In this document: positions 1 through 64,000 of the stretch, piece by piece
How the letters are laid out: every line of letters starts with the position of its first letter
Position numbering within the stretch: position 1 is the first letter of the stretch
From: Candidatus Poribacteria bacterium
Lineage (GTDB): Bacteria > Poribacteria > WGA-4E > WGA-3G
Reading direction: 5' to 3'
DNA length: 64,000 nucleotides
Assembly: GCA_009839745.1 (NCBI GenBank)
Contig: VXPE01000074.1
Location: 1-64,000, forward strand
The notes under the pieces: model-generated
The model's input: only the letters and a program-made list of their open reading frames with translations
What the model was told of the DNA's origin: nothing
The model's database searches: none
Translations under genes and position numbers: made by a program

Positions 1-341
1 CCGCGTTCCTCTAAAGCACTTCCATCGTGCATACTGCACGATATACAAGACCCTCAGTCAGCAAGCCCTTCAATGACGAAATCTGCTTGCTCTGCTAGGT
101 CAACAAGCAGTTCCGTCGGTGCGGGACGCGTGAACGTTGGTTTTTTAACATGAATCACTTCGGCAAGATCAAACCGTTCCTGCATCAATTCAGCAATGCG
201 GTCAAGGAAGATATCGCTGCCGTTTTTCGTGATGTTCAGCAGTCCCATCACTTTTCCATCAAGGCTCTGAAGCCGCGGTGCGGGAAATTTCGCTGATGCG
301 TCGCCTTGAGAAGTCGGATCAAGCAAAGTCGTATTTGGCAT
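1..341 (-). CDS. UGSC family selenoprotein (partial at window edge, Sec at in-frame TGA)
   Basis: Partial gene running off the left edge. Codons 1-95 start at ATG 341 (GAGG 7 nt upstream) and reach TGA at 54-56. The same frame continues open to base 3 and reads U-G-S-C-I-S-C-S-M-H-D-G, the signature of the UGSC family in which the first position is selenocysteine or cysteine. The N-terminus (LLDPTS near residue 7) and the segment ADFVIEGLAD just before the TGA also fit the family. A hairpin suited to a bacterial SECIS follows the TGA. UGSC proteins are believed to be thiol/selenol redox proteins, but their substrate is unknown. The TPR gene lies 62 nt upstream on the same strand and may be co-transcribed. 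A gene caller that treats TGA as stop would end this gene at 54. Alternative: a nonsense mutation of a CGSC homologue. Confidence 0.88.
24..42 (-). promoter_or_regulatory. Putative bacterial SECIS hairpin for UGSC selenoprotein
   Basis: On the mRNA strand, 11 nt after the UGA, AUCGUGC pairs perfectly with GCACGAU (7 bp) around the loop AGUAU. A G is the second loop base, about 19 nt after the UGA. Known bacterial SECIS elements lie inside the coding sequence just downstream of UGA, with a small apical loop carrying a guanine in its first positions, read by SelB. Position, stem and loop all fit. The hairpin also encodes family-typical residues, so it is under dual constraint. Confidence 0.75.
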
Positions 342-403
342 TATAAAAACCTCAAATATTCTGTTGCTGGCGAGGTTTGTAACCCCACCTATCCTTCAAG
401 ACA

Positions 404-736
404 TTATGTAGATGAACCGGATGCCTCCATCTGCAGTTGCTGCGACTTTGCCATCGCGTCTTCTGCTTCTTGGATCATCCCTTTTCGTTGATAACACATG
501 GACAAACTGGTATATACAAGCGGGTCCTTCGGGTTGATTTCTATCGCCTTCTGGATAGCCGCAATGGCTTCATCGTATAGACTCATCCGTTCGTAGGCGT
601 GTCCAAGCCCGAGAAATCCTTCAATATAGTCTGGGTAAGTTTCAATCAGTTCTTTAAAAGCATTAACAGCCGCTTCGAGGTCGTTATCAGCAAAATGGGT
701 GAGTGCGACATCGTAAAGTTCTGCTTCGGTCGGCAT
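404..736 (-). CDS. Small TPR-repeat protein
   Basis: A 110-residue protein made almost wholly of tetratricopeptide repeats, at about residues 5-38, 39-72 and 73-106, with the usual pattern of small residues and the LGHAYERMSLYDEAIAAIQKAIEINPKD-type helix pair in the second repeat. There is no signal peptide or membrane segment, so it should be a cytoplasmic protein-protein interaction scaffold. The ATG at 736 is supported by AAAGGAC about 8 nt upstream. It precedes the UGSC selenoprotein gene by 62 nt on the same strand, so the two could form a transcript. No partner can be named from sequence. Confidence 0.88.
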   Translation of the reverse strand: MPTEAELYDVALTHFADNDLEAAVNAFKELIETYPDYIEGFLGLGHAYERMSLYDEAIAAIQKAIEINPKDPLVYTSLSMCYQRKGMIQEAEDAMAKSQQLQMEASGSST

Positions 737-887
737 CTTTTACGTCCTTTTATGAATTCCTAATAGGTTTAATGCATTTTATCAGAAAAGTCAGAAAATG
801 TCAAAGATAAAATAGTATTGCACATCAGAGCGTTTTGCGATATGCTATGCGTATATGCTTTACCAACCTTGTTAAGGAGTCTGAAGT

Positions 888-1613
888 TTGCGCAATTACG
901 CTGAAGTTACCGAACGCTTAAACCGTTTAGACGTGCCAATAGAATTACTCGGCACTGCCCATACTTACCCGATACATCAAATTCACTTAGCGTCTTCGGC
1001 GGGAACACCGAAACACATTCTTATCACTGGCGGTATGCACGGCGACGAACCTGCTGGTGTTGCGGCGGTTTTACAGTTCCTTGCGCGTGATAACACCGCA
1101 CTCCTGAAAAACTTCTCGTTTTCAGTGATCCCTTGCATGAATCCATACGGTTACGTTCACAATACGCGTGAGACGTTTGACGACGTAGACATCAATCGCG
1201 CTTTTGAAACGGAAGATGTCGCCGAAGTCGCTATCGTCAAAAAAGCCTTAGGTCAAACGCAGTTCTCACTCGCGATAGATTTCCACGAAGACTACGATGC
1301 GACTGGATTTTACCTATATGAAGGCAAGCGGGACGAGAAATATATAGGTCCCAAACTCGCCACCGCTGCGAAAGCGATTGGTCCAATAGATCCCGAGGAT
1401 CCGGGTGAAGATGCCCCCGATCTCGCTGAAGGTGTCTACAAAGTTGCCACTTCATGGGGAACACAAGGCTTGGCACCTTACCTGTTGCATTTTCATAGCG
1501 AACATGTTATTATCTCTGAGACACCGACAGTCTGGCAACTGGAACAACGCGTAGCACTCCATTTAACAATACTGGATACCGCGCTCAACATTATCTCAGA
1601 AAGGGACGTATAA
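888..1613 (+). CDS. M14-type zinc peptidase / succinylglutamate desuccinylase-aspartoacylase-like protein
   Basis: Zinc hydrolase of the M14 carboxypeptidase fold. H51 and E54 in GGMHGDEPAG are the first zinc ligands, H133 in AIDFHEDYD is the third, and a Glu in IISETPT near the C-terminus is the expected catalytic base. At 241 residues it is the short AspA/AstE-like form without a propeptide, so it probably cleaves an amide bond of a small acyl-amino acid or peptide in the cytoplasm. Translation starts at TTG 888 after AAGGAG; no in-frame ATG fits the N-terminus. The stop TAA is followed directly by the ATG of the enolase-superfamily gene at 1614, which indicates translational coupling. The substrate is not predictable. 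Confidence 0.88.
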   Translation: MRNYAEVTERLNRLDVPIELLGTAHTYPIHQIHLASSAGTPKHILITGGMHGDEPAGVAAVLQFLARDNTALLKNFSFSVIPCMNPYGYVHNTRETFDDVDINRAFETEDVAEVAIVKKALGQTQFSLAIDFHEDYDATGFYLYEGKRDEKYIGPKLATAAKAIGPIDPEDPGEDAPDLAEGVYKVATSWGTQGLAPYLLHFHSEHVIISETPTVWQLEQRVALHLTILDTALNIISERDV

Positions 1614-2873
1614 ATGGAAGATCAACAGATACTCTCAAATGTCAGGACGGCTTCTCAACCCTCAGCCCTAAAAATCACCGATATGCGTATCGTTCGGACG
1701 CAAACAGGTGGTCCTATTTTGAAACTGGACACGAATCAAGGCATTCACGGTCTCGGCGAGGTCCGCGATGGCGCGAGTCCGACATACGCACTGATGCTCA
1801 AAAGCCGTATTATCGGTGAGAATCCGTGTAATGTCGATAAAATCTTTCGGCAGGTTAAACAGTTCGGTCACCACGCTCGGCAAGGCGGCGGTATCTGTGG
1901 GATTGAGATGGCATTGATGGACCTCGCTGGTAAGGCTTATGGCGTGCCGTGCTATCAACTCGCTGGCGGTAAATTCCGGGACAAAATCCGATGCTATAGC
2001 GATACCCCGTCCTTCAAAGATCCTGAAAAAATGGGGAAAGTGCTCCAAGAACGCATGGACAGAGGGTTCACCTTTCTGAAGATGGACATCGGTATTGGAC
2101 TGCTTCGCGGAACGCCGGGCACGGTCTCGGCACCCGCGGGGAATTTGGAAACCTCTAACCTGATGCACCCGTTTACTGGTATCCGTCTTACTGAAAAGGG
2201 TATTGCTATATTATGTGAATACGTGGAAACGGTTCGGGGCATTATTGGTTATGAGATACCACTCGCGGTGGATCATTTTGGGCATATCGGTATTGAGGAC
2301 TGTATCCGCATCGCGAGGGCATTGGAGAAATACAATCTCGCGTGGTTAGAGGATATGGTGCCGTGGCAGTATACCGATCAGTATGTGCGTCTCTCGAACT
2401 CGTGTGCGACCCCCATCTGCACGGGTGAGGACATCTATTGCAAAGAGGATTTCATGCCACTGTTCGAGAGTCGAGGAATTGCCATAGCACACCCGGATAT
2501 TGCGACATCCGGCGGGATTTTAGAGACGAAGAAGATCGGTGATCTGGCAGAAGAGCACGGCATTGCGATGGCTATGCACATGGCAGGCACGCCTATCGCC
2601 GCAATGGCGAGTGTCCATTGTGCTGCGGCGACATCCAATTTTATGGTGTTGGAAAACCACTCTGTTGACAATCCGTGGTGGGATGAGATGGTAACTGGCT
2701 TGCCGAATCCGATTATTGAAGACGGTTATATCAATGTCCCAGAGACACCGGGGTTAGGCATCGATCTTAACGAAGAGGTCATCCGCGAGCATCTCCACGC
2801 AGAAGAGACAGACTACTTCGCGCCGACGACAGAATGGGACTCCGAACGTTCACACGATAGGTTATGGAGTTAG
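1614..2873 (+). CDS. Mandelate racemase/muconate lactonizing enzyme family protein
   Basis: Enolase-superfamily enzyme of 419 residues with the N-terminal capping domain and a TIM-like barrel. Visible active-site elements are K156 in FLKMD, metal ligands D220 (AVDH), E246 (WLEDM) and E272 (TGEDI), and H322 (AMHMAG). This Lys/His set is that of racemases or sugar-acid dehydratases of the MR subgroup, which abstract a proton alpha to a carboxylate and need magnesium. It directly follows the M14-type gene with no gap, so the two probably act on one compound. A GC-rich inverted repeat at 2888-2916 lies after the stop. The specific substrate cannot be deduced. Confidence 0.9.
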   Translation: MEDQQILSNVRTASQPSALKITDMRIVRTQTGGPILKLDTNQGIHGLGEVRDGASPTYALMLKSRIIGENPCNVDKIFRQVKQFGHHARQGGGICGIEMALMDLAGKAYGVPCYQLAGGKFRDKIRCYSDTPSFKDPEKMGKVLQERMDRGFTFLKMDIGIGLLRGTPGTVSAPAGNLETSNLMHPFTGIRLTEKGIAILCEYVETVRGIIGYEIPLAVDHFGHIGIEDCIRIARALEKYNLAWLEDMVPWQYTDQYVRLSNSCATPICTGEDIYCKEDFMPLFESRGIAIAHPDIATSGGILETKKIGDLAEEHGIAMAMHMAGTPIAAMASVHCAAATSNFMVLENHSVDNPWWDEMVTGLPNPIIEDGYINVPETPGLGIDLNEEVIREHLHAEETDYFAPTTEWDSERSHDRLWS

Positions 2874-2887
2874 GAATTTTGTTTGTA

Positions 2888-2916
2888 AGGGCGGACTGGA
2901 CCTCCACATCCGCCCT
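2888..2916. terminator. Inverted repeat between convergent genes, likely terminator
   Basis: AGGGCGGA (2888-2895) pairs perfectly with TCCGCCCT (2909-2916) around a 13-nt loop. It lies between the convergent enolase-superfamily gene ending at 2873 and the secreted-protein gene ending at 2975, so it could terminate both. No long T-tract follows on either strand, which weakens the call. Confidence 0.5.
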
Positions 2917-2974
2917 ACTTAAACAAGTTGCAGCACCCGGCAGATCGTTGAAAATCTGGAGGTTACAATAACGC

Positions 2975-3763
2975 CTAATATCGCATCGACCACATTTTCA
3001 GATTTGCCCACATTGTTGTGAGTTTACCATCTGCTTCAATAGCGGCAAATTCTTCGACATGGAACAGCAAATTTTCCATAAAAAGTTTTGCCATGTCTTT
3101 CGTGTTGTTATCGTTACCCGCGATATGGTATTTATCAGGCGCGATTGCCATCATCAGGAACTTACCTTTCCCGAATTCCGCCTCCATAATGACAGGTTCC
3201 CCTAAACTTTCCATCAGCACGTCAAAGCCCTTTTGAGAAGAGATGACTTCCCAGACAGTAGGCCAGCCCTGATGTTTCCAACCTTCAAACGTTTTTTGAT
3301 CCATACGGTTCGGTTCGTTAAAGAGCGGATGGTCGGCTTGCAGTATTTCAAAAACTGGACTATCACGGTCACTACGAACACAACTCAATCCGGGTGGCAA
3401 CCAATCCACATTCGCTTCGTTCTGATCAGCTTGGGTCGGTTCCCAGACGAGCCCCCCATTTTCGACGAAATCCTGAATCGTTTTTGCGTTTTTGTCAAGA
3501 TTTTGATGCAATATAGGATTGTTAGTCAGCATGCTACCAATCAAAAAAATTTTAGTTTCTGCTTTGAGAGGTAACTTTCCACCTTCAAGTGCCTTTGTCA
3601 GATCATCGTACTCAACTTTAAACGCATCCAGGGTCTGACGTAACGCATCAACCTTTGTCCACTCGTCGGCAAAATCAACAACAGCAATTTTAGCAGCTTC
3701 TACAACCATTACATTCAAAACGAGCGTCAAAATACAGAGCGATGCAAACAAATGGGGAAACAT
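2975..3763 (-). CDS. Secreted protein with class I glutamine-amidotransferase-like fold, function unknown
   Basis: 262 residues with an N-terminal signal peptide (hydrophobic 5-20, cleavage after VEAA near 24). The body has a Rossmann-like rhythm (KIAVVDFAD, TKIFLIGS, QDFVENGGLVWEP, GKGKFLMMAIAPD, LFMENLLFHV) like the amidotransferase-like domains used for ThuA and beta-galactosidase trimerisation, but no catalytic Cys-His-Glu triad was identified. ATG 3763 has AAGGAG upstream. The C-terminus DGKLTTMWANLK closely matches the end of the unrelated secreted protein at 13206-13961 (EGKLTTTWGDLK), so it may be a sorting or assembly tag. Function is not known. Confidence 0.82.
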   Translation of the reverse strand: MFPHLFASLCILTLVLNVMVVEAAKIAVVDFADEWTKVDALRQTLDAFKVEYDDLTKALEGGKLPLKAETKIFLIGSMLTNNPILHQNLDKNAKTIQDFVENGGLVWEPTQADQNEANVDWLPPGLSCVRSDRDSPVFEILQADHPLFNEPNRMDQKTFEGWKHQGWPTVWEVISSQKGFDVLMESLGEPVIMEAEFGKGKFLMMAIAPDKYHIAGNDNNTKDMAKLFMENLLFHVEEFAAIEADGKLTTMWANLKMWSMRY

Positions 3764-4122
3764 AAGTTAATCTCCTTACGTGTAATACGTGTTTCCATGA
3801 GCTGAACCTCAAAATTATTGATAGTCACGGAAGACATAGCGTTGACGCCACGTCTGGTGGATGTTTCCTACGATTTGAAGGGTTTTGCTAAATGGGTGCC
3901 ATCAGGCTCCACATACACATTATAACATAAATCCAAATTTGCAAAAAACACACATTGGCGCGCGAAACAAAAAAGGATAAACGCTATCAGCAGCAAGTTC
4001 AACTGCTTGCTCTCTGGGTCGCGAGTGGACTTCAAAGTCAAAAGCATTAAGTGTCTGAGTAGCATTGACTTACCATGTGTGATGGCTGAACCACCTGCTA
4101 TAGACGATCGGCAAAAGAACAC
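3764..4122. other. Non-coding stretch, no supported gene
   Basis: About 360 bases with only short, compositionally poor reading frames. The 5' part holds the ribosome-binding site of the gene ending at 3763. I see no RNA gene or clear repeat here. The dockerin remnant at 4123-4188 and the TPR fragment beyond it suggest that this is decayed sequence. Confidence 0.5.
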
Positions 4123-4188
4123 TCAAAAGGCATTTGCCACAGCGACCACATATAAAATGTTCACAACCTCATCGCCAATGTGTTTCAT
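4123..4188 (-). pseudogene. Isolated dockerin-repeat remnant (21 codons)
   Basis: A micro-ORF starting ATG with AAGGGG upstream encodes M-K-H-I-G-D-E-V-V-N-I-L-Y-V-V-A-V-A-N-A-F and stops. It matches the second calcium-binding repeat of the dockerin enzyme at 5564-6559 (NGDGVVNVLDLVAVANAF), with the key Asp replaced by Tyr in LYVVAVA. It is therefore the tail of a lost dockerin protein, not a functional peptide gene. Confidence 0.7.
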
Positions 4189-4198
4189 AGTTTCCCCT

Positions 4199-4576
4199 TT
4201 AAGTTTTTCCAAGGCATTCGGTGCTGCTGACTTTGATATCTTCACGTCCCTGCTGTTCAGCCAATTTTAACGCTGTTTGAAAATGAGAACGTGCTTCTTC
4301 ACGCCGGTTGAGGGCAAGTTTTGTGGTCCCGCGATTGTAGTGTGCCTCTACAAATTCTGGATGCAGACGGATAGCTTCATCAAAATCAGGAATGGCGGCT
4401 TTGTATTCGCCAATTAACGTTTTCGCCGTGCCGCGATTGTAGTAAGCTTCGGCGTAATCGGGTTTCAGGCGAAGTGCCATGTCGTAGGCAGAAATGGCTT
4501 CTCTTACCCAACCCCCCCCGAAAGGATATTGCCCATTGAGAAGAAGGCATGGATAGTTACCTCCATTTCGCTCCAT
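4199..4576 (-). pseudogene. TPR-repeat protein, apparently 5'-truncated
   Basis: Residues 24-110 hold two full TPR motifs and part of a third, with the repeated phrase AEAYYNRGTAK / EAHYNRGTTK typical of bacterial TPR proteins. The first repeat has lost its leading helix: the frame enters through NGQYPFGGGW at a run of eight G on the coding strand (4512-4519), and the 5' end overlaps the 3' end of the HigA-like gene in another frame. The ATG at 4576 has no good ribosome-binding site. I read it as the 3' fragment of a longer TPR gene joined to foreign sequence, or a gene broken by a homopolymer error. Confidence 0.6.
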
Positions 4577-5100
4577 TCTAAGATAGCAGCAGGGCTATAC
4601 CCTTTTTCAAGTTCCTGCATTTCTTCTGGTGTTAAGTCGCTTATTTCTATAATTTCCCATTCGTCGTTCCATTCAACGGGCTCCTCTTCTATCGGTTCCG
4701 GCGGAAGTTCTGACAACTTTGGGACGTTTTCGGTCTCATACCTTTCAACGAGAAACCCGACGAGCATCATTAGGGAGGTCGCAGGATGGTGTATATTTTC
4801 ACCGACTGTGTCAACTAACTCTTCAAGCAGCGGTGAAAGTTGTCGGTAGTCACTTCTCAAGACGATGTTAAAACTAAGATCTTTGTCTCGATTCCCGATC
4901 TCAATTAGCAATTCCAGCACGTAAGCAAGCCAACGGTAATCGCTTTCTGAATAAGGAGCAACCTTCATAGTTTTGAGAAGGAGAAAGGGTTGTGTTACAA
5001 AAGGAGTTTGCTTTTCGGATTCAAACATACTCGGCTGCGTAGGTGTCGGAGGTGCCAATAGGGGCAATACATTTTTTGATGTTTGTGTGCTGGCTAACAT
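4504..5100 (-). CDS. HigA-like antitoxin N-terminal domain protein lacking an HTH
   Basis: 198 residues, starting 6 nt after the restored end of the HigB-like gene, the usual toxin-antitoxin order for this family. Residues about 50-135 (YSESDYRWLAYVLELL ... TSLMMLVGFLVERYETENVP) resemble the helical N-terminal half of HigA-type antitoxins that wraps the toxin. The expected XRE helix-turn-helix after the VERYE segment is absent. Instead there is an acidic stretch (EEEPVEWNDEWEIIEISDLTPEE in outline) and an aberrant end, SGGVG, formed by a G-run. The 3' part is therefore probably replaced by unrelated sequence. Function as antitoxin is plausible from position, but the similarity is weak. Confidence 0.5.
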   Translation of the reverse strand: MLASTQTSKNVLPLLAPPTPTQPSMFESEKQTPFVTQPFLLLKTMKVAPYSESDYRWLAYVLELLIEIGNRDKDLSFNIVLRSDYRQLSPLLEELVDTVGENIHHPATSLMMLVGFLVERYETENVPKLSELPPEPIEEEPVEWNDEWEIIEISDLTPEEMQELEKGYSPAAILEWSEMEVTIHAFFSMGNILSGGVG

Positions 5101-5106
5101 TATTTT

Positions 5107-5452
5107 TTAAATCCTCTTGTTCCACTTATCATACTCCGCGTGCGTTAGCACTTTACGAATGGAGTTGATACTGTATAGATGCCAGAAGACGGACTTTGTT
5201 GCCGCCAATGTTGAAAACCGTCCAAATTCTCTTTAGGGTGGTGTACGAGCCCGTAGGCAGTCTTTCTTGAACTGTTACTGGAACTGGGTCCGCATGTGGA
5301 AATTTCTCACGCAACTCAACGATTGAACCGAAACTCTCTTGCTCTATCAACGCACGCCATCTGTTAAGTGCGGACCTAGAATTGGGGTGTTTCTGGACAA
5401 ATTCGGTCAGTTTTTCTTGATTTCTGATATGCATAGGCTGTGTGATCTGCAC
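5107..5452 (-). pseudogene. HigB-family mRNA interferase toxin, frameshifted near the C-terminus
   Basis: HigB-type toxins cleave mRNA on the ribosome. Residues matching the family are MHIRNQEKLTEFVQKHP at the start, FPHADPV in the middle and WTVFNIGGNKVRLLASIQY. The open frame ends at TAA 5153, but the classic C-terminus I-R-K-V-L-T-H-A-E-Y-D-K-W-N-K-R-I lies in the next frame down to TAA 5107. From the ATG at 5434 (the family-typical start; an ATG at 5452 is also open) the span is 328 nt, one more than a multiple of three, so a single inserted base after IQYQL explains the break. Either the toxin is dead or the base is an error. Confidence 0.75.
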
Positions 5453-5563
5453 GGTAGTGTGCTATTGTTATCCAGGTCCTTTTCATCTCCACTGAACGGT
5501 GCAGGTGCTTCCATCACAACAGTAACTATTATATCATCCCAAAATTGAAATGACAATGTTGAT

Positions 5564-6559
5564 TTACTGTTTGAACGCATTTGCCACAGCGACCAAATCT
5601 AAGACATTGACAACACCATCGCCATTCACATCTGGGGCATTTCCCCCAAATCCATTGGCAACCGCAACCAAATCCAAAATGTTCACAATACCATCTTCAT
5701 TGACATCGCGTCTGTCGGTTGTTCTTTTCAGGTAAATTTCACCGTCTAAATCGGGAAGCACATGCCAATGCCTATTTTCAACACCAGAATGCCAGCCTGA
5801 CACTTTCTCAGGCAGATAGACCCAGCGTTCCTGACCACTTCTGTTATACACCGCCCAGCCGTTGGTGAATTCTCGGATAAATAGCCCATCTATTGTGCCA
5901 CCTTTAGAGGTTTTGTGGAGGACACCCTTGCTTTCATCGCCACCGATTGGACGACCAAGGAGGGCATTCCAGAAGTCATACCAGATGTGTTCGTGATGCG
6001 GAATAAAGTCGCCTTTCTCATCAAACCCGTTAAAAAAACCCGATCGTCCCGTCGTGTAAAGGATGTATCCATCAGAATGTGTTAGACTCATTGTCGTAAA
6101 AAGCCGCATCCAACGTTTGTTTTCAGGGGCATCGGGAGCATATTGTCCGAACCCTTGGGGACGAAGCGAATTGATTTGTGGAGATCGAAGATTCTTTTCA
6201 TTCCACAGGCGGGTATTTTCTACCGCTTGAAGGTATTTGTAACTATAGCCCCCTTGATGCCAAGGACCTATTTCCATGAAAGAACCGTTGACATATTCAC
6301 TGTGAACCGGTACTTTACCATCGTTAGCGTTGACGAGGATGAGGAAGTCATCTCGGACCTGTTCGCGAACACCTTTTAGAATCTGGGCATGTGCCTCTAT
6401 AATTTCTGTGCCACTCCAACACCGTTTGCAACGCCAAACAAAATCGATATTAAACATATCGTATAAATCGGTCTCATTCCTTATCACCTCATGGAATAAC
6501 GGCAACGTAAACCTGTGAATGCCCGGAAACGTCTGAGGTATACACAACAGCCGTTTCAT
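5564..6559 (-). pseudogene. Glycoside-hydrolase-like protein with C-terminal dockerin, 5'-truncated
   Basis: From about residue 34 on, this is the C-terminal part of a putative glycoside hydrolase-like barrel (NIDFVWRCKRCW, EYVNGSFMEIGPWHQGG, RLFTTMSLTHSDGY, EHIWYDFWNALLG, NGWAVYNRSG). It ends in a type I dockerin module of two calcium-binding repeats, DVNEDGIVNILDLVAVANGFG and DVNGDGVVNVLDLVAVANAF. Dockerins normally plug enzymes into cohesin scaffolds. There is no signal peptide or N-terminal barrel half, and the first 24 codons overlap the 3' end of the upstream gene in another frame, so the 5' end looks deleted. A possible restart is the ATG near 6455. The dockerin matches the remnant at 4123-4188. 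Confidence 0.65.
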
Positions 6560-7616
6560 CTGGACTAAAGGAGGGATGTGGATGCGTCCATTGCGGTCCG
6601 TAGACCGTGTCTACCTTCATCTCCATCCAACTGAGTGCCTGCTCTCTATCGCCTGATTGCTGTGCGGCTGCCCAATCCTCGGCGAGTGCATACCGGTCGG
6701 TTTTCCACTGGCTCCCGCTGGATGAACTTTGCGGATAACAGATCGGCGTGTGTTCGCCTGTTTTCACATCAACGAGCCTTAAACCGATGTCAGGATGGAC
6801 AGTGTCACATAGGACTTTTGTCCCGTCGCGATTGCTGGCGATGTGCCAGGCGTTGAAATCGGCGATTGTCTGCATCTGCAGCGTTTCCAGAGACATTCGC
6901 CGAAGCGCGTAGGGCCAATGCGTCACGATCAGTTCGTCCAACGCACCGAGGAAGGTTTCGTGGACAAGGAACTCGTTATTGTCGTGCTGATAAAGCGACT
7001 GGTTTTCTGTGCCGTCCCGTTTGAGAGTCCACATCCGAGGTGCCGGATCCCCGGAATACGCGATGAGGTCAGGATGTTTCGGATGAAATTGTGGATGGAT
7101 AATCGTCTGATCTGGAGAGGTGTAGATGACCTCACCACCACTTCCATCGGTAGCGGTTACGGTGATGTGCGATTTGTCGTCGCGCTTCATCGCCGTTACG
7201 ATGAATTGTTCATCTGCACTGACGCTGCATTCACCGAGGCTCCCACCCGGAAACTCTGCCAGCACACGTTCCTCAAGGGTATCAAGATGGATTGCTTTTA
7301 TAGCGTCTGCTTGGGTGTAAAAGAGCTCAGTCCCGTCTTTAGAGATCACACCGGAGTAGCCGTGAATCTCGTCGGCATCGGTCAACTGGACGATGTCGCC
7401 ATTGGGGAATTGTAGTTTGAAGAAATTCGGTTTTCCTGAACGGTAGGAGGTAAAGATAAGATGTCCTTGGTCGGGGGTGAACGAAGATGTCAGGAAGTAG
7501 AGGTTGTGGTTGATAGAGGTATCGTTTGTGAGTTGATAGATGTGCGCGCCCGTTTGGCTATCTTGCCATTCGCGGAGTTCTGAAGGATGAACGGACGCTT
7601 TGGCGTAGTTTGGCAT
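6489..7616 (-). CDS. Oligogalacturonate lyase-like beta-propeller protein
   Basis: 375 residues built of TolB/WD40-like blades: repeated phrases such as SFTPDQGHLIFTSYRSG, VISKDGTELFYTQADA, SVSADEQFIVTAMKRDD, ASNRDGTKVLCDT and SFSPDETAVVYTSDVSG. The whole-length arrangement, including HPQFHPKHPDLIAYSGDP and the C-terminal PQWTHPHPSFSPDE, resembles the PL22 oligogalacturonate lyase group, which splits unsaturated oligogalacturonides by beta-elimination using histidine-bound metal. No signal peptide, so it acts in the cytoplasm. ATG 7616 has GAGGAG upstream. Similar propellers also occur as plain sensors, so the catalytic role is likely but not proven. Confidence 0.82.
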   Translation of the reverse strand: MPNYAKASVHPSELREWQDSQTGAHIYQLTNDTSINHNLYFLTSSFTPDQGHLIFTSYRSGKPNFFKLQFPNGDIVQLTDADEIHGYSGVISKDGTELFYTQADAIKAIHLDTLEERVLAEFPGGSLGECSVSADEQFIVTAMKRDDKSHITVTATDGSGGEVIYTSPDQTIIHPQFHPKHPDLIAYSGDPAPRMWTLKRDGTENQSLYQHDNNEFLVHETFLGALDELIVTHWPYALRRMSLETLQMQTIADFNAWHIASNRDGTKVLCDTVHPDIGLRLVDVKTGEHTPICYPQSSSSGSQWKTDRYALAEDWAAAQQSGDREQALSWMEMKVDTVYGPQWTHPHPSFSPDETAVVYTSDVSGHSQVYVAVIP

Positions 7617-7652
7617 AGTGTGCTCCTCGTGAGTCTGTTCATGAAATAATTT

Positions 7653-8486
7653 CTACAGATTGAACAGATGGTTTATTAGCTGCGTGCCTTCGCGAAAATC
7701 GGAGATGATGATGTCGGCTCCGGCGCGAATAAGACGTTCCCGTTTATCGGCGTTCATATTGTATATATTGCCCTCTACAGACGCAACCCCAACAGCGAGT
7801 GCTCCGACTTCTTTGGCGTTTTCGATTTCTACGTAGCCGTCCCCAACGATTAATAATTCGCTTCCGCTGAGGTTGAAATCCGTGATGATTTTCTGGATGA
7901 CCATGGCTTTGGAAAACTTCTGGTATTCCCGCAATGCCCCGAAAATCCCACCGTCAAAGTATTCCGCAACACCGAGAAGTGATGCCTCATTTTTGACGAA
8001 TTCGACATCTGTTCCACTGGCGAGATAGCAGCTGATCCCCATCTCACGCAGGCTTTGGAGGAATTCGAGCGACATCGGCACGCGAAGCGGATCGGCTGAC
8101 AGTGTTCCCGCGGCGAGTCCCGCAATCCGTTCCTCAACGACAGGCAACAATCGACGGTTATATTCGTCTTTATAGGCGAGTGGATCCTTTGGTGTCCCAC
8201 CACGTTTCTCGATTTCTTCGCTTAACTGGATCATTTGATAAATGGTCTGTTTACCGGTCAGTCTATCCACAAATTCAACGACGGTTGCTTCGAGCTGTTC
8301 TTGCGTCTCGGTGGTATGCGTTTCGGTCTGGAGATATTCAATCATCATTGGAACCATCACATTCTGCCAACCGTCTCGAATGAGGGAGATTGTTCCGTCA
8401 AAATCGAAGACGACGTGACAAATGTTTCCGACCTGGATTTCACGATGGATCTCAATGGCGGTGTTATCCAAAAAAGTGTTTTGCAT
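7653..8486 (-). CDS. HAD-superfamily phosphatase
   Basis: Haloacid dehalogenase fold hydrolase of 277 residues. Motif I is FDFDGTIS near residue 29 (nucleophile and acid Asp), motif II is YLASGTD, Lys of motif III is in KFSKAMVIQK, and motif IV is VGDGYVEIENAKEVGA. A large helical cap follows motif I (about residues 45-150), as in phosphoglycolate phosphatase-like C1 HADs, so the substrate is probably a small phosphorylated metabolite. No ribosome-binding site is clear upstream of ATG 8486. It is transcribed away from the DUF58 gene at 8616, with a shared AT-rich divergent promoter region of 130 bp. Confidence 0.88.
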   Translation of the reverse strand: MQNTFLDNTAIEIHREIQVGNICHVVFDFDGTISLIRDGWQNVMVPMMIEYLQTETHTTETQEQLEATVVEFVDRLTGKQTIYQMIQLSEEIEKRGGTPKDPLAYKDEYNRRLLPVVEERIAGLAAGTLSADPLRVPMSLEFLQSLREMGISCYLASGTDVEFVKNEASLLGVAEYFDGGIFGALREYQKFSKAMVIQKIITDFNLSGSELLIVGDGYVEIENAKEVGALAVGVASVEGNIYNMNADKRERLIRAGADIIISDFREGTQLINHLFNL

Positions 8487-8615
8487 GGGTATAGGTTTTA
8501 CAGTTATCGGTTGTCAAAAAATATTGATTCTGCTTTTTTCCAATAGTATAATAGCGTTCAGAGCATTAAGCAAGGATTTTCCTTCTTTTAATTTTCCTCA
8601 GACAAAATAGGATAA

Positions 8616-9494
8616 ATGGACGAAAAAGACATACTCAAAAAAATCCAACGCATTGAAATATTTACCAATCGGCTTGTTAACACTGTCTTTGCTGGAGAGT
8701 ATGAAAGCGTCTTCAAAGGACAAGGGATTACCTTCGATGAGGTTCGCGAGTATCAGGTAGGCGATGAAATCCGCACAATCGATTGGAACGTCACGGCACG
8801 CATGGGCCAGGCTTACATCAAAAAGTACGTGGAAGAGCGTGAACTTGTCATGATGTTGGTTGTGGATATGAGTGCCTCGACCAGTTTCGGGAGTATCACA
8901 GAAACGAAGGCAGAAATTGCTGCCGAGATTGCAGCACTCCTCGCCTTTTCTGCGATAAAAAACAACGACAAAGTTGGACTTATCTGTTTTACGGACACCG
9001 TTGAGCATTTCGTCGCGCCCCGTAAGGGAAAAAGGCACGTCCTACGCGTCGTTCGGGATATTCTCCATTTTCAACCGAAGCAGTCCGGGACGAACATTGA
9101 AACGGCGTTAGCGTTCGCCGATCGGGTACTCAAGCCGCACAGCGTTGTGTTTCTCATCTCAGACTTCAAGGATTCGGGGTATGAAAAGCAGTTACGCCTG
9201 AGCAGTAAACAGCATTCGCTTATCGCTATTACCTTACAGGACAGGCGCGAGGTAGAATTGCCAAATGTTGGACTCATAGAACTGGAAGACGCGGAGAGCG
9301 GAGAGCGAGTCATTGTTGATACACGCTCCGAGACAGCCCGGGACCGCTATACGGAACTGAATCGGCGTGCCGATGCGGAACGCCGACACGTTTTTCGGGT
9401 AAATCAAGTGGATTCGATTCACATCAGAACGGACGAATCGTATGTGAAACCGCTTATCCAATTTTTCCGCCAACGTGCCGCCCGACGTCTTTAA
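8616..9494 (+). CDS. DUF58 domain protein
   Basis: Typical DUF58 protein of 292 residues. The N-terminal signature GITFDEVREYQVGDEIRTIDWNVTARMG is present, followed by a von Willebrand A-like domain with the metal-site motif DMSAS near residue 89, and LISDFKD later. DUF58 proteins usually sit beside a MoxR AAA+ ATPase and are thought to act in chaperone-like or metal-insertion systems. Here no MoxR gene lies next to it: the HAD gene is divergent upstream and an ABC ATPase follows 83 bp downstream. ATG 8616 has AGGA 6 nt upstream. It is cytoplasmic, as there is no membrane segment. Confidence 0.92.
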   Translation: MDEKDILKKIQRIEIFTNRLVNTVFAGEYESVFKGQGITFDEVREYQVGDEIRTIDWNVTARMGQAYIKKYVEERELVMMLVVDMSASTSFGSITETKAEIAAEIAALLAFSAIKNNDKVGLICFTDTVEHFVAPRKGKRHVLRVVRDILHFQPKQSGTNIETALAFADRVLKPHSVVFLISDFKDSGYEKQLRLSSKQHSLIAITLQDRREVELPNVGLIELEDAESGERVIVDTRSETARDRYTELNRRADAERRHVFRVNQVDSIHIRTDESYVKPLIQFFRQRAARRL

Positions 9495-9577
9495 CTGTGA
9501 TTTACTGATTATCCCTGCTACCGATTGCTTAGAATTCTATCCAAAAGATAGTAGTGACGGCGAGAATTTGTAGGCTT

Positions 9578-10348
9578 ATGAGCAGATTAGAGGTAAAGAA
9601 TTTAACACAAACCTTTGATCAGAAAAACACCTCATTGCGGGTTCTGGACGGCCTGAATCTCTCTGTTGATGATGGGGAGTTTGTCGCCCTGCTGGGTCCT
9701 TCTGGTTGTGGCAAAAGCACGCTTTTTAATATCATCTCTGGACTTCTCGTTCCAGATACTGGCGGAATTTACCTCAACGGCGAGCGTATCTATGGTAATA
9801 CCGGAGATTTCGCCTACATGCAGCAGAAAGACCTCCTTTTACCGTGGCGGACAGTCATTAGGAACGTCCTCGTCGGACCAGAAATTCATAATGAACCGCT
9901 TGACACCGCGAAGATAGAGGCACAACAGCGTTTAGCACAACTCGGATTGAGCGGATTCGAAAATAGTTACCCGATGCAGCTTTCAGGGGGGATGCGGCAA
10001 CGCGTTGCACTCGTCCGGACGCTTATGTTTCGAAAGAGAATCCTGCTTTTGGATGAACCTTTCGGAGCACTGGATGCGATGACCCGAACCGTCATGCAGT
10101 CTATTTTACTCGACATCTGGGCAGAAGACAAACAGACTGTGTTACTCATCACTCACGATGTTGAAGAGGCACTTCTACTCGCCGATAAAATCTATGTGTT
10201 GACGGCCAGACCCGCAACACAAAAAGCAGAGATACTTGTTCCCTTGCGGCGTCCGCGGAACATTACAGATGTTTCCCTCATTCGTTTGAAAAAGGAACTT
10301 CTGGCGGTATTACAGGTCGAAATGTCAACGGTTTTCGATGCAGGTTAA
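9578..10348 (+). CDS. ABC transporter ATP-binding protein (nitrate/sulfonate/taurine type)
   Basis: Complete ABC ATPase of 256 residues: Walker A GPSGCGKST, Q-loop in MQQKDLLLPWRTV, signature LSGGMRQRVALVR, Walker B ILLLDEPFGALD and H-loop LITHDVEEA. The Q-loop context and the tail (LTARPATQKAEILVPLRRPR) are those of the SsuB/TauB/NrtD family that powers import of sulfonates, nitrate or thiamine precursors. No permease or binding-protein gene is adjacent, so it must pair with subunits encoded elsewhere or be an orphan. The ATG at 9578 gives the normal N-terminus MSRLEVKN; a GTG at 9554 is also in frame. Its stop shares the TTAA at 10345-10348 with the convergent gene. Confidence 0.9.
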   Translation: MSRLEVKNLTQTFDQKNTSLRVLDGLNLSVDDGEFVALLGPSGCGKSTLFNIISGLLVPDTGGIYLNGERIYGNTGDFAYMQQKDLLLPWRTVIRNVLVGPEIHNEPLDTAKIEAQQRLAQLGLSGFENSYPMQLSGGMRQRVALVRTLMFRKRILLLDEPFGALDAMTRTVMQSILLDIWAEDKQTVLLITHDVEEALLLADKIYVLTARPATQKAEILVPLRRPRNITDVSLIRLKKELLAVLQVEMSTVFDAG

Positions 10349-11256
10349 CGCTCTTCAGCGTCTGAATCCTTTGTCAACGTCCGCCAAAATGAACGCGAAG
10401 GACGGTTCATGTTGTCAAACATCTCGTAATTCTCTTTTTTACAGAACTCGTAGAGTGCTTCTGTCAATGGAATGTCAAACCCAGAGGCTTCTGCTGCGGC
10501 GAGGAAATAGGGCAATTCCGGGTATTTGATGACGAGGGTTCCACCTTCCCCATCGATAATGCGCTTGGCGATTCTATCGAACTGTCCACGCCACCCTTCA
10601 CCCATACCGACGGCTTCGCGAATCGCGGTCGGATCCACGCCTGCACATACACCGAACGCGATTGCCTCCATGAAGGCTGCATCGCCGAGTCCCATCGCCA
10701 ATTGATTCACGCCTTTAACGATCTGCCCGGTGCCGCTCGGACCACAGTATACCACATATTTCGGTTCCCCGAGTACTTCTAAAATCGATCGGCATTTTTC
10801 GACAACCGCTGCATCACCACCGACAAAGATACGGAGTGTTCCGGTTTCGGATCCGTGTGGTCCTCCGCTTACCGGAGCATCTATCAAGGTCGCATTCTTT
10901 TCGGCGAATGCTCTGGCAATGCCCCGCGTTTTTTCCACTTCTGTCGTGCCTAAATCAATAAAGACGTGCCCCTCGCGCGCATTAGGGATGAGGTGTTGTT
11001 CTGCGACACTGCAAAAAATATCGGAAGATCGCAAACTGGTCATAATGACATCGCTATTTTTCAGAACGTCCTCGGTATCTTGACCTGCAGTCGCGCCTGT
11101 CGCAGCGAGTGCCGCGCATTTTGCGGCATCAATATCATATCCGATGAGGGGGTACCCGGCATTGTGAAGATTCTTCGCCATCCGCCCACCCATGTTTCCG
11201 AGTCCAATAAAACCGATTCTGCGGATTTTTAATTCTTCCTTGCGGTTAAATTTCAT
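10345..11256 (-). CDS. NAD(P)-dependent 3-hydroxyisobutyrate dehydrogenase-family oxidoreductase
   Basis: 303-residue beta-hydroxyacid dehydrogenase. The N-terminal Rossmann motif GFIGLGNMGGRMAKNL binds NAD(P), DAPVSGGPHGSETGTL is the substrate-binding signature, and GTGQIVKGVNQLAMG carries the catalytic Lys. Members oxidise 3-hydroxyisobutyrate, tartronate semialdehyde or related acids, or reduce succinic semialdehyde. The ATG at 11256 is chosen because AGGAG lies 10 nt upstream; the frame is open to 11337 without a signal there. The gene ends convergent with the ABC ATPase, their stop codons overlapping in TTAA. The specific acid cannot be assigned. Confidence 0.9.
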   Translation of the reverse strand: MKFNRKEELKIRRIGFIGLGNMGGRMAKNLHNAGYPLIGYDIDAAKCAALAATGATAGQDTEDVLKNSDVIMTSLRSSDIFCSVAEQHLIPNAREGHVFIDLGTTEVEKTRGIARAFAEKNATLIDAPVSGGPHGSETGTLRIFVGGDAAVVEKCRSILEVLGEPKYVVYCGPSGTGQIVKGVNQLAMGLGDAAFMEAIAFGVCAGVDPTAIREAVGMGEGWRGQFDRIAKRIIDGEGGTLVIKYPELPYFLAAAEASGFDIPLTEALYEFCKKENYEMFDNMNRPSRSFWRTLTKDSDAEER

Positions 11257-11421
11257 GCGTTTAAACTCCTGTGTGCGTTCCTCAAATCCGCACTCCATTA
11301 CATTACGTGCTATGTGTTTTGACGTTATGCCGCACATATCCTTACTTCAGTCTCGACTTAACCCGAAACTTGCTCGCAATAAAATTGAGAGCAGCCCAAG
11401 GGACCCATAGTAAAAAAACGA

Positions 11422-12936
11422 TTAGCCTACTGTTGGGGTCATCGTCCATGCGTCTAAACTGTTTAAAATTGCCTCGCCGCCGTGCGCGAAAATTGAGATG
11501 CCGAGGCTGTCAGCCCGGGTGGGATAGATACGCTGGGTTAGGCATAACCGACTGTTCGCGAAAACTTCCAGCACCGATCGATCTAAAAAGATATGGAGTT
11601 TCAGGGATTCTGCTTCAAGCAGTTTAAACGGTGCTTCCTGTGAATGTGTATAGCGTTCTCCGCCGTCTTCATCTTGTGGTGTCAGGCGCGGATATTTTAC
11701 GTCGTCATCCAAAGTTGATTTCGTGAGATCAATTTGAAGGAATCCGTTGGCGGACGAATATACAATCGCGGTTTCCTCCTCACCATCAGGCGAACAGCGA
11801 ACCTTTATACCGAATTCTGTAGCATCCCTCGGCTCAATTTCCACCTGTATTTCAAGACAATCACCCTTTACATCTTCAATCCCAATCTCCGTATCCGCAT
11901 CGAGTCGGGTTGTTTCTTCCTGGTGATGCTGAGTTCGGAGTTTTTCGAGTTCTGGAGCAGGTTCGATACAAAGACCTCCGTCTGCATTCAACGATAGGAT
12001 CCGCGGCAACGTCATCACAGAAGCCCAGCCGTATTTCTCCCATGGACGAACTTCGCGAATCCAACCGAAAAAGATACGGCGTCCCTTATCGTCAAGGAGC
12101 GTTTCGGGACCAGAAAGCTGTCCACCTTGCCAGTTCATACGTCCGTGTGTTTCAGGATAGAACTGTGCATCTTCGTAACGCCCGAGGTAGTAATGTGCCA
12201 TACCGTAAGGACGATGCCCGTGCATCAGGAGCATATATTTATCGCCGATCGGAAAGAAATCGGGACAGGCGCAATCTTCAACCTCATCTGTCCAACGTCG
12301 CGAAGACGTGTAGAAGGGTCCGAGGTATTCCCACTGCATGCAGTCGTTCGAACGGAAAAGACTCGTCGCGTCGCCTTCGTATCCCGGTCGGCTGTTTTTG
12401 TTGCCGATGAGTGCATAATAGAAGCCATTTTCATACCATGCACACGGATCAAACACGTGGTATTCTTGCGGTTCGTCCGGTATTGGAATGACAGGGTTTG
12501 CGGGTGAAGGGTTCCAGTGAATCAAATCGTCGTCTTCACTGGTTGCGATGCAGGTCCCTTGATTGGGGACGTGATAGATGAAGGTCGGAATCGGCGCGTT
12601 CTCAATAGCGTCTCCGCTATATATGCCGCGCGGCATTGATCCATCAACCGCAGGTTTTATCGCCGGTGGATGGTGTATCCAATGCACCAGATCGCAGCTT
12701 GAGGAGTGGTCGAGGACTGGCAGCCATTCATCTGAATTTGGATTTGGCATGCGCCCAAGATAAAAGACGTGGTATCGCCCATTCCAGAAAATAGTGCAGT
12801 TTGCGTCGTTGAAAAATCCATCGGGTGGGAGCAGATGATAGCGTGGACGGTGGGGGTCTGCTGAGAGATATTCTCGCAATTCGCGCGCATTCCCGACGCG
12901 TTTATGAAGGTCGTCAGTTGTAAGTGCTGGTTCCAT
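11422..12936 (-). CDS. GH32 family beta-fructosidase-like glycoside hydrolase
   Basis: 504-residue GH32 enzyme with the N-terminal five-blade propeller and C-terminal beta-sandwich. The nucleophile is D44 in FFNDANC (family consensus NDPNG), the transition-state stabiliser is D163 in the RDP-like motif FDPCAW, and the acid/base is E220 in EDCACPDFF (consensus EC-P). The C-terminal sandwich ends with HIFLDRSVLEVFANS, typical of GH32. It lacks a signal peptide, so it would split sucrose, levan or inulin fragments in the cytoplasm. The altered NDAN motif with Cys for Gly is unusual and might change specificity. ATG 12936 has GAGGAG 13 nt upstream. Confidence 0.92.
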   Translation of the reverse strand: MEPALTTDDLHKRVGNARELREYLSADPHRPRYHLLPPDGFFNDANCTIFWNGRYHVFYLGRMPNPNSDEWLPVLDHSSSCDLVHWIHHPPAIKPAVDGSMPRGIYSGDAIENAPIPTFIYHVPNQGTCIATSEDDDLIHWNPSPANPVIPIPDEPQEYHVFDPCAWYENGFYYALIGNKNSRPGYEGDATSLFRSNDCMQWEYLGPFYTSSRRWTDEVEDCACPDFFPIGDKYMLLMHGHRPYGMAHYYLGRYEDAQFYPETHGRMNWQGGQLSGPETLLDDKGRRIFFGWIREVRPWEKYGWASVMTLPRILSLNADGGLCIEPAPELEKLRTQHHQEETTRLDADTEIGIEDVKGDCLEIQVEIEPRDATEFGIKVRCSPDGEEETAIVYSSANGFLQIDLTKSTLDDDVKYPRLTPQDEDGGERYTHSQEAPFKLLEAESLKLHIFLDRSVLEVFANSRLCLTQRIYPTRADSLGISIFAHGGEAILNSLDAWTMTPTVG

Positions 12937-13205
12937 TTGCTGTGAGTTCTCCTCGAAAACTTGCTGTTCAGAAGATCGTTATTTCAAGTGTAGAAGGCGG
13001 TATCAGAGTATAGCATGTTAGGAGAGAAGTGGCAACAGAAATCGGGACACATCAAACCTATTTCAGTGTGTCTATAGAGACGTTTTTCCTTGAGGTTTTT
13101 TATTTTGTCTGTTATACTGCCTTGATTGGTTCTAACATCACTTGGGTCAGTGGATTTCGTCTCGTCTCAATAATTCTGATGGATCGTAACAGAGGAGTTT
13201 AGAGC

Positions 13206-13961
13206 ATGACATACCTAATTGGATATGCCTTAATTCTGACGATACTCATTTTTGGAACGTTTGATGCGACAGCGGAAATTGTGTTACAAGAAGATTTTGA
13301 AGGCGAACTGGATTTAACTTCTAAATGGCAAACGGGTCATCCCAAATTTGTTTACCCAAAAGACGGTATCCTCTATTTAAACCAGAAGAAATCTGGTGGG
13401 GACTACGTGAGCCTCCGGTCTTTTGCAGTTTTCAGCGATGTCATCATCTATTACGAATGGTTCATCATTGAATGGAGTGGACAGGGTGATGGTGGCGGCG
13501 CACTCCGGCAGACACCGGATGGTTCTTATTGGATGCGCTGGTGGGGACGCAACAGTGTCAAAGTAACAACGAATAAAGATGGACCTGTCAATGCTTGGCA
13601 ACCTTTTCCAGCGAAGGGGGGTCCGGCGTCGTCTAATTACAATGCGACATCTGACCATTTCATACTCAAAGCAGCGTTAATGACGCAGGAAAAGCGGGTG
13701 ACCATTCATATATGGGATGTCACTGAGAAAAAGAAGATACAGGTCGCTGCGTGGGAAATCAAGGACGACACTTACAAGTCAGGCAATATCAGTTTTGATT
13801 GCTGGAAATTTGGTATTTATGGTGTTGATAATGTGATCGTTGCTACGCCTGAACACGAAGAAGAGATCTTCGCGGAAAATTTTGATCCACACGGTCTTGC
13901 CGTTCAACCGGAGGGAAAACTCACAACGACGTGGGGAGACCTGAAATTGAAGGGTTGGTAA
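13206..13961 (+). CDS. Secreted protein with lectin-like beta-sandwich, function unknown
   Basis: 251 residues with a signal peptide (hydrophobic 3-20, cleavage near TAE 24). The body starts LQEDFEGELDLTSKWQTG and continues with beta-strand-rich sequence like the LamG/concanavalin-type sandwich of DUF1080 and similar secreted sugar-binding proteins. The C-terminus EGKLTTTWGDLK matches the end of the secreted protein at 2975-3763 and is probably a shared tag. GAGG lies about 12 nt before ATG 13206. The Gfo/Idh gene begins 17 nt after its stop on the same strand, so the two likely form an operon. Ligand or enzymatic role is unknown. Confidence 0.82.
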   Translation: MTYLIGYALILTILIFGTFDATAEIVLQEDFEGELDLTSKWQTGHPKFVYPKDGILYLNQKKSGGDYVSLRSFAVFSDVIIYYEWFIIEWSGQGDGGGALRQTPDGSYWMRWWGRNSVKVTTNKDGPVNAWQPFPAKGGPASSNYNATSDHFILKAALMTQEKRVTIHIWDVTEKKKIQVAAWEIKDDTYKSGNISFDCWKFGIYGVDNVIVATPEHEEEIFAENFDPHGLAVQPEGKLTTTWGDLKLKGW

Positions 13962-13978
13962 ACAGAAAGGATTTAGTC

Positions 13979-14959
13979 ATGCAAAAATGTGCACTTATTA
14001 GCGGTAGAGGTATGGGTTTGATGCACGGCGGAAACTTCCACAACCATCCGGACGCGGAAGTGGTCGCGGTGTGCGATATGGACCCGGAACTCCTTGCGAA
14101 GGCAGCGGAACAATTCGGGGTTCCCGGATATTCAACGATTGAGGATCTCTTAGCAAATTGCGATGCGGAACTCGTTCTGCTCATTGTCAATGAGACGCGA
14201 CGTATCCCACCGTTGCGGCAACTGCTCGAAGCAGGACGAAATATATTCACAGAGAAACCGCTCTGTGGATTGGAAGGACAAGCTCGGTTGCGTGAAGAGG
14301 ATCTCCGAATCGCGGCACCTGCTATTGCAACATGGCGCGACTCTCATCTTAAGTTCGGGATCGATTTCAACTACCGATTTATGCACCATTTCCGTAAACT
14401 ACACGATGATGTCGCCGAAAATCGATTGGGTGAGATTCGGATGGTACACGCCCGTGCACATTTCAACTGTTGGTCCCATGTCATTGATCAGATTCTCTGG
14501 ACGGTCGGCAGACCGGAATGGGTAAGTGTTGTCGGAGATCCGAATGAAGCCGGGGGTTGGAGCCGTTTAATCCACATCGGTTGGGAAAATGGTGTCATCG
14601 GTTCCCTGAGCGGCACAAATCTGTGGGGTTACGACGATCACCCGCTGCGAGTTAAGGTTCTTGGCGATGAATTCTATGCGGAGGCAAAAGGCCTGGAGGG
14701 GTCGTACTGCCTGCGAAAAGCGAACAATTCGGAAATAGAGGAAGTCTGGGAAGCCGAAGATGACAGTCCAGAGATGCCGGAATCTTTCAAACGGATGGCT
14801 GATGGTGTGGTCAAGGCAATGCATGCCGATACACCCTTCCCTGCAGATGGCGAAGCGGCATGGAACGAGCTCCTGTTTGAGGCGGCAGTCCACAGGTCGG
14901 CCTTTCAGAACAATGCGCGCGTATATCTGAAAGATGTCGAAGAAGAAGCGAGTGCCTGA
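13979..14959 (+). CDS. Gfo/Idh/MocA family oxidoreductase
   Basis: 326 residues. The N-terminal Rossmann domain begins CALISGRGMGLMHGGNFHNHP, followed by VVAVCDMDPELLAKAAEQFG and the family motif IFTEKPLCG near residue 99. The C-terminal half is the usual alpha/beta substrate domain (FGIDFNYRFMHHFRKLHDD, GEIRMVHARAHFNCWSHVIDQILWTVG). Such enzymes oxidise or epimerise sugars and inositols with NAD(P). The glycine motif is G-R-G-M-G, a slight variant. ATG 13979 is preferred because AGAAAGG lies about 9 nt upstream and the protein start matches the family. It follows the secreted lectin-like gene. Confidence 0.92.
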   Translation: MQKCALISGRGMGLMHGGNFHNHPDAEVVAVCDMDPELLAKAAEQFGVPGYSTIEDLLANCDAELVLLIVNETRRIPPLRQLLEAGRNIFTEKPLCGLEGQARLREEDLRIAAPAIATWRDSHLKFGIDFNYRFMHHFRKLHDDVAENRLGEIRMVHARAHFNCWSHVIDQILWTVGRPEWVSVVGDPNEAGGWSRLIHIGWENGVIGSLSGTNLWGYDDHPLRVKVLGDEFYAEAKGLEGSYCLRKANNSEIEEVWEAEDDSPEMPESFKRMADGVVKAMHADTPFPADGEAAWNELLFEAAVHRSAFQNNARVYLKDVEEEASA

Positions 14960-14965
14960 ACAGGG

Positions 14966-15259
14966 CTACAGGATATGCGTTCCAGAACACGGATTGTTCG
15001 CATAGTCTTGCTTGAGTATCCAGTCAGCACCAAGACGGACAGCATAGGCGTAGTCTATCTCACTTCCAGTATGAATAGAGATTGTTGGTTCTTCTGGGAA
15101 CTGACCTTTGTATCTGCGGTTCGCTGCGGCTTTCTGTCGGTTGATGATGATCTGTGTCTTTTTTACTTTTATATCCGTTTTATACCAATTTTGTATTGAC
15201 AATAAACCCTGAAGACAGGTAAACTTAAAAGCATAAGGAGAGAAAAAGGTAACAGTCAC
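14966..15259 (-). CDS. Doubtful small ORF, possible gene fragment
   Basis: A 97-codon frame whose last 60 codons (QKAAANRRYKGQFPEEP, then SEIDYAYAVRLGADWILKQDYANN) read like real protein, while the first 37 residues look like random AT-rich translation. I recognise no family. It could be the 3' end of a decayed gene facing the Gfo/Idh gene. No ribosome-binding site precedes the ATG. Treat as unproven. Confidence 0.3.
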   Translation of the reverse strand: MTVTFFSPYAFKFTCLQGLLSIQNWYKTDIKVKKTQIIINRQKAAANRRYKGQFPEEPTISIHTGSEIDYAYAVRLGADWILKQDYANNPCSGTHIL

Positions 15260-15420
15260 GCAAAGTCAGAGATGTTAAATCTTTCTAAGCCTCCTTTAGC
15301 AGGGGATGCTACGAGACCGTCAAAACTCGATTTTCTCTTGCGTACTTTCTATATGGGGTGGGCTACAAAACCGCCCTATCCTCAATAAGCTATAAGCTCA
15401 ATAGACTATAAATACTAAAC

Positions 15421-15633
15421 TTTGGACAATTTTTAGAGGATACACCTGTCGCCCCGCTGGGGCTGAGACCTTGGGGGATACAGGGGTTCTACACACCTGT
15501 CGCCCCGCTGGGGCTGCCCCTCTCGGATTTTAGCGTTTATTTTTCTCCGAGTTGCGTTTCTACAAGGAACTCTCACAAAAATCAGAGATAGCGATGCACA
15601 GGAAACTAACAGCCTATGCTACAATTGTCCAAA
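15421..15633. repeat. Element bounded by inverted repeats TTTGGACAATT
   Basis: TTTGGACAATT at 15421-15431 and its perfect complement AATTGTCCAAA at 15623-15633 bound 213 bp. AT-rich, partly complementary flanks (ACTATAAATACTA on the left, TAGTATAAATAGT on the right) extend the pairing. It encodes no protein and holds two copies of a GC-rich hairpin repeat. It resembles a miniature inverted-repeat transposable element, but no target duplication was established. Confidence 0.5.
15442..15516 (+). repeat. Two direct copies of a 24-bp GC-rich hairpin repeat
   Basis: Identical 24-bp units at 15442-15465 and 15493-15516, 51 bp apart, each starting ACACCTGTC and holding the palindrome GCCCCGCTGGGGC (5-bp stem, 3-nt loop). 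Only two units with a 27-bp spacer exist, so this is not a CRISPR array. They could act as structured RNA, protein-binding sites or a terminator inside the surrounding inverted-repeat element. Confidence 0.75.
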
Positions 15634-15709
15634 CTATAGTATAAATAGTATATCAAAATACTGCTGATTTAGCAAGTAATTATTAACCATACATCACCTT
15701 TTCTGCAGC

Positions 15710-16606
15710 ATGAAATTTAGATATTTTCTAATACTCTTACTCATTATTACTTTTGGATGCAGTGAAAGCGAACAGCCTCTTAACGAAGATTCTGAAACTC
15801 TTAACGAAGATTCTGAAATCGCTATCGAAGAAACACCCACACTTGCACCCACAAATCCACCTGTGCAGATACAGGCATTATCTGGATCTAATTTTTTGGA
15901 ATCGCGCGTATTGTTGGGAATGATGATCAATGGAGATTTTCTTCTACCAGACGGAAGTTATCTCTCCCCCGGTTGGGATCCAGTAGACCCTGGTAAAAAA
16001 CGGCGGATAAGGGACGGCAAACTCATCAACAACACAAGCATGATTACTTCTGCGGGAACACCCACGAGCGTTTATCGTTTGCGGGAAGGTGAGCTCATGA
16101 TAGAAGATGTCATCTTTAACAAAGAATATTTTTATCTTCAGTGGTTCGTGATGAATAACGAAATTGTTTTAGTCAATCTCTTAGAAGAAAAAATACCTTT
16201 TGTCGATGCGTGGGAACTCGCTGACTTACCGGAAGATGATCCCAGAGAAAAGCGTCTCGACGAAATTTGGGATGAATACAGGAAAAAAGTAGATAAAATT
16301 GTTGAAGAAAACAACCTTGTGATCGATCCTGCAGTGGGCTGGCGAGATCAAGAAGGTAATATTGCCAAAAAAGAACTCTTTGATGAACTGGAAGATCCAT
16401 TCATCACATGGGAAAAAGAAGTAAGTACTCATCCATTTGCAACATACGTCTATATTGAAGCAAACAGCGATGTATTGGAAGTCAATATTAAGCATACTTA
16501 CACCTATAAAGACGTAGCAGGAAATGAAAGAAAGATGCTGTTTGTAAAGATACTACGCAATCTCACACGCCCCCATATCACTTTTCCAAGACCTTTCTTC
16601 CCTTAA
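15710..16606 (+). CDS. Lipoprotein of unknown function
   Basis: 298 residues with a lipoprotein signal peptide: MKFRYFLILLLIITFGC, lipobox Cys at 17, followed by acidic residues. Two tandem copies of LNEDSE come right after the Cys (about 26-37), encoded by a near-perfect tandem DNA repeat, then a Pro/Thr-rich linker to residue 60. The remaining globular part (NGDFLLPDGSYLSPGW, a charged helix DEIWDEYRKKVDKIVEENN, then beta-rich sequence) matches no family I know. It should be anchored to the inner or outer membrane facing the periplasm. It stands alone between repeat elements. Confidence 0.78.
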   Translation: MKFRYFLILLLIITFGCSESEQPLNEDSETLNEDSEIAIEETPTLAPTNPPVQIQALSGSNFLESRVLLGMMINGDFLLPDGSYLSPGWDPVDPGKKRRIRDGKLINNTSMITSAGTPTSVYRLREGELMIEDVIFNKEYFYLQWFVMNNEIVLVNLLEEKIPFVDAWELADLPEDDPREKRLDEIWDEYRKKVDKIVEENNLVIDPAVGWRDQEGNIAKKELFDELEDPFITWEKEVSTHPFATYVYIEANSDVLEVNIKHTYTYKDVAGNERKMLFVKILRNLTRPHITFPRPFFP

Positions 16607-16737
16607 GTTTTTGAACTTAACGTAAATAGCCTTCGCTAAGTTCAACTGCAAAAGAAACGACAATTTGTATCATAACGCCAGTTTGAAAAAAAGTCCGAGA
16701 AGTTAAAATAAACGTCCATTCAGGAAAAAAGACGCTA

Positions 16738-16797
16738 TTTTTACGGAATTAACCCCCTAAATCCCCCTTATCAAGGGGACTTTAAGAGAAAATGCGT
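16738..16797 (+). repeat. Degenerate copy of the AGGACTTACGCA miniature element
   Basis: This stretch shares the core with the elements at 33216-33334 and 59157-59255: a run like AACCCCCTAAATCCCCC, then a short palindrome, then ACTTTAAGAGAAAATGCGT. The right terminal repeat is corrupted after GCGT and the left one cannot be found, so the copy is old and probably immobile. Confidence 0.7.
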
Positions 16798-16819
16798 CTG
16801 CCTTAAGTATTTATCAAAC

Positions 16820-17157
16820 TCACGTTATCATACCATCTTTGAAGTCAGTAACACCCGGGAACGGCGTATAACCTGATGTCCTGCAACCATCTGCAATCTG
16901 AATCAAAGCATGCCGATCCCACGGGAGGTTACCTCTATCATCATTCAAAACACCTTTCCCTAAAATATCCTCCCCAAATCTCCCCACAGTCCAAACAGTG
17001 AAAGGGTTTTCTGGAATATAGTTTAAAGGATCATTGACACTTTTATCAGGGTACTTCATTAGAACGCGGCCAAAAATCAGCAAAAAAGTAATTTCAGCAC
17101 TAACGTTAATGACCAGTAGGAAAAAACACAAACTCACAACGAAAAAAACTTTTTCAT
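16820..17157 (-). pseudogene. Small secreted protein gene, frameshifted in a homopolymer
   Basis: GGAG followed 6 nt later by ATG 17157 gives M-K-K-F-F and then a stop after two more codons. Adding one base to the 7-base T-run (17142-17148 on the complement) would give MKKFFFVVSLCFFLLVINVSA, a perfect signal peptide, and join the open frame that ends at 16820. The 338-nt length is one short of a multiple of three, in agreement. The mature part (about 90 residues, with PLNYIPENPFTVWTVG and LPWDRHALIQIADG) matches nothing I recognise. It follows the small gene at 17182 by 25 nt. Broken gene, phase-variable gene or sequencing error. Confidence 0.6.
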
Positions 17158-17181
17158 GAGAATCTCCTTCGGTTCTTCTCG

Positions 17182-17376
17182 TTATATTCCTATCAGAGGG
17201 TCTTGAGTGCGAGGTATTCTGATGACCCAAGGACGATTATTATATTGAAAGGTGAGCGTATACCCGTTCCTTCGCACAGCGTCATCATCGTCCTCCCAAG
17301 CGGTGCGGAACTCATTCGTTTGGAACGCTACTGGCTGATCGATACCTTCAACTTCTCTAAATTCTAAATTATACAT
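17182..17376 (-). CDS. Small protein of unknown function in mobile-element remnant
   Basis: 64 residues starting at ATG 17376, which has a strong AAGGAG 6 nt upstream, so a longer start at 17436 is unlikely. The sequence is acidic in the middle (AWEDDDDAVRRNG) and ends with TLTFQYNNRPWVIRIPRTQD. No family is recognised. Its start lies 15 nt after the reconstructed end of the VRR-NUC pseudogene at 17391, so it belongs to the same ancestral operon, probably a phage or phage-satellite element. Confidence 0.55.
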   Translation of the reverse strand: MYNLEFREVEGIDQPVAFQTNEFRTAWEDDDDAVRRNGYTLTFQYNNRPWVIRIPRTQDPLIGI

Positions 17377-17390
17377 GACAAACTCCTTTT

Positions 17391-17741
17391 TTACATCAAT
17401 TTTTGGAAATTTTCTCTCATATTGCTCGGTCGCCACACCGCATAGTCAACACCAGCGCGGATCAGCTGACGTTGACAGTGTTTGAACAATTTCACTCATT
17501 GCCGAAGGTCTCCACACCGCATAATCCGCCCAGACGACTCCAGTACCTCACCCCAATCTTTTTGCACTTGCGCCAGCCATCGTTTCTCCGTCTTCAGCTC
17601 TCGGAACAATACTCGGTCTCTCACCAGCACCAGATCAAGGAACCCCGGCTCACATCGGCGGCTATCATAGGTATGGTATAGCAGCCAGCCAATCTGTTTT
17701 TCGATGTCAATAACTTCTGATTGAAACTGATTTTCAGTCAT
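17391..17741 (-). pseudogene. VRR-NUC domain nuclease, frameshifted with duplicated C-terminal module
   Basis: VRR-NUC proteins are PD-(D/E)XK nucleases common in phages. From ATG 17741 the frame reads MTENQFQSEVIDIEKQIG, then EPGFLDLVLVRDRVLFRELKTEK with the catalytic D and E-x-K. It stops early at 17496. A one-base shift at about 17525 restores the usual ending ADYAVWRPSAMSEIVQTL. A second, similar ending, GVDYAVWRPSNMRENFQKLM, follows in a further frame to TAA 17391. The 12-bp core CCACACCGCATA occurs at 17512 and 17433, 79 bp apart. So the gene has a frameshift and a partial tandem duplication and is probably inactive. Confidence 0.72.
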
Positions 17742-17925
17742 CTCTTTTCTCCACAACGACGACCTCCAACGGACTATCATTGGGTTCGCGAGAGACGAAC
17801 ACTCCTTCTAAATCCCCAGCCAATTTCGCACGTAAATGACACAAATGGTCTGCGATCTGTCTCAAGTATTCCTCTTGATTTCGCTGTGATTCAAGCATCT
17901 GTTCTTTGTATTCATGATCCATCAT
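17734..17925 (-). CDS. Small charged protein, likely coiled coil, mobile-element remnant
   Basis: 63 residues; ATG 17925 has AAGGAG upstream. Residues 5-35 (EYKEQMLESQRNQEEYLRQIADHL in outline) form a charged amphipathic helix, then a Pro-containing tail ends VVVVEKRDD. It overlaps the start of the VRR-NUC gene by 8 nt, the tight packing typical of phage operons. Function unknown. Confidence 0.55.
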   Translation of the reverse strand: MMDHEYKEQMLESQRNQEEYLRQIADHLCHLRAKLAGDLEGVFVSREPNDSPLEVVVVEKRDD

Positions 17926-17950
17926 TTTCTTTTTCTCCTTTGCGGATTTG

Positions 17951-18118
17951 GGTCACAAAGGTCACATAGGGTGTATCCCACTTTGACAAAAAACACACCC
18001 TATGCATTTTCAGATTAACCACTATGCAACCGTGACCTTGTGACCTTGTGACCAAGTCAATAACCATGCGGGTTCACGAGATCCCAAAAACGTGACCTTT
18101 TCGTGACCAGAGCATGAC
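17951..18118. repeat. Iteron-like GTGACC repeats and a 10-bp inverted repeat: possible replication origin
   Basis: GGTCAC occurs at 17951 and 17960, and its complement GTGACC at 18032, 18040, 18048 (exact 8-bp period), 18092 and 18103; CATGACCT at 18112 is a near match. Between the two groups, CATAGGGTGT (17965-17974) and ACACCCTATG (17995-18004) form a perfect inverted repeat with a 20-nt loop. The cluster lies just beyond the 3' end of the primase fragment. Iterons beside a P4-type primase gene are the usual layout of a satellite-phage origin. Confidence 0.55.
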
Positions 18119-18119
18119 C

Positions 18120-18659
18120 TTACAACGATTGCATGCCGACAAACGCAAAATAACGCTTGCCACTTTCATTCAACCTTTTGCGTTTTGGACCCCACAACTC
18201 AACACCATCACGAAACTTTGCTTTACTCAACGGCTTGATACCCTCATCATCACACCAGTCTTCTTTGTAGTGCGTGTAAAGGTCATCTTCAAGCACAAAA
18301 GAACCATCACAGCATTCATACCACTCGAACAAAAAGCGTGCAACGTGGTCATTCTGTTCCTTATACATTGCCAGCATATTGCGGGTTGACTCAGTTTTTT
18401 TGAATGCGTTATCCGCCAGCAAGACCCGCAAAGCGTCCAAGACATGATTCAGGATACCCGACAACTCATGTGGTTGTCTCAAGCGGTCATCAAGTCCACG
18501 ATCCACCGCCGTCCCAGTGTGTTGTTGCATAAATGGTAGTATAACCAATCTTTCATACCACGCATCAGAACGATCGTGCGCGGTTTTCAGCCACGCCCAC
18601 GATTCAAGATACAGCAGCTTGTGGGGAGGGTTGTAACCCGAATTATCCAATAGCACCAC
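18120..18659 (-). pseudogene. C-terminal fragment of a D5/P4-type phage primase-helicase
   Basis: The frame encodes the end of the superfamily 3 helicase and D5 C-terminal domain of phage/plasmid primases: SDAWYERLVILPF (sensor/arginine region), DDRLRQPHELSGILNHVLDALRVLL and RNMLAMYKEQNDHVARFLFEWYECC. The primase domain and Walker motifs are missing. The frame enters directly from the 3' end of the dehydrogenase gene (overlap 18643-18659), where the apparent GTG start is fortuitous. So the element was deleted up to the dehydrogenase stop, or that is an insertion edge. The gene belonged to a phage satellite whose origin-like repeats and VRR-NUC gene survive downstream. Confidence 0.75.
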
Positions 18660-19698
18660 CTTCGACAGCGATCTTAATCGCGTCCTTTCCGTCTAAGTGG
18701 TAACTGCCGTGAAGCGCGTCGAAACCTTTGGACACATCCTCTAACGGAAGAATGTGGCTGACAAAACCTTCAAATAAGTGTGCGTGTTTCTCAAGCATCG
18801 GAATGGCGCGGATAAAATGTTTCCTCTCAAATCCCCATCCAGCTTCCAATCGTAGATTCTTACGCATTAACATCTGATTCGGATTACAATCAAAAGAACC
18901 AACATCCACAAAGTGTCCATAAACTACATAGGTGCCGCTATGCCTGATATAGTCCAAGCCTTCGGGAATAGCAGCGAGGAAACCGGTGCATTCATAGACG
19001 ACATCTGCCCCGTTGCCTTGGGGTGTGTTTTCTCTGACAATCCGCTTTCGCTCTTCTGGGTCCGGCACTTCAGCGATGTCAATTGTAAGGTCTGCTCCCA
19101 ATCTTTTTGCCATCTCAAGCCTTCCGGGAGGTCCACCGACGACAATCAGTCTTCCGGCACCAGAGACCCGTGCCCAATTAAGTGCCAGCAGGCCAATGGG
19201 ACCAGTGCCTTGAATGACAACGGTGTCTCCGAATTCGATTTTGCCGCGTGACACACAGTGTGCGGCACACGAAGCAGGCTCCGCGAGCACAGCGATTTCC
19301 GGTGGTAGATCGGTCTTAATAAACATATTTGTCGCCGGGTTTGAGAGGTAGATGTACTCACTGAAACCGCCACGCAGATACGGTGCTTCCTCCGACGGAG
19401 AGAAACCGAGTCCTCCACTTGGGGAAAGTGCGATCCTGTCCCCCTCTTTAACGGGGTTGCCGAGGGAGTCCGTATCGACCCCTTCCCCTAAAGTCTCAAT
19501 CACACCGACGTTCTCGTGTCCGAGGATAATGTCGTGGTCGATACGTTGAAATTCCCAGTTGTGAAGGTCGGTCCCACAAATACCGCCTAACTCCTGACGC
19601 ACGAGCACCGTTCCCGGAGCAGGATCGACGATCGGGTACTCTCGAATCTCAAAATCTTTGCCACTCATCACAGTGGCTCGTGATGTTCTGGTTGCCAT
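18643..19698 (-). CDS. Zinc-dependent alcohol dehydrogenase family protein
   Basis: Medium-chain dehydrogenase of 351 residues. Catalytic zinc ligands are C41 (GGICGTDLH) and H61-E62 (ILGHENVG); the cofactor domain has GTGPIGLLALNWARVSGAGRLIVVGG. The structural-zinc four-Cys loop is absent. It probably oxidises a polyol, sugar alcohol or threonine-like substrate with NAD(P). ATG 19698 has AAGGAG upstream. The reductase gene at 19711 ends 12 nt upstream on the same strand, so both are likely co-transcribed. The 3' end overlaps the truncated phage primase frame by 17 nt without apparent damage to the protein. Confidence 0.92.
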   Translation of the reverse strand: MATRTSRATVMSGKDFEIREYPIVDPAPGTVLVRQELGGICGTDLHNWEFQRIDHDIILGHENVGVIETLGEGVDTDSLGNPVKEGDRIALSPSGGLGFSPSEEAPYLRGGFSEYIYLSNPATNMFIKTDLPPEIAVLAEPASCAAHCVSRGKIEFGDTVVIQGTGPIGLLALNWARVSGAGRLIVVGGPPGRLEMAKRLGADLTIDIAEVPDPEERKRIVRENTPQGNGADVVYECTGFLAAIPEGLDYIRHSGTYVVYGHFVDVGSFDCNPNQMLMRKNLRLEAGWGFERKHFIRAIPMLEKHAHLFEGFVSHILPLEDVSKGFDALHGSYHLDGKDAIKIAVEGGAIG

Positions 19699-19710
19699 TT
19701 TAAAACTCCT

Positions 19711-20697
19711 TTATACTTTGACGATAATTTTCCCGAGTTTTTCGCCTGTGAAAAGCGCGATAAACGCCTTGGGTGCATTCTCTAATCCTTCCACGATCGT
19801 CTCTTCCCACTGTATCTTGCCTTCGGCTATCCACTGCCGCATATCACTGTAAAATTCAGGATTGCGTGCCATGAAGTCGGTGACGATAAACCCTTGTAAT
19901 CTAATTCGTTTACCGATAGCGGAACTGAGGTTTGTCGGACCTGGCGTAGGTTCAACATCGTTGTATTGGGAGATCATACCACACAGGGGGATCCGTCCGT
20001 GCATATTCATCACTGCAAGCGCGGCTTGTAGGTGTCTGCCGCCTACATTTTCAAAGTAGATGTCAAGTCCATCGGGACCGTGTTTCCTGAGTTCAGCCTC
20101 CAAGTCATCGACATTTTTATAGTTAAATGCTGCGTCAACGCCGGCTGTCTCCAATAGCCATGCGACTTTCTGATCGGAACCAGCACTCGCAACGACTCGG
20201 CATCCTTTGATTTTGGCAATCTGGCATACGATTGAACCGACGGCACCTGCTGCTGCGGAGACGAAAACCGTTTCTCCCGCTTTGGGCTGACCTATCTCCA
20301 GAAACCCGAAGTAGGCGGTGCGTCCGGGCATACCGACAGCCCCTAAAAACGACTGGAGCGGTGCAACCGTCAGATCGACAGCGGTCACGCTCTCTGCAGA
20401 CGCGATGTAGTGGTCTCTCCACCCTTGCATACCCGTTACATAATCTCCGGCTTGAAACTGGTCACTATTGGATTCCACTATCCGACCGGCGCATCTACCT
20501 TCTAAGGGTTTACCGAGTTCAGCCGACCGCATACCCCCACGCATATACGGGTCTACGGACGTGTAAAGGTTTTCAACTAACACCTCTCCTACTGCGGGTT
20601 CAGGGAGCGTCGCCTCAACGATTTCAAAATCATCTTCCTTGGGCATACCGACGATTCGGTTCTTCAAGCGAATTTGTCGGCTTACAGTGTTTGGCAT
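19711..20697 (-). CDS. NADP-dependent oxidoreductase, leukotriene B4 dehydrogenase / CurA-like
   Basis: Zinc-free MDR enzyme of 328 residues. The start MPNTVSRQIRLKNRIVGMPKEDDF, the YTSVDPYMRGGM segment, VFVSAAAGAVGSIVCQIAKIKGCRVVASAGSDQK (nucleotide-binding AAxGxxG motif) and YFENVGG are typical of the alkenal/one oxidoreductase group that includes prostaglandin reductase and CurA. These reduce the C=C bond of enones with NADPH. ATG 20697 is preceded by TTAGGAG. It is probably the first gene of an operon with the dehydrogenase at 18643-19698. Confidence 0.93.
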   Translation of the reverse strand: MPNTVSRQIRLKNRIVGMPKEDDFEIVEATLPEPAVGEVLVENLYTSVDPYMRGGMRSAELGKPLEGRCAGRIVESNSDQFQAGDYVTGMQGWRDHYIASAESVTAVDLTVAPLQSFLGAVGMPGRTAYFGFLEIGQPKAGETVFVSAAAGAVGSIVCQIAKIKGCRVVASAGSDQKVAWLLETAGVDAAFNYKNVDDLEAELRKHGPDGLDIYFENVGGRHLQAALAVMNMHGRIPLCGMISQYNDVEPTPGPTNLSSAIGKRIRLQGFIVTDFMARNPEFYSDMRQWIAEGKIQWEETIVEGLENAPKAFIALFTGEKLGKIIVKV

Positions 20698-20949
20698 TTT
20701 CTTCTCCTAATTGGCTTGTCAATGTACCCCGCCTAAAGGCAGAGGGTTTCCAATCCGTAAACTTTGATGATTTCATTGATTTAATTAGCATAGATGCAAT
20801 GATAGCATATTTGAGAAAAAAGTCAAGATCGGAGTGATAAAGAATTCGCTTGACATCTGTTTGTGAATGTGGTTTGATTGAGTTCAATAAGGGGCTTGTA
20901 GCATAAATTGTTAGTTTGTGCCACTCGATGCTCATTTTAGGAGGAAAAG

Positions 20950-21723
20950 ATGGACGTTCTCCCTAACGAATTTATGAGAACAGATTTCGGACATGAAGTA
21001 TATGATGAATGGTATCTTGGACCTGCCAGTTATAATTTTGACCCACCGGAGTTCGTAGAGAGGCATTTTCCTTTCTATGAAAAGGCACTATCGCTATCTA
21101 AAGATGACAAAATATTAGAGGCAGGCTGTGGAACGGGCAGTTATACACGTGAATTTTCACGACGTGGATATCATGTTATCGGCATGGACCTGTCACCGAA
21201 CTTTCTTGCTGAGGCAAAAAAGATTACACAACGCGAGAATTTAGAGATTGAATTTATTCTTGGTGATTATAACGAAATGCGTTTTAAAGAGAAATTTTCT
21301 GTTATTTTCTTTGAGGGTTCGTTTTTCTATCAATCCAAAGAAGGTTTGGTGTCGCTCTTAAAGCGAATCCACACAGCACTCGCACCTAAGGGTAGGGTTT
21401 ACTTTGTGCATTCAAATCCGTCAACGCGAAAGAAGCAATTCCCAACGGTGGATTGGAGTGAGATTCAGGAGAATGTGTTTGTCCTACAAAAGGCAGAATG
21501 GAACGAAGATGATCAGGGAGAAAGATGTACTTGGCTTAAAATAGATCTAAGGACACAGAAACATTATCGGTGTAACTTTTTTAATCAGCACCTCCGACCG
21601 GACGCACTCAAGAACTGTCTTGTGGAAGCGGGATTCACAGATTTCCATTTCTACAAGAAACGTAGACTGGAGGACTTCCATCCAGAGAAAGATAATGGGT
21701 TTTCTGTAGTGGCTACAAAGTGA
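20950..21723 (+). CDS. Class I SAM-dependent methyltransferase
   Basis: 257 residues. Motif I is ILEAGCGTGSYTREFSRRGY near residue 56, the acidic residue ending strand 2 is in VIGMDLS, and motif IV is VIFFEGSFFYQ. The fold is a Methyltransf_11/25 type enzyme using S-adenosylmethionine on a small molecule, cytoplasmic. ATG 20950 has AGGAGG 6 nt upstream. The PhyH gene at 21741 follows by 17 nt, so methyltransferase and oxygenase may modify the same metabolite. Substrate unknown. Confidence 0.9.
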   Translation: MDVLPNEFMRTDFGHEVYDEWYLGPASYNFDPPEFVERHFPFYEKALSLSKDDKILEAGCGTGSYTREFSRRGYHVIGMDLSPNFLAEAKKITQRENLEIEFILGDYNEMRFKEKFSVIFFEGSFFYQSKEGLVSLLKRIHTALAPKGRVYFVHSNPSTRKKQFPTVDWSEIQENVFVLQKAEWNEDDQGERCTWLKIDLRTQKHYRCNFFNQHLRPDALKNCLVEAGFTDFHFYKKRRLEDFHPEKDNGFSVVATK

Positions 21724-21740
21724 TAACAACAGGAGCAAAC

Positions 21741-22580
21741 ATGAACGTTGAAAAACCGAAAGAAAGATACGATCAATTGATTGCTGACGGCTATTGTGTC
21801 GTTGAGGATGTCTTGAAAGAAGAGATGCTTAACCGACTTCGCTCAGTAACCGACGAACTACTGGATGCACAAACGGAAGATCAACACGCAGCCTATCGCT
21901 CCGCTGGTAGCATGATTAGCGTGTATATGCACTCACTGTTCGCTGAGTTGGTCGTTTATCCTCAGACATTACAGGCTCTTGAAGCGTTGGGTTTCTTGAG
22001 ACCGAAATGGTCGTCGGGATATGTCATCAGTAAACCACCGCAGAGTCCACCCCTGTTTTGGCATCAAGACTGGTGGGGTTGGAACGATCCGTGCAGCTAC
22101 ACGGCATTGCCGCAACAGTTGTTCCTCATGTATTATCTGGTTGACACTATGCCGCATAACGGGTGCCTCCGTGTGATTAAAGGTTCGCATCTCAATCGGC
22201 ATCCGCTGCATGATATACTGCCCGATGCCCATGGGGCAGCGCTCCAGCGCGTTGATGATGCTGACCACCCTGCCTATCAACATTTTCCGGACGAAATTGA
22301 TATACCGGTGAAAGCGGGAGATCTGGTTATCGGCGACTCTCGGCTGTTACACGCCTCGCATGGCAACGAATCAAATAAACGCCGGACCGTGATTACACTC
22401 TGGTATCATCCATTTTTTGCGCTGTTACCTGCGAAAATGCAAGCACATATCGGGAGACTTCGGCAAAGTCTGGCTTGGTCGGACGGAGATTGGGAACGCA
22501 TTGCCGAACTCGCGCCAGTCTGTAAAGGCGACATCGAACCGTTAAAATGGAACCGGAATCCGGGACCTGAATTGAAATAG
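21741..22580 (+). CDS. Phytanoyl-CoA dioxygenase (PhyH) family protein
   Basis: 279-residue iron(II)/2-oxoglutarate oxygenase of the PhyH family. The metal triad is H108-x-D110 in FWHQDWWGW plus distal His in RLLHASHGN (H204 or H207), with Arg at 214-215 for 2-oxoglutarate. GCLRVIKGSH is another conserved segment. The ATG at 21741 is chosen over 21720 for AGGAG at the right distance. It sits in an operon-like run with the methyltransferase. PhyH members hydroxylate varied small molecules in bacteria, so the substrate is open. Confidence 0.92.
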   Translation: MNVEKPKERYDQLIADGYCVVEDVLKEEMLNRLRSVTDELLDAQTEDQHAAYRSAGSMISVYMHSLFAELVVYPQTLQALEALGFLRPKWSSGYVISKPPQSPPLFWHQDWWGWNDPCSYTALPQQLFLMYYLVDTMPHNGCLRVIKGSHLNRHPLHDILPDAHGAALQRVDDADHPAYQHFPDEIDIPVKAGDLVIGDSRLLHASHGNESNKRRTVITLWYHPFFALLPAKMQAHIGRLRQSLAWSDGDWERIAELAPVCKGDIEPLKWNRNPGPELK

Positions 22581-22709
22581 ATGGGTTTCAACATAAGTAG
22601 AATTTGGTTGGAAAGAAATGGTATTTCATGGTATATTATGCAACCGTAGCATAACCTGTTAGGTTGTGTCATGTTCACGTGGAGGAATTTCAAACGAAAG
22701 GAGGGCGCC

Positions 22710-23468
22710 ATGCCACAAGGACCGATTTTTCACCCCTACACGTTTGGTGAACAAGAACGAAAAACGTTGGATAGCGATGGACATTTCGTCCTCCCTGGCG
22801 TGCTCACGTCGGAGGCACAGGAAAATTTGACCCGCTCCCTGTCGTATATTCTTGAATGCTCGCGCACGTCGAAGGAAGGACATGAGCCGAACCGGTTTTC
22901 TGCAGAATATGACAGTTATCTCGAAAGCCTGATTGCACATCCACAGATGCTTGAACTCGCACGGCAGGTGTTGGGTGAAGACATTCGATACGATCACTGT
23001 GTCAGTCTCAATCGGCCGGGCGGCAATCGTGGCATTGGGTGGCACAGCCACGGATACTCCGATGACGATCCGAGTTTGGGTTTCGTCCGTATCTTCTTCT
23101 ATGTCAGCGGATTTGAACCGGATGACGGCGGTTTGAAGGCTGTTCCCGGAAGCCATTTGTATCGCGACGCAAGAATTCATGCCCAGTCCGATGCGGAACT
23201 GCGAGAAAGTTGGCTAACAGGAAAAACACATCCAGAAACAGGTGAACCTCTGGAGATCGAGGCATTATCTGCACCACCCGGTACAGTCGCGTTGATGTGG
23301 ACGCATGCGGCACATGCTGTGTCCCCAAGAAAAGAGAATAGCGATACGCGGTGGTGCGTCGTTTACGCCTATCGGAATCCCGGAAAACCTTCTGGTGCCC
23401 GCTGGATCACACCCGAATTTGAGCAAAAGCCGATCCCCGGTGCAGAGGGATTGATGTCCCTTTATTAA
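22710..23468 (+). CDS. Phytanoyl-CoA dioxygenase (PhyH) family protein with HxH metal motif
   Basis: 252-residue PhyH-like oxygenase. The family pattern is clear (GGLKAVPGSHLYRD, distal His in MWTHAAHAV, Arg in SDTRWCVVY), but the usual H-x-D metal motif reads H112-S-H114 in GIGWHSHGYSDDDP. So either the second ligand is replaced by His, or a following Asp takes its place. AAAGGAGG lies just before ATG 22710, so a longer start at 22671 is rejected. It follows the other PhyH gene by 129 bp and precedes a sulfatase gene; all are on the plus strand. Confidence 0.88.
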   Translation: MPQGPIFHPYTFGEQERKTLDSDGHFVLPGVLTSEAQENLTRSLSYILECSRTSKEGHEPNRFSAEYDSYLESLIAHPQMLELARQVLGEDIRYDHCVSLNRPGGNRGIGWHSHGYSDDDPSLGFVRIFFYVSGFEPDDGGLKAVPGSHLYRDARIHAQSDAELRESWLTGKTHPETGEPLEIEALSAPPGTVALMWTHAAHAVSPRKENSDTRWCVVYAYRNPGKPSGARWITPEFEQKPIPGAEGLMSLY

Positions 23469-23515
23469 ATTTAAAGTAGTAGGCATACTCCGTATGCCGT
23501 AACCCCAAAGTAGCC

Positions 23516-24940
23516 ATGCCACAAAATAAACCACACATTCTCTTCCTTATCAATGACGAACACCGTCCCGATGTGTTGCCGATCGAAGGGGACACTGCTA
23601 TCCGCACCCCGACACTTTCTCGATTTATGGATGAAGGGGTCTACTTCCGCAATGCTTATACGCCTTCGCCGATCTGTGTGCCTGCCCGACAGAGTTTTCT
23701 TTCAGGACTCTATCCGCGAAACTGTGGAAGTCTTAACTTTGGGGATCCGATGCCGACAGAGGTCAGAACAATACCGGGACAGTTAGGAAACTACGGGTAC
23801 TATAGCTGCTGCGCGGGCAAAATGCACTTCGTCGGGACAGATGTGATGCACGGCTGGCAGGAACGCGTGGGACGCGATATCATTGGTAAAAATGGTTATC
23901 CTTACCCTCCTGTTAAAGATGAACACTACGCACGCCCTGAATCGGAACCCGGCACGGGTCCGAAGCAGAGCAAGGTGATCCAGGAAGTCCGAGACGCACA
24001 ACCCGGCTTAGGGCGTTGGATGCTCAATGACGAATACAATGTGGACGGTGCGCTGCTGTTCCTTGATGAATATTTTGTCGATGCGCCTTATGACCGTCCG
24101 AGATCCAATCCACTCTGCATGGCGGTAAGCCTCATCGCACCACACTATCCGTATCAGTGTCCGATGGATCTGTTTAACTACTACATGCAACGGGTGGAAC
24201 CGATCGTTGAAGAGCCGAACGAGCAGTTTGGATACGACGATTTTTTCAGGGTCCGAGTTGGCGAAGATGTCACCTACCGTCAGGCGCACCGGGCAACCGC
24301 GGCGTATTACGGGATGATTGAATGGATGGACGCACAATTCGGGCGTGTCATTGAGAAACTGGAACATCTGAACGTCTTAGATGATTTTATCATTGTTTTT
24401 CTCTCTGATCACGGCGAAATGCTTGGCACGAAAGGACTGTGGGAGAAACAGAGTTACTTTGAGGCTTCGGCACGGGTGCCACTCTCTATCTGGTATCCGA
24501 AACGGTTCGGACGAGAACCGAAAATCATTGAACAGAATGTCTCGTTGGTCGATCTGTTTCCGACTCTATGCGAGTTAGTAGATATTCCCGCCCCGGATGA
24601 ACTCGATGGACGTTCGTTCCTGCCCTTGATTGATGGAAATGCAAGCGACTGGCATGATACCGTTTATAGTGAACTGTGGCGTGCCCAAAACGGACCCTCT
24701 GTGATGGTTAAAGAGGGGAATTTAAAGTATTTCCAATTTAATAACGATAAGGGATGGCCCGAACAACTTTTTGATCTCGCCAAGGATCCGGATGAACGAA
24801 ACAACTTAATCGATGCCCCCGCCTACGCCGATGCGCTCTCAAAACTGCGAGCGAAGGCCGACGCATTACCACCCCCGCGCCGAAAGGATGAGCATAACAG
24901 GTTCATTGATCCATATCGCCCGATCACGTTATCCAATTAA
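23516..24940 (+). CDS. Type I (formylglycine) sulfatase
   Basis: 474-residue sulfatase. C54 in C-V-P-A-R is the residue turned into formylglycine; D14 and E15 (INDEH) stand at the N-terminal calcium site, and SDHGEMLGTKGLWEK holds the second metal ligands and a catalytic Lys. No signal peptide is seen, so it acts in the cytoplasm or is exported otherwise. The subfamily resembles choline- or glycan-sulfatase-like enzymes; the substrate could be a sulfated sugar from algae or host matrix. Maturation needs an anaerobic or oxygen-dependent formylglycine-generating enzyme not seen here. It begins 47 bp after the PhyH gene. Confidence 0.93.
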   Translation: MPQNKPHILFLINDEHRPDVLPIEGDTAIRTPTLSRFMDEGVYFRNAYTPSPICVPARQSFLSGLYPRNCGSLNFGDPMPTEVRTIPGQLGNYGYYSCCAGKMHFVGTDVMHGWQERVGRDIIGKNGYPYPPVKDEHYARPESEPGTGPKQSKVIQEVRDAQPGLGRWMLNDEYNVDGALLFLDEYFVDAPYDRPRSNPLCMAVSLIAPHYPYQCPMDLFNYYMQRVEPIVEEPNEQFGYDDFFRVRVGEDVTYRQAHRATAAYYGMIEWMDAQFGRVIEKLEHLNVLDDFIIVFLSDHGEMLGTKGLWEKQSYFEASARVPLSIWYPKRFGREPKIIEQNVSLVDLFPTLCELVDIPAPDELDGRSFLPLIDGNASDWHDTVYSELWRAQNGPSVMVKEGNLKYFQFNNDKGWPEQLFDLAKDPDERNNLIDAPAYADALSKLRAKADALPPPRRKDEHNRFIDPYRPITLSN

Positions 24941-24983
24941 AGTCGCTCCACGCAAATTTAGATTCTTCTGTCTAAAAGAGCCG

Positions 24984-25451
24984 TCATCTGATAAAAGTCG
25001 TCATTTCTCCGCTATAAGCATCTTTGATACGCTGTGTATGGTTCAAAAGCAGATCCAATTCTTGTATCGCTTGATAGGAGAAATATCCGTATTCGGTGGT
25101 TTCGCAACTCAGCCGGAGTTCACCACCGACAACTTCTGCCTCGAAGCATAAAGCCACCAATTGGATTTTGTTCCCGTCTTGATACACAATTAATTGGTGT
25201 GGGGTTGTGTAAACACCGATTAAGCGTTTTATGGTGACTTGCAACCTTGTTTCTTCTTCAACTTCTCGTACACATGCTTCGCTTGCACTTTCTCCGGGCT
25301 CCATCCCTCCACCGGGTAAGCACCACTGGTTGTTATCTTCGCGTCTCGTTAATAGAATCTTGTCGCGATTCTTGTGAAAAATAACAGCCGAACATCCGAC
25401 ACGGATTATGCCATTTTGCCCAACGCGATGCCCCGTAATAATTTTAGCCAT
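24984..25451 (-). CDS. NUDIX hydrolase
   Basis: 155 residues. The NUDIX box is complete: GGGMEPGESASEACVREVEEET, with the REVEEE metal-binding core, after a beta-strand VGCSAVIFHKNRDKILLTRRE. These enzymes hydrolyse nucleoside diphosphates linked to another group, as housekeeping or recycling. ATG 25451 is chosen for GAGAGGGA upstream; the frame opens at 25475. It is convergent with the sulfatase gene and divergent from the large DUF1549 gene. Confidence 0.9.
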   Translation of the reverse strand: MAKIITGHRVGQNGIIRVGCSAVIFHKNRDKILLTRREDNNQWCLPGGGMEPGESASEACVREVEEETRLQVTIKRLIGVYTTPHQLIVYQDGNKIQLVALCFEAEVVGGELRLSCETTEYGYFSYQAIQELDLLLNHTQRIKDAYSGEMTTFIR

Positions 25452-25686
25452 TTCCCTCTCTCCATCTGTGCCCAATATAATACTCCAAAGTATAATACTC
25501 TAAAGTATAATTAAAATTCAGTAAAATTGGTGAAAGTGGCATCTGTAGTTCGCGGGATTTGCTTGCACATATTTCGCTTTCATGATACACTATTGAGCAA
25601 TCAAGCAATTTTGAGGATGGCAAGATTTACGTCACTGTCGGGGGTTGACATCACCCGTACAGAAGAAATGGAGGAGATATTCCATA

Positions 25687-28600
25687 ATGTCCCAGACACA
25701 GTTATCACCTTTAAACTCTCGAAGATGGGTTTGCACGCGTTGTGTGAGCTTTGTATTACTCCTGTTAGGACTCGCTATTGTCCTACAACCTGTCTATGCT
25801 GAGAAGCTTCAATTCGACCGTGATGTTCTGCCGATATTGTCGGATAAATGCTTTGCGTGTCACGGTCCCGATCCCGCGGTCCGGCAAGCGAACCTACGGC
25901 TTGACACAAAGGAGGGTGCCTTCTCCGCGCCGAGTGGTTATCCGATTATCGTGCCGGGTGAACCGGAAAACAGCGAATTGGTCCTACGCATCACACACGA
26001 AAACATCGACCAACGGATGCCACCGCAGATTTCCAATCGACAGCCGACGCAGAAAGATATTGACACCCTCATCCAATGGATTGCTGAAGGTGCAGAATGG
26101 GAAGAACACTGGGTTTACAGTCTCCCCGAACGGGTTGAACCGGCTACTGTTGAGAACACAGGATGGGTCCGCAACCCCATCGATGCCTTCATACTTGGGA
26201 GATTAGAAGCAGAAGGCCTCACCCCGTCAGTGGAAGCGGATAAACGAACACTTATTCGTCGTTTGAGTTTCGATCTCACCGGATTGTTGCCTACACCTGC
26301 CGAAGTAGAGCAGTTCTTAGGAGATGAAAACCCCGATGCATATCAATCGCTTGTCAACAGACTTCTATCCGAACCGCAATACGGTGAACAGATGGCGATG
26401 TACTGGCTCGATCTGGTGCGCTATGCGGATACGAGTGGTTACCATGCTGACGAAAATGTGAGTATCTGGCCCTATCGTGACTATGTAATAAAAGCGTTTA
26501 ACGACAACATGCCGTTTGATCAATTTACGGTCGAAAACCTTGCAGGTGATCTCCTGCCGAATCCAACGCCGGCACAAAAGATCGCTGTTGGTTATAACCG
26601 TCTGAATCAGACAACCTCAGAAGGTGGTGCGCAAGCGAAGGAGTATCTCGCGATCTATGCTGCTGACCGGGTACGCACGACTGCGTCTGTCTGGCTGGGT
26701 GCGACGCTCGGTTGTGCGCAGTGTCACGACCACAAGTTTGATCCGTATACCGCGAAGGATTTTTACAGTTTCGCTGCGTTTTTCGCTGATGTAGAGGGAC
26801 CGGGGGTATACCCCGGTAGAAGTAAATGGGAACCCGTCGTAATGTTACCGACATCTACCCAAGAATCAGTACTCCAGGATATTGACGACGAATTGGCGAA
26901 ATTGCAACAGGTATTCAAGACATCATCACCCGCATTGGAAGCCGAGCAAACAGAATGGGAGAACGAGGTGCTTTCACTGCTCGACGCAACAGAGCCCTCC
27001 GATTTCGCGTGGGTAGACGATGCCCAAGCAAACGGGGGTAGGACTGAGGGCACATGGGAATTCGTCGGGAAAAATGAGGCACCTGTTTTCAGTAAATTAT
27101 ACTCACGGAAGCAGACAGCGGAAGCCGGCAAGACCGTCCAGCACGCCTTCCGTGGCGCGAATCGAAAATTCACCGTAGCAGAAGGGGACCGACTCTTTGC
27201 ATACATCTGGCTTGATCCCGAATCACCACCAGAAACCGTCATGCTCCAATGGAACGACGGCAATTGGGACCACCGAGCATTTTGGGGTGAAGACAAGATT
27301 AACTTCGGTGAGATTGGAAGCGATACACCTGCTCACAAGCCGATGGGACCGTTACCTGCAGTTGGCGAGTGGGTACGTCTTGAGATAGATCCAGCAGACG
27401 TTGGGTTGGAACCCGAGAGCGTCCTGAACGGAATCGCTTTCGTGCAGTTTGGTGGCACGGCTTATTGGGATATGGCTGGTGTCGCAACGACTCGCGGCTC
27501 GGCGGTGAAGCACACACATAGGGAAGAGGTCATCGCAGCGATTCAGGTCGATGCGTCTGTCAGGACGACACATCAGCGCGAGCAGATTGCCGCGGAGTAT
27601 CGCCGGATCACACCTGCGCTTGACGGTATCCGAAATCAGATTTCAGATTTACAGAAGCAGAAGGGCGAACTCGAAGCGCAAATTCCTTACTCACTTACCA
27701 CTGTGTCCACACTCCCGCGGACGACACGCGTGTTACCGAGGGGTAACTGGATGGACGATTCGGGCGAGATCGTCGAACCGATGATACCGGCATTCCTGGG
27801 TGACCTCGGTATCAAAAACCGCCGACCGACCCGTTTAGAACTCGCACAGTGGATAGCGTCAAAGGACAACCCGCTCACTGCCCGGACGTTTGTCAATCGG
27901 CTTTGGGCACTCTATTTCGGGACTGGATTATCCGGCGTCCTGGATGACCTCGGTGCCCAAGGCGAATCGCCGACACATCCTGAGCTGCTTGACTGGCTCG
28001 CTGTCGAATTTGTGGAGAGCGGTTGGAACGTTAAGCATATTGTAAAACTCCTTGTCACCTCAAACACCTATCGCCAAGCCTCGAAATCCAACGAGGTATT
28101 GGAGGAGAAGGACGCTTACAATCGCTTGTTGGCACGCCAATCCCGCTGGAGACTCGACGCTGAGGCGGTCCGCGACAATGCCTTGATGCTGAGTGGACTT
28201 CTTATTCCCAAAATTGGGGGTCCGAGTGTGAGACCTTACCAACCGACGGGTTATTACGCAAATCTAAATTTTCCGAAGCGGGTTTATATGCACGATACAG
28301 GAGAGAATCAATATCGTCGTGGGCTTTACACACACTGGCAACGCACTTTCTTGCATCCGAGTATGATGGCGTTCGATGCCCCGAGTCGTCAGGAGTGTAC
28401 CGCTGAGCGGGCGACCTCTAATACCCCGATGCAAGCGCTGACGCTCCTCAACGACCCAAGTTATGTTGAGGCGGCGCGCGTCTTTGCGGCGCGGATTATC
28501 CAAGAGGGTGGTGAATCCGTGGCTGAGCGTATCAACTGGGCATATCAGTGGACCCTGTCTCGGATGCCGCAGCCGAAGGAATTAGAGATTATAACAAATC

Positions 28601-28770
28601 TCTATGAGAAGCATCAAGCCGAATATACTGCCCACCTTGATGCCGCTAACGCTCTCGTCTCAACGGGTGAAGCGCCTATGACAGAAGACATTGCCCCTGA
28701 CGAATTAGCGGCATGGACTTCTGTCGCACGGGTAATATTGAATTTGCATGAGACGATAATGCGATATTAG
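25687..28770 (+). CDS. Planctomycete cytochrome c / DUF1549 / DUF1553 protein
   Basis: 1027 residues. A signal anchor lies at about 18-38. A PSCyt1 cytochrome c domain follows with heme motif C55-F-A-C-H59. DUF1549 (about 155-370) includes MYWLDLVRYADTSGYHAD and the second CxxCH-like CAQCHDHKFDPYT. A lectin-like insert and a short coiled coil (about 660-690) come next. DUF1553 is C-terminal, with FVNRLWALYFGTGLSG, RQASKSNE and FDAPSRQECTAERATSNTPMQALTLLNDP. ATG 25687 has GGAGGAG upstream. These proteins pair with DUF1501 partners, as here (28827), and are thought to act in periplasmic polysaccharide breakdown, though their chemistry is unknown. Confidence 0.93.
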   Translation: MSQTQLSPLNSRRWVCTRCVSFVLLLLGLAIVLQPVYAEKLQFDRDVLPILSDKCFACHGPDPAVRQANLRLDTKEGAFSAPSGYPIIVPGEPENSELVLRITHENIDQRMPPQISNRQPTQKDIDTLIQWIAEGAEWEEHWVYSLPERVEPATVENTGWVRNPIDAFILGRLEAEGLTPSVEADKRTLIRRLSFDLTGLLPTPAEVEQFLGDENPDAYQSLVNRLLSEPQYGEQMAMYWLDLVRYADTSGYHADENVSIWPYRDYVIKAFNDNMPFDQFTVENLAGDLLPNPTPAQKIAVGYNRLNQTTSEGGAQAKEYLAIYAADRVRTTASVWLGATLGCAQCHDHKFDPYTAKDFYSFAAFFADVEGPGVYPGRSKWEPVVMLPTSTQESVLQDIDDELAKLQQVFKTSSPALEAEQTEWENEVLSLLDATEPSDFAWVDDAQANGGRTEGTWEFVGKNEAPVFSKLYSRKQTAEAGKTVQHAFRGANRKFTVAEGDRLFAYIWLDPESPPETVMLQWNDGNWDHRAFWGEDKINFGEIGSDTPAHKPMGPLPAVGEWVRLEIDPADVGLEPESVLNGIAFVQFGGTAYWDMAGVATTRGSAVKHTHREEVIAAIQVDASVRTTHQREQIAAEYRRITPALDGIRNQISDLQKQKGELEAQIPYSLTTVSTLPRTTRVLPRGNWMDDSGEIVEPMIPAFLGDLGIKNRRPTRLELAQWIASKDNPLTARTFVNRLWALYFGTGLSGVLDDLGAQGESPTHPELLDWLAVEFVESGWNVKHIVKLLVTSNTYRQASKSNEVLEEKDAYNRLLARQSRWRLDAEAVRDNALMLSGLLIPKIGGPSVRPYQPTGYYANLNFPKRVYMHDTGENQYRRGLYTHWQRTFLHPSMMAFDAPSRQECTAERATSNTPMQALTLLNDPSYVEAARVFAARIIQEGGESVAERINWAYQWTLSRMPQPKELEIITNLYEKHQAEYTAHLDAANALVSTGEAPMTEDIAPDELAAWTSVARVILNLHETIMRY

Positions 28771-28826
28771 AAGTGAACAGTTTGGAGTTCCTAACCTCAT
28801 GATAGCGAATAGGAGGTATTATAGCT

Positions 28827-30260
28827 ATGGATATTCATAAAGAAACCGATCTTCGCCTCACGAGGCGTACATTTTTAGGGAAAAGCGTGCGCGGCATCGG
28901 GTCGCTTGCGCTCGGATCCCTGCTGACACCAGCGATGCTGGGTGCTGCACCGGAGATTGAACGGTGGCAGGGTATTGTTACCGCACCACATGTACCGCCG
29001 AAAGCGAAACGTATTATTCATCTCTGTATGGCAGGCGGTCCTTCCCATTTAGAGACTTTGGATTACAAACCGCAATTGGCGGAACTCCACGGGCAACCGA
29101 TGCCGAAGTCTTTCACGGAGGGGCAACCGATCGCACAACTCCAAGGACAAGCGGATTCACTGAAATGCCTCGGTCCGACCCATGAATTCAAAAAGTATGG
29201 ACAGTCAGGGCAGGAGATGAGTTCGGCGTTTCCACATATTGGAAGTCTCGCCGACGATATTTGTATTGTGCGCTCCCTGAAAACCGAGCAGATTAACCAC
29301 GATCCGGCACATACTTTCATGAACACTGGCACTGCAATCGCCGGCAGACCGAGCATGGGTTCGTGGCTGCTCTACGGACTTGGGAGTGAGAATGAAAATC
29401 TGCCGGGTTACGTCGTCCTCACCTCCTCTGGCGGCGGACAGGACCAACCGATCGCAACACGGCAGTGGCATAGTGGGTTTCTTCCAGGTCAGTTTCAAGG
29501 CGTTCAGTTCCATTCGACCGGCGATCCGGTTCACTACGTCACGAACCCTGGCGGTGTCAATACCGAACAGCAACGAGACGTTGTGGATGCCGTTCAAACC
29601 TTGAACGGCATGCTCGATGAGACTGTAGAAGACCCTGCAATTTCGACGCGGATTAGTCAGTACGAAATGGCGTTCCGAATGCAGACGAGTGTCCCGGAGT
29701 TGACCGACATTTCCAAAGAACCGCAGCACGTTCTGGATGCTTACGGTGCGGAGCCCGGTGACGGATCCTACGCTTCAAACTGTCTCCTCGCACGACGGTT
29801 GGCAGAGCGCGGGGTGCGGTTCATCCAACTTTACCACCGCGGCTGGGATCACCACGGCGGTATTGAAAACGCTATCAAGACAACCTCAGGCTATGTTGAT
29901 AAGGCAACCGCTGCGCTCGTCAATGATTTGAAACAGCGCGGTATGTTGGATGACACTTTGGTGATTTGGGGCGGGGAGTTTGGCCGGACACCCATGGCGC
30001 AAGGCACCGGACGCGATCACCACATCAAGGGATTCTCGATGTGGATGGCTGGCGGTGGCATCAAGGGTGGTATGAGTTACGGGAACACCGATGAGTTGGG
30101 ATATAATGCCGTTGAAAATATCGTGCATGTTCACGACTTCCATGCTACGATGCTTCACCTCTTTGGGATTAACCACGAAAAACTGGTCTACCGTTTCCAA
30201 GGACGAGATTTTCGCCTCACCGATGTCCACGGGCATGTCGTCCGCGACATTTTGGCTTAA
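28827..30260 (+). CDS. DUF1501 family protein with Tat-like signal
   Basis: 477 residues of the DUF1501 family, alkaline-phosphatase-like in fold. The N-terminus carries a twin-arginine export signal (LTRRTFLGKSVRGIG) ahead of a hydrophobic stretch ending AMLGAAP. Conserved parts are IIHLCMAGGPSHLETLDYKP, SLKTEQINHDPAHTFMNTG, YHRGWDHHGG and VIWGGEFGRTPMAQG-GRDHH in outline, giving the Asp/His metal sites of the superfamily. AGGAGG lies before ATG 28827. It is 56 bp after the DUF1549/DUF1553 gene, the usual gene pair in planctomycetes and relatives. Probably periplasmic; substrate unknown. Confidence 0.93.
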   Translation: MDIHKETDLRLTRRTFLGKSVRGIGSLALGSLLTPAMLGAAPEIERWQGIVTAPHVPPKAKRIIHLCMAGGPSHLETLDYKPQLAELHGQPMPKSFTEGQPIAQLQGQADSLKCLGPTHEFKKYGQSGQEMSSAFPHIGSLADDICIVRSLKTEQINHDPAHTFMNTGTAIAGRPSMGSWLLYGLGSENENLPGYVVLTSSGGGQDQPIATRQWHSGFLPGQFQGVQFHSTGDPVHYVTNPGGVNTEQQRDVVDAVQTLNGMLDETVEDPAISTRISQYEMAFRMQTSVPELTDISKEPQHVLDAYGAEPGDGSYASNCLLARRLAERGVRFIQLYHRGWDHHGGIENAIKTTSGYVDKATAALVNDLKQRGMLDDTLVIWGGEFGRTPMAQGTGRDHHIKGFSMWMAGGGIKGGMSYGNTDELGYNAVENIVHVHDFHATMLHLFGINHEKLVYRFQGRDFRLTDVHGHVVRDILA

Positions 30261-30299
30261 AAGGAGCAGGTGCACTCTGTGGATATTAAAGGGAATTTG

Positions 30300-30482
30300 A
30301 TGAAAAAAGCAAGCAGGATTTTAGTACACATCTCGTTCTTGTTGCTTTTAACGGTATCTGTCTTCGGCGATGGGCTCCCTACGTTGGTGCCTGAAGCCGT
30401 TGGGATTTCCACCGAAAGGCTCTCCAGAATTGATAAAGTCATGGAAATGCACGTCGCTCAACAGAAAATCGCTGTAGGTTAG
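30300..30482 (+). pseudogene. N-terminal stub of a class C beta-lactamase-type serine hydrolase
   Basis: ATG 30300, with AAAGGGA upstream, encodes a signal peptide (ISFLLLLTVSVFG) and then LVPEAVGISTERLSRIDKVMEMHVAQQKIAVG, the usual start of secreted serine hydrolases of the beta-lactamase class C fold. It stops after 60 codons, before the SxxK catalytic motif. Nothing of the rest is found in the next 100 bases. So it is a leftover 5' end after a large deletion. Confidence 0.75.
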
Positions 30483-30588
30483 AACTGTGATGTGCCTTTC
30501 CTCAACCCGCCCTCCACTACGTTAGGGGCTACGGTTTTTGATTTTACCTTTGAGGACACAAATTACCAGGAGGAGATAAATTAAAAGT

Positions 30589-31623
30589 ATGTTAAGAGAA
30601 CTCATTGCCCCCGCGCAAGAACAGGTCGCTTTCCGAGAGTATGAAAGTCACCCCTTGCAAGCAAATGAAATTCGGGTCAAGAGTCAGTTTGGTGCCGCCA
30701 AACACGGTTCAGAGATGGCATCATATAAGGGATATGCCGGTCCCCGCGGTGGCTACGATGGCGAATATAAAATATTTCGAGCAAACGGCTCCGGCGGGAT
30801 GGTGAACTATCCTTCAGGACTTGGGAATATGTGCGTCGGCGAGGTAACTGAGATTGGTGCGGACGTTACCGATATTGAGGTCGGCGAGCGAGTTTTTCGG
30901 CACAGTGCCTTCCGCGAAGAACATGTGTGGAATGCAGCAGGCACACGAAAACTCCCTGAGGGTGTGCCGTGGCAGGCAGCCGTTTGTCTGGATCCCACAG
31001 ACTTTGCCTTGGGTGCGGTGCGCGACGGGCACATCCGCATTGGAGATGCTGTCGCAGTCTTTGGAATGGGGGGCATCGGACTGATAGCACTGCAGCTCGC
31101 CAAGTTGGCGGGTGCCTACCCCGTGATAGGGGTTGATCCACTCGAATTGCGTCGTAATGTTGCCCTCGACTGTGGTGCGGATATGGTTATCGACCCAACA
31201 ATTGAGGATGCTGGCTTGGAAATTAAAAAAGCCACCGACAAACGAGGTGCCGATGTTTGCATTGAATATAGTGGTCATCACACGGCACTTCAAGCCGCGA
31301 TCCGTGGTGTGACGTATCTCGGAACGGTTGTCGCTGGGGCATGGCCCGGGACCTACCCTGCAGGATTGGATCTGGGGGCGGAAGCGCATTTCAATCGACC
31401 GACGATTATCTTCTCACGTGCGTGTAGTGAACCGAATCCTGAGTATCCCAATTGGAATGAAGGGAGACTCTTTGAAATCAGTTGGCGGCTCCTTTGCGAT
31501 GGCAGCCTGAAATCTGAACCGGTCATATATCCTATTGTCGATTTTGACGATCTGTTGGACGAGTACCCGAAGATTGCGACGCATCCAGGTGAGAATGTAA
31601 AGTTAGGCGTTCGATTTGCCTAA
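30589..31623 (+). CDS. Zinc-binding-type dehydrogenase (MDR superfamily)
   Basis: 344-residue medium-chain dehydrogenase. The nucleotide-binding domain reads VAVFGMGGIGLIALQLAKLAGAYPVIGVD, and the catalytic domain shows GNMCVGEVTEIGADVTDIEVGERVF. The usual catalytic zinc Cys is not obvious: the segment equivalent to GxCGTD is FGAAKHGSEMASYKG. So it is the kind of MDR that may lack zinc or bind it differently. AGGAGGAG lies upstream of ATG 30589. Its 3' end overlaps an upstream in-frame extension of the next gene but not its preferred start at 31682. Confidence 0.88.
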   Translation: MLRELIAPAQEQVAFREYESHPLQANEIRVKSQFGAAKHGSEMASYKGYAGPRGGYDGEYKIFRANGSGGMVNYPSGLGNMCVGEVTEIGADVTDIEVGERVFRHSAFREEHVWNAAGTRKLPEGVPWQAAVCLDPTDFALGAVRDGHIRIGDAVAVFGMGGIGLIALQLAKLAGAYPVIGVDPLELRRNVALDCGADMVIDPTIEDAGLEIKKATDKRGADVCIEYSGHHTALQAAIRGVTYLGTVVAGAWPGTYPAGLDLGAEAHFNRPTIIFSRACSEPNPEYPNWNEGRLFEISWRLLCDGSLKSEPVIYPIVDFDDLLDEYPKIATHPGENVKLGVRFA

Positions 31624-31681
31624 TCTCCGCCCATCTTGTGAAATTGAAAGCAAGAGAATAAGTTTGGAAGAAAGGGAAACT

Positions 31682-32626
31682 ATGACTGCTGGTATCCTGA
31701 TGATTTTAATGGGGATTGCTTCATCCCAAATTATTGGCGACAGCACAATGCGAAGTGTTGAGGTGACACCGAAAATTGAAATCGTAGCGGTGCCGAGCGA
31801 ATTTTCTGTTTTCAGACAAGTGGGCTGTGACAGATATGTCAACGTTTTCGGCGTTCACATCTTCGCAAGTCCAACGACGGCTGAAGATAAACTCGCTCAC
31901 GCCGCAGGCGTTTTGGCGCAATACCTCGATAACGACGAAGACGGTGTTCCTGACAACACACGGGTTCTCAGTCATCTGGTGAGCCGAAACGTTTTCATCA
32001 TTATGCCCGGAACGGAGGCGGAAATGGAGGGGTTGGAAATAGAGCTAATAGAGGAGGCAGGCTACCGATGTGGTCAAGACCTGTATGGCGAAGAAACCAA
32101 ACCGGATTTCCTTGTTGATGGCAAAATCAATGCCCCCGATGGCTCGTACTACGACGGTGCATTAGAGGAAATCCTGCATCCCATTACACAACACGGTTAT
32201 GCCAACGCTTACCCCGAGGTGTTCGGTGAGGAACGGGGATCCATCTTAGCGAAGTGCATGGATGCCGCCCGTGGCGGATATTTTGAGCACGTACCGGAAG
32301 GTGGACCCAAGAGTGGATATCCGGCAGAAGCCTGGTATCACTATACAGATGAAACCTGTGACTACGGTTGCATGGTTACGGAGTATATCTACTGGGCTTT
32401 GACCTCGATATTGGGAACGCAAGACTTCCCCGGACGACGCGAGGCTCTCGAAGTTGAATGGGAGTTGAATACCAGAGAGCGGGTGAGAACCGGGGATACT
32501 GCGGTATATGAACTTCTGACGGACCCTCAGTACAGATTTCCGACCAAAGCACCAGATGGCAACTACAAACCATCTGCATTTCCTGTTACAATCGTTCCCA
32601 TCATCCCTATCGAAGACGAAGATTAA
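31682..32626 (+). CDS. Secreted protein of unknown function, metalloprotease-like motifs
   Basis: 314 residues. The ATG at 31682 follows AAGGGA and begins a signal peptide (AGILMILMGIASSQ). The body carries HAAGVLAQYLDNDEDGVPDN, a calcium-binding-like acidic loop, then EEILHPITQHGYANAYP and TEYIYWALTSILG. The EExxHxxxxHG arrangement hints at a metal site as in secreted zinc proteins, but it is not a standard HExxH. Four Cys (CGQD, CDYGC and others) may form disulfides in the periplasm. No family is named with confidence. Confidence 0.78.
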   Translation: MTAGILMILMGIASSQIIGDSTMRSVEVTPKIEIVAVPSEFSVFRQVGCDRYVNVFGVHIFASPTTAEDKLAHAAGVLAQYLDNDEDGVPDNTRVLSHLVSRNVFIIMPGTEAEMEGLEIELIEEAGYRCGQDLYGEETKPDFLVDGKINAPDGSYYDGALEEILHPITQHGYANAYPEVFGEERGSILAKCMDAARGGYFEHVPEGGPKSGYPAEAWYHYTDETCDYGCMVTEYIYWALTSILGTQDFPGRREALEVEWELNTRERVRTGDTAVYELLTDPQYRFPTKAPDGNYKPSAFPVTIVPIIPIEDED

Positions 32627-32643
32627 TAGGGATAACAGTATTT

Positions 32644-33180
32644 TTAAGTGGTTTTCGGTAGGTATTCGGACAGGAGTTTATTAGCGTTCTGACGCTGGTC
32701 GGCTCGAAATTTGTCCCACTCAAGCCACCAAGGGAATTTGTCTCCCGATTTCGTCACACCAAGGATATACGCCTCTTTGCCGAGTCCTAATGCGTAGTCC
32801 CCCTCTTTTTTCCATTTGAAGGCGTTAAGTTTCTCCCATTTTACAAAATTTCCGTTAGAGATAATGCCAGCTTCTCTGATTTCAAATCGGTTTACGGAAT
32901 GCATACGAAATAGGGAAAATATGGGTGCCACTATCACGGGCCAAAATTGGGGTGTAGACTGCCAACCCTCCCTGATTAGGAACACGATTTGCATAAGAAC
33001 GATACCCGCGCACACAAGGATGACAAGCTTCAAAAGCACTTTGTGGCTTTTGGACGTAGGGAGGTGAAACAGCACTTGCCCCATCATTCTCTGTTTCCAA
33101 GATAAATACCAAGGCGGTGCCACCAAGAGGGACAGACACACAATGACAAAACAGATATTAATTATATCTCCGACTAACAT
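32644..33180 (-). CDS. Membrane protein with DUF5673-like C-terminal domain
   Basis: 178 residues with three hydrophobic helices at about 6-26, 49-67 and 75-92. The soluble C-terminus begins FEIREAGIISNGNFVKWEKLNAFKW, the pattern of the PH-like DUF5673 domain found after two or more membrane helices. Function is unknown; such proteins sit in the inner membrane with the domain in the cytoplasm. It converges with the gene ending at 32626. No ribosome-binding site is obvious before ATG 33180. Confidence 0.75.
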   Translation of the reverse strand: MLVGDIINICFVIVCLSLLVAPPWYLSWKQRMMGQVLFHLPTSKSHKVLLKLVILVCAGIVLMQIVFLIREGWQSTPQFWPVIVAPIFSLFRMHSVNRFEIREAGIISNGNFVKWEKLNAFKWKKEGDYALGLGKEAYILGVTKSGDKFPWWLEWDKFRADQRQNANKLLSEYLPKTT

Positions 33181-33215
33181 CGTTTACATCCCCCTTAGCT
33201 ATTGTAATACCATTC

Positions 33216-33334
33216 AGGACTTACGCAAATTGAATAAAAAAGCGATAGATTCACCTAAAAAGCCGTTATTTCAGTGATTTAACCCCCTAAATCCCCCTTA
33301 TCAGGGGGACTTTAAGAGAAAATGCGTAAGTCCT
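33216..33334. mobile_element. Miniature inverted-repeat element, intact copy (119 bp)
   Basis: Terminal inverted repeats AGGACTTACGCA and TGCGTAAGTCCT bound 119 bp with no coding capacity. The inner part holds AACCCCCTAAATCCCCC and a CCCCTTATCAGGGG palindrome. The same ends and core recur at 59157-59255, and the core alone at 16738-16797. So this is a dispersed family, probably moved by a transposase in trans. No target duplication is visible at this copy. Confidence 0.85.
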
Positions 33335-33378
33335 ACTGATAAGAAGAAGGTCAACAAAAAATTAAACCGGTTTCTTTA

Positions 33379-34371
33379 TTACCGTCGCAGCCCTGCCGCC
33401 CGCAGCACCGTTTCCTGAACTGCGAACTCGTGGTCGAGAGAGCGATCAGGAGATTTCTCGCCTCGAATATCAGCGACAAACGCTCGAAGGCTTTCAACGT
33501 AACGCGGTCGCGGCTCCACAAGCACCGTCTGCCAGCCCTTCGCATATCCATCCCGATCTTCGTCAAGACACAGCCGCAACACTGGGGGTTCAAGCGGCTC
33601 AAGAATCGCACTGCCCTGTGTCCCGTAGACCTCCAATCGCCTGGATTTACCCGCATCCACTTCCAATGACGTTGACTCAAGAATCGCCAACGCTTTGGGA
33701 TATTCGAACACAGCCGCTGTATTGTTCCGATACCACGGGACGTCATGCCCGTCGTGCCTCGAAAGGGGTGTCACGTGTGTGGGTCGTCCGAGCAACGCAA
33801 CGATAATATCGGTGAGATGACAGGCAAGGATGAACATAATGCCGCCTGAGTGTTCACCGAGTGAATCCCAGCGTTGCCAATGCGCGTCGCTTGAAGGTCC
33901 CGATGAGATGCGTCCTCGAACAGAAAAAATGTCGCCGAGTTTGCCGGAATGCACCCAATCCAGGATAAACTGGAAGCCAGCATTGTATCGGAACATATAA
34001 CCGAGTTGAACGAGCAACTTCCTGTCTCGTGCGAGGTCCAGAACCTCCCGAAATTCATCGAGGTTATCACCCGCAGGTTTATCGAACCACAGATGTTTGC
34101 CGTGCTCAAGGATCTCCCGTGCAAAGGTGAGATTTTGCGACACCCGTCCCTGCGCCGCGACACCAACGATTGTCTCATCTTCGAGTATCTCTTCTTTGGA
34201 CGTAAACCAGTGAACGCCGTCATAGACTGCGCTTTGACCCAAAGTCTCTCGGACTTCTGGTGATGGCTCAAAGACACCGGCGAAGTCAATTTCGTCGCTC
34301 TCCTTCATGACACGGGCTTTCCCCGAAGCGTGGTCGTGGGAAATACCGTATTGTGCAAGTCTCAATTTCAC
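33379..34371 (-). CDS. Gfo/Idh/MocA family oxidoreductase
   Basis: 330 residues. It begins MKLRLAQYGISHDHASGKARVM, a His-containing variant of the glycine-rich nucleotide motif, and has HLWFDKPAGDNLDEF in place of EKP. The C-terminal domain contains LGDIFSVRGRISSG, GGIMFILACHLTDIIVALLG and EVYGTQGSAILEP. So the fold is certain, but the altered motifs suggest a distinct substrate or cofactor mode. The start is GTG 34371 with AGGAG 7 nt upstream. It stands alone, next to the miniature element at 33216-33334. Confidence 0.9.
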   Translation of the reverse strand: MKLRLAQYGISHDHASGKARVMKESDEIDFAGVFEPSPEVRETLGQSAVYDGVHWFTSKEEILEDETIVGVAAQGRVSQNLTFAREILEHGKHLWFDKPAGDNLDEFREVLDLARDRKLLVQLGYMFRYNAGFQFILDWVHSGKLGDIFSVRGRISSGPSSDAHWQRWDSLGEHSGGIMFILACHLTDIIVALLGRPTHVTPLSRHDGHDVPWYRNNTAAVFEYPKALAILESTSLEVDAGKSRRLEVYGTQGSAILEPLEPPVLRLCLDEDRDGYAKGWQTVLVEPRPRYVESLRAFVADIRGEKSPDRSLDHEFAVQETVLRAAGLRR

Positions 34372-34716
34372 GTTTTTTCTCCTGTTTGAAACCTATGATT
34401 GCCAAAAGCATCAGATAAAGTCTAACATGATTCTATCACAGAATCCACAGCGATTGGTGCAAAAAGTGCGTGCGATTTTTGCCGACTTGTGCTAAACTCT
34501 CTTTTAATTATACCTTGCGGGTAAACAACGAGATTTGTGCTTTGACGGTTTTCGCTCAAGAGTCGCCTGCGTGTTTTTGATAGGGTATTTTTGCGTATTG
34601 TTGTAGGCTGCCATTTAAGGCACGGCGAGCGTCCTAAATTATTTAAAAACCCGTAGGGATGCAATGTTTGTAGAAGAGATCAGAGACACATAATTAAAAA
34701 ATTGAGAACCAAACCG
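34372..34716. other. Intergenic region without supported gene
   Basis: About 345 bases between the divergent Gfo/Idh and glutaredoxin-like genes. Short frames on both strands show no protein-like sequence. The region should contain both promoters, but I cannot point to convincing -35 and -10 boxes. No RNA gene or repeat was recognised. Confidence 0.5.
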
Positions 34717-34992
34717 ATGCAACTCCAGTTTTACACGAAACCGGATTGTCCGCTCTGCGACGATGCAAAGAGCGTGCTGCAGCGTATCGGAGCGAAGACA
34801 TCGTTTATTGCAATAGAGGAAATCGACATCACCAAAAATCTGGGACTCTTCACGAAATATAAACATCTGATTCCTGTGCTTGAGTTAGATGGGCAAAGAC
34901 TTTTTGCACATCATGCCACCTATTGGAAGTTAGTGTGGCAGCTCCGATGGTACCGGTTTCGGAGGTATTTCATCGGTAGGAGGGATTTGTAA
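34717..34992 (+). CDS. Glutaredoxin-like protein (DUF836 type)
   Basis: 91 residues beginning MQLQFYTKPDCPLCDDAKSVL, the thioredoxin-fold motif C-x-x-C in CPLC near residue 11, and cis-Pro in HLIPVLELDG. It is the short glutaredoxin-like family often called DUF836, probably a thiol oxidoreductase or glutathione-related protein in the cytoplasm. ATG 34717 gives the family start; a TTG at 34702 is also open, and neither has a good ribosome-binding site. It precedes the gamma-glutamyltransferase gene by 32 bp, which supports a glutathione link. Confidence 0.85.
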   Translation: MQLQFYTKPDCPLCDDAKSVLQRIGAKTSFIAIEEIDITKNLGLFTKYKHLIPVLELDGQRLFAHHATYWKLVWQLRWYRFRRYFIGRRDL

Positions 34993-35024
34993 TCCCGACA
35001 CATGTCAAATCTAAGGAGATAAGC

Positions 35025-36644
35025 ATGGCTTTTCCATCACACGGGACAACGCATCGATCCACTGTAACGGGTACACGCGGCATGGCGACGAGTGCGCATC
35101 CGCTTGCGAGTCTTGCGGGTGCACGTATGCTGCTCGCTGGCGGTAATGCCTTTGATGCAGCAGTTGCTGTCGCTTCAACGCTCAACGTCGTTGAACCTTA
35201 CATGTCGGGGATCGCGGGTAACGGGTATATGTTGCTCTATAACGCGAAGGAAAAAACGCACCGCGTGATAGATTATCTGGGCACTGCACCTTACGCAGCG
35301 ACGCTGGATGTCTATCCGACACTCGAAAGTCAACAGATTGGCATTCGTGCCGGTATGGTCCCTGGTGGCTGTGGTGGCTGGCTCGCCCTTTTAGAACGCT
35401 ACGGAAGTATGGATCACGCCGACATCTTTTCCCCGGCAATTGAATTGGCAGAAAATGGATACGCCGTCACCGTCAAGAATGCGGAATTCATCGCTGGTGC
35501 CCGTCCCTATTTCTCCGAGAGAGCCGAAGAGGTAATCGCTTCACGAGGGAGAACACCACTCCCTGGCGAGGTCTTGGTCCAACAGGATTTAGCCAACACA
35601 TTCCGTCAAGTTGCTGAAGGCGGCGCGGAGGCGTTCTATCGCGGCGACATCGCCAAAGAGATCGTCCGCTTTTCGGAAGAGACCGATGGACTGATTACCG
35701 AAAAGGATTTAGCCGACTTTGAGGTGGAGTGGCAGGACCCGATCTCCGTTACCTACAAGGATTACGAGGTCTACTGTCCACCCCCGCCGTGTGCTGGCAT
35801 TCAGTATTTGGAAACGCTCAACATCTTGGAAAACGATGCCCTCGGTGAACTCGGACACAATACCCCGGAATACCTACACTTGCTGATTGAAGCGATTAAG
35901 TTAGCGAGCGCGGATAGAGCCGAGTATGCCCCACGTCCGAACCCTCCGATTGAACGCTTGTTATCCAAAGATTACGCACGTGCACAACGCGAACGCATTG
36001 GTGAACAAGCCGCAGTCAGCGGGGGTGAACGTTGGTCAAAGGACAAACTTCCCGGTGAAATCCGAGCGGACGACTGGACCACCGAGTGCACAACCCATTT
36101 TGACACCGCCGATGCAGAGGGCAATATCGTGGCAGTGACACAGAGTCTCGGACAACCTTTCGGATCAGGGGTGATCCTTGGATCGACCGGCATGTTTCTC
36201 AACAATTTCATGAACTGGTTCGATAGAATCCCAGAGAGTCCAAACGCCGTTGGACCGCATAAACGGATAGAGATGTGTATGTCGCCGTGCCAAGTTTGGA
36301 AGGACGGAAATCCGTTCGCGGCGATTGGCACCCCCGGAAGCCACGGCATCCTTCAAACGACGTTACAGATGGTGTTGAACCTGATTGAACACGGGATGAA
36401 CGTGCAAGCGGCGATTGAAGCACCGCGCGTTCGGTTGATAAATCCGGGAACGCATGTCAGTATGGAGGGACGCATTCCTGCTGCTGTCCGTGCGGCATTG
36501 GAAGCACGTGGACATGAGGTAGAGGTATTGCCCGATTGGACTGCCACTGTCGGCGGCGGACAGGGAATCGCCTTTGATACCGAAGAGAGAAGTTTCATGG
36601 GTGGGGCTGACCCACGGCGCGATGGGTATGCAATCGGTGTGTAA
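35025..36644 (+). CDS. ggt: Gamma-glutamyltransferase family protein
   Basis: 539 residues of the Ntn-hydrolase GGT family, which cuts itself into two subunits and hydrolyses or transfers the gamma-glutamyl group of glutathione. The N-terminal part has TSAHPLASLAGARMLLAGGNAFDAAVAVA and VEPYMSGIAGNG. The nucleophile is T356 in ECTTHFDTAD, the new N-terminus of the small subunit. SGVILGSTGMFLNN is the usual oxyanion region. No signal peptide is visible, so it may be cytoplasmic or a cephalosporin-acylase-like relative. AAGGAG lies before ATG 35025. It follows the glutaredoxin-like gene closely. Confidence 0.93.
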   Translation: MAFPSHGTTHRSTVTGTRGMATSAHPLASLAGARMLLAGGNAFDAAVAVASTLNVVEPYMSGIAGNGYMLLYNAKEKTHRVIDYLGTAPYAATLDVYPTLESQQIGIRAGMVPGGCGGWLALLERYGSMDHADIFSPAIELAENGYAVTVKNAEFIAGARPYFSERAEEVIASRGRTPLPGEVLVQQDLANTFRQVAEGGAEAFYRGDIAKEIVRFSEETDGLITEKDLADFEVEWQDPISVTYKDYEVYCPPPPCAGIQYLETLNILENDALGELGHNTPEYLHLLIEAIKLASADRAEYAPRPNPPIERLLSKDYARAQRERIGEQAAVSGGERWSKDKLPGEIRADDWTTECTTHFDTADAEGNIVAVTQSLGQPFGSGVILGSTGMFLNNFMNWFDRIPESPNAVGPHKRIEMCMSPCQVWKDGNPFAAIGTPGSHGILQTTLQMVLNLIEHGMNVQAAIEAPRVRLINPGTHVSMEGRIPAAVRAALEARGHEVEVLPDWTATVGGGQGIAFDTEERSFMGGADPRRDGYAIGV

Positions 36645-36661
36645 GTGAAAGTGAGGGTTAA

Positions 36662-37111
36662 ATGGACCATCCGCAACACATTGTTGCCGTCTCTGGCTTG
36701 ATCAGTCATCCCGACGGTAAAATCTTGCTCATACGGAGTCCACGTCGTGGTTGGGAGTTTCCGGGTGGTCAGGTCGAAGAAGGTGAAAACCTTATTGAGG
36801 CACTCCAACGTGAAATTCAAGAGGAGTCTGGCGTCATTGCCTCAATTGGGTCGCTGGTCGGTGTCTACTCAAACATCAAAGCGCCTACTAAATTGGCGTT
36901 TGGTTTCTTAGGGGATTATGTCTCCGGTGAATTAACAACAAGCCCTGAGAGCTTAGAAACCGAATGGGTTGCACGTCATTCCGCTCTGCCACGTATATCC
37001 CATCCGGCTATTTATGACAGAATGAAAGATATGCTCAATTTTTCGGGGCGTGTCATTTATCGCGTTTACACCAATGACCCGTATCAGGTTTGTGAGGAAT
37101 GTTTCCTGTGA
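36662..37111 (+). CDS. NUDIX hydrolase
   Basis: 149 residues with a complete NUDIX box, GGQVEEGENLIEALQREIQEESG, preceded by VSGLISHPDGKILLIRSPRRGWEFP. It hydrolyses a nucleoside diphosphate derivative. Start ATG 36662 lies 17 bp after the gamma-glutamyltransferase stop on the same strand, with GAGGG upstream, so it is probably in the same operon. It differs from the NUDIX protein at 24984-25451 in sequence and length. Confidence 0.92.
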   Translation: MDHPQHIVAVSGLISHPDGKILLIRSPRRGWEFPGGQVEEGENLIEALQREIQEESGVIASIGSLVGVYSNIKAPTKLAFGFLGDYVSGELTTSPESLETEWVARHSALPRISHPAIYDRMKDMLNFSGRVIYRVYTNDPYQVCEECFL

Positions 37112-37190
37112 GACCAAAATGGGTCCATTTCGTTAACGAAGCAAAATTTTTCAAACTTTATATTTCGGCAAAGTGTTTTCGGGAGGAAAT

Positions 37191-38240
37191 GTGAAGAATT
37201 TTATCATTTTTAACAAATACTTTTTTATAGCGTTCGGGTTAATTTTCATCTGTGGTTGCGAGACAATTCAGGATGTTATTCTCACTGAACCACCGAGTGA
37301 AACAGATATAACACCACTGCGCGTAACCATGATATATCCCAGCGATTGCGTTGGCTCAGCGGCTTACTGTGATGCCTTCCATATCGGTGTAAGAGCAGCA
37401 GAGACAGGACTTGGAATTAGTCTCACTGAGGTTAGCGGGGTGGAAGACGATGCGACGGTGTCAGAAATGTTGTTAAGAGAAGCTGCACAAAATTCGGACC
37501 TCGTTTTAACAGCGGGCTATCAGATGGGAGAGCCTCTGGCGATGATAGCGCCTGAATTTCCTGATGTCCAATTTGCAATCTTTGATGTTGTCCTTGATAT
37601 TCCAAATGTGGCTTCCGTGAACTACAAATCCAATGAAGGGTCGTTTCTGGTTGGAGCAATTGCGGCTTTAAAATCAGAGAGCGGTAAAATCGGTTATATT
37701 GGTGGAGTGGATGTTCCGTTGTTACGCGAGTTTGAAGGGGGTTACGTCGCCGGAATTCAAGCGATCAATCCAGATGCAACAATCTCCGTAGAATACATCA
37801 GCGAGGATGTAACCGGTTTCGGTCAACCTGAAAAAGCAAAAGAATTGGCGTTGGCACAATATGAAAGCGGTATTGATGTAATTTACGTCGCCGCGGGTGG
37901 GTCGGGTCAAGGGGTCCTTGAAGCCGCCCAAGAACAACAAAAATTTATAATTTGGGTTGACTCCAACGGTAACCATCTTGCCCCAGGCATTGTCCTAACG
38001 AGTATGACCAAAGAGATTTCAACTTCTGTGGAGCACATCATCCGAGAAGCCGTTGACGAAAATTTTATGGCAGGTATCCGATACTTCGGACTCAAGGATG
38101 GTAGTGTGAGTTATGCCGTCGATGAACACAACCAATCCTTGCTTTCGGACGACATGATAGCGACCGTTGAATCATTGAAAGCAAAGATCATTGCTGGCGA
38201 GATCGTTGTTCCTGATACAGTTTCACTTCCGCGCGAATAG
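37191..38240 (+). CDS. BMP family substrate-binding lipoprotein
   Basis: 349 residues of the basic membrane protein (PnrA/Med) family, nucleoside or purine-binding components of ABC importers. The N-terminus VKNFIIFNKYFFIAFGLIFICGC has a lipobox Cys. Family features include NSDLVLTAGYQMGEPLAMIAPEFPDVQFAIFD, NYKSNEGSFLVGAIAAL, GKIGYIGGVDVPLLREFEGGYVAGIQA and IWVDSNGNHLAPGIVLTSM. The GTG at 37191 follows GGGAGG, so it is preferred to an upstream GTG at 37173. No permease or ATPase genes are adjacent, so it works with subunits encoded elsewhere. Confidence 0.92.
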   Translation: MKNFIIFNKYFFIAFGLIFICGCETIQDVILTEPPSETDITPLRVTMIYPSDCVGSAAYCDAFHIGVRAAETGLGISLTEVSGVEDDATVSEMLLREAAQNSDLVLTAGYQMGEPLAMIAPEFPDVQFAIFDVVLDIPNVASVNYKSNEGSFLVGAIAALKSESGKIGYIGGVDVPLLREFEGGYVAGIQAINPDATISVEYISEDVTGFGQPEKAKELALAQYESGIDVIYVAAGGSGQGVLEAAQEQQKFIIWVDSNGNHLAPGIVLTSMTKEISTSVEHIIREAVDENFMAGIRYFGLKDGSVSYAVDEHNQSLLSDDMIATVESLKAKIIAGEIVVPDTVSLPRE

Positions 38241-38268
38241 AGCCTATAGTTAGAAATTCACTGGACGA

Positions 38269-38299
38269 GTAGAGCTGAATCACTGGAATTTGGCTCTAC
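38269..38299. terminator. Inverted repeat between convergent genes
   Basis: GTAGAGC (38269-38275) and GCTCTAC (38293-38299) form a 7-bp perfect stem around a 17-nt loop, between the BMP gene ending at 38240 and the Ycf48-like gene ending at 38338. It could serve as a bidirectional terminator. No T-tract follows. Confidence 0.4.
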
Positions 38300-38337
38300 A
38301 AACCCGATTAATTTAGGACGCGCATAGGGCTTGAATC

Positions 38338-39279
38338 CTAATGTCCCCGTAGGATAGTCCCCTTTGCCCCAACAATCCACCCGGCATTTTTCTGCAGATG
38401 GATATCCTGCAAGTTATGCTGAGCAGGTGTAGGATAGCGATTCCAGGTGTTACCACTGTCTGTTGTATGGAGGATCAAGCCGTTTTCACCGACTGCCCAT
38501 CCGCGTTTTTCGTCTCGGAAGGCGATGTCTCGCAAAGTCTGATTCACAGGCGTTTTTTGTCGAACCCACGTTATGCCACCATCAGTGGTATGGAGAATCA
38601 AGCCGTTTGTCCCGACAATCCAGCCGTGCGTCACATTTACAAAATGGACAGCGAATAAAGGCTGCTCGGCGTTACTTCGCTGTTGAACCCACCGGTTTCC
38701 GCCATCTTGAGTATGGAGAATTTCACCCTCCTCACCGACAATCCACCCGTGTGCTGGGTCGACAAAATACACACCCCATAGATGTTTATTTGACAGATCC
38801 CTTTGATTTTCCCAACGGCTTCCGCCATTCTCTGTTTTGAGCACTGTCCCTTTCCCGCCAACTGCCCAGCCATGCGTCGTATCAACAAAATGAAGATCCA
38901 AGATGCCAGGCGGGGTCTTACCGATCCCGCGTGCTTGATGTTGCAAGTTCCACGAGGCGCCCCCACTGCCGGTGTAATGCACCTGTCCAATGCTGACTGT
39001 CCAGCCGTTGTTTGGGGTGGCGAAATTAACCTGTGTCAGCGTGGCGTGTGAAATGGAAGCCACCTTCCAAGAGATTCCACCGTCAACCGTAGAGAGTACC
39101 GTTCCACCAGTACCGACTGCCCATCCGTGTTTCGTGTCTATAAAATGGATGCCGTAAAGATGTTCACCCGTTCCGCTTTCAAGTTGTCGCCATTCAAATT
39201 GTACCGTATCTTGGGAGCAACCGAAGTATACAAGCGTTCCACATAAAATGATGAGCGCGATGTAGTTTCTATTCTGCAT
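38338..39279 (-). CDS. Ycf48/BNR-like repeat lipoprotein
   Basis: 313 residues. The signal peptide MQNRNYIALIILCGTLVYFGC has a lipobox Cys at 21. The rest is about seven blades of the Ycf48 type: each holds HGWAVG or HGWIVG and ends GGTVL/ILHTxDGGxxW, for example IHFIDTKHGWAVGTGGTVLS and VHFVNVTHGWIVGTNGLIL. Such propellers are membrane-anchored surface or periplasmic proteins; Ycf48 itself helps photosystem II assembly, but bacterial homologues outside cyanobacteria have no defined job. ATG 39279 is the start, as the signal peptide begins there. It is divergent from the kinase gene at 39397. Confidence 0.92.
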   Translation of the reverse strand: MQNRNYIALIILCGTLVYFGCSQDTVQFEWRQLESGTGEHLYGIHFIDTKHGWAVGTGGTVLSTVDGGISWKVASISHATLTQVNFATPNNGWTVSIGQVHYTGSGGASWNLQHQARGIGKTPPGILDLHFVDTTHGWAVGGKGTVLKTENGGSRWENQRDLSNKHLWGVYFVDPAHGWIVGEEGEILHTQDGGNRWVQQRSNAEQPLFAVHFVNVTHGWIVGTNGLILHTTDGGITWVRQKTPVNQTLRDIAFRDEKRGWAVGENGLILHTTDSGNTWNRYPTPAQHNLQDIHLQKNAGWIVGAKGTILRGH

Positions 39280-39396
39280 TTTGAGGCACCTACTGTAAAA
39301 ATTTATTTGCAACTATTTGCTAAATCGTGTAAACTACATTATAGAGGATGCAAGCCGAATTGTCAAGTTCTTACAAGGATATTACTCCAAAGTATC

Positions 39397-40323
39397 ATGT
39401 ACATCATTGGAATTGATGGCGGTGGAACGAAAACGACAGGTATTCTGGCAACAGAAACGGGGCACCCCCTTGCAGAAGTGGAATCAGGACCCGCAAATTA
39501 CCACGTCGTTGGTGAGGCAGAGACACAAGCGGTTTTGGAAAATATCATCGCGGAGCTTCACGAAAAAGCAGGTGTTCCATTAGGGAGTCCTGTTCAGTGT
39601 TGTTTGGGTATGGCTGGTTTGGGACGCGCCGCAGACCGAGAAGTGATTGGACGGATCTGTGATGAACTCGGCATCTGCCAAAATCGGATATTAACCCACG
39701 ACGCACACATCGCTCTCGTGGGTGGCACGGAGAAACAGGAAGGTGTAATCGTCATCTCTGGAACGGGTGCGATTGCCTACGGCATCAATACCCATGGGAG
39801 AGAAGCCCGCGCGAGTGGATGGGGATACCTCCTTGGAGATGAAGGGAGTGGTTACGCCATTGCGATAAAGGGACTCCAAGCCGTCGCTCGTGCTGCTGAC
39901 GGCAGAGGTGATCCAACCGACTTGACAGACCGAATCCTCAATAGACTTGAACTCAACGAACCGAGCGAACTGATTCGGTGGACGCACGCCGCGAGTCGAG
40001 ATGCGATTGCGCAGTTAGCAGCGGTGGTATTTGAGACTGTCCGCATAACGGATACAGTGGCTGAAGACATCGTTGACGAAGCGGCTGATGAACTCGTTTG
40101 TGCCGCAGTCAGTGTAATTGAACAGTTAGAATTCACAGAGCCGTTTGATATTGTTCTCAGTGGTGGGAATCTCATCCATCAAAGGATGTTCGCCGACAAA
40201 CTCCGACACCGGTTTGCGAGGATCCGACCAACGGCATCGGTGCAACTCCCGAAACATGAGCCGGCCTACGGTGCCGTGTTGTTAGCACAAGCAAGTTTGC
40301 AGAAGGACCCTGTGTCAGGTTAA
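39397..40323 (+). CDS. N-acetylglucosamine kinase-like BadF/BadG ATPase family protein
   Basis: 308 residues of the ASKHA fold. Phosphate-1 motif is YIIGIDGGGTKTTGIL; CCLGMAGLGRAADRE and VIVISGTGAIAYG follow, with GWGYLLGDEGSGYAIAIKGLQAV the mark of N-acetylglucosamine or glucosamine kinases, and IVLSGGNLIHQRM at the end. It phosphorylates an amino sugar in the cytoplasm. ATG 39397 is the family start. The murQ gene lies 130 bp downstream, a common pairing for reuse of cell-wall amino sugars, so it may act on N-acetylglucosamine from peptidoglycan. Confidence 0.92.
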   Translation: MYIIGIDGGGTKTTGILATETGHPLAEVESGPANYHVVGEAETQAVLENIIAELHEKAGVPLGSPVQCCLGMAGLGRAADREVIGRICDELGICQNRILTHDAHIALVGGTEKQEGVIVISGTGAIAYGINTHGREARASGWGYLLGDEGSGYAIAIKGLQAVARAADGRGDPTDLTDRILNRLELNEPSELIRWTHAASRDAIAQLAAVVFETVRITDTVAEDIVDEAADELVCAAVSVIEQLEFTEPFDIVLSGGNLIHQRMFADKLRHRFARIRPTASVQLPKHEPAYGAVLLAQASLQKDPVSG

Positions 40324-40452
40324 TAGGCTTTAGTTTAACAGTTTAAAACGTTAGCCCGTAATGAAATGGAGGGGTTTTTGCTGGGGCGTTTCTTCAGATA
40401 TACGGAAAGGCACGTCAATATCTAAACCCGCCTCACCGAACCGCAAGGGATA

Positions 40453-41334
40453 ATTAAAAAAACGGAACAGCAAAACCTGAATTCTGTTGACATCGATCTG
40501 AAGTCAACACCAGAAATCGTCCGGATTTTCCATGAAGAAGACCGGAAAGCGATGGAGGCAGTAGAAGCGGAGTCCGAAGCGATTGCAGATGCCATTGAAT
40601 TATGCGTTGCTGCCTTCCGCACTGGGGGCAGACTCTTTTATGCCGGTGCTGGCACGAGCGGTAGACTCGGGGTGTTGGATGCTTCTGAATGTCCACCGAC
40701 CTTTAGCACGTCCCCGGAAATGGTTCAAGGGATAATTGCCGGTGGGGACATCGCCTTACGTCGCTCGGTGGAAGGAGAAGAGGATAAACCCGACAGTGGC
40801 ATGCGGGCTGTCCGAGAGCGACACCTCACATCGCAAGATGTGCTTGTCGGAATCGCAAGCAGCGGACAGACCCCTTACGTGATAGGTGCTTTGAAAGAGG
40901 CGCATACCATTGGTGCAACAACAATATTTCTCTGCTGTGTTCCACCGCCTGAGGAATTGAAAAACTGGGTGACGCATTTCATCACACCAATTGTCGGTCC
41001 AGAAATCATTGCAGGCTCGACCCGACTGAAAGCAGGGACAGCCACGAAACTGGTTCTGAACATGTTGACGACTGTTTCTATGATCAAACTGGGTAAGGTC
41101 TACAACAACCTGATGGTAGATGTCCACGCCTCTAACACGAAATTGGTCGCGCGGAGCGTTCGGATTGTCCAAGCCGTCACTGGGGTTGATGCCGCGGTGG
41201 CTGAGGCAACATTAGCACGAGCAGACGGTCGCGCCAAACTCGCTATTGTAATGCTCACAAAAGGACTGAATCCAACGGACGCGAACACACTCTTAGAAAA
41301 ACATGGAGGATTTCTAAGGCAGATTCTTGATTAA
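40453..41334 (+). CDS. murQ: N-acetylmuramic acid 6-phosphate etherase, non-canonical start
   Basis: MurQ cleaves the D-lactyl ether of MurNAc-6-phosphate in peptidoglycan recycling. The SIS domain is clear: RLFYAGAGTSGRLGVLDASECPPTF, VEGEEDKPDSGM and GIASSGQTPYVIGAL. The family-typical N-terminus TEQQNLNSVDIDLKSTPEI is encoded upstream of the first in-frame ATG (40552), yet no ATG, GTG or TTG exists between it and the upstream stop at 40423. Candidates are ATT 40453 or ACG 40462, after AAGGGA at 40445. From ATT the protein has 293 residues, close to E. coli MurQ. Starting at 40552 would drop about 33 residues. Confidence 0.85.
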   Translation: MKKTEQQNLNSVDIDLKSTPEIVRIFHEEDRKAMEAVEAESEAIADAIELCVAAFRTGGRLFYAGAGTSGRLGVLDASECPPTFSTSPEMVQGIIAGGDIALRRSVEGEEDKPDSGMRAVRERHLTSQDVLVGIASSGQTPYVIGALKEAHTIGATTIFLCCVPPPEELKNWVTHFITPIVGPEIIAGSTRLKAGTATKLVLNMLTTVSMIKLGKVYNNLMVDVHASNTKLVARSVRIVQAVTGVDAAVAEATLARADGRAKLAIVMLTKGLNPTDANTLLEKHGGFLRQILD

Positions 41335-41463
41335 AAAACTTTTAACGATTGGATTTCTGCTCTAATTTTCCCCGCTTCTCATTGAAGGCAAGATCGGATT
41401 TTCGGTATGAACAAAGAACATCGGGAAAGATTAGGAGCACCCACAAAAGGTCAGGAGGAACCG

Positions 41464-42414
41464 ATGGGTACGAAAGTTGGGCTTGCCAAAACCGGCAGGC
41501 GGCGTTCTAACGTTTTTGAAGCGTTGGACAATATACGCGAGGCGCTCACACCGAAAGTTCGTGAGCAGGTGTTGTTAAAACCGAATTTCCTCTCCAGCAC
41601 GAATCAACTCGCCTCCTCGCACGTTGATGCGATGCGCGGTGCGATTGATTTTCTGCTGAGCACACCACATCCGCCAAAAGAGATAATTGTCGCTGAGGGC
41701 GCGAATGAAGCATTCTCTGGCGAGGCATTCCAAGTTTTCGGGTATGAAGCCCTTCAAGCCGAATACGATCTCCCAATCCGGCTCGTGGATTTGCATCAGG
41801 AAACCGAATGGGTAGAAACCACGGTCTTTCTTGCTGAACGTAATGAGGATACCGTGAGGATGCCGAAGATAGTATTGGATTGTCCCTGTACTCTCTCTGT
41901 TGCTATTGCGAAAACACATGATGCTGGTGTTGTAACGCTCGCTATGAAGAATATGATTATGGGCACCTTGCATAAGGAAGATCGGATTAAAATGCACGGC
42001 TACCACAGTCACGCAGACCGAGTGCTCCCACGTGAAGCGCAGACGTTGAATATCAACCTACTTCGCCTCTCACGCCACCTTAAGCCCGACATCGCTATTG
42101 TTGATGGCACGGTTGGGTTACAAGGCAACGGACCCGGTGGCACGGATTCTGTGCCTCTCGGTATCGCAGTGGCAAGCGGAGATGTGTTCGCAGCGGACGC
42201 AGTTACGACCAAAGCGATGGGATTTGAGCCGTTGGAGATAGGGTTGTTCCACTATGCCAATGCGTTAGGATACGGCACCGCAGATCTCGGCAACATTGAC
42301 ATCATCGGCCCCGCTGTAGCGTCAGTTGCGACAGCGTTCAAGCCCCATGAAACCGCTGAACTCCAGTTCCAATGGCAGGAAACGAGTCACACAGAATATT
42401 TGGCAGCGGACTAA
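41464..42414 (+). CDS. DUF362 domain protein
   Basis: 316 residues of the DUF362 family. Typical parts are VLLKPNFLSSTNQLASSHVDAMRGAIDFLL, IIVAEGANEAFSGEAF, KTHDAGVVTLAMKNMIMGTLHKEDRIKMHG, IVDGTVGLQGNGPGGTD and VASGDVFAADAVTTKAMG. Some relatives carry iron-sulfur cluster domains, but no ferredoxin-like Cys set is present here. The family function is not established. The ATG at 41464 has AGGAGG 8 nt upstream, so the open frame from 41407 is not used. It is on the strand of murQ, 129 bp downstream. Confidence 0.9.
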   Translation: MGTKVGLAKTGRRRSNVFEALDNIREALTPKVREQVLLKPNFLSSTNQLASSHVDAMRGAIDFLLSTPHPPKEIIVAEGANEAFSGEAFQVFGYEALQAEYDLPIRLVDLHQETEWVETTVFLAERNEDTVRMPKIVLDCPCTLSVAIAKTHDAGVVTLAMKNMIMGTLHKEDRIKMHGYHSHADRVLPREAQTLNINLLRLSRHLKPDIAIVDGTVGLQGNGPGGTDSVPLGIAVASGDVFAADAVTTKAMGFEPLEIGLFHYANALGYGTADLGNIDIIGPAVASVATAFKPHETAELQFQWQETSHTEYLAAD

Positions 42415-42469
42415 CAATTTTATCGGTAATTTGATTGTAGCCTGCAACAATACGCAGAAATACCCCGGG

Positions 42470-42514
42470 GAATGCCACACGGCATTCATACCCGGGGAAG
42501 CCCACACGGGCTTC
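42470..42514. repeat. Two tandem hairpins with identical loops and covarying stems
   Basis: Hairpin 1 (42470-42487) is GAATGCC-ACAC-GGCATTC; hairpin 2 (42497-42514) is GAAGCCC-ACAC-GGGCTTC. They are 27 bp apart and each is preceded by a CCGGGG segment and followed by ATACC. The two stems differ at two positions, both compensated on the other arm. The region lies between the DUF362 gene and the S1/P1-like gene. REP-like element or structured RNA. Confidence 0.7.
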
Positions 42515-42614
42515 ATACCGTTGATTCTGATTCGCAAAAACACGCAGGCGGATATACGTCGATTGACGGTATTTAACGAATTCACCTGAACGAACCGCAA
42601 GGGAAAATTAAAAA

Positions 42615-43496
42615 ATGAAACGTTTCTATAATATTCTTATTCTATTTTCGATATTTCTCACTACACCTGCGTGGGCATGGTGGGGCGGTGGACACGATAT
42701 CATGACACGGGCATCCACCCAGGTACTTCCCGAAGAGATGCCAGAATTTTTTCGAGCCGCCGGAAAAATGATCGCTCACTGCGCCTACGACCCAGATCTA
42801 TCAAAGAATCGTAGCCTACCACACGCGCGACAGGCTGAATACAGTGAACATTACATTGATGTAGAATTGCTAAAAGATCACCCGATTCCAGAGGGACGCG
42901 AGGCACACATTAAGTTGTGTGCTGAGTTGGGACTGACGCCGCGGACGGTTGGTACACTCCCCTATGCGGTGGCAGAATGGACAGAAAGACTCGCTTTCGC
43001 TTTCGCGGAGTACCGGAAGTGGCCCGACAATCCGATGATTCAGTACAAATGCTTTCTCTATGCGGGATTCTTATCTCACTATGCGCAGGATATGTGTCAA
43101 CCGCTGCACCTGACAATCCATTTCGATGGTATTGTTCAGGAGGACGGAACGCGCTTACATGCGGGTATCCATGAAAAAGTGGATTCAGCCATTGAAATGT
43201 TGAAACTGGATCCGACAGAACTCGCGAAAGCACAAGAGATTGAAGCCGTTGGCGACTTAATGCCAGCAATCGTAAAGCAGGTTAAAGCGGAATTCAGTTT
43301 CGTAGGCGGCGTTTACGAACTTGTCAAAGACTGGCAAAACTTGAAAGATCCGACACCTGCAGTGGTTGATTTTACAAATGCTCGAGCGCGTGAAGGAGTG
43401 CGTTGGACGGCTTCACTCTACTTAACTGCGTGGCAGCTCTCTGAGAGCATCAAACTGCCTGGCTGGCTCGACCGCGCACAAAACGACGCGGAATAA
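42615..43496 (+). CDS. Secreted S1/P1-nuclease / zinc phospholipase C-like protein
   Basis: 293 residues with a signal peptide ending PAWA, so the mature protein starts W-W-G-G-G-H. An N-terminal Trp and His as zinc ligands are the hallmark of the phospholipase C/P1 nuclease fold. Further ligands are seen in SEHYIDVELL (H, D) and FLSHYAQDMCQPLH (H, D, H), with DSAIE later. It likely hydrolyses phosphodiester bonds of nucleic acids or lipids in the periplasm using three zinc ions. ATG 42615 has AAGGGA upstream, within a leader GAACCGCAAGGGA also seen before murQ. Confidence 0.85.
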   Translation: MKRFYNILILFSIFLTTPAWAWWGGGHDIMTRASTQVLPEEMPEFFRAAGKMIAHCAYDPDLSKNRSLPHARQAEYSEHYIDVELLKDHPIPEGREAHIKLCAELGLTPRTVGTLPYAVAEWTERLAFAFAEYRKWPDNPMIQYKCFLYAGFLSHYAQDMCQPLHLTIHFDGIVQEDGTRLHAGIHEKVDSAIEMLKLDPTELAKAQEIEAVGDLMPAIVKQVKAEFSFVGGVYELVKDWQNLKDPTPAVVDFTNARAREGVRWTASLYLTAWQLSESIKLPGWLDRAQNDAE

Positions 43497-43632
43497 TCGT
43501 CAGTTAAGAGCCGCTTCAGGGGCAATGTATCCAAACGCGGTGGCACCCGGAAGGCGAATGATAAAAGAGACACTCTTTCGCCGAAAACTAATAACCCATA
43601 ACTGACAACTCTTAAATTAAGGAGAAATAACT

Positions 43633-45024
43633 TTGTTACAACAGTGGAGACCCGATCCGACCTTTTATCCGTCCCCAAAGATGGCGATTGAGGCACCAAT
43701 TGAAGATGTCGCCTATGTCGCTGCGCCGAGAGATGACGGCAACCCCGACGCTATGTGTGTGGTTGACCTCAACAAAGCGTCTGACACCTACGGCCAGATG
43801 GTCCATAGACTGGAGCTCGGTGTTCGTGATGAAATCCACCACTTCGGTTGGAATGCGTGTAGTGCAGCACTCTGTCCCTACGCACCACACCCCTATGTAG
43901 AACGGCGTTATCTTGTTGTGCCAGCACTGCGCGGTTCTCATATCTATATCCTTGATGTCAAGGAGAACCCAAAGGCACCGAAACTCATTAAAACGTTGGA
44001 TGCCAGTGAAGTTGAGTCGCGTTCCGGATATACCCGTCCGCATACAGTCCATTGTGGTCCTGAAGGCATTTATGTCAGTGCTTTGGCTTCAGCAGGTTCT
44101 GAAGAAGGACCTGGGGGTATTTTCCTCATGGATCACTATAACTTCAATATTCTGGGACAGTGGGAAGTAGAACGCGGTCCTCAATCCCTGTCCTATGATT
44201 TCTGGTGGCACTTGGGTTACGACATTGCCGTTACCAGTGAGTGGGGCACGCCAGCGATGATCGAAAATGGGGTGAGCCTTGAAGATTTAGGGGCGCGCAA
44301 ATTCGGTCATAAGATTCATATCTGGGACATCCGGCATCGGAAAAACATTCAGACCCTGGACTTGGGCGATGATTATCAGATGATCTTGGAATTACGTCCT
44401 GCACACGATCCGACCAAAGCGTATGGGTTCGTCAATGCCGTGCTTAATATGAACGATCTGTCGAGTTCCATTTGGACGTGGTATAAAGATGGAGACCACT
44501 GGGATATCCAAAAGATTATTGATATTCCGGCACAGGTACCTGAAAATCCAGATGACTTGCCACCTGCTTTGAAAGATATAGGGATGATCCCGCCCCTTGT
44601 CACTGATCACATCCTCTCATTGGATGACCGATTCCTGTATGTCTCCTGTTGGGGCACCGGAGAGATGTTGCAATACGACGTTTCGGATCCATTTAATCCA
44701 AAGCATACAGGAACTATCGAAATAGGTGGGATTACAAAATCGCATCCGCATCCGGCTGCGGGACCCGTGAGTGGCGGTCCACAGATGGTTGAATTGAGTC
44801 GAGATGGCAAACGTCTTTACTTCACCAATTCCCTCTACGTCGCATGGGATAATCAATTCTACCCCGACGGTGCCAACGGATGGATGGTGAAGGCGGATGT
44901 GAACGGAGAAGACGGTGGATTGGAACTGGATCCCGACTTCTTTGTAGACTTCGGCGAGAGTCGCGCCCATCAGATTCGGTTGCAGGGCGGAGATAGTTCT
45001 TCCGATACTTTTTGCTACTCATAA
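43633..45024 (+). CDS. Selenium-binding protein 56 / methanethiol oxidase family protein
   Basis: 463 residues of the SELENBP1 family, beta-propellers that oxidise methanethiol to formaldehyde, hydrogen sulfide and hydrogen peroxide with copper (human SELENBP1, Hyphomicrobium MtoX). Typical parts are HHFGWNACSAALC, YLVVPALRGSHIYILDV, GYTRPHTVHCGPEGIYVSAL, TSEWGTP, SWGTGEMLQYDVSDP, and SHPHPAAGPVSGGPQMVELSRDGKRLYFTNSLY, including the conserved histidines. No signal peptide is evident. The start is TTG 43633 with GGAG 9 nt upstream. It is unrelated to selenocysteine insertion, but shares the window with a selenoprotein gene. Confidence 0.95.
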   Translation: MLQQWRPDPTFYPSPKMAIEAPIEDVAYVAAPRDDGNPDAMCVVDLNKASDTYGQMVHRLELGVRDEIHHFGWNACSAALCPYAPHPYVERRYLVVPALRGSHIYILDVKENPKAPKLIKTLDASEVESRSGYTRPHTVHCGPEGIYVSALASAGSEEGPGGIFLMDHYNFNILGQWEVERGPQSLSYDFWWHLGYDIAVTSEWGTPAMIENGVSLEDLGARKFGHKIHIWDIRHRKNIQTLDLGDDYQMILELRPAHDPTKAYGFVNAVLNMNDLSSSIWTWYKDGDHWDIQKIIDIPAQVPENPDDLPPALKDIGMIPPLVTDHILSLDDRFLYVSCWGTGEMLQYDVSDPFNPKHTGTIEIGGITKSHPHPAAGPVSGGPQMVELSRDGKRLYFTNSLYVAWDNQFYPDGANGWMVKADVNGEDGGLELDPDFFVDFGESRAHQIRLQGGDSSSDTFCYS

Positions 45025-45057
45025 GAATCAAATGGTATTCCTGATGGGTGCCCTGGG

Positions 45058-45072
45058 GAGATTTCCAATCTC
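45058..45072 (+). terminator. Small hairpin after the methanethiol-oxidase gene
   Basis: GAGATT-TCC-AATCTC forms a 6-bp stem with a 3-nt loop, 33 bp after the stop at 45024. Its GG/CC flanks add weak pairing. It might end the upstream transcript; there is no U-tract. Confidence 0.3.
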
Positions 45073-45169
45073 ATTCCCGAAGTGAGCATGTCACTACAAT
45101 ACCGTTTAAAAACAGGGTGCACAAGTTTTCTTGTCGCACCCTTATATATCACTGGAAAGATATTTTTTT

Positions 45170-45811
45170 ATGGATACTGTTTCATGGTTAAGCTATACGC
45201 TCCTCGGCGTATTTCACGGTATTAATCCGGGGATGGGATGGCTTTTTGCTGTCGCATTGGGCATGCAAGAAAAGCGGAGAAGTGCAGTTATCGGTGCGCT
45301 CTTCCCAATGGCACTCGGACACGCAATATCCATCGCAGTTGTGGTTTTCGTCATTGCCTTAGCACAGCAACAACTCCAAGAAGACGTGCTGCGTATCGCC
45401 TGTGCAACCGTATTGTTCGGTTTTGGCGTCTATAAGTTTTTCCGAGCGCGGCATCCGAAGTGGGTCGGGATGCGTGTTAACTTCAAAGACTTAACGATTT
45501 GGTCATTTCTGATGGCATCCGCTCACGGGGCGGGTTTGATGCTGGCACCGCTTCTATTGCGAACCCCCGTTGCCGAGGCATCCGGGCACATGCACCACGC
45601 TCCTGCAAGCATGGCACACAACGCGACGATGTTATTGTCGGCAGTTGGGGTGCATACGCTCAGTTTCTTCGTCGTGATGGGGATTGTAGCAATTATCGTT
45701 TACGAGGTGGTGGGACTTGCGCTGCTTCGTAAGGCGTGGTTTAACATGGATCTGTTATGGTCTATCGCTTTGATGATTGCGGGTGTTGTTACGCTCTTCT
45801 GGAAGCATTAA
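45170..45811 (+). CDS. Multi-pass membrane protein, possible metal transporter
   Basis: 213 residues with about six membrane helices. Helix 1 holds LLGVFHGINPGMGWLFAVALG, followed by GALFPMALGHAISIA; a later helix holds MASAHGAGLMLAPLL, and a His-rich loop (SGHMHHAPASMAHNA) lies between helices 4 and 5. The HG-x-NPG, GH and HGAG motifs resemble UreH/RcnA-type nickel or cobalt transporters, and the loop could bind metal. ATG 45170 with GGAAAG upstream is the start. It is encoded after the SELENBP1 homologue on the same strand, so copper supply is an attractive but untested idea. Confidence 0.8.
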   Translation: MDTVSWLSYTLLGVFHGINPGMGWLFAVALGMQEKRRSAVIGALFPMALGHAISIAVVVFVIALAQQQLQEDVLRIACATVLFGFGVYKFFRARHPKWVGMRVNFKDLTIWSFLMASAHGAGLMLAPLLLRTPVAEASGHMHHAPASMAHNATMLLSAVGVHTLSFFVVMGIVAIIVYEVVGLALLRKAWFNMDLLWSIALMIAGVVTLFWKH

Positions 45812-45868
45812 GAGACCTGTAAGAGAGGTTTCCGCCCTCGACTTTTTCAGGAAGATTCCCTACCTGGT

Positions 45869-45892
45869 AGGCGAGGTTTCCTAACCTCGCCT
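45869..45892. terminator. GC-rich hairpin between convergent genes
   Basis: AGGCGAGGTT-TCCT-AACCTCGCCT, a 10-bp perfect stem with a 4-nt loop, between the membrane protein gene (ends 45811) and the nucleotidyltransferase gene (ends 45919). A similar hairpin with GGTGCGGTT arms occurs at 58963-58984, so this may be a dispersed repeat that doubles as a bidirectional terminator. Confidence 0.5.
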
Positions 45893-45918
45893 ATCTTCCC
45901 TATGGCATAATTGTTTTG

Positions 45919-46473
45919 CTAAACGTTAATCTGCTCAGCAAGCAACTTAACGCCGAATTTCTCCTGCAGTGCTTGCATATCAGCAAAATCTGTATCTTGC
46001 AACGTGTAACCAACGTGCGAACGGACTTGGTAATCTACTGATAAACACCGGACCGCCCGCCCTCCAATAAGACCAACAGCACTCAACTCCGATTCGGTGA
46101 TTACCCAGTCGATTTCACCGGGACCGTAGATGGCGCCGCCGCCTTCGGTAAGTTCGATGACATGAAAATCGATCCTCCCATGCAATTGATGTCCCATCAC
46201 GAAGTTTCGATCTTTACGATCATCGGTATGAATATCAACAAAGCCTCGAGCGAAAAGTGCCTCGGTGAGTATTGCTGAATCTTCCCATGAAATCATGATG
46301 TCCAGATCTTGGTGCTTCCGAGTGCATTCGCCCAATAGTGCATCAACACCCCATCCACCATCAACCCAAACTGTAATACCGAGTTCATCAAACAGATCGA
46401 GAAACCAGTGAACCTTGTTAATAGTCATAGAAATTTCGCATTCACTGTTAATGAGTGACTCCTTCGTTTGCAT
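45919..46473 (-). CDS. Aminoglycoside/lincosamide nucleotidyltransferase-like protein
   Basis: 184 residues. The nucleotidyltransferase core is VWVDGGWGVDALLGECTRKHQDLDIMI, with the GG and D-x-D signature near residue 57, as in the ANT(2'')/LnuA group that adenylylates aminoglycosides or lincosamides. HGRIDFHVIEL provides the third acidic residue. So it could inactivate an antibiotic, but many such genes in environmental bacteria have other substrates. ATG 46473 is open; ATG 46428 (MTINKVHWF) is closer to the family start. It lies in an accessory cluster with toxin-antitoxin genes. Confidence 0.82.
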   Translation of the reverse strand: MQTKESLINSECEISMTINKVHWFLDLFDELGITVWVDGGWGVDALLGECTRKHQDLDIMISWEDSAILTEALFARGFVDIHTDDRKDRNFVMGHQLHGRIDFHVIELTEGGGAIYGPGEIDWVITESELSAVGLIGGRAVRCLSVDYQVRSHVGYTLQDTDFADMQALQEKFGVKLLAEQINV

Positions 46474-46680
46474 TAGTTACGTCCCAATTTGAATATGTTC
46501 TGCCATCCACGGTGTGAATTCACTCGCTTCATGTTTCCATTTTTCACGCAATGGAACTCTTTTCAATTCGCTGAATTTAAGCATTTAATAAATTTTCCTT
46601 ATTCACATAATCTTTGCTGAATTTTTCATAGATTTCTAACATGAATATACACGGTACTCACACCATTAAATAATGAGTTA

Positions 46681-47004
46681 TTAGAGTCTTACATGCACAA
46701 TTTGCCCATTTTTAAGTGTTTTCAGTACAGCATTGACTTCAGAAATCAACGGGGCAAGGTCTTCAAAACGGTTACTCTTCGCTTCCAACAATATAATCCC
46801 GATATTAATTTCACCTAAGTTCTGTTGATGGGGAATACCTCGATCCATTGTGATAAAAGCGTCAAACTCATTCGCTGCGATTCTCAACAGTTCACCATTT
46901 TCTTTTCCTTGCCAACCACGATAACTCACTGAGAACACTTCGATGTTGTATTCAAATAATTCTCACAGTTGATGCGGTAGGTTTTCATCAAGCAACACGC
47001 GCAT
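46681..47004 (-). pseudogene. DUF5615 PIN-like toxin, interrupted by TGA
   Basis: From ATG 47004 the frame reads MRVLLDENLPHQL, then TGA (46963-46965), then ELFEYNIEVFSVSYRGWQGKENGELL and, further on, FDAFITMDRGIPHQQNLGEINIGIILLEAKSNRFEDLAPLI. Together, 107 codons in one frame make a complete DUF5615 protein, a PIN-like nuclease whose LLDENLP and MDRG carry the acidic residues. The TGA replaces the position after QL, where an Arg (CGA) is expected. It overlaps the end of the DUF433 antitoxin gene by 17 nt. A nonsense mutation is most likely; a start at 46938 would lack the first Asp. Confidence 0.78.
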
Positions 47005-47203
47005 CAGCAACCTCTAATGTCATCTCAAGATACGCGACAGCCTGTTCTTGAGATACCGTCGGAAAGTCATCAAGAAACTTGTTGAGTGAGTCCCCTGCCG
47101 TTAGATGTTGAATTAAAATCTCGACGGGTACACGGGTACCAGCGAAAACTAAGGCTCCATTCATCACTTTTGGGTTGCGCGAAACAATATGTTCTTTTTT
47201 CAT
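46988..47203 (-). CDS. DUF433 antitoxin
   Basis: 71 residues of the DUF433 family (VapB45-like helix-turn-helix antitoxin): ISRNPKVMNGALVFAGTRVPVEILIQHLTAGDSLNKFLDDFP then SQEQAVAYLE. It would bind DNA and the DUF5615 partner encoded next on the same strand, whose start lies within its last codons. ATG 47203 has a full AAGGAGG 7 nt upstream. The HD hydrolase gene lies further upstream at 47242. The intact antitoxin beside a broken toxin suggests the pair is decaying. Confidence 0.9.
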   Translation of the reverse strand: MKKEHIVSRNPKVMNGALVFAGTRVPVEILIQHLTAGDSLNKFLDDFPTVSQEQAVAYLEMTLEVADARVA

Positions 47204-47241
47204 TGGTGAACCTCCTTGAAAAGGGTTATATGGAATTTATG

Positions 47242-47805
47242 TCAGAGTATCCTCAAAGCGGCTTCATACTTGTCTCTAACCATGTCTTGGACATCTTCTT
47301 GCAGTTTCTGCCAACTCCGTTGCAGTTTTGCTTTGACCCATACTTTACCTTCATCAATTCCCATTCCGTGATGAACATAAGCCAAGTACAAAAGTGAAGG
47401 CACCTGTTCAATGTGAGACATGGCATCAGCATTGGCAAGGCACGCTCCCTCTGCACTCCGATGTTTAACTGTTACACTTCCTCGATGTGTTGCAATAGCG
47501 TCCTTGACAGCTTCCGTTTTCTCTTTTCGATAGCCGAAACGCTTAAGCAGTTTCTCTGCTTCAATCGGACCATGGATATGATGATCCGCATAGAGTGCTT
47601 CGTCCTTTATGCTGGCGTAATCGTGGAGTAACGCCGCAAATTCCACAATTTCGGGATCAGCATCAAAGCGTGGGGCGAGTTGTTTTGCGTTATGAACGAC
47701 TGGTAGGATATGGTGGGTCCAAATGTCGTAACCGAAAATATTCGTATCAGCGGCACAAGCCTGTTCAACAATCTGCTCAACCTTGTTTTTTACAGTTTCA
47801 ATCAT
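47242..47805 (-). CDS. HD domain phosphohydrolase-like protein
   Basis: 187 residues with the HD signature: HHILPVVHNAKQLAPRFDADPEIVEFAALLHDYASIKDE (His, then His-Asp), HHIHGPIEAEKLL and a final Asp in LANADAMSHI. HD proteins bind metal and hydrolyse phosphomonoesters or phosphodiesters of nucleotides; this short form resembles the YfbR/YedJ-like group. ATG 47805 begins the family-like MIETVKNKVEQIV; the frame is open to 47922. It is cytoplasmic, and is 38 bp upstream of the DUF433 gene on the same strand. Confidence 0.88.
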   Translation of the reverse strand: MIETVKNKVEQIVEQACAADTNIFGYDIWTHHILPVVHNAKQLAPRFDADPEIVEFAALLHDYASIKDEALYADHHIHGPIEAEKLLKRFGYRKEKTEAVKDAIATHRGSVTVKHRSAEGACLANADAMSHIEQVPSLLYLAYVHHGMGIDEGKVWVKAKLQRSWQKLQEDVQDMVRDKYEAALRIL

Positions 47806-48423
47806 AGAGAATCTTCTTTTAGAGTAAAGTTTAGAATTAATTAGACACTCCGCACCGGCGAGGTTAGAAACCTTGAAGAAATTGAGGAAACACCCTACGT
47901 TGTGTTTACATTCCATCATCAAAATCGTCCGGAAGTCAGTGCCTATCAGAATTTACGTCTATAGATCAAATGGATATTGCAGAACTATGGAAGCCTTGCC
48001 ATGACTGGATCCGGAGCCACAATGTAAACACTACCTAGCAAAAACCCTACCAAGGGAGGGACAAATGTCTATTTATTTTTGGTTTTACTATAAATCACCC
48101 ACAGATTAAGATTAATATCAAATATTCTACGTGAAGGCATTCGTCACAGCAGAATTTTCCAGTTAGTACACCTCGTTTTCAACAGTATTAAGAATACCAC
48201 AAGACTCAAATCGTAGCAACTGAAATGCTATTGAAAGAAGATGAACATCACGTGATTATTTCTACCGATACTGAAACGAAAAACTTGCTTTTTTTTCCCA
48301 TATATGCTATAATTTTCTCTCAGCAACGGAATACAGAAAGTGTGACCTACCTTCTTAACATGTGCCTGAAGGCAACGCCCTTGAATAGAAATTATCAAGC
48401 TGCACCAGAAAGGGGAATCCCAT
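47806..48423. other. Intergenic region without supported gene
   Basis: About 620 AT-rich bases between the divergent HD and DUF4432 genes. Short frames show no protein-like sequence. A partial palindrome, GGCGAGGTTAGAAACC, near 47858 resembles the hairpins at 45869 and 58963. No RNA gene was recognised; both promoters should be here. Confidence 0.5.
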
Positions 48424-49512
48424 TTGATAAACTTATATGGAGCAACCTATGACAGAATGCAACTGCTTCGCCACGTCGGAGATGTATCGCAAATTGCCCA
48501 TGCCAAAATGTACCAATTAACGGATGGCAACGAAAAGGGCGTTGACGCTATCGACTTCCGAACCGGTAGCGGTCTTAATTTCACCGTGCTACCCAGTCGC
48601 GGTTTGGATGTATCGTATGCAGAATATCAGGGCATCCCGCTCTGTTGGCGTTCGAGTACAGGCGATGTCAGTCCGGCACATTATGAACCAGAGGGGCTGG
48701 GGTGGCTACGAGGGTTTTATGGCGGCTTGCTGACAACTTGCGGTATGCGACAAGTGGGTGTCCCCGGAGAAGATGACGATGAGGCATTCGGGCTTCACGG
48801 CAGAGTCTCACATATCCCTGCCAAAAACGTTTGGGTGGACAGCCGATGGGAAGGACAGCGCTATATGCTATGGGCGCAGGGCAAGGTGAGAGAAACCGCC
48901 GCGTTGGGTGAAAATCTCATTCGCACCCGTAGAATTTGGACCGAATTAGGTTCTCGGACGTTGCATATTGAGGATATCGTCGAAAACGTGGGATACCAAG
49001 ATTCACCTCACATGTACCTCTTCCATATTAATATCGGATTCCCAATCCTTACCCAAAACAGCGAATTGATTGCCCCTTCGTCACAAGTGACCCCACGAGA
49101 TGAACAAGCTGCCGCAAATCTAAACAATTATAATCTCTGCGAACCGCCAACTGTCGATTTTCAAGAAGAAGTTTTCTATCACGAAATGGAACCAGATGTT
49201 GATAACCACATCCACGTCGCGCTTGTAAACCGCAATTTTAACGGTGGGCAAGGTATCGGTGTATCGGTCCGCTATCACAAAACGCAGTTTCCACATTTTG
49301 TCCAGTGGAAGATGTGTGGCGAAGGCAGCTATGTCTTCGGTTTAGAACCCTCGAATTGCAGGGTAGAAGGCAGGGCAAAGGAACGCGAACGGGGTGCTCT
49401 ACAATATATCGAACCCGGTGGCCGTAGGCACTATGAAGTCGAAATCGGTGTATTGACTTCCAATGCGGAAATTAATGCACTCCAAGAAAAAATATCAAAA
49501 ACCCAAAATTAA
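48424..49512 (+). CDS. Aldose 1-epimerase-like DUF4432 protein
   Basis: 362 residues of the DUF4432 family, galactose-mutarotase fold. Typical segments are GSGLNFTVLPSRGLDVSYAEYQG, GFYGGLLTTCGMRQVG, FGLHGRVSHIPAKNV (active-site His), MYLFHINIGFPIL and LEPSNCRVEGRAKERERG. It should bind a sugar, possibly converting anomers or isomerising a keto-sugar; its real substrate is not known. Translation starts at TTG 48424 after GGGG; there is no better ATG. The lipoprotein gene at 49573 follows by 60 bp. Confidence 0.9.
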   Translation: MINLYGATYDRMQLLRHVGDVSQIAHAKMYQLTDGNEKGVDAIDFRTGSGLNFTVLPSRGLDVSYAEYQGIPLCWRSSTGDVSPAHYEPEGLGWLRGFYGGLLTTCGMRQVGVPGEDDDEAFGLHGRVSHIPAKNVWVDSRWEGQRYMLWAQGKVRETAALGENLIRTRRIWTELGSRTLHIEDIVENVGYQDSPHMYLFHINIGFPILTQNSELIAPSSQVTPRDEQAAANLNNYNLCEPPTVDFQEEVFYHEMEPDVDNHIHVALVNRNFNGGQGIGVSVRYHKTQFPHFVQWKMCGEGSYVFGLEPSNCRVEGRAKERERGALQYIEPGGRRHYEVEIGVLTSNAEINALQEKISKTQN

Positions 49513-49572
49513 TACTATAAATTTGGTGTGGATATACCAATAGGTTGTCTCACACCTCAGGAGAAATTGATA

Positions 49573-51597
49573 ATGAAGAAACGTCTGTTTTTACCCCTGA
49601 TTGCATTAGTGTTCCTGACAACGTTGATATTCGTTGGTTGCAGCGCAAAAGAGCCCCCTCCAGCCCCAATTACCACCGAAGCCCCTATAGCACAACAAGA
49701 ACCAAAGGAAAAACAAGAAGAATCACAGACCATAGAACAAGACCTTGATGAACATAGCGAATCGTCGGAGGAAACACACGAAGACCCCCATACAGCTGAA
49801 GAGGAAACGCATCGTGAAGTCGAACCTGAAGAAGCAATGCCGCTGGTAGAGATTCCAGACAGCAGCGTGTTGCATCTGATACCGGAACACACAGCGGGAA
49901 TCATCTATTGTCCGAGTTTGAATGCGTTAAACGATCGGGTTAACATGTTGGCGATGGACTTGATGCCGACCGCTGAAAATCCGGAGATCATCGCCAAAAT
50001 TTTAGCAAATACGTTTGGGGCTGGCTTTGAGAATCTTAGTGAATTGGAGGAAATTGGGCTGGATATGAATCAAGATTTTGCCATCTTCATGACCTCCTTG
50101 CACCCACACGATCTCTCCGCAACCGTGCATCTCACTGATCCTGCGGCTATGAAACAGGTCATTGATGCCGAGAGCGAGGGCAGGGCATCTATAGAGTATA
50201 ACGGCGTAACCTATTGGAACGCCGCTGGTGGGGGCGGTAGCTTCGCCATTATAGATAACATCCTCATTTTTTCTCAGTCCTCTGAAGTCTGTGAAAACGT
50301 TATCGACACCTATAAGAAAACAAAACCCGCTGTTACAACCGATCCCGATTATAGCACTTTCCTTGCTGAGGTATCAGGAGGGACTGCACAGCTCGCAGTC
50401 CACTTTAATCTGGAATCAATCGCGCCTCTGTTGAGCGTGGCACTGAAGGGTGAATCGGAAGCAATGAAGGACAGCCTTGAAAGCGATCCTGCAGCCATGG
50501 CAGCATCGCCCATTTTTGAAAGTATGTTCGTTGGCGCGATAGATTTTATTGAGCAGCTGAAATCTCTGAGTGCCACGTTGGAAGTAGAAGGCACCGATGT
50601 GAAACTCTCTCCATTTCTGAAGTTCCAGAGCAATGGCGGAATTCAGAACGCGTTAAAAGGGATGGCTCCCAACGAATTGACCCTCCTTAACGAACTTCCA
50701 AGCCCGGCATTCACGAACGGTGCCCTTCAGGGGACACCCGAACTGCTGATTGAGATGAGCATGTTCTGGCTGAAAATACTTGCACAGGACTCCAACCCGG
50801 AACAGACTGAGATGCTCGCGTCCCTTACCAAACAGATGAACGATTTTTACGAGGCTCTCGGTGAAGAATGGGCTTTCTCTATCAATTTCGGTAGCAGTAT
50901 CCTCCCGGATTATTTAGTTATCTATGAGTTGAGAGATAAACAAAGCGCAAAAGCCTACATGGAAGAGGCGTTACTGAAACAACTCCAAGACTCAATGGCA
51001 TTCGCTCGAAACATGATTGGCGATAGTGCTAATCTGGACATGTACAAAGGGGCGCATCCAGGCGAACCCATGATGCATAATGGCGTTGAGATTAAAAGTT
51101 ACGTCTTTCCAAATTTCGGTAGTGCTTTCGGAACGATGCCACCCGAGGCTGCCGGGTTGATGCCACAGGAATGGCATTGGTACTATGCTATTACTGATGA
51201 TCACTTATTTATAGTGACGGGCAGCCCTGAACTCCTAAAGATGAACCTGGACAACAGAGCAGGGATGGCGACTGTCCCCAGTTTCTCTGGGGAACCGAGT
51301 TATGAAAAATTGGTCACGGCTTTAGGCTTGGAGAGTAACCTGTTTTTTGCTATTTCTCCAATAACCCTGGTTAAAAGTCTCCTACCCATTATTGCGAAGG
51401 TAGCGGATCCGAATGGTGCAGCCGCATTGCAAATGATGTCGGGAATGTTTATGAATTTGCCAGAGCATTATAGCATCGGTTTTTCCGCGAAAGTCCAAGA
51501 CGATGGCATCGGCGCGGAACTTCTGCTGACCCTCGGCGATTTCAGGCAACTCATCCAAATTTTTGCGATGATGCAGGGTATGGGGCAGATGCAATAA
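49573..51597 (+). CDS. Large lipoprotein, DUF3352-like
   Basis: 674 residues. The signal peptide MKKRLFLPLIALVFLTTLIFVGC has a lipobox Cys at 23. A low-complexity linker of Pro, Thr, Glu and His follows to residue 95, then a long globular part starting LHLIPEHTAGIIYCPSLNALNDRV. It has the pattern of DUF3352 proteins: repeated beta units (DFAIFMTSLHPHDLSATVHL, GVTYWNAAGGGGSFAIIDNILIFSQSSEVCENVID) and helices. The role is unknown; it would be anchored in a membrane and face the periplasm. ATG 49573 has AGGAG 9 nt upstream. The window contains no obvious partner gene. Confidence 0.85.
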   Translation: MKKRLFLPLIALVFLTTLIFVGCSAKEPPPAPITTEAPIAQQEPKEKQEESQTIEQDLDEHSESSEETHEDPHTAEEETHREVEPEEAMPLVEIPDSSVLHLIPEHTAGIIYCPSLNALNDRVNMLAMDLMPTAENPEIIAKILANTFGAGFENLSELEEIGLDMNQDFAIFMTSLHPHDLSATVHLTDPAAMKQVIDAESEGRASIEYNGVTYWNAAGGGGSFAIIDNILIFSQSSEVCENVIDTYKKTKPAVTTDPDYSTFLAEVSGGTAQLAVHFNLESIAPLLSVALKGESEAMKDSLESDPAAMAASPIFESMFVGAIDFIEQLKSLSATLEVEGTDVKLSPFLKFQSNGGIQNALKGMAPNELTLLNELPSPAFTNGALQGTPELLIEMSMFWLKILAQDSNPEQTEMLASLTKQMNDFYEALGEEWAFSINFGSSILPDYLVIYELRDKQSAKAYMEEALLKQLQDSMAFARNMIGDSANLDMYKGAHPGEPMMHNGVEIKSYVFPNFGSAFGTMPPEAAGLMPQEWHWYYAITDDHLFIVTGSPELLKMNLDNRAGMATVPSFSGEPSYEKLVTALGLESNLFFAISPITLVKSLLPIIAKVADPNGAAALQMMSGMFMNLPEHYSIGFSAKVQDDGIGAELLLTLGDFRQLIQIFAMMQGMGQMQ

Positions 51598-52121
51598 GGT
51601 CCATTTTTCTGGTTTACCATATAGTTAGATATAGACTTCATTTTTTTGAAAAAAACAAAATTGATTTATTATCACTTTTGAAGTCTCGAAAATTGTGTTC
51701 ACTCTACATCCGTTGACTTTATAATGATATAACGATTTAAAATTTGACAAAACATGAAGTTTTTAGTAATATATACTCTTAACGTATGTGAAAATATAGA
51801 ATGCGTGAACCGTTCTGGATGAGGCATGCTGTCCGCCTGTCTAAAATATTATAGATAGCAACTTGCGTTATCACTATATAAACCCAAGTTGCTACTTACA
51901 AGATTTCGGCATGCAGATACCGTTTTTCATTGAAATGGGTCATTATGGGTAGGTGTTTTGTAGCGTAAACTTTCAGTTTGCGTTCTGAGATGCACACCCT
52001 AATAGGTTATGCTACAAACTATCAACTTGGGTTATATAACCTTAAGTTGCTACTTCGGGCGTTATCGAGAGTTTGAATAAATTTTATTGGACGGCGTCAC
52101 CTTACTGAGGAGGAAAGGCTC
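51598..52121. other. Repeat-rich intergenic region
   Basis: About 520 AT-rich bases with no gene seen. It holds two palindromic units built from TAGCAACTTG (51856-51894 and 52020-52052) and an inverted pair of TTTGTAGC-type sequences (51957-51968 and 52007-52018), listed separately. The promoter of the porin gene probably lies near its right end. Confidence 0.55.
51856..52052. repeat. Paired palindromes built on TAGCAACTTG
   Basis: Unit A: TAGCAACTTG (51856-51865) and its complement CAAGTTGCTA (51885-51894). Unit B: TATCAACTTG (52020-52029) and TAAGTTGCTA (52043-52052), similar but with two mismatches. Both have TATATAA-like loops and continue with CTT. Between them, TTTGTAGCGTAA (51957-51968) and TTATGCTACAAA (52007-52018) form another inverted pair. 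Nested layout like miniature elements. Confidence 0.6.
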
Positions 52122-53438
52122 GTGCACAAATATAGAGGTTTCATGAATTTGTTTTTTATAGAAAATCGAAAATATCAATACATCTTCGGCTTCAGCATTG
52201 CGATTTTGCTAATCGCTTCTGCTTATGCCATTGCTGATACAACCGAAGATACAGCAGAGGCTGTTGAGGCTCCGGCACCCAAGAAGAGTCCGATTAAAGT
52301 CGGCGGAGCAATGCGTGTCAACTACGCCTATGGTGCTTATGGCAGTGAGGATGCTCCACATCCGCGAGGTGAAAAGATCGGGGATGTTGACCTTGAGATA
52401 TTCCGCCTCAATGCTGATTTGGACTATAACAACATCATCAGTCGGCTTGAATACCGGTGGTATGATGGCTACAGCATGATACACACCGCATGGTTAGGGT
52501 ATAAACTCGGTGATTCTGGCACAGTTAAGGCGGGTATTGTGCGAGTTCCCTTCGGTCCGACCGCCTATGGTGTTTCGACGAGTTGGTTTTTTGACCAACA
52601 TTTTTACGTAGGACTCGCCGACGACATGGACTTAGGAGTCACCTGGAACACTACCTTTGATAAACTCACGCTCGATGTCGGTTACTATCCTATGAGCGAC
52701 CCTCAGCTGATACAGTATGGCAGCCTGGCGAGTTCGCGATACAGTTATGACATTGTCAAATGGGAAGAAAAAGCCGATGCCAAAGGCACCGTTGAGTGGG
52801 GGGCTGGGGAAAACGGGTTTGATGAGCGACATCAATTTAATCTCCGCGCCATCTACGCACTTGAAAACATCGCAGACGTGGGTGTGTCGCTGCAATACGG
52901 ATTATTGGCGGGAACAAATGTTGGGGATGACGATAGTGGGAACCATTATGCGTTTTCCGGACACATCAAGAACTCGTTCGCAGATTTCACACTCTTTTCA
53001 CAATTCTCCTATTACGCCCATAATATCACCGATAAAACCCCTTGGGGGACTGGGGACCTAATTCCGATGGGGGCTTACGACTTTGCATGGCCCATCGCCT
53101 CAACAGGATTAATACCTGCGCTCTCGCTACGATACGGCGGTATAGATACCTCAAGTATCTCATGGGTTGACAGCCTTACCCCGTATGCGGAATGGAGCAC
53201 TATCCTCAAAACTGTAGATGACTACAACGCCAGCACCCTCGTGACGCTCGGTGCAAGTTGGACAATCTTGGGAGCATTATATGTCTACAGTGATCTGGCA
53301 CTTTCGAATGGCAACTTTTTTGTGGGCAACACGGGAGATGACTACGGAAATATCCTGACAGGAGTTAGTCACGTTGGTGCCAACGGAAATAACGTATGGC
53401 ATTGGCGCCTTAACTTTAACTTCGGTTATTATTTCTAA
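52122..53438 (+). CDS. Outer-membrane beta-barrel porin-like protein
   Basis: 438 residues. A signal peptide at about 20-38 (hydrophobic, ending AYAIAD) is followed by a short acidic linker and then alternating beta strands with aromatic girdles (KVGGAMRVNYAYGAYG, IISRLEYRWYDGYSMIH, TVKAGIVRVPFGPTAYG). The protein ends NFNFGYYF, with the terminal Phe needed for Bam insertion. It resembles phosphate-selective OprO/OprP-type porins. GAGGAGG lies before GTG 52122; ATG 52143 is an alternative. It proves an outer membrane in this organism. The BCCT transporter gene follows by 104 bp and may share its transcript. Confidence 0.85.
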   Translation: MHKYRGFMNLFFIENRKYQYIFGFSIAILLIASAYAIADTTEDTAEAVEAPAPKKSPIKVGGAMRVNYAYGAYGSEDAPHPRGEKIGDVDLEIFRLNADLDYNNIISRLEYRWYDGYSMIHTAWLGYKLGDSGTVKAGIVRVPFGPTAYGVSTSWFFDQHFYVGLADDMDLGVTWNTTFDKLTLDVGYYPMSDPQLIQYGSLASSRYSYDIVKWEEKADAKGTVEWGAGENGFDERHQFNLRAIYALENIADVGVSLQYGLLAGTNVGDDDSGNHYAFSGHIKNSFADFTLFSQFSYYAHNITDKTPWGTGDLIPMGAYDFAWPIASTGLIPALSLRYGGIDTSSISWVDSLTPYAEWSTILKTVDDYNASTLVTLGASWTILGALYVYSDLALSNGNFFVGNTGDDYGNILTGVSHVGANGNNVWHWRLNFNFGYYF

Positions 53439-53542
53439 TCGGCTACGCGACCTTCCAGTGGGTGTGCATTTTGTAAGTGCACACTCCATTCCGTGCGCGG
53501 TTGAAAAACCGCCAAATCAACTCTAAAAGGAGAATTTTGAAA

Positions 53543-55063
53543 ATGCACGAAGAAGGAAAACACCTCCAGAACGACACCAAGATATTTGGGCTGACTCCGG
53601 TTTTTCTCATTTCCTCAATCGCCATCGTCATTTTTGTCATCGGGTCCCTCGTCTTCCGGGAAGGTGCAACAAACCTTTTCGGTGCCACCCGAAAATGGCT
53701 CACCACAAATTTCGACTGGTGGTTTATGGACATTGTTAACCTCCTTGTGGTATTCTGTCTATTTCTGATTGTCTCCCCATTGGGCAAGGTCCGACTCGGC
53801 GGGCGGGATGCCGTTCCTGAATACTCCAACCTCACTTGGTTCGCCATGCTCTTTGCAGCTGGCATTGGTATCGGGCTCCTATTCTTCGGGGTCTTAGAAC
53901 CCGTCCAACACTTTATGAGTCCTCCGCTCGGAGGTGAAGCAAACACCGATACAGCTATCGGTATTGCAGCAACGACATTTCACTGGGGCATACACGGCTG
54001 GGCAGTCTACGGTGTCGTCGGACTTGCCCTGGCATTCTTCGCCTACAACCGGGGGCTCCCACTCACCATTCGCTCGGCATTCCATCCCTTGCTCGGTGAT
54101 CGCATTTGGGGCTGGCCGGGTCATGTCATTGATACGCTCGCTGTCTTCGCCAGTTTGTTCGGACTCGCCACTTCACTCGGCTTAGGTGCCCAGCAGGTGA
54201 CCGCCGGACTCGACTATCTCTTTGGGATTCCCGCGACTAACACCACCATGGTAGTCCTGATCGTTGTAATAACCGCAGCCGCGCTCATCTCCGTGCTGAC
54301 GGGGCTGAATGTAGGTATCAAACGTCTCAGCCAATTAAACGTGATTCTCGCGTTTTTGCTCCTACTCTTTGTCATCGTCGTCGGTCCGAAAATCGCCATA
54401 TTTAAAGGTATATTCACTGGACTGACTGAATATATCTCTAAGATGAGACCCCTCAGCAACTGGGTCGGCCGCGAAGACACAGGGTTTCTCCATGGATGGA
54501 CAACGTTCTATTGGGCGTGGTGGATCGCTTGGGCTCCCTTCGTCGGCACATTCATCGCCCGCATTTCAAAGGGACGGACGGTGCGTGAGTTTATCATCGG
54601 TGTCCTCCTGCTACCAACCTTGTTGTGTTTAATCTGGTTTAGTGCGTTTGGGGGCACTGCCCTGGATCAGATCACCAGTGATAACTACACGGGTGTGACA
54701 GAAACTGTCGAAGCGTATAAGCCAGAACTCTCGCTGTTCAAAATGCTTGACGAACTGCCGATGACGACCCTGATCTCTTCCATCGCGATGCTGCTAACGA
54801 TCATCTTTTTTGTTACCTCATCCGACTCTGGGTCGCTTGTCATTGATACCATCACGGCGGGGGGTAAACTTGACGCGCCAGTATCTCACCGAGTGTTCTG
54901 GTGCACGGCTGAGGGAGCTGTTGCCATCGTGCTGTTACTTGGCGGCGGGCTGAGTTCGTTGCAGGCTGCCTCCCTCGTTGCAGGCTTCCCGTTTGCAGCT
55001 GTGCTATTCGGGATGGGAGCTTGTGTCTGGATTGGGCTTCGTAACGAAGCACGTCAATCTTAA
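53543..55063 (+). CDS. BCCT family betaine/choline/carnitine transporter
   Basis: 506 residues, about 12 helices. Family marks are WFAMLFAAGIGIGLLFFGVLEPVQHF, FHWGIHGWAVYGVVGLALAFFAYNRGLPLTIRSAFHPLLGD, the Trp-rich YWAWWIAWAPFVGTFIARISKGRTVREFI and FFVTSSDSGSLVIDT. It imports osmolytes such as glycine betaine or choline, driven by sodium or proton. AAAAGGAG lies before ATG 53543; an upstream start at 53477 is rejected. The C-terminal tail is short, so osmosensing as in BetP is not expected. It follows the porin gene, consistent with osmolyte uptake across both membranes. Confidence 0.95.
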   Translation: MHEEGKHLQNDTKIFGLTPVFLISSIAIVIFVIGSLVFREGATNLFGATRKWLTTNFDWWFMDIVNLLVVFCLFLIVSPLGKVRLGGRDAVPEYSNLTWFAMLFAAGIGIGLLFFGVLEPVQHFMSPPLGGEANTDTAIGIAATTFHWGIHGWAVYGVVGLALAFFAYNRGLPLTIRSAFHPLLGDRIWGWPGHVIDTLAVFASLFGLATSLGLGAQQVTAGLDYLFGIPATNTTMVVLIVVITAAALISVLTGLNVGIKRLSQLNVILAFLLLLFVIVVGPKIAIFKGIFTGLTEYISKMRPLSNWVGREDTGFLHGWTTFYWAWWIAWAPFVGTFIARISKGRTVREFIIGVLLLPTLLCLIWFSAFGGTALDQITSDNYTGVTETVEAYKPELSLFKMLDELPMTTLISSIAMLLTIIFFVTSSDSGSLVIDTITAGGKLDAPVSHRVFWCTAEGAVAIVLLLGGGLSSLQAASLVAGFPFAAVLFGMGACVWIGLRNEARQS

Positions 55064-55179
55064 GAGCAATTGACTGCCAGCACTTGGCAGTTAGAAGAAT
55101 GGTTATTGGTGGTCGGTTAAGAGGTTTTGATTAAATCAAACATCTTTTAACCGCCGCCGAAAGCCGAAAGTCAACAAAT

Positions 55180-56151
55180 ATGAACACGACAGATCTGGAA
55201 TTTGAGAAGCCGTTTATCGAATTAGAACGGCACCTTGGGCACCTGGAAGCCTTCGCGCAAGCACACCCTGAATTAGACCTGAAAGAAGGGATGACTGCGC
55301 TAAAGCAGAATACGAATACGCTTACACGGCAAACGTTCCAAAAGCTAAGTCGCTGGGATAAAGTCCGGTTAGCGCGGCATCCGCAACGCCCACAAGCCCC
55401 CTTTTATATTAACGCACTTTTCGATGAACATGTTGAACTTCACAGCGATAAACTCTACGGTGACGATCGGGCACTCGTGGGGGGGGTTGCCTGGTTCGAC
55501 GGACAACCGCTTGTCTACCTTGCACAGCAAAAAGGCACGAATCTTGAAGAACGACAGGAGATGAATTTCGGGTACACGCATCCGGAGGGATACCGCAAGG
55601 CAAGACGATTGATGCAGTTAGCTGATAAATTCAACCGCCCCTTAATATGTTTTGTCGATACGCCAGGGGCACATTTTGACCTCCGTTCCGAAGAATACGG
55701 GCAAGCAATGGCGATCGCTGAAAATCTTGCGGAGATGATGACCCTGCGTGTTCCACTCCTTGCTGTCATTATTGGCGAAGGGGGCAGTGGCGGTGCTTTG
55801 GCAATTGCAGTTGGAAATCGCGTCTTGATGATGGAATACGCTGTCTACTGTGTCGCCCCCCCTGAAGCCTGCAGTGGTATCGTGTGGAAGGATAAAGGCG
55901 AACACGCTCCTGAAGCAACCGAAGGGTATAAACCTACCGCTCCAGATCTGCTCAAGTTAGAGATTATTGACCAGATTATTCGGGAACCGCTCGGTGGGGC
56001 ACACAGGGATGCGGAAGCCGCTGCACGCAGCGTTAAACGCGCAGTCCGTAAACACCTCACTGAATTGATGCAGATGACCCCCGAACAACTGATTCAACAA
56101 AGATACGATCGTTACCGGCATATAGGACTTTATGGCGAAGATCATGCTTGA
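55180..56151 (+). CDS. accA: Acetyl-CoA carboxylase carboxyltransferase subunit alpha
   Basis: 323 residues of AccA, the subunit that binds carboxybiotin and, with AccD, moves the carboxyl group to acetyl-CoA to form malonyl-CoA for fatty acid synthesis. The N-terminal helix LEFEKPFIELERHLGHLEA, the block QKGTNLEERQEMNFGYTHPEGYRKARRLMQLADKF and the oxyanion glycines in VIIGEGGSGGALAIAVGNRVLMME are diagnostic. PGAHFDLRSEEYGQ differs from the usual PGAYPG-AEERGQ. No AccD gene is adjacent. It ends at 56151 just before the DUF711 gene, so they are coupled. Confidence 0.95.
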   Translation: MNTTDLEFEKPFIELERHLGHLEAFAQAHPELDLKEGMTALKQNTNTLTRQTFQKLSRWDKVRLARHPQRPQAPFYINALFDEHVELHSDKLYGDDRALVGGVAWFDGQPLVYLAQQKGTNLEERQEMNFGYTHPEGYRKARRLMQLADKFNRPLICFVDTPGAHFDLRSEEYGQAMAIAENLAEMMTLRVPLLAVIIGEGGSGGALAIAVGNRVLMMEYAVYCVAPPEACSGIVWKDKGEHAPEATEGYKPTAPDLLKLEIIDQIIREPLGGAHRDAEAAARSVKRAVRKHLTELMQMTPEQLIQQRYDRYRHIGLYGEDHA

Positions 56152-56169
56152 TGGGTGAATACGAGCACT

Positions 56170-57300
56170 ATGAAAATCCGAACGATTACCACAGGCATTC
56201 CACTCCCTTTTTCGCCGTACCAACTTCAACGTGCAGCAAAATTTAACGCTGACTGTCAATCCTATTTTGAGGCGAAGGGTTACGAGGTCCAAACAACTCG
56301 TGTAAGTTGCCAAATTTGGGGTGAGAATCGGGACGTAGATACCATCTTAAGGTTGGAATCCGAGGCACGGGCATTCGGAATTGAGTTTCTTAACTTAGGG
56401 ACAATCCTACCTGAAAAACGGCACACCCAAACGCATATTGCTTGCCTCGCTGACGTAATTATCCAGAGCGAGATCCTCTTCGCTACTGTTACCCTTACGA
56501 CGCCATCTGGACATGTCGCATCGGAGATAGCGGAAAGTACTGCTGAGGTTATTCAGCAAATTGCGCATCGAACCGATGCCGGTTATGGGAACCTTCGTTT
56601 CGCAGCCTTGATGAATTGTCCACCAAACACCCCTTTTTTCCCAGCCGCCTTCTGGCAAGACACCCGAACTAACTTCGGTATCGGATGGCAAGCGGCGGAT
56701 CTTGTGCAACAGGCTTTCACAGATGCCCCTAATCTGGAAATTGCGTTGCAAAATCTGAAGACGCTCATGGAAGTCGAAGGACAGAAGATTGTCGCACTCG
56801 CAGAAACCTTTGCGCAGGAATGGGGCGTGAAATTTGTCGGTATAGACGTGTCACCCGCGCCAATGGGTGATGAGAGTATCGCTTATGCAATGGAACACCA
56901 ACTGCCCGGTTTCTTTGGTGAACGGGGCACGTTAACAGTTGCTGCTGGTTTGACGCGAACCCTTCGATCACTCTCATTACCTCTCTGTGGATATTCGGGA
57001 TTGATGCTCCCAGTCCTTGAAGATGTTGGACTGGGAAAACGCAGCGCAGCGGGACACTTTAACCTCGACAGTCTCCTCCTCTATTCCACTGTCTGCGGGA
57101 CAGGGTTGGATACCATTCCGATACCCGGTAATGCTTCGACCTCTCAAATTACCTCTATTCTGAAGGATGTCGCCACGCTCTCTATACAATTAAACAAACC
57201 GTTATCCGTCCGCCTTTTTCCGGTTCCAGGATGCGACGCACACTGCATGACAGAATTTGATTCCCCCTATCTCACAAATACTGTAGTGATGCAGATATAG
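56170..57300 (+). CDS. DUF711 family protein
   Basis: 376 residues beginning MKIRTITTGIPLPFSP; the family start MKIRSIT supports ATG 56170 over GTG 56155. Conserved DUF711 (UPF0210-like) parts are FNLGTILPEKRHT-type text in the N-terminal third, FVGIDVSPAPMGDESIAYAMEHQLPGFFG, LPLCGYSGLMLPVLEDVGLGKRSAAGHFNLDSLLLYSTVCGTGLDTIP, and RLFPVPGCDAHCMTEFDSPYL. The family is related in fold to glycyl-radical-independent, PFL-like proteins and its chemistry is unknown. It starts 18 nt after the accA stop, so the genes are likely co-translated. Confidence 0.88.
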   Translation: MKIRTITTGIPLPFSPYQLQRAAKFNADCQSYFEAKGYEVQTTRVSCQIWGENRDVDTILRLESEARAFGIEFLNLGTILPEKRHTQTHIACLADVIIQSEILFATVTLTTPSGHVASEIAESTAEVIQQIAHRTDAGYGNLRFAALMNCPPNTPFFPAAFWQDTRTNFGIGWQAADLVQQAFTDAPNLEIALQNLKTLMEVEGQKIVALAETFAQEWGVKFVGIDVSPAPMGDESIAYAMEHQLPGFFGERGTLTVAAGLTRTLRSLSLPLCGYSGLMLPVLEDVGLGKRSAAGHFNLDSLLLYSTVCGTGLDTIPIPGNASTSQITSILKDVATLSIQLNKPLSVRLFPVPGCDAHCMTEFDSPYLTNTVVMQI

Positions 57301-57438
57301 TCAAGGAATTTATCATTAGGACGAGATTGATTGTAAACTTTTTTGCTTGTCAATTGCCATACCTTTTGATAAGATGATGCGAATGAACCGATTGTAACCT
57401 TCTACTTTACGCAATATGACCGATAAAAAAGGACAGCC

Positions 57439-58896
57439 ATGAGTGACAAACCCCATGTTCTCCTGATTTCGACAGATCATTGGCCCAACTCTTTATTAGG
57501 TGTCAATGGGCATCCAGCCATCCAAACACCGACGCTGGACACACTCGCTCGCGCGGGCACCCGTTTTACGCGAGGTTATAGCGAATGTCCCGTCTGCGTT
57601 CCGGCGCGAAAAACGCTGATGACCGGCACAACAACACGCACCCATAAAGACAGGGTTTTCAACGATCGGCAGGGATTAAATGGACTCCCAACAGTCGCAC
57701 AGACCTTTCGGGATGCGGGGTATCAAGCCTATGCTGTTGGCAAGTTGCATATCTATCCCCAGCGTGATCGCATCGGTTTCGACGATGTGCTGTTAGGTGA
57801 GGAAGGCAGATTGCAGCACGGCGTGGTTGATGACTATGAGCTTTTCCTCGGGGACAGAGGTTATGCGGGTCAACTGTTCGCCCACGGGATGTGCAACAAC
57901 GATTATCTCAACCGTCCGTGGCATCTTCCTGAAGACTGCCACGTCACAAACTGGAGCACGCAGCAGATGGTGCGGACGATTAAACGCCGCGACCCCACAC
58001 GCCCTGGGTTCTGGTTCCTTTCCTATTGCCATCCACATCCACCCTTAGCACCCCTTCAGTGCTACATGGACATGTATCGCGATATTGACGTGGACATGCC
58101 CTATTGTGGCGAATGGGCGCAGCAAACCGATCGACTCCCCCTGCCTTTAAAGGCGCGCCAGAAACAGGACGAGCATTTCACAGAAGATCAAATTCGTTCA
58201 GCACGCCAAGCATTTTATGCCCTCTGCACACATATCGACCATCAATTGCGGGTTGTTATTGGAACTTTACGGGAGGAAGGACTCCTGAACAATACGATTC
58301 TTTTGTTTACTTCCGACCACGGCGACATGCTCGGAAATCATCGAATGTGGGCAAAACGCCTCTATTATGAGGATTCCGCCAATGTTCCGATGCTGCTCGT
58401 CGGCACCGCAGGCGATGAACGCGTAGGACATCATAGGGTGGATGACCGGCTCGTCGGATGGCAGGATGTCATGCCGACACTCCTCCATCTCGCAGGAATT
58501 GACATTCCAGATACCGTAGATGGAATCCCGATGGTAGGTGACGAAAAGCGCGATTGGTTATACGGCGAAATTGGTGAAGGCGGCAGCGCGACCCGAATGA
58601 TTCATGACGGACGTTTCAAGCTAATTTATTACGCCACCGGAAACCACCGGCAACTCTTCGATCTGGAAGAGGATCCGAGGGAATTGAACGACCTCGCCGA
58701 TTCACCGGGCCATACTGAAATACTGGAACGCCTGACGAACCATCTCATCGGCGAACTCTATGGAGACGATGAAGACTGGATACAAGACGGTAAACTCGTC
58801 GGCTTGCCTGACCGAGCGTATCGTCCATCTCCCAACCGGGCCTTATCAGGTCAACGCGGACTCCACTGGCCACCGCCGCCATCCGCAGGGCGTTGA
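57439..58896 (+). CDS. Type I (formylglycine) sulfatase
   Basis: 485 residues. The formylglycine Cys is C53 in CVPARK; N-terminal metal ligands are in STDHW (D13, H14), where most sulfatases have DD. TSDHGDMLGNHRMWAKRLYYEDS gives the second metal site and catalytic Lys. IDIPDTVDGIPM and FDLEEDPRELNDLA are usual C-terminal segments. No signal peptide is seen. The replacement of the second N-terminal Asp by His also occurs in choline-sulfatase-like groups. It is unlike the sulfatase at 23516 in this respect. Probably acts on a sulfated sugar or small ester. Confidence 0.93.
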   Translation: MSDKPHVLLISTDHWPNSLLGVNGHPAIQTPTLDTLARAGTRFTRGYSECPVCVPARKTLMTGTTTRTHKDRVFNDRQGLNGLPTVAQTFRDAGYQAYAVGKLHIYPQRDRIGFDDVLLGEEGRLQHGVVDDYELFLGDRGYAGQLFAHGMCNNDYLNRPWHLPEDCHVTNWSTQQMVRTIKRRDPTRPGFWFLSYCHPHPPLAPLQCYMDMYRDIDVDMPYCGEWAQQTDRLPLPLKARQKQDEHFTEDQIRSARQAFYALCTHIDHQLRVVIGTLREEGLLNNTILLFTSDHGDMLGNHRMWAKRLYYEDSANVPMLLVGTAGDERVGHHRVDDRLVGWQDVMPTLLHLAGIDIPDTVDGIPMVGDEKRDWLYGEIGEGGSATRMIHDGRFKLIYYATGNHRQLFDLEEDPRELNDLADSPGHTEILERLTNHLIGELYGDDEDWIQDGKLVGLPDRAYRPSPNRALSGQRGLHWPPPPSAGR

Positions 58897-58936
58897 ATAA
58901 TATTCCCAAACGCGGTTGGATGAAGATTAATTTATT

Positions 58937-59018
58937 AATTCGGTAATTTATTGGTGAAGTCCGGTGCGGTTAGGAAACCGCACCTACCGGGCATGGGAGA
59001 ATATAGCATTACCGAATT
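58937..59018. mobile_element. 82-bp element with AATTCGGTAAT inverted ends and inner hairpin
   Basis: AATTCGGTAAT (58937-58947) and ATTACCGAATT (59008-59018) are perfect 11-bp inverted repeats. Inside, GGTGCGGTT (58963-58971) pairs with AACCGCACC (58976-58984) around AGGA. No coding capacity. The inner hairpin resembles that at 45869-45892. A miniature transposable or REP-like element. Confidence 0.65.
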
Positions 59019-59156
59019 ATTTTCTGAAATTTCATGAAACCGCACCTCCCAATCCACGTTTTCCGACCACCCCTTTAACCCCATGATTCTGAAATCAACG
59101 CCTATACCCCCCAATTAAAATCGTTGAATCTCTATGCTAAATGTGATATTATCTTT

Positions 59157-59255
59157 AGGACTTACGCATTTTCTCTTAAAGTCCCCCTGATAAGGGGGAC
59201 TTAGGGGGTTAAATCACGGAAATACACTGTTTTTTGCCCAATTTGCGTAAGTCCT
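59157..59255. mobile_element. Miniature inverted-repeat element, second intact copy (99 bp)
   Basis: AGGACTTACGCA at 59157 and TGCGTAAGTCCT ending 59255 bound 99 bp. The core (TTCTCTTAAAGTCCCCC, a CCCCTGATAAGGGG palindrome and TTAGGGGGTT) matches the copies at 33216 and 16738, in the opposite orientation. ATCTT occurs at 59151-59155 and again at 59257-59261, one base outside each end, a possible 5-bp target duplication. Confidence 0.85.
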
Positions 59256-59395
59256 GATCTTAACAATAATTGATTACCGAGTGGATATAGGCTGGGTTGA
59301 GTTGTGAATGACTGAGGTTCCCAGTTTATACGTAGAACCCTGATTTCCGATGATACATTCGTATAGATATAACGAAATCCAACAACCCAAAAGCT

Positions 59396-61006
59396 ATGGC
59401 AAAAAAGAAATCAGACACAAACACGAATAAAAACGGGGCAATGCTCGGTTTTGAGGCGACCTTATACCAAGCAGCCGATAAACTCCGCAACAACATGGAT
59501 GCCGCTGAATATAAGCACGTCGTGTTGGGATTAATTTTCCTTAAATACATTTCAGACACTTTTGAAGAAAAGCACAATTTCCTGCTTCAAGAACTTGCTA
59601 ATCCTCAGAGTGAACTCTATGTCAAAGAGGAACTCGACCGTTTCGAGTATGCAGAGGACAGAGACGAATACTTGGCAGAAAATATCTTTTATGTCCCAGA
59701 GGAAGCCCGTTGGTCATATTTACAAGCAAACGCCAAGCAACCAGAAATTGGAACACTGATTGATAACGCGATGATCGCAATTGAAAAGGAAAATCCACGA
59801 CTCAAAGGCGTTCTGCCCAAAAATTACGCACGCCCAGGACTTGACAAGCAACGCCTCGGTGAACTCGTTGACCTCGTCAGCACAATCGGTTTAGGTGAAA
59901 AAGAGAATCGCTCAAAAGACATACTGGGCAGGGTTTATGAATACTTCCTCGCACAATTCGCCAGTGCCGAAGGTAAAAGGGGTGGTCAGTTCTACACGCC
60001 TCGCTGTGTTGTGCAGCTCCTCGTTGAGATGCTCGCACCCTATCAAGGACGGATTTACGACCCGTGTTGCGGCTCAGGCGGTATGTTTGTTCAGAGCGAA
60101 GCGTTCGTCGAAGCACACGGCGGGCAGCGCGATGATATTTCTATCTATGGGCAAGAGTCTAACCCGACAACACGACAATTGGCACTGATGAACCTCGCGA
60201 TTCGCGGCATTGAAGCGAATCTTGGTCAGGAACACGCTGACAGCTTTCACGACGACATGCACCCAGACCTAAAAGTTGATTACATCCTCGCGAATCCGCC
60301 GTTCAACAGCAGCGATTGGGGTGGTGACCGATTGCGTGAAGATAAACGTTGGGTTTACGGTACCCCACCTACTGGCAATGCCAACTTTGCTTGGGTGCAA
60401 CATTTTATCTATCACCTTGCCCCAAACGGTATTGCTGGATTTGTATTAGCAAACGGATCCATGAGCAGCAATACCGCCACCGAAGGCGAAATTCGCAAGA
60501 ACATTATTGAAGCCGACTTGGTGGACTGCATGGTGGCGTTGCCTGGGCAGCTTTTCTATTCCACATCAATTCCTGTGTGTCTCTGGTTTATCGCAAGGAA
60601 CAAAGAAAATTACCGTTTTCGGAAACGCATTGGTGAGACGCTTTTTATAGACGCTCGCAGGTTAGGAAAGATGATTGACCGCGTCCACCGAGAATTAACG
60701 GGTGCGGAACTCACACGCATTGCTGAAACCTATCACGCATGGCGTGGCGATGAGGGTGCCGGGGAATATGTAGACGTACCTGGCTTCTGCAAAAGTTCTA
60801 CGCTCGCCGAAGTCCAAGCGCACGCCAACGTCCTAACGCCTGGACGTTACGTTGGGGCAGAAGTGCAAAAGGACGATAGCGAACCCTTTGAGGCCACAAT
60901 AGCACACTTGACACAGAAATTGACCGAACAGATGACAGAGGCACGGCGATTGGATGAGACTATCGCTAAGAATTTAGAGATACTCGGATTTGGAGAGGAC
61001 TCATGA
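59396..61006 (+). CDS. hsdM: Type I restriction-modification methyltransferase subunit
   Basis: 536-residue HsdM, the N6-adenine methyltransferase of a type I restriction system. The N-terminal domain ([39 protein letters not shown]) contacts HsdS. SAM motif I is DPCCGSGG in [13 protein letters not shown] near residue 223, and catalytic motif IV is ANPPFN near 302. [25 protein letters not shown] is also typical. The ATG at 59396 has a weak ribosome-binding site. The operon continues with a small gene, hsdS and an ATPase gene; hsdR is not within the window and may begin at the right edge. Confidence 0.96.
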
Positions 61007-61099
61007 ATTTCATGGAAGAGAACTGATAGTATGCATTGTCGCTATCATTGGTCATTCCGCATTAATAGAATATCGCCCTTATTCCAAAGGAGATAGAAA

Positions 61100-61348
61100 A
61101 TGACAGTCAAAGAATTGGTAAAATTTCTCGAAAAATATCCTGACGATTTACGAGTTGTTGTCAACGGCTATGAGGACGGCTATGACGACATTTCACCAAA
61201 TCGGATTTTCACCAGAAAAATACAGTTAGACGCTGGAACCCCTGACTGGGAAGGACAACACGGAGATCCACCCTATGAGAGTGAAGAAAAAATTGGTGAT
61301 GCCAAAATTGTAGAGGCTCTGGTTTTCCATCGCGCTCCGTATTATTGA
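61100..61348 (+). CDS. Small acidic protein inside the hsd locus
   Basis: 82 residues starting MTVKELVKFLEKYPDDLRVVVNGYEDGYDDI, a pattern seen in small proteins of phage and restriction loci, which I cannot name. It is acidic (EDGYDD, GDPPYESEEKIGD), so a DNA-mimic or regulatory role is possible but unproven. AAAGGAG lies 7 nt before ATG 61100. It lies between hsdM and hsdS with gaps of 93 and 36 bp, on the same strand. Confidence 0.75.
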   Translation: MTVKELVKFLEKYPDDLRVVVNGYEDGYDDISPNRIFTRKIQLDAGTPDWEGQHGDPPYESEEKIGDAKIVEALVFHRAPYY

Positions 61349-61384
61349 AGTAGCTTGAAAACAATTCTCACTCAGAGGTAGGTT

Positions 61385-62680
61385 ATGATGTTTGGTTTTC
61401 CTGATGGATGGAAACTTCAATCCGTAGAAGATAGCATGAAAGCGATTATTGATTATCGCGGTAAGACCCCGCGCAAAACGCCTTCTGGTGTTCCGCTAAT
61501 TACGGCGAAAATCGTCAAAGATGGTCGAATAATGACTCCTACCGAATTCATCGCTGCCGAAGGTTATGATTCATGGATGAATCGGGGATTGCCAGAACCC
61601 GGTGATGTCGTCATGACGACTGAAGCTCCTTTGGGCGAGATTGCACAACTTGATAATCGTAAAGTTGCGCTTGGTCAGCGACTTATCACTTTGAGAGGCA
61701 AACCAGATGTATTAAACAATACTTATCTGAAGTTTGCAATGCAAGCAGCGTTTGTGCAAAACCAGTTGAAGGCAAGATCCACAGGTACTACTGTTCTGGG
61801 GATTTCTCAACGTGAACTTAGAGAGGTTGAAATTCCACTTCCGCCTCTGTCTGAACAACACCGTATCGCTCACATCCTCGGCACGCTTGACCAAAAAATT
61901 GAACTCAACCAACAGATGAATGAAACACTGGAAGCAACAGCGCGGGCAATTTTCAAATCATGGTTTGTAGACTTTGACCCCGTAAAGGCAAAGAAGGAAG
62001 GACGCAAACCGCCATTCATGGATACTGAAACAGCAGCCTTATTTCCCTCAGCGTTTCAAGATTCTCAGCTAGGGAAGATTCCAAAGGGATGGAAGGTTCA
62101 AACACTCGGCGAGATTGCAGAAAACGTTCGACGTAGTGTAAAAGCAAGCGAAATTGACTCCAGGGAATGTTTCCTCGGCTTAGAACACATGCCAAGACGA
62201 AGTATAACTCTTTTTCAATGGGAAACAGCCTCCGAAATCCAAAGCAATAAATCTCGCTTCAGAAAGGGTGAAATCCTCTTAGGCAAACTTAACCCACATT
62301 TCCACAAGGTTGGCGTTGCGCCTATTGATGGGATTTGCTCAACTGACATTTTAGTAATTCAACCAGTCAATGTGGGATGGTTCGGAATTGTCTTGGGACT
62401 CGTATCCAGCGATAATTTTGTCGCTTATACCAGTGCACACGCAAGAGGAACAACGTTGCCACGAACAAATTGGAAAGATATGTCAAGGTACAAGATCGCG
62501 CTGCCTAACGTCGAAATTGCCAAAAAATATGCCGAATTCATACAGCCAATTATCAACAAAATCATTGAAAATACCCATCAATCTCGCACTCTTGCCCAAA
62601 CTCAAGACACACTACTGCCAAAGTTGTTATCTGGTGAAATCTGCGTAGACGATGCCTCTGAGATGTTGGAGGAAACTTAG
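61385..62680 (+). CDS. hsdS: Type I restriction specificity subunit
   Basis: 431-residue HsdS with two target-recognition domains: the first at about 5-150 (FPDGWKLQSVEDSMKAI ... GISQRELREVEIPLPPLSEQ), the second at about 230-395 (IPKGWKVQTLGEIAENV ... MSRYKIALPNVEIAKKY). Each is followed by a coiled-coil spacer, HRIAHILGTLDQKIELNQQMNETLEATARAIFKSWFVDFDPV and the C-terminal IINKIIENTHQSRTLAQTQDTLLPKLLSGEI. It reads a bipartite DNA site for HsdM and HsdR. Two ATGs at 61385 and 61388 are equally good. The stop is followed directly by the ATPase start, implying coupling. Confidence 0.95.
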   Translation: MMFGFPDGWKLQSVEDSMKAIIDYRGKTPRKTPSGVPLITAKIVKDGRIMTPTEFIAAEGYDSWMNRGLPEPGDVVMTTEAPLGEIAQLDNRKVALGQRLITLRGKPDVLNNTYLKFAMQAAFVQNQLKARSTGTTVLGISQRELREVEIPLPPLSEQHRIAHILGTLDQKIELNQQMNETLEATARAIFKSWFVDFDPVKAKKEGRKPPFMDTETAALFPSAFQDSQLGKIPKGWKVQTLGEIAENVRRSVKASEIDSRECFLGLEHMPRRSITLFQWETASEIQSNKSRFRKGEILLGKLNPHFHKVGVAPIDGICSTDILVIQPVNVGWFGIVLGLVSSDNFVAYTSAHARGTTLPRTNWKDMSRYKIALPNVEIAKKYAEFIQPIINKIIENTHQSRTLAQTQDTLLPKLLSGEICVDDASEMLEET

Positions 62681-63907
62681 ATGCCTCAACATGCTGTTCC
62701 ACATATTGAATCATTGCGTGTGAAGAATTACCGCGCATTACGGGATATAGAATTGAAACAACTTAAACCGTTGACTGTCTTTTTAGGCGCGAACGGTAGC
62801 GGTAAATCAACACTTTTTGATGTCTTTGCGTTCCTTTCTGAATGTTTCACAATCGGGTTGCGTCACGCATGTAACAAGAGAGGGGGACTTAAGGAACTGC
62901 GGACACGAGGTTGTGATGGACCGATTGAATTTGAGTTGAAATATAGAGAGAAACCTAAAACACCCGTTATCACCTACCACCTGTCTATTGCCGAAGATCC
63001 TATGAAAGACCCTTTTGTTGAAACCGAATGGCTGCAACGGAGGTTCGGTAGTAGAGGAAAACCGGTTCGTTTCCTCAATTTTCATCACGGAAAAGGCAGT
63101 GTAATTCCCGGCGAAACACCAGATAAGGCGGACGAACGGATCAATGAGCAACTTGATGATCCGTCGGCACTCGCTGCTAATATGTTGGGGCAGCTGGCAA
63201 GACATCCCCGCGTAGGTGCCCTTCGGCGTTTTATTACAGATTGGCATCTCTCCGACCTTTCTACCGATGCGACGCGCCAAGCAACCAACGATGGACCGCA
63301 AAAGCGATTGTCCACAACAGGTGACAACTTGCCCAATGTTATTCAATACTTGCAAGAAAGATATCCAGAACGTTTGGAAAAAATTATCTCTTCTCTGTCA
63401 AATCAGGTGCCTCGCTTAGAAAAGATTGACACAGAATTAATGATGAGTGGTCGCCGCCTGCTAAAGATTAAAGATGCCCCGTTTGACCAACCCATCTTGG
63501 CGAAGTTCGCCTCCGATGGCACATTGAAACTGTTGTCGTACCTGACGCTGTTTCATGACCCACAACCGCCGCAATTGATCGGCATCGAAGAACCCGAGAA
63601 CTACCTACACCCACGTTTGTTGACAGGTTTAGTCGGGGGGTTTCTTGAGGCCCTAATGTTTTCTCAACTCATAGTTACCACGCATTCGCCTCACCTTGTC
63701 AACGAATTGAGTGCTGAGGAAGTGTGGGTGCTCTATCGGGATGAAGAAGGTTTCACAGTGTGCAAACGCGCCTCGGATATGCTCGGAGTAGAGCAACTTT
63801 TGGATGCTGGCGCGAAGTTGGGAAAACTTTGGATGGAGGGTTACTTTGAATTCGGTGATCCGTTGACCAATGCAGGCGGTCCGAAGCGAGGTGTGCGTGC
63901 ACATTGA
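62681..63907 (+). CDS. OLD/RloA-like AAA family ATPase inside restriction locus
   Basis: 408 residues of the AAA_15/AAA_21 (OLD-like) ATPases. Walker A is GANGSGKST at 36-44 after IESLRVKNYRALRDIELKQL. A late signature (LMMSGRRLLKIKDAP, FASDGTLKLLSYLTLF) leads to Walker B IGIEEPENYLHPRLL and the switch His in IVTTHSPHLVNEL. No TOPRIM domain follows, so any effector must be a separate protein, such as the DUF4276/RloB type. Its ATG touches the hsdS stop. ATPases of this kind (restriction-linked RloA) occur within hsd operons of other bacteria, suggesting an added antiphage module. Confidence 0.88.
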   Translation: MPQHAVPHIESLRVKNYRALRDIELKQLKPLTVFLGANGSGKSTLFDVFAFLSECFTIGLRHACNKRGGLKELRTRGCDGPIEFELKYREKPKTPVITYHLSIAEDPMKDPFVETEWLQRRFGSRGKPVRFLNFHHGKGSVIPGETPDKADERINEQLDDPSALAANMLGQLARHPRVGALRRFITDWHLSDLSTDATRQATNDGPQKRLSTTGDNLPNVIQYLQERYPERLEKIISSLSNQVPRLEKIDTELMMSGRRLLKIKDAPFDQPILAKFASDGTLKLLSYLTLFHDPQPPQLIGIEEPENYLHPRLLTGLVGGFLEALMFSQLIVTTHSPHLVNELSAEEVWVLYRDEEGFTVCKRASDMLGVEQLLDAGAKLGKLWMEGYFEFGDPLTNAGGPKRGVRAH

Positions 63908-63976
63908 ATTCCTTTTGAAGGACTCAAGGCATGCGTGGGAGAAGAATTGTTGGTGTAAGGACCTCAGAGCAATAAC

Positions 63977-64000
63977 ATGAATCTCAATACAATTTACGAA
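63977..64000 (+). CDS. Possible start of the next hsd-locus gene (partial)
   Basis: ATG 63977 opens a frame, M-N-L-N-T-I-Y-E, that runs to the right edge after eight codons. GGACCTCAGAG upstream is a poor ribosome-binding site. By position it could be hsdR or a further defence gene. Too short to judge. Confidence 0.3.

Follow-up and report, generated by a model that had tools for sequence, protein, structure and literature searches.

A UGSC-family gene with a probable selenocysteine UGA codon at a Poribacterial contig edge, its predicted flavodoxin-like fold and its conserved partner gene

The DNA analysed here (the window) is a stretch of 64,000 nucleotides from the genome of a sponge-associated Candidatus Poribacteria bacterium, read from the forward strand of contig VXPE01000074.1 (assembly GCA_009839745.1), and its first letter is base 1 of that contig (C74), one of 141 in a genome of 5.04 Mb. 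At this edge, positions 1–341 of the minus strand hold the first 113 residues of a gene of the UGSC family. From the start ATG at 339–341, the frame runs for 95 codons to a TGA at window 56–54, and it stays open past the TGA as far as the window edge, reading ADFVIEGLAD-U-GSCISCSMHDGSALEER and giving 113 residues in all. The original prediction, that a 95-codon frame stopping at TGA 54–56 is followed by an open UGSCISCSMHDG frame, is exact in the window sequence. The codon (54–56, minus strand) would specify selenocysteine (Sec) as residue 96, in the motif UGSCISC, a reading based on conservation and on alignment with Cys homologues. When the TGA was translated through, the window protein carried [U/C]-G-S-C at the fixed site of the family (as UGA) and matched Pfam UGSC (PF24696) over profile positions 2–110 of 172 (E 1e-26; 94.6 bits, with a cut-off of 25). 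Against NF041046 ('UGSC family (seleno)protein') the window fragment alone scored 90.7 bits, short of the cut-off of 125, and since full-length orthologues exceed that cut-off (158 bits), the shortfall reflects the cut protein. Immediately upstream, a TPR protein of 110 aa is encoded on the same strand (404–736, minus); it is kept beside UGSC in 41 Poribacterial loci, and none was seen beside UGSC in the loci of other phyla. Farther into the window, an ORF at 5564–6559 (minus strand) has a C-terminal end made of two dockerin-like repeats, DVNEDGIVNILDLVAVANGFG and DVNGDGVVNVLDLVAVANAF.

The first 55 bases of the window (1–55) are identical to the final 55 of contig C97 (G000:C97:10607-10661), and this overlap looks like a break in the assembly graph and no biological gene end. 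UGSC profile positions 94–171 lie on C97, on the right strand and free of stops (87.8 bits against PF24696). When C97 and C74 were joined through the 55-nt overlap, the result was 183 codons and a stop, the other 70 residues and the stop being supplied by C97. Accordingly, the full-length UGSC protein that was expected past the left edge is present across the two contigs, and C97 continues the frame with no stop or frame break soon past the edge. The joined protein is identical to its nearest orthologue at 163 of 180 positions, and it resembles the UGSC family (PF24696, NF041046) in its HMM match, in its U-G-S-C motif and in size, the family's usual length being about 170–180 aa.

Because the TGA is 54 bases from a contig end, at an assembly break, it might be a mistake of sequencing or assembly, or else the lesion of a pseudogene derived from a Cys-coding gene. 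However, 62 of the order's 73 genomes have UGSC. Full-length orthologues come from 60 genomes besides the present one, and each of them has a single TGA within its match (the two UGSC genomes outside the 60 are the present one, with its split gene, and one with a contig-end fragment). Across 84,980 species genomes, a scan found 80 UGSC loci, which represent six phyla or more (Poribacteria, Rokubacteria, Binatota, Acidobacteriota, Entotheonella, Pseudomonadota and others) and have U at the motif in 80/80 cases; the 53 closest of these loci in named genomes are all Poribacterial, which marks the present organism as a Poribacterium. Since every one of the 60 orthologues and 80 scan loci carries UGA, a chance origin of the in-frame TGA is excluded. 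An error or lesion is also refuted by the recurrence of this TGA across the order's independent genomes and the wider set, single-contig chromosomes included; codons flanking the TGA are conserved, the frame continues open past it, and we give this explanation next to no weight.

Among plasmid records, the Cys form of the motif (CGSC) was found in the haloarchaea Natrinema, Halorientalis and Halalkalicoccus, and also in Roseovarius, Arthrobacter and Embleya, and UGA forms were found in Paracoccus versutus and Acidovorax. In the alignment of UGSC homologues, Cys sits exactly at the UGA codon, so that Sec and Cys form one invariant column. The original prediction of Sec or Cys at this place is therefore correct in that both exist, with the qualification that Sec predominates (80/80 loci here); PMC2398784 tallies 255 Sec against 21 Cys members. 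Residues Cys98, Cys101, His104 and Asp105 and the sequence HPIQ are conserved 3' of the UGA. An ordinary stop at the UGA would yield a 95-residue product, with the downstream frame left untranslated or reached by low-level read-through, and both a standard gene caller and the public Acidovorax annotation do end the gene there. Such a stop is difficult to reconcile with a downstream half that is conserved as strongly as the upstream half, with Cys homologues that have a sense codon at the UGA site and then continue, and with the full Sec system of the genome, and we regard it as very improbable. The prediction that gene calling would truncate the gene before its active site is illustrated by Acidovorax sp. 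T1, in which the annotated protein ends exactly at the UGA. This gene (L184:7001-7291), cut in the public annotation to a short hypothetical protein, is carried by p2-T1, a conjugative IncP plasmid, and has IS1071 and ISPps1 transposases upstream.

All four of the components sought for Sec decoding, selA, selB, selD and tRNA-Sec, were found in the genome. The tRNA-Sec (78 bits; ARAGORN anticodon TCA) is on contig C22, 108 nt downstream of selB, while selA is on contig C50 (600 bits) and selD on contig C117 (locus L178; 360 bits). The selD gene has an in-frame TGA of its own (KCAG-U-ASKLAPGEL), and because of it the product is predicted to be a Sec-containing selenophosphate synthetase. Contig C111 encodes, at 37201-37587, a PrdB/GRDB-like protein whose frame also contains a TGA (TPV-U-PxCNQSVG in relatives) and which is present in most genomes of the order; with selD, it brings to two the UGA-containing selenoprotein genes that this genome has besides UGSC. 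The frame would likewise be open if UGA were reassigned throughout the genome to an ordinary amino acid, e.g., Gly or Trp, and TGA became a sense codon. No TGA occurs, however, inside the frames of selA (479 aa) and selB (647 aa), UGSC genes of the same Poribacterial genus can end at TGA, the homologous residue is Cys and neither Gly nor Trp, and the genome has a tRNA-Sec with anticodon UCA, all of which make reassignment exceedingly unlikely. The proposal that UGA is decoded as Sec, made originally from sequence, is consistent with the Sec machinery in the genome, the conservation of the UGA and the Cys homologues at the same codon. We conclude, with a probability of about 0.93, that the window holds the 5' portion of a genuine UGSC selenoprotein gene of a bacterium, with its UGA predicted to be read as Sec and a product of 183 residues. 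The UGSC-containing selenoprotein family was already recognized in 2008 (Zhang and Gladyshev, 2008, PMC2398784), and the discovery of such a selenoprotein is itself not new, but in the literature searched we found no description of a Poribacterial UGSC member and no selenoprotein paper on Poribacteria.

A SECIS-like hairpin, TCGTGCAGTATGCACGA, is located just 3' of the UGA (25–41, minus strand), with an apical GU at window 34–33, and folding of the RNA after the UGA, around this hairpin, gave −15.3 kcal/mol (z = −3.1). In 50 distinct Poribacterial UGSC genes, each of codons +4 to +9 past the UGA is nearly restricted to one synonym, which the remainder of these genes uses less often: ATA was used in 45/50 (background 0.13), TCG in 50/50 (0.11), TGC in 49/50 (0.26), AGT in 50/50 (0.36) and CAC in 50/50 (0.35). 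The apical GU is present in 82/82 Sec genes, the third base of the corresponding codon is T in 0/6 Cys genes, and this apical GU is the one hairpin feature that tells Sec genes from Cys genes. Several Cys homologues retain 5–6 of the 6 hairpin pairs because the amino-acid sequence partly dictates the pairing, and on account of this coding constraint they are not a clean negative control. There are few compensatory changes (one pair occurs as C-G, U-A and G-C), and an Rfam scan around the UGSC gene gave nothing over threshold. The hairpin, with its putative SECIS function, is strongly supported by these sequence features.

An AlphaFold model of UGSC, built from 47 sequences, had a pLDDT of 90.9 and a pTM of 0.85. 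Strands and helices alternate in the model, and Sec, the first residue of a U-x-x-C-x-x-C motif, lies at the N-terminal end of helix three. The best PDB matches found with Foldseek were flavodoxins, FMN reductases and lumazine synthases, at TM scores of about 0.4–0.5, and no thioredoxin was among the 50 structural matches listed. UGSC has been placed among thioredoxin-like families in PMC2398784, a suggestion repeated in PMC13188914, but this fold is not supported here, since a confident model predicts a flavodoxin-like alpha/beta fold and the 50 listed matches include no thioredoxin. UGSC would share its predicted alpha/beta/alpha fold with flavodoxin-like proteins such as SsuE, WrbA and flavodoxin, from which it differs in having a Sec/Cys active site, with sequence identities of 9–20%; no match to known flavin-binding families was obtained, and PDB sequence searches with the UGSC, PrdB-like and partner profiles (the partner is described below) returned no relative.

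In many genomes UGSC adjoins a gene for a partner protein of about 350 aa that starts with DGLPVxPPT and contains the motifs NAVMAGCxPEY and RANATIGRAL, with an extra N-terminal domain in some members. Apart from an N-terminal thioredoxin-like part, the partner matched no family in Pfam or NCBIfam; Foldseek likewise matched essentially only this part, using a structure model of moderate quality (pLDDT 71). Of 35 loci examined beyond the main Poribacterial lineage, 34 have the partner gene next to UGSC (26/27 non-Poribacterial scan loci and 8/8 plasmid loci, archaea included), and the two deepest UGSC-bearing Poribacterial genomes have it there as well. The lineage to which the window belongs lacks this adjacency, and neither trxA nor trxB was seen near UGSC there. 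In other Poribacteria the two genes are unlinked yet co-inherited, as 69 of 73 genomes of the order are concordant (60 with both, 9 with neither and 4 with one only; Fisher p 3e-8, with genomes counted without phylogenetic correction). The 9 genomes without either gene belong to four genera, and since 6 of them retain the UGA-containing PrdB-like gene, loss of UGSC and its partner is not simply loss of Sec decoding. The unlinked partner gene of the present genome has as neighbors genes for 2-oxoacid:ferredoxin oxidoreductase, CBS proteins and a threonine dehydratase-like protein, which gave no functional clue, while the plasmid neighbors of UGSC (TRAP transporters, CoA transferases and a CoA ester lyase) point to carboxylic-acid metabolism. 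On the haloarchaeal plasmids at loci L187 and L189, the Cys-form UGSC has one paralogous copy of the partner on each side, which suggests that the partner protein is heteromeric. At locus L180, in the deep Poribacterial genome G014, the partner gene has an in-frame TGA (KPGUGS, versus RPGCGS in relatives), and because it falls where relatives have Cys, G014 may encode the partner as a second selenoprotein. The 'UGSC/Unknown_1 fusion' mentioned in PMC2398784 may also involve the DGLPVxPPT partner gene.

Thioredoxin is associated with this gene pair in two ways. The gene row is trxB-trxA-partner-UGSC in Arthrobacter and partner-UGSC-trxB in Roseovarius, and a thioredoxin-like domain (CPTC or similar) is fused to the N-terminus of the partner in Acidobacteriota, Pseudomonadota and deep Poribacteria. 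UGSC might instead be a selenoprotein that acts as a general thiol oxidoreductase of thioredoxin- or peroxiredoxin-like type, with no dedicated partner enzyme, and both its UxxC motif and its published placement among thioredoxin-like families (PMC13188914 and PMC2398784) would fit such a role. The confident flavodoxin-like model and the near-obligate presence of a partner gene of a different kind argue against it, and we consider a general oxidoreductase unlikely, though to be taken more seriously than any misreading of the UGA. The flavodoxin-like model, the adjacent partner gene and the trxA/trxB neighbors or fused thioredoxin domains together suggest a thioredoxin-driven reductase of two subunits.

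The known enzymes most similar to such a reductase are glycine and D-proline reductases. GrdB and PrdB (TIGR01917, PF07355) resemble UGSC in having a U-x-x-C active site, a genomic link to thioredoxin and thioredoxin reductase, and, as proposed for UGSC, a multi-subunit enzyme, but UGSC, at about 180 aa, is smaller than GrdB (436) or PrdB (242; PMC3091704), and it is found in many lineages that are not known for Stickland fermentation. Weak matches to the GrdB model TIGR01917 were obtained for 34 of 47 UGSC proteins (best E 4.8e-4), with scores of 15–17 bits in two UGSC members against a cut-off of 602 bits. The HMM coordinates of the weak match set Sec on Sec, placing the UGSC residue at about model position 347, and the Sec of GrdB is residue 350 (PMC3091704). 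Since profile–profile alignment with hhalign gave no significant similarity between UGSC and the PrdB-like family of Poribacteria, common descent of UGSC and GrdB is a lead only. No GrdE/PrdA pyruvoyl subunit was recognized, the partner having no Pfam or NCBIfam match to GrdE/PrdA. In glycine reductase, NADPH is the electron source, and thioredoxin reductase and then thioredoxin relay the electrons to GrdA and GrdB (PMC3091704); the two systems would have in common a plan that combines a Sec module with another subunit and a supply of thioredoxin.

SelB bound to the hairpin just past the UGA would direct the ribosome to insert Sec and read on to the 183-residue protein, a reading of the sequence that is strongly supported. 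In the mechanism that we propose for this protein, Sec and the neighboring Cys would form a selenol/thiol pair for reductive attack on a small organic substrate. The DGLPVxPPT partner would complete the active site with its second half, and the selenenylsulphide would be reduced again by thioredoxin, as happens in glycine and D-proline reductases. By analogy with these enzymes, this is the function that we find most likely for UGSC, at odds somewhat short of even. Correspondingly, we propose tentatively, and with slightly more doubt than confidence, that bacteria and archaea have a two-subunit reductase, driven by thioredoxin and so far undescribed, in which UGSC is the catalytic module and the DGLPVxPPT protein the other subunit.

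The window gene provides a clean case of a UGA predicted to be read as Sec in an uncultured phylum, in which ordinary gene calling strips the active site from the protein. UGSC is listed among the commonest selenoproteins of ocean and freshwater metagenomes in PMC2398784, whose account of the family as likely thioredoxin-like differs from the flavodoxin-like model obtained here. What is new is this predicted fold, the DGLPVxPPT partner, and the trxA/trxB neighbors or fused thioredoxin domains. The wider result, comprising the fold correction and the partner system, outweighs the single gene in importance and merits follow-up, because a near-constant partner, a modeled fold that contradicts the published one, and trxA/trxB neighbors lead to a testable hypothesis for the UGSC enzyme. 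If the hypothesis is true, UGSC and its partner would be a counterpart of glycine and proline reductase outside Stickland fermentation.
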